Source: Alphaproteobacteria bacterium casp-alpha2
GTDB taxonomy: Bacteria; Pseudomonadota; Alphaproteobacteria; Rhodospirillales; Casp-alpha2
Direction of reading: 5' to 3'
DNA: 33,556 bases
Assembly (NCBI GenBank): GCA_001510075.1
Contig: LFEN01000006.1
Coordinates: 1-33,556, forward strand
Shown here: one piece after another, positions 1-33,556 of the stretch
Numbering within the stretch: position 1 is the first letter of the stretch
Layout of the letters: each line of letters starts with the position of its first letter
Position numbers and translations under genes: made by a program
Notes under the pieces: generated by a model
What the model was told of the DNA's origin: nothing
Databases searched by the model: none
Seen by the model: the letters and a program-made list of their open reading frames with translations, nothing else

Positions 1-84
1 CTGTTCAATAACAAAGGGAATCACGAATATTCTTAACAAAGATTCAACAAAATCGTTTTTGATTCAGAAAATCTCGGAAGTGCT

Positions 85-285
85 CTAGGCAATGATGTCC
101 GGTAAAAGCCGGTCGTCGATCCGGATGATTTCGTCTTTCAACGCCAATTTACGCCTTTTCAGGCGCTGAACTTCAAGCTGGTTGTAGGGCCCGAAATCCA
201 TAAGCCCGGCAATCTTCTCGTCCAGTTGGCGGTGCTCCGCCTTTAGGGCAGAAAGCTTTTTCCTCAGGGCTTTAGTGTCATCCAT
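85..285 (-). CDS. DUF465 (YdcH-like) small coiled-coil protein
   Basis: 66 aa ORF; LRKKLSALKAEHRQLDEKIAGLM...EVQRLKRRKLALKDEI pattern typical of DUF465. Confidence 0.8.
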   Translation of the reverse strand: MDDTKALRKKLSALKAEHRQLDEKIAGLMDFGPYNQLEVQRLKRRKLALKDEIIRIDDRLLPDIIA

Positions 286-455
286 CGTTTCGACGTCTGT
301 TCTAAGAATTTCCTCTTATAGCAAAAAACGCCAGCCAACGGTAGATACAGCGCCCTGTCAACTGCGCGAGGAAAAAATTAAGCAAGGTAGATTTTTTAAC
401 TGGTTTTTATTATGATGGGTGTTGTGCAGATCGTTTGATTAAGAAAGGAAATGCA

Positions 456-623
456 ATGAGCCTAGGTGAGAAGATTGACCATTTGAAATCAAAACATCAC
501 GATCTTGAAACCGCCATCGAAGAAGAAGCCCACCGACCTCACCCTGACGATATTGAAATCGCAAGCCTCAAAAAACAAAAGCTTAAAATTAAGGACGAAA
601 TAGCGTCCTTGGACGGAAGTTAG
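456..623 (+). CDS. DUF465 (YdcH-like) small protein, paralog of the 85-285 product
   Basis: MSLGEKIDHLKSKHHDLETAIEEEAHRPHPDDIEIASLKKQKLKIKDEIASL; ATG at 456 preceded by purine-rich aagaaagga; ORF-track start (435, TTG) is probably too long. Confidence 0.8.
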   Translation: MSLGEKIDHLKSKHHDLETAIEEEAHRPHPDDIEIASLKKQKLKIKDEIASLDGS

Positions 624-720
624 CTTTGCCCTAAACGGGTTTTCCGGCTCTCTCGACCGGGGAGTCATCCAGGCGAATAACTGGGCCTTCCTGCCCTCAT
701 GTGGCAGCGTTTTCTTGCGC

Positions 721-811
721 GCCTCTTGTTTTATCCCTGTCCGGGCTGTCGCCCGTCCTCGCCTCTTGTTTTATCCCTGTCCGGGCTGTCGCCCGTCCTC
801 GCCTCTTGTTT
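721..811. repeat. 40-bp perfect direct tandem repeat, about 2.3 copies
   Basis: GCCTCTTGTTTTATCCCTGTCCGGGCTGTCGCCCGTCCTC at 721-760 and 761-800, then GCCTCTTGTTT at 801-811; each unit contains a CGGGC-TGTC-GCCCG hairpin. Confidence 0.95.
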
Positions 812-2451
812 CAAATCTCCCTGGCTTTATCCCGCAGTTTGAATTTCTGGACTTTTCCCGTCGATGTTTTTGGCAGCGGCCCGAAAACAATTGTCTTGGG
901 GGCCTTGAAGTGGGCCATGTTGTCGCGACAGAAGGCGATCATGTCGTCTTCGCTTACCGGATCAGACTTTTCCTTCAACTCGATAAACGCGCACGGGGTT
1001 TCGCCCCATTTGTCATCGGGCTTTGCAACCACGGCGGCGCCAAGCACCGCCGGGTGCCGGTAAAGGGTGTCTTCGATCTCAATAGATGAAATGTTCTCGC
1101 CGCCGGAAATGATGATGTCCTTGGACCTGTCCTTGATCTGGATATAGCCATCAGGGTGCGTTACGCCGAGGTCGCCTGAATGGAACCAGCCGCCCGACAG
1201 GCTTTCTTTGGTCGCTTTTTCTTTTCCCAGGTACCCCTTCATGACGACATTGCCCTGAAACATGACCTCGCCCATGGTTTCGCCGTCTGCCGGCACCGGG
1301 GTCATGGTGTCCGGGTCCATGACGGCCAACCCCTGAAGCATATGGTACTTAACGCCCTGTCGGGATTTCAGTTTTGCCTGTTCCTCAATGGGAAGGCTGT
1401 TCCAATCATCGTGCCAGGAACAGATCACCGCCGGGCCGTAGGTCTCCGTCAGACCGTAGACATGGGTAACATTGAACCCTTGGCGCTGCATGCCTTCCAG
1501 GGTGGCGGCGGGTGGTGGTGCGGCGGCGGTCATGACGTTGACCGTGTGATCAAAATCGCGCCGTTCCTCGTCCGTCGCATTGACGACGAAGTTCAGCACG
1601 ATGGGGGCGCCACAGAAATGGGTTACTTTGTGCTCTGCGATAGCAGCGTAAATATTGGCCGCACTAACGCGGCGAAGACAGATATTGGTGCCGGCGACGG
1701 CGGCGATGGACCAGGGAAAACACCAACCGTTGCAGTGGAACATAGGCAAGGTCCAGAGATATACCGGGTGGTGCGCCATGTTCCAGCCGACGATGTTGCT
1801 GACGGCGTTCAAATAGGCCCCCCGGTGATGGTAGACGACCCCTTTGGGGGCTCCCGTGGTGCCGGACGTGTAATTCAGCGATATGGCCTGCCATTCATCG
1901 TCTGGTAAGGACCATTCCGTTTCGGCATCGCTGGCCTCAAGGAAGGCTTCGTAATCCATTTTACCGAGCCGTTCGTGGCTGATGTCTTCTTGCGCTTGGA
2001 TATCATCAATATCGATAACGGTGATATCGCGGCCCAGTTTTTTCAAGGCCCCTTTGACCGTATCGGAGAATTCGGTATCGCTAAGCAGCACCTTCGCCTG
2101 ACCATGGTTCAGGCAATAGGCGATAGTGTCTGCATCGAGGCGCACATTCAGTGTATTCAGAACGGCCCCGGTCATGGGGACACCGAAAGAGGCTTCATAC
2201 ATTTCCGGTGTGTTGGCGCCCATGATCGCCACGGTATCGCCTTTGACGACCCCAAGCCCCTTCAAGGCCCCGGCGAGACGCCGGCATCGGGCGTAGGTTT
2301 CCGTCCAGGTGAAGCGCTTGTTGCCGTGGATGACCGAAACATGGTCAGGATAAACAGCCGCCGTGCGGGCCAGAAACGACAACGGCGACAACGGCTGAAA
2401 GTTGGCGGCGTTTTTCTCCAGGCCCTGGTCGTAGATACTTCCGGCGCTCAT
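811..2451 (-). CDS. Acyl-CoA synthetase (AMP-binding; medium/long-chain or methylthiopropionyl-CoA ligase-like)
   Basis: ANL-superfamily motifs: LNYTSGTTGAPKGVVYHHRG, YGLTET, GWFHSGDLGVTHPDGYIQIKDRSKDIIISGGENISS, PKTSTGKVQKF; GGGAGG Shine-Dalgarno supports ATG at 2451 rather than GTG at 2463. Confidence 0.9.
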   Translation of the reverse strand: MSAGSIYDQGLEKNAANFQPLSPLSFLARTAAVYPDHVSVIHGNKRFTWTETYARCRRLAGALKGLGVVKGDTVAIMGANTPEMYEASFGVPMTGAVLNTLNVRLDADTIAYCLNHGQAKVLLSDTEFSDTVKGALKKLGRDITVIDIDDIQAQEDISHERLGKMDYEAFLEASDAETEWSLPDDEWQAISLNYTSGTTGAPKGVVYHHRGAYLNAVSNIVGWNMAHHPVYLWTLPMFHCNGWCFPWSIAAVAGTNICLRRVSAANIYAAIAEHKVTHFCGAPIVLNFVVNATDEERRDFDHTVNVMTAAAPPPAATLEGMQRQGFNVTHVYGLTETYGPAVICSWHDDWNSLPIEEQAKLKSRQGVKYHMLQGLAVMDPDTMTPVPADGETMGEVMFQGNVVMKGYLGKEKATKESLSGGWFHSGDLGVTHPDGYIQIKDRSKDIIISGGENISSIEIEDTLYRHPAVLGAAVVAKPDDKWGETPCAFIELKEKSDPVSEDDMIAFCRDNMAHFKAPKTIVFGPLPKTSTGKVQKFKLRDKAREI

Positions 2452-2580
2452 GGATCCTCCCACAGTTTTATCTTTTGCTCATCCCTAAGAGTGCCATAAA
2501 GCGCCTTTGCAAAAAAAGCCGTTTTAGATCAAACTTATCCGAACAAGGCGGCGGTCGATAAAAGGGGAGGGTAGAAAATC

Positions 2581-4491
2581 ATGAGCAACGCCTTTGAACA
2601 GGCCTATCGGCGCTCGCTTGAAGACCCGGAAGGGTTCTGGGGTGACGTTGCCGAGGATGTCCGCTGGTACAAAAAGTGGGACAAGGTGTTCGACGATTCC
2701 AACAAGCCCTTTAATCGCTGGTTTGTCGGGGCCGAGGTCAATACATGCTTCAATGCCCTGGACCGCCATGTGGAAGAAGGCCGGGCCGATCAACTGGCGC
2801 TGATTTACGACTCGCCCGTTACCGGTAATACGGTTCGCAAATTCACCTACCGGGAACTTCGGGACGAAGTGGCGAAATTTGCCGGCGTGCTTAAAGCCCA
2901 TGGGGTGGAAAAGGGCGACCGCGTCATTCTTTACATGCCGATGGTGCCGGAAGCGGCCATGGCCATGTTGGCCTGTGCGCGCTTGGGGGCTATTCACTCC
3001 GTCGTATTCGGCGGGTTTGCATCGAACGAACTGGCGGTGCGTATCGATGATGCCAAGCCCAAGATCATCGTTGCTGCTTCTTGCGGTATCGAAGTAGGGC
3101 GGGTCATCGAATATATGCCGCTGTTGAACGGCGCCATCGATTTGGCCAAGCACAAACCGGATCACTGCATTATTTTAGGCCGCCCGGAAGCCAAGGCGGC
3201 GTTGCTGGATGGCCGTGACGTCGATTGGGCGGAAGCGATGAAAAGCGCCGAACCCGCCGATTGCGTACCCGTCGCCGCCACGGACCCGCTGTATATCCTC
3301 TATACCTCGGGCACCACCGGTGAGCCCAAAGGGGTCGTTCGCGATAATGGCGGTCATTTGGTGGCGCTCAAATGGACGATGAAGAACATCTATGATGCCG
3401 ATCCTGGCGATGTCTATTGGGCAGCGTCCGACGTTGGCTGGGTGGTTGGTCATTCCTACATCGTCTATGCGCCGTTGTTCCACGGCTGCACGACGGTCTT
3501 GTTCGAAGGAAAGCCCGTCGGCACGCCTGATGCCGGGGTGTTCTGGCGGGTCATCAGCGACCACAAGGTCAAGATTCTGTTTACCGCGCCGACGGCGTTT
3601 CGCGCCATCAAGCGCGATGACCCGGACGGCGCCCTGATGAAAAATTACGACCTTAGCCATTTCAAATATCTGTTTCTGGCTGGCGAACGCACGGACCCCG
3701 ACACATTGCATTGGGCGGAAGAAAAAGTCGGTGTTCCCGTCATTGACCACTGGTGGCAGACGGAAACCGGCTGGTCCATTGCCGCCAACTGCGTTGGCCT
3801 GCACAAATATCCCGTCAAGCCGGGATCGCCGACCAAGGCGGCACCGGGTTTTGACGTGCGGATTTTGGGGCCTGACGGTGAAGCTGTCCCAACCGGGGAG
3901 ACTGGCGCCATCTGCATCAAGCTGCCGCTGCCGCCGTCGTGCCTGCCGACGTTATGGAACGCCGATGACCGGTTCGTGACTTCGTATCTGTCGGACTTTG
4001 ACGGGTACTACAACACCTCTGACGCGGGCTTTATAGACGAAGACGGCTACCTCTACATCATGGGCCGGACGGACGACATCATTAACGTCGCCGGGCACCG
4101 GTTGTCCACGGGCGGCATGGAAGAAGTCCTGGCAAACCACCCGGATGTCGCTGAATGCGCTGTCATCGGGGTCGCTGATGATCTCAAGGGGCAATTGCCG
4201 TTGGGTTTTCTGGTGCTGAAGGCGGGAGTGATCAAAGACCACAGGGAGGTCGTCGCCGAGGTGGTGACGATGGTACGAGACCGGATCGGCCCTGTTGCCG
4301 CCTTTCGCCAGGCGATCATCGTCGACCGGCTACCGAAAACCCGGTCCGGCAAGATTCTCCGCAGCACCATGCAGAAAATTGCCGACAATGAAGAATTCAA
4401 ACTGCCGGCGACCATCGACGATCCGGTGATCCTGGACGAGATCAGGGAAGCCTTGGAAGGGGTCGGATACGCCGGCGTCCGCAACAGTTAA
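2581..4491 (+). CDS. prpE: Propionyl-CoA synthetase (acetyl-CoA synthetase-like)
   Basis: 636 aa; YTSGTTGEPKGVVRDNGGH, DHWWQTETGWSI, INVAGHRLSTGGMEE, LPKTRSGKILRSTMQKIAD typical of PrpE. Confidence 0.9.
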   Translation: MSNAFEQAYRRSLEDPEGFWGDVAEDVRWYKKWDKVFDDSNKPFNRWFVGAEVNTCFNALDRHVEEGRADQLALIYDSPVTGNTVRKFTYRELRDEVAKFAGVLKAHGVEKGDRVILYMPMVPEAAMAMLACARLGAIHSVVFGGFASNELAVRIDDAKPKIIVAASCGIEVGRVIEYMPLLNGAIDLAKHKPDHCIILGRPEAKAALLDGRDVDWAEAMKSAEPADCVPVAATDPLYILYTSGTTGEPKGVVRDNGGHLVALKWTMKNIYDADPGDVYWAASDVGWVVGHSYIVYAPLFHGCTTVLFEGKPVGTPDAGVFWRVISDHKVKILFTAPTAFRAIKRDDPDGALMKNYDLSHFKYLFLAGERTDPDTLHWAEEKVGVPVIDHWWQTETGWSIAANCVGLHKYPVKPGSPTKAAPGFDVRILGPDGEAVPTGETGAICIKLPLPPSCLPTLWNADDRFVTSYLSDFDGYYNTSDAGFIDEDGYLYIMGRTDDIINVAGHRLSTGGMEEVLANHPDVAECAVIGVADDLKGQLPLGFLVLKAGVIKDHREVVAEVVTMVRDRIGPVAAFRQAIIVDRLPKTRSGKILRSTMQKIADNEEFKLPATIDDPVILDEIREALEGVGYAGVRNS

Positions 4492-4503
4492 TTACTGGTA
4501 ATT

Positions 4504-5361
4504 TCAGCCCTTATCCGGGGAAGCGGCGTCACCGGAAGATTCTTCTTTTTTGCCTGGCTTGGAGGAAAAGACATCTTCGGCGGCCTTCAAAATATCCGGC
4601 GTCGAAGCGCCTTCTCCCAATGCTGCCGGTGCAGGCATCGGAGTATCTTCGAAGACTTCCGGGTCTGGTTCTCTGACCGGCTTGGGCAATCCCTTAACAA
4701 GAATGATTTCCCCCGGCGTGAGCGCGGCAATCCGGGCGAGGGCCTTGGTGACAGGATCCCGGTCGTCTTTGGCCTCGGCTTCGGCCTCCGCGGCGGGGGC
4801 TTCTGCCGGTTTCGGCGGCGTATAGCCTTCGGCTTTTTCGGCTTTCTTTCTGGCCTTGGTAACAACTTTTTCCAAGTCCAGAGCTGAACAGAGGCCTAAA
4901 GCGATCGGATTTTGAGGTTTGATATTAGGCATATTCCAATGGCTGCGTTCACGAATGGCGTTAATCGTCGGTTTGGTGGTGCCGATCAAACGTGAAATCT
5001 GTGCATCGGTCAGCTCAGGATGGTTGCGGAGCAACCAGGCGATGGCATCGGGCCGGTCCTGGCGCTTTGAAACGGGGGTGTAGCGCGCGCCTTTTTGCCG
5101 CGCCTTGGGCACCGGCACATTGGGGGGAGCCATTTTCAGGTGCACCTTCGGATCGGCAGCACATCTGTCTATTTCTTCCTGCGTCAATTCTCCGCCCGCA
5201 ATCGGGTCCAGTCCATGCATACCGGTGGCCACTTCGCCGTCGGCGATGGCCTGGACTTCCATTTCGTGGAGGCCGCAGAACTCGGCAATTTGCAAGAACG
5301 TCAGGGTGGTATTTTCAACCAGCCAAACAGCCGTTGCCTTTGGCATCAACGGATGCGCCAT
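4504..5361 (-). CDS. trcR: DUF1013 family cell-cycle transcriptional regulator (TrcR-like)
   Basis: MAHPLMPKATAVWLVENTTLTFLQIAEFCGLHEMEVQAIADGEVATGMHGLDPI...DAIAWLLRNHPELTDAQISRLIGTTKPTINAIRERSHWN, characteristic alphaproteobacterial DUF1013. Confidence 0.85.
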   Translation of the reverse strand: MAHPLMPKATAVWLVENTTLTFLQIAEFCGLHEMEVQAIADGEVATGMHGLDPIAGGELTQEEIDRCAADPKVHLKMAPPNVPVPKARQKGARYTPVSKRQDRPDAIAWLLRNHPELTDAQISRLIGTTKPTINAIRERSHWNMPNIKPQNPIALGLCSALDLEKVVTKARKKAEKAEGYTPPKPAEAPAAEAEAEAKDDRDPVTKALARIAALTPGEIILVKGLPKPVREPDPEVFEDTPMPAPAALGEGASTPDILKAAEDVFSSKPGKKEESSGDAASPDKG

Positions 5362-5439
5362 TTTCTTATTCCTTTTTTCTAGTGAACGGCCCTTTTATAA
5401 AGCCGCCCCCCCGTTCGGTCAAACCCCGGATGGGCTTTT

Positions 5440-6438
5440 TTAAGGCTCTAACATGATCTTGCCGATGTGTTGGCTGGATTCCATTAATTCATGGGCCTTT
5501 TGGGCTTCCGCCAGGGCGAACGTAGTGTGGATAACGGGCATGATTTTACCGCGCCCGATCAGCGGCCAGACGTTTTTCAGCAAAGCATCGGCAATTTCGC
5601 CCTTGCGTTCGATAGGTTGCGGGCGGAGCGTCGATCCGGTCAAGGTAAGGCGTTTCAACATTACCGGCATAAAGTTGATTTCTGCCTTCGCCCCCCTCAG
5701 AAAGGCGATCGAGACATGGCGCCCGCCAACGGCCAGTGCTTTGATGTTGCGGGCCAGATAATCGCCACCGACCATATCCAGAATGACATTTACGCCTTTT
5801 CCGCCGGTAAAATCCTTGGCCACCTCGACAAAGTCCTGTTCTTTGTAATTGACCGTTCGTTCGGCCCCCAGTTCTTCGCAGACCCGGCATTTTTCCGCGC
5901 TGCCGGCGGTGGCGATGACGCGCGCCCCCAGCTTGTGGGCGAGTTGGATGGCGGTGGTGCCGATGCCGCTGGAACCGCCGTGAACCAAAAACGTCTCGCC
6001 GGGTTTCAGGGCGGCGCGTTCGAACACGTTGGACCAGACGGTGAAAAAAGTTTCAGGCAGACCAGCGGCTTCAACCATGGAAAGGCCTTCGGGAATTGGC
6101 AGGCATTGTCGGGCCGGGGCGGTGGCAAAATCCGCGTACCCGCCACCGGCGACCAGGGCCGCGACCTTGTCGCCGGTTTTCCAGTCGTCCACGTCCGCGC
6201 CCAGGGCGACGATTTCACCTGCGACTTCAAGGCCGGGGATGTCGGTGACGCCTTCCGGCGGCGCATAGTGACCCTGGCGCTGGATGCAATCGGGCCGGTT
6301 GACGCCCGCCGCCGCAACCGCGATCAGGACCTCGCCGGGACCGGCCTTTGGCACCGGTCGGGTCGCTGTTCTCAGGACCTCCGGGCCGCCGGGCTCAGTG
6401 ATTTCGATACAGGTCATGGTTTTTGGGGTGACGGTCAT
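5440..6438 (-). CDS. NAD(P)H quinone oxidoreductase, zinc-type MDR family (PIG3-like)
   Basis: 332 aa; GEVLIAVAAAGVNRPDCIQRQGHYAPP, LVHGGSSGIGTTAIQLAHKLGARVIATAGSAEK, HIGKIML. Confidence 0.9.
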   Translation of the reverse strand: MTVTPKTMTCIEITEPGGPEVLRTATRPVPKAGPGEVLIAVAAAGVNRPDCIQRQGHYAPPEGVTDIPGLEVAGEIVALGADVDDWKTGDKVAALVAGGGYADFATAPARQCLPIPEGLSMVEAAGLPETFFTVWSNVFERAALKPGETFLVHGGSSGIGTTAIQLAHKLGARVIATAGSAEKCRVCEELGAERTVNYKEQDFVEVAKDFTGGKGVNVILDMVGGDYLARNIKALAVGGRHVSIAFLRGAKAEINFMPVMLKRLTLTGSTLRPQPIERKGEIADALLKNVWPLIGRGKIMPVIHTTFALAEAQKAHELMESSQHIGKIMLEP

Positions 6439-6507
6439 GATAAGGCTCTCGATTGATGAAGGAGGGGTATGTTAATAATCAATTACACAATACCGGGAGG
6501 GGGGACA

Positions 6508-6690
6508 ATGGACAGCGATGATCTGGAGCCTAAAAAAAAGAAACCGGAACAAAAGAACCTCGAAGAAATGAGCATCGAGGCGCTCGAAGAATATATCGGC
6601 GACCTGGAAGCGGAAATCAACCGCGTGAGGGACACCATCGCCGACAAGCAGGATGCCAGAAAAGGCGCGGAAACGTTTTTCAAGAAATAG
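6508..6690 (+). CDS. DUF1192 family small protein
   Basis: MDSDDLEPKKKKPEQKNLEEMSIEALEEYIGDLEAEINRVRDTIADKQDARKGAETFFKK; GGGAGGGGGG upstream of ATG 6508. Confidence 0.8.
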   Translation: MDSDDLEPKKKKPEQKNLEEMSIEALEEYIGDLEAEINRVRDTIADKQDARKGAETFFKK

Positions 6691-6700
6691 GCTCAAGGCG

Positions 6701-6943
6701 TTAGGATGGGCGGCTTTCGGGTGGTAGGGGCCGATTTGCGGAAGCTCGGGTTTTTCTTATAAACATTAGCCACCCCACCGGCCCCAGAAATAAAACGATG
6801 ACCAGCCATCCCATCTTTGGGCTAAAGGGACAGCCAGACCCTTGCGGCGCTTTCCAGGGGCCGCTTTTGGGCGAAAAAGCCACATGCAGTAATGGTAAAA
6901 CGAAGCCGAAGACCAGCAAGGTCCAGGCGGCGGCGGGGCTCAT
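6701..6943 (-). CDS. Small membrane protein, phospholipase D nuclease N-terminal (PLDc_N)-like
   Basis: Two hydrophobic segments; LPLLHVAFSP...MGWLVIVLFLGPVGWLMFIRK resembles PLDc_N. Confidence 0.55.
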   Translation of the reverse strand: MSPAAAWTLLVFGFVLPLLHVAFSPKSGPWKAPQGSGCPFSPKMGWLVIVLFLGPVGWLMFIRKTRASANRPLPPESRPS

Positions 6944-7058
6944 GACAATTGCTTTCTAAACAGGTGTGTTTGTTGGCGGACCTTAACACGGGAACGCCCC
7001 GCAATCCCCTGATTTTTCGCCATTAACAGGATTTTAAGATGTTCGGCGTAGGGTTTGG

Positions 7059-7147
7059 TTGTGGGTGAGGATTAAACCATCATCCACTTCAACTTCGACG
7101 CCTCCCTGTTGAACTCGCCGCCCCTTCGGGGGCGGCGCTTTTTTTGT
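7059..7147 (+). ncRNA. Candidate trans-acting sRNA with CCUCCC (anti-Shine-Dalgarno) hairpin loop and 3' intrinsic terminator
   Basis: No convincing ORF; hairpin GTGGGTGAGG-ATTAAA-CCATCATCCAC (7061-7087), hairpin TTCAAC (7088-7093)/GTTGAA (7108-7113) with CCTCCC (7101-7106) in the loop, terminator from 7116. 5' end not determinable. Confidence 0.55.
7116..7145 (+). terminator. Intrinsic terminator
   Basis: CGCCGCCCC (7116-7124) TTCG GGGGCGGCG (7129-7137) followed by a T-tract (7139-7145). Confidence 0.9.
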
Positions 7148-7350
7148 GCTCGATCTTTGTCCCCGGTATTTTGGTAATAAAATTACGCAGCGGTTTATGT
7201 CTTTCGGGGGGTTGACCCGGAGCCCCGGCCTTGGGTAATGTCACCAACGCTAATAATTTCCGGCGAGTTTGACAGGTTCGAGGCTTTAAATAATGGGGGC
7301 TACCGGTATACGGTGGCCCCCAAAAATTTTGCCACCTTGGGTGTCCATAC

Positions 7351-7800
7351 ATGATCGAAAAGCCATCAGAAACCAGGGACCGGTATCCCCACTATATTCC
7401 TCTTCAGACCCGTTGGTCGGACAATGACATCTATGGTCATGTCAACAACGTGACCTATTATTCCTATTTCGATACCGTGGTGAATTGCTACCTGATTGAG
7501 CAAGGTGGTCTGGATATCCACTCGGCTGCCGTTATTGGCGTTGTTGTTGAAACGATGTGCAATTTCAGAGAATCCATCGCCTATCCGGAACCTCTTGAGG
7601 CCGGGCTGCGCGTGGCAAAGCTGGGGAATTCCAGTGTTCGTTTCGAGATTGGTATTTTCCGGCAAGGCGAAGACGAAGCCGCCGCCGCCGGGCATTTCAT
7701 CCATGTGTTTGTCGATCGGTCGACGGATAAGCCGGTGCCGGTACCTGATCAGATCAGAAGCGCGCTTGAGCGTCTCGTCGTTCCGCCACGGGAGGCGTGA
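7351..7800 (+). CDS. Hotdog-fold acyl-CoA thioesterase (4HBT family)
   Basis: TRWSDNDIYGHVNNVTYYSYFDTVVNCYLIEQG typical 4HBT motif. Confidence 0.9.
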   Translation: MIEKPSETRDRYPHYIPLQTRWSDNDIYGHVNNVTYYSYFDTVVNCYLIEQGGLDIHSAAVIGVVVETMCNFRESIAYPEPLEAGLRVAKLGNSSVRFEIGIFRQGEDEAAAAGHFIHVFVDRSTDKPVPVPDQIRSALERLVVPPREA

Positions 7801-7805
7801 ACAGC

Positions 7806-8237
7806 ATGTCCGGCGCCGCCAATCAGAAAATAAGTGATTTTCCCTACCGCATAACCGTCCCGACCCGGTGGGGCGACAACGATATGCTGGGACACGTCAA
7901 CAACGTCGCCTATTACCGTTTTTTCGAGGCCATCGTCGTCCGCTTCCAGATGGAGGAAGTGGGCGTCGACTGGTTGAAGGATAAAATCTCACCCCAGGCC
8001 GTAGAGACGCTGTGCCGGTTCCACCGACCGCTTAGCTTTCCGGAAACAATAGAGGTCGGACTGCGGGTCGAACGTATCGGTAATTCCAGCGTCACCTTTG
8101 AAATTGCCTTGTTCGGGGAAGGCGGGGACGCGCCCGCCGCCAGCGGTCATTTCGTTCATGTCCTGGTTGATGCGGAGACGCTGAAATCGCAACCTATTGC
8201 CGACGATCAAAGAAAAATTTTCGAGAAATTCAGCTAA
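7806..8237 (+). CDS. Hotdog-fold acyl-CoA thioesterase (4HBT family), paralog of the upstream gene
   Basis: TRWGDNDMLGHVNNVAYYRFFEAIVVRFQMEEVG; ATG 7806, or GTG 7797 overlapping the upstream stop. Confidence 0.9.
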   Translation: MSGAANQKISDFPYRITVPTRWGDNDMLGHVNNVAYYRFFEAIVVRFQMEEVGVDWLKDKISPQAVETLCRFHRPLSFPETIEVGLRVERIGNSSVTFEIALFGEGGDAPAASGHFVHVLVDAETLKSQPIADDQRKIFEKFS

Positions 8238-8261
8238 TCAGCGGCCTTATCAATGTCCTTA

Positions 8262-8486
8262 TCAGTGACCGGGCCAGGTATAAAATCTGGTTTTAGCGGC
8301 GCCGCTGACCTTGTTGTAGGGGCCGCACCGGGGGCAGTCCTTGCTGAGGGCAAAGAAAAGGGCGGGGATACCTAACAGGCCAAGCCATCTGAGACCGCCA
8401 TCCAGGGCAAAGGCGAGCGATAATAGAACCGCCGCCGGCAACAGCCGGATTATCCAATCGAGGGCAATACCAATCGCGTTAAACAT
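8262..8486 (-). CDS. Small hydrophobic protein, possibly DUF2892-like
   Basis: MFNAIGIALDWIIRLLPAAVLLSLAFALDGGLRWLGLLGIPALFFALSKDCPRCGPYN: two membrane segments followed by a Cys motif. Confidence 0.5.
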   Translation of the reverse strand: MFNAIGIALDWIIRLLPAAVLLSLAFALDGGLRWLGLLGIPALFFALSKDCPRCGPYNKVSGAAKTRFYTWPGH

Positions 8487-8562
8487 TGTTGTTGGCGTCC
8501 TGGAAAAGGATGGGGCGCATTATGATTAACACACCCCACCCATTTTCCTGATTTAGCTGCGC

Positions 8563-9018
8563 CTAAGCGGCTTTTTTCTCGATCCGCTTGGCATCTGTGG
8601 TTTCGATGGTGATCTTGCGCGGTTTTTTCTCTTCAGGGATTTCGCGCACCAGATCAATGTTGAGCAATCCGTTTTCCAGGCTGCCACCTACCACCTTGAT
8701 GTGATCGGCCAGTTCAAAATGGCGCTCGAAGGCGCGTCCGGCGATGCCGTGGTGCAGAAAGGTCTTCTCGCCCGCCTCGTCGGCTATTTTACCGGTTACC
8801 ACCATGGTATTTTCCTTGGTGGTCACGTCCAGGTCCTGTTCGCTGAACCCGGCAACGGCCAAGGAGACGCGGTAGCCATCCTCGCCAATCTGTTCGATGT
8901 TGTAAGGCGGGTAACTATTCTGGGACTGCTCCAATCTGTTAGCCGAATTGAGCAATTCCTGCATGCGGTCAAAGCCAACGGAATGACGGAATAGGGGTGA
9001 AAAATCGATAGTACGCAT
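8563..9018 (-). CDS. Hsp20/alpha-crystallin small heat-shock protein (IbpA-like)
   Basis: MRTIDFSPLFRHSVGFDRMQELL...YPPYNIEQIGEDGYRVSLAVAGFSEQDLDV...FLHHGIAGRAFERHFELADHIKVVGGSLENGLLNIDLVREIPEE; start set at ATG 9018 because AGGAGG (9027-9032) is only 2 nt from ATG 9024 but 8 nt from ATG 9018. Confidence 0.93.
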   Translation of the reverse strand: MRTIDFSPLFRHSVGFDRMQELLNSANRLEQSQNSYPPYNIEQIGEDGYRVSLAVAGFSEQDLDVTTKENTMVVTGKIADEAGEKTFLHHGIAGRAFERHFELADHIKVVGGSLENGLLNIDLVREIPEEKKPRKITIETTDAKRIEKKAA

Positions 9019-9020
9019 AG

Positions 9021-9047
9021 CCATATCCTCCTTTAGAAGCTACATGG
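9021..9047 (-). promoter_or_regulatory. Candidate RNA thermometer hairpin (ROSE-like) over the hsp20 Shine-Dalgarno
   Basis: mRNA-sense CCAU-GUAG-CUUC-UAAA-GGAG-GAU-AUGG: CCAU:AUGG and CUUC:GGAG stems, SD inside the hairpin, ATG immediately 3'. Confidence 0.4.
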
Positions 9048-9245
9048 TTCAAGGGCCTACCAAGTCCGAGATGGACCTTTAATGGTCAAATCCCAATCGC
9101 GGGCCTGAGGTGAAATCCAAAAACAAAATATTAGACTTCCCCCAGGGATCATACGCCGGACCCTGTTCATCAGGCATCCGCCGTCCATCCCTCATATAGG
9201 CAGGCTGAAATTTGACCGCAAGGGTGAGGGGCATGGGGGGCTGGC

Positions 9246-11048
9246 TTATTCAGGTTCAGGGGTTGTCGCCGGGGGGCTTTCCGCAGGCGGGGTTTCTGTT
9301 TCAGGGGCGGGGCTTTCCGCCCCTTCGGCGATAGCGTCAGCAGTTTCATCCCATATCACTTCGTAAAGTACTACTTCTTCGCCGAATCCCTTCATTTCAA
9401 ACCCGCCCTGGTTGGTAAATTTGTAATTCTTGCCGGAACAAATGCCACGGATGATTGAGGAAACGAAAATTTGATCGGCGGAGGCCTTATCGACAATGCG
9501 GGCCGATAGCTGGACCACGGTGCCGAACAAATCATTATCTTCGGAAATGGGCTCGCCGGCATTGAGACCGATTTTCAGGTGCAGGGGCAAATCAGGGTGT
9601 TCTTGATTGTGCTTGGCGGTTTCTCGCTGCATTTCGATAGCGGCATCAACGCCGTCGGAAGTTTTATTGAACGACGCCATGATGCCGTCCCCGGTGTGCT
9701 TGATCTCTTTGCCGGCGTTGTTGCTGAGTGCTTCGCGGACGACCCGGTTGTGGGCACGCACAACCAACTGTGCGCCTTCGTCTCCCATTGTCTGGGTCAT
9801 CGCTGTCGATCCGGCGATATCCGTAAACAGCACGGTAATGGGGCCTGTCTGTTCTTCTCGTTGCTTGGGCTTATTCCATTCGGTGAGGGCGTTATCCAGC
9901 AGCCTGCCGCCGGAACCTTCATCGGTGAGATAAATATTGATGCTGTTACGTCCGCTCTGGAACATCTGCATGTAGCGCGCATCGGACATCAGGTATTCTT
10001 CGTAGCGCTCGGCGAAGGAGGCGGCATGAGACTTCTTGAAACCAAGCGACATGACGCTGTCGGCAAGGATTTTGGATTGCGACGCGGCATCCATTTTCCC
10101 CTGCTGGGAAAGGATTTCGCAGGCGCCCGCCATATACATGCTGAGGCCGAACTTGTTGAAGCTGTCCAGTTTATCCAAATCGGTTTGGCATCCTTCCATA
10201 GATTTTCCAAGAAAGTTAATCATATAGCCCCTAAGTTTCTCTGCAGTGGGGGATAGCTCGCCGGTCGCCGGCGGGGTTTCTTCCGGCGCCGTCTCTTCCG
10301 CGGGGGCCTCTTCTTTAGGCTCTTCGGCCAAGGTTTGTTCGCTGGGCTGAGGGGCTGGTTTGTTGGCCATGGCTCTTTGGGCCATCGCTTTCCTGGCTGC
10401 GGCTTCCTGGGCTGCCCGTCTCGCCGCGCTCTGTTTCGCCATCTGCGCCAACATTCCGAGAATCCACAGAACCAACCGATTTTGTTTCGATTTTTTGAGT
10501 TTTACGTCCTTCATAAAAATGCGGGACGATACGCCCACGGAGATAAGGAACGAAATGATGAAAGTGCCAATAAATAAATTGGTTTTGGCAGAGCCTACGA
10601 AGCGTACGCCAAGGAGCCTCTCTCCACTCAGGGCTTCCGAAATACCAAAGGCCAAAAGCCCGGATAAGGAGAGGCAGAACAGGACGATGAAAAAAAGGAT
10701 ACCGACAACACGCGTTAAAGACGACTCTTGGGGTTCGTTGCTTTTCTTTGCGGGCGCAGTTCGTTCTTGGCGGGCAGGTGTTTTTCCCCTCCGGCCAAGG
10801 TTCGTCGGGACCCTGCGTACCATGGGCTTTTCCTGGGCTTTCTTGAAAACGACTGTTTCGTTGAAAACGCCAGTTTCGTCATTGAGGGTTTCGCGGATGA
10901 CCTTGACCGCATCCAGATGCCTCAATTCGCTAATCTGCTTGGTGGCCTCGTTGATGGCCTCTTCCCTCTGGTCGCCGGGAAAGGTTTCGTGGATGGTCCA
11001 TTGTCCATCCTGCTGTACTTGAACTTCGTAACTAGAATGATCTGTCAT
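9246..11048 (-). CDS. Membrane-anchored class III adenylate/guanylate cyclase
   Basis: 600 aa; two TM segments; VLFTDIAGSTAMTQTMGDEGAQ...KHTGDGIMASF...DLFGTVVQLSARIVDKASADQIFVS cyclase signature. Confidence 0.9.
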   Translation of the reverse strand: MTDHSSYEVQVQQDGQWTIHETFPGDQREEAINEATKQISELRHLDAVKVIRETLNDETGVFNETVVFKKAQEKPMVRRVPTNLGRRGKTPARQERTAPAKKSNEPQESSLTRVVGILFFIVLFCLSLSGLLAFGISEALSGERLLGVRFVGSAKTNLFIGTFIISFLISVGVSSRIFMKDVKLKKSKQNRLVLWILGMLAQMAKQSAARRAAQEAAARKAMAQRAMANKPAPQPSEQTLAEEPKEEAPAEETAPEETPPATGELSPTAEKLRGYMINFLGKSMEGCQTDLDKLDSFNKFGLSMYMAGACEILSQQGKMDAASQSKILADSVMSLGFKKSHAASFAERYEEYLMSDARYMQMFQSGRNSINIYLTDEGSGGRLLDNALTEWNKPKQREEQTGPITVLFTDIAGSTAMTQTMGDEGAQLVVRAHNRVVREALSNNAGKEIKHTGDGIMASFNKTSDGVDAAIEMQRETAKHNQEHPDLPLHLKIGLNAGEPISEDNDLFGTVVQLSARIVDKASADQIFVSSIIRGICSGKNYKFTNQGGFEMKGFGEEVVLYEVIWDETADAIAEGAESPAPETETPPAESPPATTPEPE

Positions 11049-11245
11049 GGTTAATCAACGGATGCCATTTCACCATTTCCGAGCAGAAAACCCGCCCCAA
11101 AAACCCCATCAAGCCCCAAAGAGGCAATAAGCTCCTAAGGTTAAAACCCTTTTGGGACTTAAAAAACCAAAATCGGTATATTTTACAGGAAAACTAAGGA
11201 GACGTCTCCCAAGGCGCAAGAGAAGGGAGAACAGGGGGGAAAGGG

Positions 11246-13171
11246 TTATTCGCCGGGGTTCTGAATTTCGCCGTCGTCAGACCATAATACTTCATAAAGG
11301 GTGATTTCGTCGCCGAAACCTTTCATGGCAAACCCCCCCTGATTGGTAAATTTGTAATCTTTTCCGGCGCAAATTCCGCGGACGATTTCAGAAACGTAAA
11401 TTTCGTCGGCAGATGCCTTATCGACGATGCGGGCCGAAAGCTGCACCGTTGTCCCGAACAAGTCGTTGTCTTCAGCGATGGGCTCACCGGCATTGAGCCC
11501 GATTTTAAAATGCAGGGGGAGGTCCGGGTTTTGTTGGTTATGCAGCGCCGCTCCCCGCTGCATTTCGATGGCGGCGTCTACGCCGTCGGAAGTTTTGTTG
11601 AACGACGCCATGATGCCGTCGCCGGTGTGTTTGACTTCCTTTCCGGCGTTGTTGCTTAGCGCTTCGCGGACGATCCGATTGTGGGCTCGAACCACTTGCT
11701 GGGCCCCTGCATCACCCAGCGATTGGGTCATCGCCGTCGACCCGGCGATATCCGTAAACATCACGGTGATCGGGCCGGATTGCTCTTCCTGTTGCTTGGG
11801 CTTGTTCCATTGGGTAAGCGCATTATCCAACAGCCTTGGCGCGACGGTTTCATCCGTGAGAAAGATATTGATGGCGTTTCGCCCGGCCTGGAACATTTGC
11901 ATGTACCGGGCATCGGCCATCAGGTATTCCTCGTAGCGGTCAGCGAAAGATGCCGCATGGGACCGCTTGAAGCCCATGACCTGTACACAGTCGGACAAGA
12001 TTTTCGAGCGTGCCCGGATATCCATGTTTCTTTTTTGGGAAAGGATTTCGCAGGCCCCGGCGAGATACAAATTGACGCCGAACTTGTTGAAGTTATCCAT
12101 ATTCTTTTGGTCGGTCTGACTTCCCTCAAGGCCTGAACTGAGAAATTTCAACATGTAGGCTTTTTGCTTTTCATCCACCGGCGATAGGGGGTCGACCTCG
12201 GGGGGCTTTGCTTTTGCGTGGGTTTCGGCATCAAGGACGACGGCGCGTTTAGCCTCTTCCGGTTCCTTGCCTTTATTCAATTCGGCCTGAAGACGGTCTG
12301 TCGTGGCTGCGTTTTCGGTGGCCTTTTCTTCGTTGGTTATTTGCTCTACCCGAAATTCTTCAACCCCCTTCATGGCGGCTTCCAGATTGTCGAGCGTGTT
12401 TTCCTTTCCGCCTTCCATGGTTTCGGCGCTGGGCCCCGCCTGGGCGCCTTGCCCGTTTGGGGATTTTGCTGGTTGCGGCTGTTGCGGCTTTTGCTGGGCG
12501 GCTCTCGTGCGTGCCTTATCCGCAGCCTGCTTGGCGCGTTTTGCCGCTTTCATCTGTGGCGAGGATTGAAGCGTTTCACCGCGCATCACGGTGATGGACA
12601 TTATGAGGAGGCTGACCAGGAAGAAAACGACAAACACGGAAATGAGAAGGTTGGATTCCGCATTGCCGACGAAATTAACACCGAACAACCTTTTGCCGCC
12701 CACCAACTCATCAGCCAGGGCAGCAAAAACACCACCAATAATAAGGCTGAAAAGGACCACCAAAAGAAGCTTGACCATAACCACCGTCATGGTCGATTTT
12801 TTTTTCGGTGGCTTGATCCGGCCTCGGGCTTTCCGGCGCTTGGTGGCGGTATCTTCAAAATCGTCTTCATCATCCTGGGTAATCCAGGACGTGTCCTGGC
12901 TGGGGTTATGGCCCATGGATGCACTGGAAGATTTTTGGCCGCCGCCGCCGGATTTCAGGCCCGGGCTTTTGTAGATGATGAATTCGTTATGGAAGCCCTC
13001 ATCGGAGTCATAGACTTCCTTGATGACCTTGACGGCTTCGACGGTACTGAGATGGTCTAGCTGCTTTCCCTCATCGATGGCGGCATCTTTTTGATGGCTC
13101 TGGAAACGGGCGTGGATGCTCCATCGCCCGCTTTGCTGCACCTGAACCTCGTAATTTACTATTTCTGGCAT
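11246..13171 (-). CDS. Membrane-anchored class III adenylate/guanylate cyclase, paralog of the 9246-11048 product
   Basis: 641 aa; same architecture; VMFTDIAGSTAMTQSLGDAGAQ...KHTGDGIMASF...DLFGTTVQLSARIVDKASADEIYVS. Confidence 0.9.
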   Translation of the reverse strand: MPEIVNYEVQVQQSGRWSIHARFQSHQKDAAIDEGKQLDHLSTVEAVKVIKEVYDSDEGFHNEFIIYKSPGLKSGGGGQKSSSASMGHNPSQDTSWITQDDEDDFEDTATKRRKARGRIKPPKKKSTMTVVMVKLLLVVLFSLIIGGVFAALADELVGGKRLFGVNFVGNAESNLLISVFVVFFLVSLLIMSITVMRGETLQSSPQMKAAKRAKQAADKARTRAAQQKPQQPQPAKSPNGQGAQAGPSAETMEGGKENTLDNLEAAMKGVEEFRVEQITNEEKATENAATTDRLQAELNKGKEPEEAKRAVVLDAETHAKAKPPEVDPLSPVDEKQKAYMLKFLSSGLEGSQTDQKNMDNFNKFGVNLYLAGACEILSQKRNMDIRARSKILSDCVQVMGFKRSHAASFADRYEEYLMADARYMQMFQAGRNAINIFLTDETVAPRLLDNALTQWNKPKQQEEQSGPITVMFTDIAGSTAMTQSLGDAGAQQVVRAHNRIVREALSNNAGKEVKHTGDGIMASFNKTSDGVDAAIEMQRGAALHNQQNPDLPLHFKIGLNAGEPIAEDNDLFGTTVQLSARIVDKASADEIYVSEIVRGICAGKDYKFTNQGGFAMKGFGDEITLYEVLWSDDGEIQNPGE

Positions 13172-13485
13172 CGGTCTTCCAACTCGCAGGTTCCCTTTAA
13201 TATTTTAAAGAGAAAAATCTATAAGTATCATTTGTTTAGATGGTGTCGGAAGCCCACGCTTCAAAGCCGCTACGGCGCAACCCTATACGGAAAATAGAAA
13301 TCCAACCCTTAATTCAACAATCTTAGCAAAACCCAATATAGGGGACAAACCCAGTTATGGGCGAAAAATTTGCGGACCTATGCCCTGTGACATATATCCC
13401 ATTTCGGGGGTTTTTTAGATAGAGAAAGCCCGGTCAAACCAGGAGCTTTCAATCAAGGCTTAAGGCAAGTACGAAAAAAAGGGGC

Positions 13486-13710
13486 TTAGCCCTTAAGACC
13501 CAGGTCCTTGAATCTTTTATTGAATTTGGCCAATTGCCCGCCGCTGTCGAGAAGGCGGTGAACGCCGGTCCATGCGGGATGGGTTTTGGGGTCAACATCC
13601 AGTTTCATGAGATCGCCAGCTGCGCCCCACGTTGAACGAGTCGTGTAGGTGCTACCGTCGGTCAACTGGACGGTAATCTCATGGTAATCCGGGTGGATGT
13701 CTTTTTTCAT
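13486..13710 (-). CDS. rpmE: 50S ribosomal protein L31 (form lacking the zinc-binding CxxC)
   Basis: [49 protein letters not shown]. Confidence 0.93.
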
Positions 13711-13773
13711 CGTTCTTCTTCATCTGTGAAGGCGCCTTATATACGGGAAGCCCCAAGGGGATACAAGCCGTAT

Positions 13774-14979
13774 TCAAGGGGATTTAGAAAGGTTTTTGCT
13801 TTCATTGCTGGACTCAAGGGAGCGCAAGGCCCTAATCCCCAGAATAATGACAACACCCATTATCAGGACACCCGCAAAATAGGGCCAATCCCGGCCCATG
13901 GCGCCGAACAGAAACCCTGCCCAGGCAGGGCCGGTAAAGCGCGCCATTGTTGATGCTGAGCGGGTAACCCCCATGATGCCGCCTTGTTCGTGCTCGCCTA
14001 CTTGAAGGGAAATAAGGCTGCTCAGTGAAGGGGATATGATGGAAAAACCATACCCGGCGATAACCATCGCCACCACCAGAACCGGCACACTGGAACTGAA
14101 GGGAATCAACAACATCCCGATCGCCAGCGCCGACGCTCCTTGAATGATCAGTCTTGCTTCGCCGAAGCGTTTGGCCAAACGACCGACAAGTCCGCCCTGA
14201 ATAAGGGCACTCATCAATCCGACCATGGCGAACAGATAGCCGTTCTGTTCCGGTCCCCATCCGAATTGGCGCCTCGACCACATGGCGAAGGTGGATTCCA
14301 GTCCGGCAAAAACAAAGGTGGCGAGGAATGTTAACGCAATCAACAACCCGACATTGGGGCGTTTGACGGCTTCAGTGAACATTTCAAATCGCCTTTTCGG
14401 GGGCTCTTTCGACAGTCTGTTACGAATTTCCTCAGACAGGGATTCCTTCAGCATCACCACTGCAAAGCCCAGGGCGACAAATGAAAGACCGGCAGCGGCG
14501 AAAGCCGGGCTTTGGAAATCGGCATTGACCGGATCGGAACCGGCGAGAATTCCGCCGATAGCCGGTCCGGCGATAAATCCCAGCCCAAAAGCGGCTCCAA
14601 TCATCCCCATACCCTTGGCGCGGTTTTCCCGGGTGGTGACATCGGCAACATAGGCGAATGCGGCGGATATGTTTCCGGCCATGAAGCCACCGGCTGCCCG
14701 GGCCATAAACAACATCCAAAGGCTTTCCGAAAATCCCAACCATACATAGGAAAGCGCCGCACCGGCCAGGCTGACCAAGAGGACCGGGCGCCGGCCGATA
14801 CGATCGCTGAGCCGCCCCCAAAACGGCGCCGCCAGGAATTGAGTGAACGAATAGGTCGCCATTATCAGCCCGACCATAAAGGGCGTCGCCTGATAATGTT
14901 CGGCATAGAACGGCAGCAACGGAATGATGATACCGAAACCGATCAAATCAATGAGAACGATGAAAAACAGGATCACCAT
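13774..14979 (-). CDS. MFS transporter (TetA-like drug:H+ antiporter)
   Basis: 401 aa, about 12 TM; GRLSDRIGRRPVLLVSLAGAALSYV MFS motif A. Confidence 0.88.
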   Translation of the reverse strand: MVILFFIVLIDLIGFGIIIPLLPFYAEHYQATPFMVGLIMATYSFTQFLAAPFWGRLSDRIGRRPVLLVSLAGAALSYVWLGFSESLWMLFMARAAGGFMAGNISAAFAYVADVTTRENRAKGMGMIGAAFGLGFIAGPAIGGILAGSDPVNADFQSPAFAAAGLSFVALGFAVVMLKESLSEEIRNRLSKEPPKRRFEMFTEAVKRPNVGLLIALTFLATFVFAGLESTFAMWSRRQFGWGPEQNGYLFAMVGLMSALIQGGLVGRLAKRFGEARLIIQGASALAIGMLLIPFSSSVPVLVVAMVIAGYGFSIISPSLSSLISLQVGEHEQGGIMGVTRSASTMARFTGPAWAGFLFGAMGRDWPYFAGVLIMGVVIILGIRALRSLESSNESKNLSKSP

Positions 14980-15027
14980 AATCGGCGGAACTTCCCTTGT
15001 AACTGTATCTTGGTATAGGGGAATGGG

Positions 15028-16197
15028 TCAGCGCTGGGTTAATTTCAACTCAATTCGTCGGTTGCGCCGTTTTCCGATTTCATCGGAACGGTCGTCGAGG
15101 GGCTGAAATTCGCCGAACCCGGTGGCGGCCAGCCGGTTTGGTGGCAGGCCTTCCCCGATCAGTTGCTGAACGACCGAGATGGCTCGGGCAGAGGATAATT
15201 CCCAATTTGACGGGAAGCGGGCGGTCTTGATGGGGTCCTTGTCCGTGTGCCCGTCGACGCGCAGGACCCAATCGATGTCGCTGGGGATTTCGCCGGCAAT
15301 CTGTTTAAGAGTCTGCGCCAGCTTGGATAATTGTTTCTGACCGGCGACTCCCAGATCGGCCGAGCCTTTGGTGAAAAGGACTTCGGATTGAAAGACAAAG
15401 CGGTCGCCGACAATTCGAACGCCCTGTTGTTGTCCCAGTATGTCACGAAGTCTGCCGAAAAATTCGGAACGGTAGCGGCCTAATTGATGAACTTTGTTGG
15501 CCAAGGCCGCGTTCAGTCGCGAGCCGAGAGAGGCGATCTGGACCTTTTGGTCAATGGCCAGTTTTTCCGATATTTCCAGCGCCTTTGAAATTTTCGCCAA
15601 GGTCTCCCGAAGGGCACCCATCTGCTGGTTCAAAAGCGCCACTTGGGCGCGGGCGCTTTTGGAAATATCTTTCTCGGCCAACAGCTTTTTGCCGGACTGA
15701 TCCAATTTGCCGGCCATTTCGGCGACCTTGGCCTGCAATTCTTCCCTGAGCGCCCGAAGCGCCGCAATATCCTTCGCCAGGCCGGAAATCTCTTCCAACT
15801 GGGCAGTAATTTTCGATTTGTCCGCTTCGACGACTTGCAGGGTTTCGGCTAATTTTTTCTCCGTTTCCTCAGTACGCTGACGCAAGGTGGAAACGGTGGT
15901 TTTTAAATCATCGCGCAGCGCCACGGAAATTTGCAGTTCCTCCGACAATTGCTGGACGTTCTTGCTTAAATCCTTGTTGGCTTTGCGTTCAAGCGACAGA
16001 AGCTCGGCCAACTCGCCGACCTGATTTTGCAACCGTAACAGGGTCTGGTCACGGCCCGATAGCGCTTGGCTCAAGAAAAATTGTGCCAGCACGAAAATCA
16101 TCAGCAGGAACATGACGACCATCAGTAATGTCGCCAGGGCATCGACGAAACCGGGCCAGATGTTTGTCGGACGTTGGCGGCGGGAGAGGGCGGCCAT
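15028..16197 (-). CDS. MotB-like protein: N-terminal TM, coiled coil, C-terminal OmpA peptidoglycan-binding domain
   Basis: NIWPGFVDALATLLMVVMFLLMIFVLAQFFLSQALSGRD; long coiled coil; VDGHTDKDPIKTARFPSNWELSSARAISVVQQLIGEGLPPNRLAATGFGEFQPL. Confidence 0.88.
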   Translation of the reverse strand: MAALSRRQRPTNIWPGFVDALATLLMVVMFLLMIFVLAQFFLSQALSGRDQTLLRLQNQVGELAELLSLERKANKDLSKNVQQLSEELQISVALRDDLKTTVSTLRQRTEETEKKLAETLQVVEADKSKITAQLEEISGLAKDIAALRALREELQAKVAEMAGKLDQSGKKLLAEKDISKSARAQVALLNQQMGALRETLAKISKALEISEKLAIDQKVQIASLGSRLNAALANKVHQLGRYRSEFFGRLRDILGQQQGVRIVGDRFVFQSEVLFTKGSADLGVAGQKQLSKLAQTLKQIAGEIPSDIDWVLRVDGHTDKDPIKTARFPSNWELSSARAISVVQQLIGEGLPPNRLAATGFGEFQPLDDRSDEIGKRRNRRIELKLTQR

Positions 16198-16214
16198 GAT
16201 CCGGAGCCCCTGTT

Positions 16215-17369
16215 TTATTCGTTGCCTGAGGCGGCGATGGTGCGGGCGAGTAATTTGATCTCGCTGCGAAGCTGCTGGATTAATTCATTCCGCCCGGCGC
16301 TTAATTCTTCCGTCAAGCGGGTAAGATAAAGGTCAAGGTTGCGTATATGGTTGCGCGATCCTTCGTCCAGGCCACCCGTTTCAGCCCCGGCGGCGAGCTT
16401 CGCCAGTATGGGTTTCATTTCCATCTGCGATTCCGCCAACCCCTTCATCAGGGTTTGTTCGGTGCGCATGTGGTTGGTCAACAACTCCAGTTTCTCGCCC
16501 AGTGTCATAATGCTGTTGTTGACGGAAGCCCGGCTTTCTTCTCCTCCGGCGATGGTTTTTTGCAGGTTTTCGAGGCTTTCCGCTGTCTGCTCCAGAAGGG
16601 CCTGGACATAAGCAGGGATGGATTGGTCGGTTTCCGCCAGTGACGAACCCGTCGCCAGCCGGGTAACGGTGGAGAGCCATTCCTCCAGGTCGTTGTAAAA
16701 CCGGTTCTGCGCCTGGTTGGCTTGTAAATCCAGGAACCCAAGGACCAGGGAACCCGCCAACCCGAACAGGGATGAGGAAAATGCCGTTCCCATGCCGGCC
16801 ATGGGTGCCTGCAACCCTTTCTTTAATTCGCCGAATACGGCGGCGCCGTCGCCGCCGTCAACGCTTAAGCCCCCGATAACCTGGCTGATGGAGGATACGG
16901 TTTCCAGCAGTCCCCAGAACGTACCCAGAAGACCTAAAAAAATCAGCAAACCGATGGTGTAGCGTGAAAGGTCGCGAGATTCGTCGAGCCGGGAAACAAT
17001 GCCGTCGAGCAGGGAACGCATGCCCAGCGTCGACAGGCTGAGCCGGTCCCGGTCCCGGTGTTCGGCCATCATGGTGGCCATCGGCGCCAGCAACTTGGGC
17101 GGTTGGGCCTCGGATACGGAAATTGCCTCGGTGCGGAAATTTTCGATCCAGGAAACTTCCGGGTACAGCATCAACACTTGGCGGAAATTATAGATGATGC
17201 CGAGGAGCAGCACCCCGACGATCAGACCGTTAAGGGGGGCGTTGGCCAGAAAGGCATCTCTGAGCGTAAGGAATAAAAATCCGGACAGGCCAATGACCGC
17301 GACAACAAAGACAACCATCCGGATAAGATATTTACGTGGCCGGGTCATGGGCGGGGCTTCGGTAATCAT
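16215..17369 (-). CDS. MotA/TolQ/ExbB-type channel protein with C-terminal helical tail
   Basis: 384 aa; YTIGLLIFLGLLGTFWGLLETVSSISQVI...AGMGTAFSSSLFGLAGSLVLGFLDLQANQAQNRFYNDLEEWLS. Confidence 0.85.
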   Translation of the reverse strand: MITEAPPMTRPRKYLIRMVVFVVAVIGLSGFLFLTLRDAFLANAPLNGLIVGVLLLGIIYNFRQVLMLYPEVSWIENFRTEAISVSEAQPPKLLAPMATMMAEHRDRDRLSLSTLGMRSLLDGIVSRLDESRDLSRYTIGLLIFLGLLGTFWGLLETVSSISQVIGGLSVDGGDGAAVFGELKKGLQAPMAGMGTAFSSSLFGLAGSLVLGFLDLQANQAQNRFYNDLEEWLSTVTRLATGSSLAETDQSIPAYVQALLEQTAESLENLQKTIAGGEESRASVNNSIMTLGEKLELLTNHMRTEQTLMKGLAESQMEMKPILAKLAAGAETGGLDEGSRNHIRNLDLYLTRLTEELSAGRNELIQQLRSEIKLLARTIAASGNE

Positions 17370-18400
17370 CTTTCGGCGATGTTCACATCGACCCTGTTGA
17401 CAGGATCCTCCGTCGTTTTACTGCCCAAGGCACGGACATCAATGCGGGTGCTGCGTACGCCGCTTTCAATCAGGAACGAGCGGACGGATAGCGCACGCGA
17501 CAGGGACATGCGCCGGGCTTTGCTCGAAGAAAGGTCTTTTCCCCCGGCGTAAGCCAGCAGTTGCAGTCGGAGGTTGTCTTTGCCCTTGAGCTTCTTGGCC
17601 AATCCCAGCAAGTCGGGTTTGGCGTTATCGGGCAGCTTGGAGACCTTAGTGCCGAAAACGACCTGAAGCGCCCGGCCCTTTTTAAGCGTATCTTTTGCCG
17701 ACGGTAATGATGCCTGTTGTTTTTTCGCAGGGGCCGGTTTTGGAACAGAAACAGAGACAGTTTTATCCTTGGCCGGGGCCGCCGCAGGTGGTGGCGAGGG
17801 CGCCGCTTTCGGCGGGGCCGGTGGTGCAACCGGCGGCGTCGCCTTGGCCGTTTTTTCAGGCGTTTTCTTCGCCACCATCTTCGCCTTTTCAGGGGCCTTG
17901 GCTGGTTTTGCCGGTTCTTTCGGCACCGGGGGAGCCGGTGGTGCAGAGGCGGTCAACGGAGCCGGCGGCTTGCTGGCTGGAAGCGCCGGCTTGGCGGGCA
18001 TGGGCGGTTTAGGTTTCGCCGTGCGCACTTTTTTTCTGGCAACGCGCTTGGCCGGTTTTTTAGATTTTGTCCCAGGCGGCCTTAATTTGATCCTGCCGGT
18101 TTCTTCGGGGGCTGCGACATGAAGGCGTGATCGGGGAGGGGTAGCGCCTGGCAGGAGGAGACCCGAGCGTGGGGTGCTGAAACCGGGCGGGGTCCCATAC
18201 GTCAGTCCAGGTGATGGAACGGACCCTGCTTGATCAATGACGCTGAGATCGACATCCACGTTGTTGGTGCTTAGATCAACGCTTTGCGCTTCGGCAAAAG
18301 CCCAGGGAAGCGTTGTGACAATGACCGCGAGAAAAAAACGGCGCACCGGAACCTGATACATAGCAGCCAGGGTGTTCATGGTTTTGGAGTATCCCATCAA
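17366..18400 (-). CDS. Secreted Pro/Ala/Lys-rich protein with C-terminal OmpA-like domain
   Basis: Signal-peptide-like N-terminus (VRRFFLAVIVTTLPWAFAEA), low-complexity linker, C-terminal LRLQLLAYAGGKDLSSSKARRMSLSRALSVRSFLIESGVRSTRIDVRALG; 4-nt overlap with the MotA-like gene. Confidence 0.8.
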   Translation of the reverse strand: MMGYSKTMNTLAAMYQVPVRRFFLAVIVTTLPWAFAEAQSVDLSTNNVDVDLSVIDQAGSVPSPGLTYGTPPGFSTPRSGLLLPGATPPRSRLHVAAPEETGRIKLRPPGTKSKKPAKRVARKKVRTAKPKPPMPAKPALPASKPPAPLTASAPPAPPVPKEPAKPAKAPEKAKMVAKKTPEKTAKATPPVAPPAPPKAAPSPPPAAAPAKDKTVSVSVPKPAPAKKQQASLPSAKDTLKKGRALQVVFGTKVSKLPDNAKPDLLGLAKKLKGKDNLRLQLLAYAGGKDLSSSKARRMSLSRALSVRSFLIESGVRSTRIDVRALGSKTTEDPVNRVDVNIAER

Positions 18401-18532
18401 TGCTGAGGCCTTCTTGTCTGGCCGCCAGCCAATTCCCTCATATCTCTTGGCCTAACCATAACCAAGGAAAAGCCCACAAACAACTGGTTTGCAAGGTAAT
18501 AAAGAATGAGGAGGGATGATGAGAGAGGGCGG

Positions 18533-19339
18533 TTATTTTTCAGCCTGGGAAAGGATTTCCCTGAGCTTCACGTGCAGCAGATCGTTGGCGGCGACGATTT
18601 CGCCGCTTTGCATCATGCCGTTTCCACCCTTCAGGTCCGTAACGTAGCCGCCGGCTTCGCGTACCAGGATAATCCCGGCGGCCATATCCCAGGCTTCCAG
18701 GCCGGATTCCCAGAAACCCTCGTAGCGCCCGGCGGCGACATAGGCGAGATCAAGGGCGGCGGAACCAAAACGCCGTACCCCCGACGATACGTCCATAACA
18801 GCGCCCAGTTGCTTCAAAAAACGCTCGTGGTCGGTTTGCGGCCCGCGACCGGCAAAAGGGATGCCGGTGCAAAATAGCGATTCGGTTAATTCATGGCGCC
18901 CTGAAACCCTGATCCGGTGGTTGTTGAGGTGGGCACCCTGACCTTTTTCGGCGGTGAACATCTGATCGGTCAGGGGTTCGTAAACGACCCCGGCGGCCGG
19001 TTCGCCGTCCCGCTCCAAGGCAATCGATATCGAGAAGTGAGGAAGCCCGTGGAGAAAGTTGGTGGTGCCGTCCAGGGGATCTACAATCCAGCGATTTGAG
19101 GTGTCCGAGCCTTTGATTTCGCCACCTTCTTCAAGCAGAAAACCGAAGTTCGGGCGGGCTTTCGACAACTCGTAAACGATCGTTTTTTCAGCCTTTTTAT
19201 CGGCATTACTGACGAAATCCGCGGTCCCTTTTTTCGAAACCTGAAGGTGTTCGATTTCACCGAAATCACGGACCAGGCCCCGCGCTGCCTTTTGCGCGGC
19301 GATCGTCATAACGTTCAAAATTGCCGAGCGCTGTACCAT
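18533..19339 (-). CDS. suhB: Inositol monophosphatase family protein (SuhB-like)
   Basis: EEGGEIKGSDTSNRWIVDPLDGTTNFLHGLPHFSISIAL; GFWESGLEAWDMAAGIILVREAGGYVTD. Confidence 0.93.
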   Translation of the reverse strand: MVQRSAILNVMTIAAQKAARGLVRDFGEIEHLQVSKKGTADFVSNADKKAEKTIVYELSKARPNFGFLLEEGGEIKGSDTSNRWIVDPLDGTTNFLHGLPHFSISIALERDGEPAAGVVYEPLTDQMFTAEKGQGAHLNNHRIRVSGRHELTESLFCTGIPFAGRGPQTDHERFLKQLGAVMDVSSGVRRFGSAALDLAYVAAGRYEGFWESGLEAWDMAAGIILVREAGGYVTDLKGGNGMMQSGEIVAANDLLHVKLREILSQAEK

Positions 19340-19365
19340 TAGGAAAACCTTTGAAGGAAGGAGGG

Positions 19366-19935
19366 CTAGTCCTTCGCTCGCTCCACGTAGGAACCATCGG
19401 CAGTGTTGACGACGATGCGGGTGCCGGCCTCAATATGGGGCGGCACCATGCATTTGACGCCATTTTCAAGCATCGCCGGTTTGTAAGACGAAGACGCCGT
19501 CTGTCCCTTGACCACGGCATCGGCCTCGGTGACGGCAAGGGCCACGGTATCTGGAAGCTGCACCCCGATGGGGTCGTCTTCGTAGCTTTCGATGGTGACG
19601 GTCATGTTATCTTGCAGATATGGCAGTTGATCTTCGCCGACCAAATCCTGGCTGATAGCGATCTGATCGAAGGTTTCTGCGTCCATGAAGTTGAGCATGT
19701 CGCCTTCGGCGTACAGGAATTGAAATTTCTTTTGACTGAGATGCGCGCGTTCCACCGTTTCCGACGAGCGAAAGCGTTCATTGAGCTTGGTTCCGTGGCG
19801 GATGTCCTTGAGCTCCACCTGCAAATAGGCGCCGCCTTTGCCAGGCTGGGTGTGCGCGGTTTTGACCGCCCGCCACAGATTACCCTGATGCTCGATGACC
19901 ATACCGGGGCGGATGGCGTTACCGTTAATTTTCAT
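19366..19935 (-). CDS. efp: Translation elongation factor P
   Basis: [60 protein letters not shown]-track start at 20310 is over-extended. Confidence 0.95.
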
Positions 19936-20005
19936 AATTTCTGACCGTAGATGAGGTTGAGGCGCGGAAGCTAACAGGTCGCTTGTGGCAAGGCAATGGT
20001 GGCTT

Positions 20006-20653
20006 CTAAGAGGATTCGGAAATGACCGCGTTGAAGATTTCGACGGCCTTGCCCGGGCCGTCCGGGTGATCCCATACAGCGGAGACCAGGGCCAGAAAAT
20101 CGGCCCCCGCGCGAACCAGCGGGGCGCAGTTATCCGGGGTGATGCCCCCGATGGCGACGACCGGAACAACCATGATGTCTGACCACCATTGCAGAATTTC
20201 GACAGGGGCGCGGGTACTCGCCTGCTTGGTTTCGGTGGCAAAGAAGGCCCCGAAAGCAACGTAATCGGCACCCTGTTCGGCGGCTTCCATACCCAGATGG
20301 CGGGAATCATGACAGGTTACACCGACAATTCCACTGTCGCCGACAGCCTCGCGGGCGTCTGCGTAGGTCGCGTCTTCTTGGCCAATATGTACGCCGTCGC
20401 AACCTGTTTGGCGGGCAAGGTCCGGGCGATCGTTCAAAATCAGCGGCACACCGCGTCCCCGGCATAGGGGGAGCAGAGCTTCCACGGCCCGACAGATGTC
20501 ATCATCTTGGGCATCCTTCAGGCGCAATTGCAGACAGGCGACATCGCCGCCGTCCAGGGCCTGGGCCAGAGACGAGGGGAACGTCGCCAGTTCAATCCGG
20601 GGCGGCGTAACCAGATAGAGACGGCAACCGGGGTCTTCTTCATTTATCGGCAT
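20006..20653 (-). CDS. thiE: Thiamine-phosphate synthase
   Basis: [12 protein letters not shown]...[73 protein letters not shown]. Confidence 0.9.
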
Positions 20654-20654
20654 T

Positions 20655-21068
20655 TCACTTCCCTTGGCTGAGCCAGCTTCTCAGGGCTGCTTCTTTGTCT
20701 TCCAATGGCAAAAGATCGAGAACCGGCATGGAGATATCTTCATCAATGCGGGCATCTGTCTGGGCGGCAATTTCGGCGATCCGGTCTTTTGCATCGCCTG
20801 TTATACTAGTACGGATGACCTTCAAGCCTAAGCGTAATGCCCCCAAGGCGAGACCAGGGTCGTCGCCACAGTCGAAGATGGTCGTAACGGTGACGGGCGG
20901 GGCCGAGCCCGCCGCTTCGTCAACCATATCCCTGAACACACTAGCCCCCAGATAGCGTCCTGCCCCCGGCGCACTTCTGAGGGTGACGGGAACGCCCAGC
21001 TCAGCAGCGACAGCCAGTGCGGCTTTGGCGTCTTCCAGGCTGTGAATAATGATCGGGCGGTCATTCAT
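20655..21068 (-). CDS. Conserved hypothetical protein next to thiE
   Basis: [52 protein letters not shown]...; start ATG 21068. The region upstream in the 286-aa ORF overlaps motA antisense and is probably not coding. Confidence 0.75.
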
Positions 21069-21186
21069 GGAGGGTCTCAGTCCAAACCGATTAAAATGGA
21101 TATCACTTGTTTCCCCTATAAAGTTGAAATCTAATGATTTTCTGGTAAATATTCTATGCTCAGTTCCCCTTGATGGAGAGGTTTTA

Positions 21187-22008
21187 GTGGATATAGCGAC
21201 ACTTCTTGGTTTGGTCATGGGTGTTTCCGTCGTGACGCTTGCCATCATGACGGGTTCGGAACTGTCAATTTTTCTCAATCTTCCGGGCTTCCTAATTGTC
21301 CTCGGCGGCACCATCGCCGCGACGCTGATCAAGTTTCCCATTTCCGGTGTGTTTGTCGCCTTCTTCGTCGGCACCAAGGCAGCCTTCGTCAACGAACGCG
21401 AAAGCCCCCGGGAAATCATCGATCTGACCATGCGCATGGTCAAAAGGGCGCGCAAGGCGGGACTGTTGGGGCTGGAGCGAATCAGTGTCAAAAACGCCTT
21501 CTTTAAAAAAGGCATTCAGCTATGCGCCGACGGTCGAGAACCGGACGTGATTCGAAAACTGCTGACCAGTGAAATGGAATTGGCGATCCAGCGCCAGGAA
21601 GTCGGCGAAAAGGTTTTCCGCGCCATTGGCGAATCGGCGCCTGCCTTCGGTATGGTCGGCACCCTGGTCGGCTTGGTGCAGATGCTGAGTTCCATGGAGG
21701 ATCCGACAACTATTGGCAAGGCCATGGCCGTGGCGTTGCTGACGACCCTTTATGGCGTCTTGATTGCGCAGCTTATTGCGTTGCCGATTTCCGACAAGCT
21801 GGAAGCCAAGAACGAAATCGAAAAAGCCAACCGGGTGTTGATTATCGAAGCCATTATGCAAATCCAGGCCCGCAACAACCCGACCATCGTGCTCGATGTG
21901 CTGGAGGCCTACCTGCCTGAAAAACAGCGCTCCGGCAATAATAGAAGGGAGGGGGATGGCGGCGATGAGGGCGGTGAGCGTCGAAAGAGAAGAGGGACCG
22001 ATAAATAG
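21187..22008 (+). CDS. motA: Flagellar motor stator protein MotA/PomA
   Basis: VDIATLLGLVMGVSVVTLAIMTGSELSIFLNLPGFLIVLGGTIAATLIKFP...GESAPAFGMVGTLVGLVQMLSSMEDPTTIGKAMAVALLTTLYGV; GTG start at 21187. Confidence 0.92.
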   Translation: MDIATLLGLVMGVSVVTLAIMTGSELSIFLNLPGFLIVLGGTIAATLIKFPISGVFVAFFVGTKAAFVNERESPREIIDLTMRMVKRARKAGLLGLERISVKNAFFKKGIQLCADGREPDVIRKLLTSEMELAIQRQEVGEKVFRAIGESAPAFGMVGTLVGLVQMLSSMEDPTTIGKAMAVALLTTLYGVLIAQLIALPISDKLEAKNEIEKANRVLIIEAIMQIQARNNPTIVLDVLEAYLPEKQRSGNNRREGDGGDEGGERRKRRGTDK

Positions 22009-22778
22009 TGAAGATAACGGCACTCGAACGCAGGAAAATCGAGGGCGCCCCCCGGTGGATGGTGACCTTCGCCGACCTGATGGCGTTATTGTTTGCCCTG
22101 TTCGTGTTGTTGTTGTCGTTTTCCAATGTCGATAGTGACAGTTTCAACAAGAACGCCGGTCCCATGCGCGATGCCTTTCTCAAGGGCGAAAAAGTATTGG
22201 CGACGACCTCTCAGCAAACCGCCCAGCCCGGACAGGCAGGCCCTGGGCGCAGCAAGGCGAAACCGCAACCCAAATTGTCGTCGACCGCCGGGATCGTTCA
22301 GTTTGACAACCAGCAGAAAGCCAAAAGAAGCTTCCTCTGGCAATTCAGGCGTTCCATGGAACGCGAATTGGCGTCGTCGCGTGTTCTTCTGATTGATGAG
22401 GGTGACCGGATCGTCATCCGTTTCCCCGGCGCCACCTCGTTTATTCCGGGCGGCGCCGACCTGGCCGGTGATTTCGGCCCGACGCTGCTGAGAATTGCCA
22501 GTATCCTGAGAGCCACCCAGGGGCAGATACTGGTGTCGGGGCATACGGACAACTCACCCATTTCGACGGCCCGGTTCCGTTCCAACTGGGATTTGTCGAC
22601 GGCCCGCGCCGTCACCGTGGTTCACTTCCTGATGGAGAAGGCCGGCGTAAAACCGTCCCGGATCACCGTTAGAGGTTTCGCCGATAGCCGCCCGCTGGTG
22701 AAAAACACCACCCCGGAAAATCAGGCTAAAAACCGCCGCGTCGAAATTGCCCTCCAAATCTCCGACTTTGAAGGCTGA
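22008..22778 (+). CDS. motB: Flagellar motor stator protein MotB/PomB
   Basis: GAPRWMVTFADLMALLFALFVLLLSFSNVD...ILVSGHTDNSPISTARFRSNWDLSTARAVTVVHFLMEKAGVKPSRITVRGFADSRPL. Confidence 0.92.
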   Translation: MKITALERRKIEGAPRWMVTFADLMALLFALFVLLLSFSNVDSDSFNKNAGPMRDAFLKGEKVLATTSQQTAQPGQAGPGRSKAKPQPKLSSTAGIVQFDNQQKAKRSFLWQFRRSMERELASSRVLLIDEGDRIVIRFPGATSFIPGGADLAGDFGPTLLRIASILRATQGQILVSGHTDNSPISTARFRSNWDLSTARAVTVVHFLMEKAGVKPSRITVRGFADSRPLVKNTTPENQAKNRRVEIALQISDFEG

Positions 22779-22789
22779 ATCAGGGCGAC

Positions 22790-22830
22790 AAAAACCCCGC
22801 GCCCCCATTTCATCGGGGCGCGGGGGTTTT
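22790..22830. terminator. Bidirectional intrinsic terminator between convergent motB and gap
   Basis: AAAACCCCGCGCCCC (22791-22805)...GGGGCGCGGGGGTTTT (22815-22830), A-tract and T-tract on opposite sides. Confidence 0.85.
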
Positions 22831-22852
22831 CGTTTCGCGACATCTGGATTGC

Positions 22853-23860
22853 TTAGCCGAGATTGTGCATGGCAACCGCCGTATCCGGCATGCGGTTGGA
22901 GAAACCCCATTCGTTGTCATACCAGCTCAGCACCCGCACGAAGTTTCCGTCGATGACCTGGGTCTGGGTCGCATCGAAAGTCGAGCTGGCCGGGTTATGG
23001 TTGAAGTCGATGGATACAAGATCATCGGTCACATAACCCAGGATTCCCTTGAGGTGCCCTTCGGAGGCTGCCTTCATGGCGGCGTTGATTTCTTCCACCG
23101 TGGTGTCTTTGTTCGCGGTAAAGGTCAAATCGATCAACGATACATTGGGGGTCGGCACCCGGATGGAGGTGCCGCTCAGTTTTCCGGCTAGTTCCGGCAA
23201 AACCAGGCCGACGGCGGCCGCCGCACCCGTTGACGTCGGAATAAGCGAAACGCCGCAGGCCCGGGCCCGCCTGGGGTCCGAGTGGATGGTGTCGAGCGGG
23301 CGTTGATCGCCGGTATACGCATGGATGGTGGTCATGAAGCCCTTCTCGATACCGACGGCCTTATTCAGGACATCGGCGACGGGAGCCAGGCAATTGGTCG
23401 TGCACGAAGCGTTCGAGACCACGGTGTGGTGGGCTTCCAGCTTGTCGTGATTGACACCGTAGACGACGGTCATGTCGACTTCTTTACCTGGGGCCGAGAT
23501 CAGAACTTTCTTAGCGCCCGCGTCGAGGTGCTTTGACGCCGATTCCCTGTCGGTGAAAAACCCGGTGCATTCGAATGCAACATCTACGTCCAATTCACCC
23601 CAGGGAAGCTTGGCGGGATCGCGCTCCGCGACAACTTTCATCGGCCCCATCCCACAATCGAGGGTGCCGTTATCGATGATCATTTCGTTGCTGATGGTGC
23701 CGTGAACTGAATCGTATTTCAGCAGATGGGCGTTGATTTCTATGGAGCCAAGGTCGTTAATTCCGACGACTTCGATGTCCTTGCGACCGGATTCCATAAT
23801 CCCCCGCAAGACCAGCCGACCGATGCGACCAAAGCCGTTAATTCCTACACGCATTGCCAT
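22853..23860 (-). CDS. gap: Glyceraldehyde-3-phosphate dehydrogenase, type I
   Basis: [86 protein letters not shown]. Confidence 0.97.
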
Positions 23861-24109
23861 TTTATAGCCTCCCTCAAATATAGGATCGGGTTATGCCGAA
23901 ACGTTTCCATCCACCTTTCCAGCAACGCCGTCTTCATCAAATCTGGTATTCAGGCTTAACTGGCATCTATTTTTATTGGCGCCAACATCCTAGGAAAGGT
24001 CCCAAAGGTCAATGGGGATTATTTGCCCTACCGTTAAAGCCCCGTCGTTGCCCCGGGGGTATTTTTTTATTCATTTTTAATAAGTTGCACACTTTTTTTG
24101 CAGCAATGA

Positions 24110-24138
24110 TTGACGTAATAAAGTTGCCCGGCCTATCC
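24110..24138 (+). promoter_or_regulatory. Candidate sigma70-type promoter for the DUF4164-zapA unit
   Basis: TTGACG (24110-24115), 17-bp spacer, CTATCC (24133-24138). Confidence 0.4.
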
Positions 24139-24196
24139 TGCCGAAAGCCCTGCATCGGATCGTGCGGGGAGGTAAAACAGGGCGGGCGGGTTTTCG

Positions 24197-24451
24197 GTGA
24201 AAAAGGGCAATCTGCAAAAACCGACCAAAATGGAGCAGGCCAAAGCGCGCCTTGACGGTGCCGTGGCACGCCTTGAAGCCGTCGCGCAAAACGGGGCCTC
24301 CCAAGGGGGAGCACGGGGAAAGTCGGAAGAAAGTAGCAAGGAACTGGAACGGTTGCGGGCGGAAAATTCCCGGCTCAAGGTGCTGCATGATGACACGTCG
24401 TCCCGGCTCGACGCCGCCATTGGCAGGCTTCGCTCGGCGATGGGGGAATAA
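24197..24451 (+). CDS. DUF4164-like coiled-coil protein
   Basis: 84 aa; MEQAKARLDGAVARLEAV...ELERLRAENSRLKVLHDDTSSRLDAAIGRLRSAMGE directly upstream of zapA. Confidence 0.75.
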   Translation: MKKGNLQKPTKMEQAKARLDGAVARLEAVAQNGASQGGARGKSEESSKELERLRAENSRLKVLHDDTSSRLDAAIGRLRSAMGE

Positions 24452-24453
24452 GC

Positions 24454-24789
24454 ATGGCCCAGGTGACGGTCACCATCAACGGCAGTGATTATCTGGTCGC
24501 CTGTGATGACGGTCAGGAAGCCCACCTTGCCCGCCTCGGTGCTTATGTTGACAACCGCGCCGGCGAACTTGTCGCCGCCGTAGGCCCAGTCGATGACGCC
24601 CGTCTTCTGGTCATGGTGTCCTTGTTGTTGGCCGATGAATTGTCCGATGTCTATGCGGAATTGGATGCCGCCCGCACGGCGGATCAGGGGGTCGCCGCCA
24701 AAATGACTGCCGAAGAAAACCTTAGCGCCAATATCGATGAATTGGCCCAGCGCATAGAGAACATTGCCGAACGCCTTGAACAGGCTTAA
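24454..24789 (+). CDS. zapA: Cell division protein ZapA
   Basis: MAQVTVTINGSDYLVACDDGQEAHLARLGAYVDNRAGEL...RLLVMVSLLLADELSD. Confidence 0.88.
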   Translation: MAQVTVTINGSDYLVACDDGQEAHLARLGAYVDNRAGELVAAVGPVDDARLLVMVSLLLADELSDVYAELDAARTADQGVAAKMTAEENLSANIDELAQRIENIAERLEQA

Positions 24790-24795
24790 GTATAC

Positions 24796-24957
24796 CTTCA
24801 GGGCGGTTTCTGCCCAGTTCGTTACGGCTCGATATCCCTGGGGCTTTCTATACCTCGGGAGCTGTCCCTGCCGGACCCGTGGGTTCGGTATATGGCGCCC
24901 ACCTGCACTTGCAGGCCACAGAGGATTCTCAGCTGACGGCTGGGCGGTGCCGTCCTA
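24796..24957 (+). ncRNA. ssrS: 6S RNA (alphaproteobacterial ssrS)
   Basis: CTTCAGGGCGGTTTCTGCCCAGTTCGTTACGGCTCGATATCCCTGGGGC...GAGGATTCTCAGCTGACGGCTGGGCGGTGCCGTCCT; AGGGCGG/CCGTCCT closing stem; classic position between zapA and 5-FTHF cyclo-ligase. Ends approximate. Confidence 0.85.
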
Positions 24958-24988
24958 CCTTTTTCCATAACCGGCTAGTCTGCGTTTC

Positions 24989-25567
24989 ATGTCCGTATCC
25001 GAAGAAAAAAAAGAAATGCGCCGCCAGGCCAAGGAATCCCGAACCTTATGGGTGGACCAGGCTGGTCCTGATGCGGGCGCTATGCTGGCCGGTAAATTTC
25101 TTGAAAACGCTGTGCTGGCCGGCACAACGGGGCCTGTCGCCGGTTATTGGCCGATGAGCACGGAGATCGACGTCAGGCCGTTAATGGAAAGTCTTCATCA
25201 ACGGGGTTGCGAGATCGCCTTGCCGGTGGTCGTCGGGGCCGAACAAGCCTTGGTGTTTCGCCGCTGGGTGCCGGGACTAACCTTGCAGGAAGGAAATTTC
25301 GGCACCCATCACCCAGCGAGCGAAGAGCCGGAAATCATTCCCGGTTTGCTTCTCGTCCCGTTGCTGGCTTTCGATGACCAAGGGATGCGATTGGGCTGGG
25401 GCGGCGGTTTTTACGACCGGACCCTGGCGGCGCTCAGGGCGTCCGGCCCTGTCCTTGCCGTCGGTGTGGCCTATTATGGTCAGAAGGTTGGCCATGTGCC
25501 GCATTCGTCAACGGACGAGCCCCTGGATTGGATCGTCACCGACAAGAAAGTCCAGAAGGTTCCCTGA
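24989..25567 (+). CDS. 5-formyltetrahydrofolate cyclo-ligase
   Basis: KEMRRQAKESRTLWV...PEIIPGLLLVPLLAFDDQGMRLGWGGGFYDRTLA. Confidence 0.92.
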   Translation: MSVSEEKKEMRRQAKESRTLWVDQAGPDAGAMLAGKFLENAVLAGTTGPVAGYWPMSTEIDVRPLMESLHQRGCEIALPVVVGAEQALVFRRWVPGLTLQEGNFGTHHPASEEPEIIPGLLLVPLLAFDDQGMRLGWGGGFYDRTLAALRASGPVLAVGVAYYGQKVGHVPHSSTDEPLDWIVTDKKVQKVP

Positions 25568-25568
25568 C

Positions 25569-26381
25569 ATGAAAATACTTATTTGCGGCGATGTCGTCGG
25601 CAAGACCGGACGCCAGGCCATTGACCGGCATCTGCCCGATATCCGCCAGCGTCTGGACCTGGATTTTGTTATCGTCAACGGCGAGAACGCGGCCCACGGT
25701 TTCGGCCTGACGGACAAAATCTGTGAGGCCTTTTATGCCGCAGGTGCCGATGTGGTGACGACCGGCAACCATGTCTGGGACCAGCGCGAAATCATCAAAT
25801 ACATTGACGGCGACCCGAAACTGCTGCGGCCCATGAACTTTCCCGAAGGAACCCCCGGCGCCGGAACCGGGATATACGAAGGGCCGAAGGGCAAGAAAGT
25901 GATGGTCATTCATCCCATGGGGCGTCTGTTTATGGACCCCCTGGACGATCCCTTTGCCGCCGTCGAAGAGGCCTTGGCCAACCAGCGGATGGGGCATACG
26001 GTGGCCGCCATCATCGTCGATTTCCATGGCGAGGCGACCAGTGAAAAGCAGGCCATGGGACATTTCCTGGACGGCCGTGTGTCTGCGGTTGTCGGCACCC
26101 ATACCCACGTGCCGACGGCGGATGCGCAAATCCTGCCGGGGGGAACGGCGTTCCAGACAGACCTTGGCATGACCGGCGATTATGATTCCGTCATCGGCAT
26201 GAAAAAGGAACTGGCGACCAGCCGGTTCACCACCAAGATGCCGCAGGGACGCCTTGAGCCAGCGGAGGGGGAGGCGACGTTATGCGGCGTTTATGTCGAA
26301 ACCGATAACGGCTCCGGGCTGGCGACCTATGTCTGCCCGCTGCGCGTCGGTGGTCGGCTGAAAGAACAATGGCCCCTTTAG
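25569..26381 (+). CDS. YmdB-family metallophosphoesterase (TIGR00282)
   Basis: MKILICGDVVGKTGRQAIDRHLPDIRQRLDLDFVIVNGENAAHGFGLTDKI...TTGNHVWDQREI...VGTHTHVPTADAQILPGGTAFQTDLGMTGDYDSVIGM. Confidence 0.92.
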   Translation: MKILICGDVVGKTGRQAIDRHLPDIRQRLDLDFVIVNGENAAHGFGLTDKICEAFYAAGADVVTTGNHVWDQREIIKYIDGDPKLLRPMNFPEGTPGAGTGIYEGPKGKKVMVIHPMGRLFMDPLDDPFAAVEEALANQRMGHTVAAIIVDFHGEATSEKQAMGHFLDGRVSAVVGTHTHVPTADAQILPGGTAFQTDLGMTGDYDSVIGMKKELATSRFTTKMPQGRLEPAEGEATLCGVYVETDNGSGLATYVCPLRVGGRLKEQWPL

Positions 26382-26450
26382 GCCTTTATCACCGCCCCAT
26401 TATTGACATATTGGTCTGACATTAAGGTGGACGGCAGCCGTGCGTTCACC

Positions 26451-26464
26451 TACTACATGTAGTA
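26451..26464. promoter_or_regulatory. 14-bp perfect palindrome upstream of yebC
   Basis: TACTACATGTAGTA, flanked by CACC on the left and TAA-GGTG on the right. Confidence 0.45.
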
Positions 26465-26508
26465 TAAGGTGTCACATCAATTTCAGTATATAGGGAACGG
26501 TTTGGACC

Positions 26509-27255
26509 ATGGCCGGTCATTCTAAATTTAAGAACATCATGCACCGCAAGGGCCGCCAGGATTCCAAGCGGGCCAAGGTTTTTGGAAAGTTGATCAGGGA
26601 ACTTACCGTGGCGACGAAATCGGGCCTGCCTGATCCTGATATGAACCCGAGGCTGAGGACGGCCGTCGCTGCCGCCAAGGCCGTCAACATGCCCGGCGAC
26701 ACCATGAACCGGGCGATCAAGAAAGGCAGTGGTGGCGGCGACGATACCAACTATGAGGAAATTCGCTACGAAGGCTATGGCCCCGGCGGCGTCGCCGTTA
26801 TCGTCGAAGCCCTGACCGATAACCGCAACCGCGCCGCCAGCGAGATTCGTTCCGCCTTTACCAAGTTCGGCGGCAATCTGGCGGAGACGGGGGCCGTCAG
26901 TTTTATGTTCGACCACGTCGGCCTGATTGTTTACGGGACCGCCGCCAGCGCCGAAGATATGTTCGAGGCGGCGCTGGAAGCGGGCGCGTCGGATGTCGAG
27001 TCGTCCGAAAACGGCCATGAAGTTACCTGCGCGCCGGATGATTTTTCCCTGGTCCGCGATGCGCTGGAGGAAAAATTCGGCGCCGCCGAAGATGCGCGCC
27101 TCGACTGGAAACCGCAAACCAGCGTTGCCGTCGATGAAGACGCTGCCACCACCTTGCTGAAGCTTATCGATGCGCTGGAAGATAATGACGACGTGCAGCG
27201 CGTGTCCGCGAATTTCGAAATTGATGACGACGTGCTCGAACGTTTGAGCGCTTAA
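26509..27255 (+). CDS. yebC: YebC/PmpR family protein (TACO1-like)
   Basis: [75 protein letters not shown]. Confidence 0.96.
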
Positions 27256-27286
27256 ACAGCCATGACCAGGATATCAGGAGGCAACC

Positions 27287-27814
27287 ATTCGATTGATCGG
27301 GTTTGATCCGGGACTGCGCTTTACCGGCTGGGGCGTCATTGAAGTCGATGGCAACCGCCTCATCCATGTCGCCGACGGCGTTGTCGCCACCGACGGGGGG
27401 CTGGCTTTGGCGCAGCGCCTTGTTCAATTGCAGGATGGATTGATCAGGGTCATCGAACAGTTCAACCCGGCGGAAGCCGCAGTTGAGGAGACTTTTGTCA
27501 ACAAGAACCCCATGTCTACCTTGAAGCTGGGACAGGCCCGGGCGATTTCCTTGCTGGTGCCTGCCAATGCCGGGCTGACAGTTGCCGAATACTCACCCAA
27601 CCTGATTAAAAAGACCGTCGTCGGCGCTGGGCATGCGGCCAAACAGCAAGTTCAGATGATGGTCAAAACGCTGCTGCCGGGGGCTACCCTGGAAACAACG
27701 GACGCGGCCGATGCGTTGGCCGTCGCTATTTGCCACGCCCATCACCGCGACAGCGCCCAAGCGAGAGCGGCAAAAAAACTCGACGCGATACAACAGGAGG
27801 CCCAGGCCCGATGA
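27287..27814 (+). CDS. ruvC: Crossover junction endodeoxyribonuclease RuvC; apparent non-AUG start
   Basis: (I)[30 protein letters not shown] at 27276-27281; in-frame TGA at 27263-27265; candidate starts are ATT 27287 or TTG 27293. Confidence 0.93.
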
Positions 27815-28452
27815 TCGCCAAACTAAAAGGCCTGATCGACAGCACCGGCGATGGCTGGGCCATTATCGACGTTGGCGGCGTCGGCTATCTGGTGTTTTGT
27901 TCGGCCCGCACGCTCGGCCGCCTGGGTCGGGGGGAAGTCGCCGAGGTCATGGTCGAAACCCATGTCCGTGAAGATCATATCCATCTCTACGGGTTCGTTG
28001 ACGCCGCCGAGCGGGACTGGTTTCAGTTGCTGACCACCGTTCAGGGCGTCGGCGCCAAGGTGGCGCTGGCTATTCTTTCGGTTCTGGCCCCCGATAATCT
28101 GTTGCAGACAGTCGCCGCCGCCGACAAGGCGGCGATAACCCAGGCCCCCGGCGTCGGACACAAACTGGCGACGCGGATATTGAGCGAACTCAAAGACAAG
28201 GTCGGCGATATCGCCCTGACCGCTTTTCCAACTGGGGGTATTGGAAAGGGCTTGGACGAAGCCGATGGGGCGGCATTCAGCGGCGCCGTCAAAGATGCTG
28301 CCTCGGCCCTCGTCAATCTCGGCTATCAGCCTTCGGAAGCCTTGGGCGCGGTCAGCCGCGCCGCCAGGAAACTGGGCGATGGCGCCGATGTGGAAACGTT
28401 GATTAGAGCCGGGCTGGGCGAGCTGGCCCCGGCCGAAGCGGTGGCGAGATAA
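27811..28452 (+). CDS. ruvA: Holliday junction branch migration protein RuvA
   Basis: [31 protein letters not shown]...[20 protein letters not shown]...[22 protein letters not shown] overlap with ruvC. Confidence 0.95.
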
Positions 28453-28455
28453 GCC

Positions 28456-29511
28456 ATGAATGAAGACGCCCGCATGGTGGCCCCGGCCGCCGCCCAGGAA
28501 GACGGCCCCGACAATAGTCTGCGGCCCCGCCGGCTGGAGGATTTTGTCGGCCAGGAACAGGTATGCGAAAACCTGTCCGTTTTCGTTACCGCGGCGGCGA
28601 AGCGGAATGAAGCCATGGACCATGTCTTGTTTTATGGTCCGCCGGGACTGGGCAAGACGACATTGGCCCAGATTGTCGCCGTTGAGCTTGGCGTCGGCTT
28701 CCGGGCGACGTCGGGTCCGGTGATCGCCAAGGCCGGCGACCTGGCGGCAATCCTGACCAATCTGCAGCCTCGCGACGTCCTGTTTATTGATGAAATTCAC
28801 CGCCTCAACCCGGTGGTCGAGGAAATTCTCTATCCGGCTATGGAGGATTATCAGCTCGACCTGATTATCGGCGAAGGGCCGGCGGCCCGGTCCGTCCGCA
28901 TTGATCTGCCGCCGTTTACCCTGGTCGGCGCGACGACACGCTCGGGCCTGATTACGTCGCCGCTGCGCGAGCGTTTCGGTATTCCGCTTCGGGTCAATTT
29001 TTATTCATCAGAAGAATTGCAGCGCATCGTCGTTCGCGGCGCCGGGCTTTTGGATATGAACCTGACGCCGGACGGGGCGGCGGAAATCGCCAAACGGTCA
29101 CGGGGTACGCCCCGGGTCTCGGGGCGGTTGCTGAGAAGGGTGCGCGATTTTGCCGCCGTAGACGGGGCGGATGAAATCGACGCCAAGGCGGCGGATGCGG
29201 CCCTTAACCGGCTGGAAGTCGATGCCCGGGGGCTGGATGCCATGGACCGGCGCTACCTCAGGTGCATAGCAGACAATTTTTCCGGTGGGCCCGTCGGTGT
29301 TGAAACACTGGCCGCCGCGCTTTCCGAACAACGCGACACCATAGAAGAGGTCATCGAGCCCTACCTCATTCAGCAGGGATTCCTGATGCGCACGCCCCGT
29401 GGCCGGGCGCTGGCGTCGGAAGCCTACGGCCATCTCGGCCTTCACCAGCCGGACGGGATCGCTCAACTGGAATTGATTTCCGGGGAGGATGAGGATGAAG
29501 CCGATGACTGA
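28456..29511 (+). CDS. ruvB: Holliday junction branch migration ATPase RuvB
   Basis: [19 protein letters not shown]...[62 protein letters not shown]. Confidence 0.97.
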
Positions 29512-29917
29512 CGGCGTTCACGTTTTTCCGGTTCGCGTCTATTACGAAGATACGGATGCTGCCGGCATCGTCTATTACGCCAATTATCTGAAATATGCCG
29601 AGCGGGCGCGCACGGAAATGTTGCGCGAATATGGTATCGAAAGTGGCGCCATGATGCTCAAAGACGGTCTCGCCTTTGCAGTCCGGCATTGTTCGATGGA
29701 TTTCAGAAAACCGGCGAAGCTGGACGATGAACTTTGCGTGGAAACCCGGATCAAAGCCATCAACGGTGCGTCCGTGGTCGCCGATCAGCGGGTCAAGCTG
29801 GGCAAGGTGGAACTGGTCAAGATGGAATTAAAGCTGGCCTGCATGAAGCTCGACGGCAGGCCAAGCCGGTTGCCGGGGGATATCCGATCCCGGCTCGAAA
29901 ATAAGGCTCACGGTTAA
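29489..29917 (+). CDS. ybgC: Tol-Pal-associated acyl-CoA thioesterase YbgC
   Basis: [38 protein letters not shown]; exact start ambiguous (29489/29495/29504). Confidence 0.93.
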
Positions 29918-29961
29918 CAAAGAACGCAATCAAACGATTAGATAGGCAATAGGGCTAATAA

Positions 29962-30690
29962 ATGGAAAACCAAGTTATAGAAGCGGCAACACTCGGGGGA
30001 TCGGTGGAAAATCTGGATTTTTCCGTGTGGGCGCTTTTTCTCAGGTCCGACCCCGTCGTCAAGTCGGTGATCCTAATTCTGATAGGGGCGTCGATCTGGT
30101 GCTGGGCGATCATCTTTGAGAAAACCGTCGGTCTTCGGCGGTTGTCTCAACGCTCCACCGAATTCGAACAGGCATTCTGGTCGGGGAATTCCCTGGATGA
30201 ACTTTACGAGAGGATCGCCAGCCAGCCGCGCGATCCCATGTCGGCCGTTTTTGTCGCCGCCATGCGCGAATGGCGGCGAACGCCGAACCGCGGCAACGGC
30301 GAGCCGGATGCTCGCGTCGGCCTTGCGGATCGTATTGAACGGGTCATGCAGATCACCATGGCGCGCGAAATGGACCAGACCGAAAGCAATATCAATTTCC
30401 TCGCTACTACGGGATCGACGGCGCCCTTTGTCGGTCTGTTCGGAACCGTCTGGGGAATCATGAACAGCTTCCAGTCAATCGCCCTTTCCAAGAACACCAG
30501 CCTTGCCGTTGTCGCACCGGGCATCGCGGAAGCGTTGTTTGCGACGGCGCTTGGCTTGTTGGCGGCGATCCCAGCGGTGGTTGCCTATAACAAGCTGACA
30601 AAATCCATGGACCGCTATGCCGGTCGTCTGGACAGTTTTGCCGGTGAATTTTCCGCTATCCTGTCGCGCGAAATGGACGGCAAGGAGTAA
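29962..30690 (+). CDS. tolQ: Tol-Pal system proton channel TolQ
   Basis: FLATTGSTAPFVGLFGTVWGIMNSFQSIALSKNTSLAVVAPGIAEALFATALGLLAAIPAVVAYNKL. Confidence 0.95.
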   Translation: MENQVIEAATLGGSVENLDFSVWALFLRSDPVVKSVILILIGASIWCWAIIFEKTVGLRRLSQRSTEFEQAFWSGNSLDELYERIASQPRDPMSAVFVAAMREWRRTPNRGNGEPDARVGLADRIERVMQITMAREMDQTESNINFLATTGSTAPFVGLFGTVWGIMNSFQSIALSKNTSLAVVAPGIAEALFATALGLLAAIPAVVAYNKLTKSMDRYAGRLDSFAGEFSAILSREMDGKE

Positions 30691-30697
30691 CGCCCGG

Positions 30698-31162
30698 ATG
30701 GCCGCCAAGCTGCAACGAACGAACGCCCGTCTTCGGGGCCGCCATCGGACGGACCCGATGTCGGATATCAATGTCACCCCGATGGTCGATGTGATGTTGG
30801 TGTTGCTGATTATTTTCATGGTCACGGCGCCGCTGTTGACCGTCGGCGTGCAGGTCGATTTGCCGAAAACCAAGGCTTCGATCATCAAAGGAGAAGACGA
30901 ACCGCTGGCGATTACCGTTGATGCCGCAGGCCAAGTCTATTTGCAGGAAACGGAAATTGAGCTGGAAGGACTGGTTCCGCGCCTTTCCGCCATCACCTCG
31001 AATAACCCGGACGTGCGGATTTTTGTTCGTGGCGATGCCAGCATCAATTACGGCCGGGTGATGGAAGTGGTGGGAACCATCAATGCGGCCGGATACCGAA
31101 AAGTAGCGCTGGTCACCCAACGCAAGATTAAGCGGCGGCCGGCGAAGAAAAAGAAACGTTAG
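30698..31162 (+). CDS. tolR: Tol-Pal system protein TolR
   Basis: SDINVTPMVDVMLVLLIIFMVTAPLLTVGVQVDLPKTKA. Confidence 0.94.
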   Translation: MAAKLQRTNARLRGRHRTDPMSDINVTPMVDVMLVLLIIFMVTAPLLTVGVQVDLPKTKASIIKGEDEPLAITVDAAGQVYLQETEIELEGLVPRLSAITSNNPDVRIFVRGDASINYGRVMEVVGTINAAGYRKVALVTQRKIKRRPAKKKKR

Positions 31163-31173
31163 GGTGCCTTGCA

Positions 31174-32058
31174 TTGAAAGATTCCATGCGTGATGCGTTT
31201 ATCTACTCAACCCTGTTCCATGCGGTGATCCTGGTGATCGGGTATTTCGGATTGCCGTATATTCAACGCGCACCCTTGATGAGCGATGCGCCGATTTTGG
31301 TCGATATCGTCAATGTCGATGAAATCACCAACGCGCCGCCGCCTAAAGCAAAGCCGGCAGAAAAGCCGAAACCGGAAGCCAAGAAACCACCGCCGCCGAA
31401 AAAGCTGGCCAAGGCATCGCCCCCGCCGCCACCGCCGCCGGCAGAAAAGCCGGAGTTAGCGTCCCTGCCACCGGAACCGACACCGAAGGCAAAACCCAAG
31501 CCTAAGCCCGAGCCTGAAAAAAAGGCCAAGTCGAAACCGAAGCCCCAAAAAAAGCTGGCGAAAGTCAAACCTCGCCGCAAACCGAAACCGCCGGATGCCT
31601 TCGCGTCGGTATTGAAGACGGTTGAAAAACTAAAAGCCCGTCCGCCGGAGAAAAAGAAGGAAAAGAAAGAAGAAAAGAAGGAAACATTCGAACAGCAAAT
31701 GGCGAATGCCCTGAGTTCCAGGTCCGTCAAAAATAATCCCTTGCGGCCTCTCGCCATCAGCGAGATTGATTTGGTTCGCCAGCAAATCAGGGGATGCTGG
31801 AACCTGCCCGCCGGGGCCAAGGAGGCGCAGGACCTGAGCATTGAAATTCGTATGGTGATGAATTCCGACGGCACCGTCCGTCAGGCCCGGATTCTGAATC
31901 AAAACCGCCTGCAAAGTGATCCGTTTTTTCGCGCCGCCGCCGAAAGCGCCCTCAGGGCGGTCTTGAATCCTCGTTGTAATCCGCTAAAGCTACCACCGGA
32001 AAAGTATCAGCAATGGCAAAACATGATCTTGATCTTCGACCCGAGCCAAATGTTTTAG
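31174..32058 (+). CDS. tolA: Tol-Pal system protein TolA (Pro/Lys-rich)
   Basis: N-terminal TM, Pro/Lys/Glu-rich middle, C-terminal TolA/TonB-like domain ([36 protein letters not shown]); start TTG 31174 or ATG 31186. Confidence 0.88.
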
Positions 32059-32060
32059 GC

Positions 32061-33434
32061 ATGATGGCTTTATTCAAAAAAATACCCATCCGTTCAGGGC
32101 TGGTCTTGGCTGGCCTGTTGGCGTTGTCGATGGCCCTGGTATCGGCCCCCCGGTCGGCGGCGGCGGAACTCCGCATCGACATCACCCAGGGCAAGGTCGA
32201 ACCGCTGCCGATTGCGGTGACCAATTTCACCGGCTTGACGACGGAGGAAATAGAATTTGGGCGAGACATTTCAAGGGTAATCGCCGGCGACCTGGAGCGC
32301 TCCGGATTGTTCCGGCCGATAAATCCGCGGGCTTTCATTCAGACGAAGATTGCCCTGCAGACCCTGCCTCGTTTCGGCGACTGGCGGGTGATAAACGCCC
32401 AGGCCATGGTTCAGGGCCGCGCCCAGTTGGTGCAGGGCGGGCAGTTGCGGGTTGAATTCCGGTTGTGGGATGTTTTTGCCGAACAGCAAATGATCGGGCT
32501 GGCCTACGTCACTATCGGCGATAACTGGCGGCAAGTGGCGCACATCATTGCCGACGCCGTCTACAAACGGATTACCGGGGAAGAGGGGTATTTCAACACC
32601 CGGATCGTCTATATCTCTGAAACCGGCCCGCAAAACAGGCGCATCAAGCGCCTGGCGATCATGGACCAGGACGGCGAAAACCATAAATTCCTGACCGAAG
32701 GGGATGCGCTGGTACTGACGCCACGGTTTTCTCCGACGTTGCAGGAAATCACCTACCTTTCTTATTACCGCGATCAGCCCCGTGTCTACATTTTCAATAT
32801 TGATACCGGCCGCCAAGAAGTGCTGGGCGATTTTCCCGGCATGACTTTTGCGCCCCGCTTCTCGCCCGATGGCCAGAAGGTCATCATGAGCATGGCCAAG
32901 GACGGCAATTCCGAGATTTACACCATGGACCTTAGGACTAGGGAAGTACGGCAACTAACCACCCATTCCGCCATTGATACCTCGCCCAGCTATTCCCCGG
33001 ATTCGAAGCAGATTGTCTTTAACTCCGACCGTGGCGGTTCCCAGAAACTGTATGTCATGAACGCCAATGGCGGCGGCGTGCGCCGCATCAGCTACGGCAA
33101 GGGACGCTATGCGACGCCTGTATGGTCGCCGCGCGGTGATCTGATCGCTTTTACCAAAATTTACGGCGGTCAGTTTTTTATCGGCGTGATGCGGACCGAC
33201 GGCTCTGGCGAGCGGCTCCTGGCCGAGGATTTCCTGGTCGAGGCCCCGACCTGGGCGCCCAATGGCCGGGTGCTGATGTTCTTTCGCAAACAACGCACGA
33301 CCAAGGACGGAAGGGGCGGGCGGTCGCGTTTGTATTCCATTGATCTGACGGGCCATAACGAACGGGAAATTCTGACCCCCGTCGATGCATCCGACCCGGC
33401 CTGGTCGCCGACCATTCGTTCCGGGCGACCGTGA
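32061..33434 (+). CDS. tolB: Tol-Pal system beta-propeller protein TolB
   Basis: Signal peptide; [21 protein letters not shown]; repeats such as [80 protein letters not shown]. Confidence 0.96.
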
Positions 33435-33470
33435 ATGATCTATTCATGTGTATAAAATCCGCACATAGCT

Positions 33471-33556
33471 GAGACTGTTGAAAAACTCTGTTGTCATCGC
33501 CGTGTGGACGTGATTCACTTTTTCCAGTGATTATGGAGAAGGAGAACGGCGATGAT
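33471..33556 (+). mobile_element. Probable left end of an insertion sequence (family uncertain), running off the window
   Basis: GAGACTGTTGAAAAACTC start, TCATCGCCGT (33494-33503)/ACGGCGATGA (33546-33555) inverted repeat, nested TCACT/AGTGA, AAGGAG then ATGAT at the window end consistent with a transposase start. Confidence 0.5.

What the first reader, a model, noticed from the sequence alone, without database searches (positions are those of the whole stretch)
9246..13171. Tandem membrane class III cyclases with a shared, unrecognised N-terminal domain and pre-catalytic helical domain
Seen: two adjacent same-strand genes (600 and 641 aa) share four segments. These are (a) an N-terminal ~55 aa module (NYEVQVQQSGRWSIHARF.../SYEVQVQQDGQWTIHETF... 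followed by AVKVI(K/R)E); (b) two TM helices flanking a short conserved loop (GKRLFGVNFVGNAESNL / GERLLGVRFVGSAKTNL); (c) a conserved helical region (FNKFGxxxYxAGACEILSQ...SHAASFAxRYEEYLMxDARYMQMFQxGRNxINIxLTDE); (d) a class III cyclase domain. The linkers between TM and helical region differ greatly in sequence and length. I do not recognise (a) or (c) as a named sensor family. Inference: a recent duplication gave two cyclases with conserved input and output modules, possibly acting as a pair.
Basis: partly seen in the sequence, partly recalled or inferred. Interest (0 to 1): 0.62.

Follow-up and report, generated by a model that had tools for sequence, protein, structure and literature searches.

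The report
Tandem membrane cyclases with unnamed domains
Two neighbouring genes make membrane-anchored enzymes predicted to produce the signal molecule cAMP, and they share two regulatory domains that match no catalogued family; the design is old and common in alphaproteobacteria, and in some relatives it is cut into two separate proteins, which makes its regulation testable.

Summary
ORF A (11246-13171, -, 641 aa) and ORF B (9246-11048, -, 600 aa) share an N-domain, a two-TM hairpin, a helical domain and a class III cyclase domain. The N-domain and helical domain match nothing in Pfam, NCBIfam or PDB sequences. AlphaFold models are confident (bbabb, pLDDT 92; six helices, pLDDT 91) and have no significant PDB fold match. 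All predicted catalytic residues of an adenylyl cyclase are present in both, except that the transition-state Asn is Gln (Gln in 102 of 108 relatives). The pair is a genus-level tandem duplication of a normally single gene in a locus conserved across the order (OmpA / MotA-ExbB-like / OmpA / MFS / cyclase / HSP20 / TrcR), so pairing is not essential to the design. The architecture is alphaproteobacteria-wide: helical domain in 38, N-domain in 92 of 289 genomes sampled. In seven loci, one clade, two adjacent genes divided at the extracytoplasmic loop encode it: N-domain+TM1, then TM2+helical+cyclase. That suggests the N-domain is a membrane-tethered cytosolic regulatory part. The N-domain also occurs alone and on a non-cyclase family. 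The signal is unknown. Verdict: a real, apparently undescribed variant of class III cyclase.

The parts
11246..13171 (-). ORF A, 641 aa: N-domain / linker / TM hairpin / linker / helical domain / class III cyclase
12962..13165 (-). ORF A N-domain (res 3-70), bbabb fold
   Evidence: AF2 pLDDT 91.8; profile A2 E 2.9e-34 (A's own N-domain is a row of A2); no Pfam match, no significant PDB fold match
12713..12769 (-). ORF A TM1 (res 135-153); net charge +7 in the 20 residues before it, consistent with N-terminus inside
   Evidence: hydropathy
12650..12712 (-). ORF A extracytoplasmic loop (res 154-174), the place where split relatives are divided
12593..12649 (-). ORF A TM2 (res 175-193), net charge +3 after it
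11801..12178 (-). ORF A helical domain (res 332-457), six helices, ending in the conserved WNKPK just before the catalytic domain
   Evidence: AF2 pLDDT 90.6; no PDB fold match; W455 in 107 of 108 rows
11270..11782 (-). ORF A class III cyclase domain (res 464-634): D474, D518 (metal), K514, D570 (adenine), Q577 (in place of Asn), R581
   Evidence: PF00211 1.1e-14; PDB Ma1120 4wp3 1.7e-22; alignment
9246..11048 (-). ORF B, 600 aa, tandem paralogue with the same architecture
10836..11039 (-). ORF B N-domain
   Evidence: phmmer with A's N-domain 1.9e-14; profile A2 E 5.6e-28
10527..10709 (-). ORF B TM1-loop-TM2 hairpin (res 114-174)
   Evidence: hydropathy
9870..10247 (-). ORF B helical domain (res 268-393)
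   Evidence: phmmer with A's piece 2.1e-56; profiles A3/A5
9339..9851 (-). ORF B class III cyclase domain (res 400-570), full set of catalytic residues with the same Gln
   Evidence: PF00211 1.5e-14; alignment

Best explanation
A and B are tandem paralogues of an alphaproteobacterial family of membrane-anchored class III adenylyl cyclases. Predicted topology is N-in/C-in: a cytosolic bbabb N-domain, a flexible linker, a two-helix membrane hairpin with a short loop outside, a long linker, then a cytosolic six-helix domain that sits directly before a dimeric (homodimer, possibly A/B heterodimer) catalytic domain making cAMP from ATP. Proposed working: the N-domain is a membrane-tethered regulatory module that binds a cytosolic ligand or partner, and the six-helix domain with its WNKP end does the coupling job that HAMP or the cyclase transducer element does elsewhere. 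Shown by computation: domains, residues, charge pattern, distribution, split and fused forms, duplication. Inferred: adenylyl cyclase activity, dimerisation, regulation by the N-domain. Unknown: the signal.
For: All four segments shared at 1e-12 to 1e-97. In 108 relatives: metal Asp in 105 and 104, adenine Lys in 106 and Asp in 107, Arg in 106; Lys/Asp is the ATP-specifying pair in Ma1120, which is active with Ala at the Asn position (PMC4215837). 27 of 27 full-length relatives have two TMs, a loop of 16-28 residues, and mostly positive flanks on both cytoplasmic sides. Seven loci carry the protein as two adjacent same-strand genes divided in the loop, gaps of 37-107 bp, upstream gene always the N-domain one, one change on the tree, support 94/89: fused elsewhere, separate here, hence likely interacting. 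N-domain and helical domain together in one ORF in 85 ORFs of the loci examined. Two cNMP-binding proteins exist in this genome as possible cAMP receivers.
Against: No activity, dimer or ligand data. Gln instead of the transition-state Asn could lower or change activity. The N-domain occurs more widely than the helical domain (92 against 38 of 289), including 20 inspected loci with no related cyclase alongside, so it may not be a dedicated cyclase regulator. In one split locus (L140) the N-domain ORF shows no TM.
Confidence: 0.64

Rival explanations
1. The N-domain is a localisation or scaffold tag that parks the cyclase at an envelope complex (perhaps the neighbouring OmpA/MotA-ExbB-like module), and the cyclase is regulated through the membrane hairpin or the helical domain instead.
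For: The cyclase gene sits next to an OmpA / MotA-ExbB-like / OmpA block in about 13 of 21 loci; the N-domain also occurs as small proteins, most with one C-terminal TM, and on non-cyclase proteins.
Against: The same architecture occurs outside that gene block (L038-L040, L042, L043; class-wide loci). Synteny alone does not show function.
Confidence: 0.22
2. A and B work as an obligate heterodimer with different input linkers.
For: The pair is kept in at least five species of the genus; a second tandem pair is in G026 (L035). Degenerate paralogues exist in genomes that also hold intact ones (L073, L119).
Against: Both have complete active sites; single-copy orthologues are the rule in the family.
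Confidence: 0.15
3. It is a guanylyl rather than adenylyl cyclase, as in the cGMP encystment pathway of Rhodospirillum centenum.
For: cGMP signalling is known in that order (PMC4681086); Ma1120 has residual guanylyl cyclase activity (PMC4215837).
Against: K514 and D570, almost invariant, specify adenine; guanylyl cyclases have Glu in place of the Lys.
Confidence: 0.08

Closest known systems
Ma1120 (Mycobacterium avium class III adenylyl cyclase, PDB 4wp3) and LipJ (PDB 1ybt)
   Same: Closest solved cyclase domains (E 1.7e-22 and 1.3e-15); in Ma1120 Lys and Asp specify ATP and the canonical transition-state Asn is absent (Ala)
   Different: Gln at that position, two-TM anchor, and an N-domain and six-helix domain that match no solved chain
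HAMP- or cyclase-transducer-element-coupled membrane class III cyclases (general knowledge; the transducer 'handle' helix is described in PMC7384201)
   Same: Membrane anchor or input part followed by a coupling element and a C-terminal cyclase
   Different: No HAMP or periplasmic sensor found; anchor is a two-helix hairpin with a loop of 16-28 aa; the coupling position holds a six-helix domain; the N-domain is on the cytosolic side
Alphaproteobacterial plasmid cyclases annotated 'nickel-binding protein'
   Same: About 44% identity in the cyclase domain
   Different: The match covers the cyclase domain only (26-28% of the query)

Membership tests
Class III nucleotide cyclase (PF00211) | PF00211 match above curated cut-off | tested here: met
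   54.9 and 54.5 bits against 21.9
Class III nucleotide cyclase (PF00211) | Two metal-binding Asp and the transition-state Arg | tested here: met
   D474, D518, R581 and equivalents in B
Class III nucleotide cyclase (PF00211) | Transition-state Asn (common, not strictly required) | tested here: not met
   Gln in 102 of 108; Ma1120 has Ala and is active, so this does not exclude membership
Class III adenylyl (not guanylyl) cyclase | Lys/Asp adenine-specifying pair | tested here: met
   K514, D570
Class III adenylyl (not guanylyl) cyclase | cAMP production from ATP | not testable with these tools
   needs an enzyme assay
HAMP-coupled membrane cyclase | HAMP domain between TM and cyclase | tested here: not met
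   No HAMP match in Pfam at E up to 1; a six-helix domain lies there
Any Pfam, NCBIfam or PDB family for the N-domain or helical domain | Significant sequence or fold match | tested here: not met
   best RbcS, E 0.044, TM 0.56; best E 1.9
R. centenum GcyA/GcyB/GcyC cGMP system | Homology to Gcy proteins | not tested
   Primary paper not held; no Gcy sequence was compared

The most novel reading that the evidence does not exclude
The N-domain is a previously unnamed, alphaproteobacteria-wide signalling module whose membrane-tethered form controls class III cyclases through a membrane hairpin, and one clade has the same enzyme as a two-subunit membrane cyclase divided at the extracytoplasmic loop; the same module on other proteins would extend this control beyond cAMP.
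Probability: 0.4. Interest if true: 0.68.

Novelty: new variant of a known kind. Interest (0 to 1): 0.52.

Why it matters
If right, a whole bacterial class uses a cyclase design whose input and coupling domains have no name. The naturally split relatives offer a ready two-protein test of how a membrane hairpin and a cytosolic domain control a class III cyclase, and two domain families could be added to the catalogues.

Tried and rejected
A single-protein genome-contig scan found no relatives because of poor pattern choice; the helical-domain alignment worked. The phylum search first suggested the helical domain was restricted to the order; the class search with a deeper profile and direct inspection showed it is class-wide. 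The RbcS-like fold match of the N-domain was rejected as not significant. A link to R. centenum gcyA/B/C could not be tested: the primary paper is not held and no sequence was compared. Literature searches found no description of this architecture, within an open-licence library only. A Sinorhizobium paper found on the way uses adenylate cyclase only as a two-hybrid tool. Promoter-like hits near the genes are no more than shuffles give (3 against 4.3).

Full report
What is there. ORFs A (11246-13171, -) and B (9246-11048, -) lie head to tail on the minus strand with 197 bp between them. They are 71% identical over the helical+cyclase part and 33% over the N-terminal part. Pfam and NCBIfam recognise only the cyclase domain.

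Distribution. 40 of 41 genomes searched (own genome and relatives) have some match to A, many of them only through the cyclase domain. Twenty-seven proteins, the window's two included, align from end to end. A genome-contig scan with the helical domain returned 80 loci, nearly all labelled Rhodospirillales, Rhodospirillaceae or more broadly Alphaproteobacteria/Proteobacteria, including Magnetovibrio blakemorei, Roseospirillum parvum, Caenispirillum bisanense and Thalassospira profundimaris. Among 289 alphaproteobacterial genomes drawn evenly, the N-domain is in 92 and the helical domain in 38. In a phylum-wide sample 13 of 14 genomes with an N-domain match are alphaproteobacterial, and the other match is weak and partial. 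That the class is Alphaproteobacteria is inferred from these record titles and from the TrcR gene in the window.

Split forms. In seven loci (L140, L142, L143, L144, L145, L147, L149) the N-domain and the helical+cyclase part are separate adjacent genes, N-domain gene upstream, 37-107 bp apart. Of the five pairs whose TMs were computed, four have an N-domain protein that ends with one TM, and all five have a cyclase protein that begins with one; L140's N-domain ORF shows none. The seven form one side of a branch, support 94/89. The root is not known, so fission is likely but not proven over fusion.

Topology and catalysis. All 27 full-length proteins have two TMs separated by 16-28 residues, mostly with positive charge before TM1 and after TM2 and a near-neutral loop. 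This predicts that the N-domain and the C-terminal half are both cytosolic. Across 108 relatives the metal Asp residues, the adenine Lys/Asp and the Arg are almost invariant, and the usual transition-state Asn is Gln in 102. Ma1120, the nearest solved relative, has Ala there and is an active adenylyl cyclase; restoring Asn there drastically lowered its activity. A few relatives have lost catalytic residues (L073, L110, L119, L155).

Structures. AlphaFold2 with 72- and 74-row alignments gives a bbabb N-domain (pLDDT 91.8) and a six-helix domain (pLDDT 90.6). Foldseek against the PDB gives no match at E <= 0.001 for either. The best for the N-domain is RbcS (E 0.044, TM 0.56); for the helical domain there is nothing (E 1.9, TM 0.22). 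Predicted cellular structures could not be searched.

The pair. The tree places A and B copies of the genus in one group (96/88), with B copies a clade (98/96), next to a single-copy relative G020. The duplication therefore precedes the genus's radiation. In G003 and G007 the order is B then A; in the window, G006 and G008 it is A then B (coordinates, assignment). The locus is conserved: IMPase, OmpA, MotA/ExbB-like, PRK09039 OmpA, MFS, cyclase(s), HSP20, thioesterase, ADH, TrcR (names).

Interpretation. The safest reading is a membrane-anchored adenylyl cyclase family with two unnamed domains. The split forms argue that the N-domain+TM1 part and the TM2+catalytic part work together. The N-domain's wider occurrence argues that it is a general module rather than a cyclase-only sensor. 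No signal, activity or dimer has been shown.

Noticed in passing
L140, L142-L145, L147, L149: Cyclase encoded by two adjacent genes divided at the extracytoplasmic loop (N-domain part, then helical+cyclase part).
   Followed up: yes
L159-L178: Small proteins of about 130-170 aa made of the N-domain, most with a single C-terminal TM, in several loci next to a PAS_5 (PF07310) protein and in some near biotin carboxylase and AroQ-like genes; no related cyclase nearby.
   Followed up: partly
L156:3879-5624, L157:2360-4123, L158:2621-3826: N-domain fused to a 330-500 aa non-cyclase region with no Pfam match; many further ORFs of similar size may be alike.
   Followed up: partly
window 13774-19339: Conserved neighbouring block: MFS, two OmpA-type proteins, MotA/ExbB-like protein, inositol monophosphatase.
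   Followed up: partly
L073, L110, L119, L155: Relatives with degenerate catalytic motifs; L073 and L119 are in genomes that also hold an intact copy.
   Followed up: partly
G000:C7:23714-24223 (L001): Third class III cyclase of the genome, 454 aa, with an N-terminal hydrophobic region and the canonical Asn (DNVNIAAR); no N-domain or helical domain seen.
   Followed up: partly
L068:3068-3625, L075:6399-6938, L079:6353-6895: Extra N-domain-only gene of about 180 aa directly upstream of a full-length cyclase.
   Followed up: no
L025, L028 against window, L024, L027: Order of the two tandem paralogues is swapped between species of the genus; one same-genus genome, 97% complete (G005), has no match at all.
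   Followed up: no
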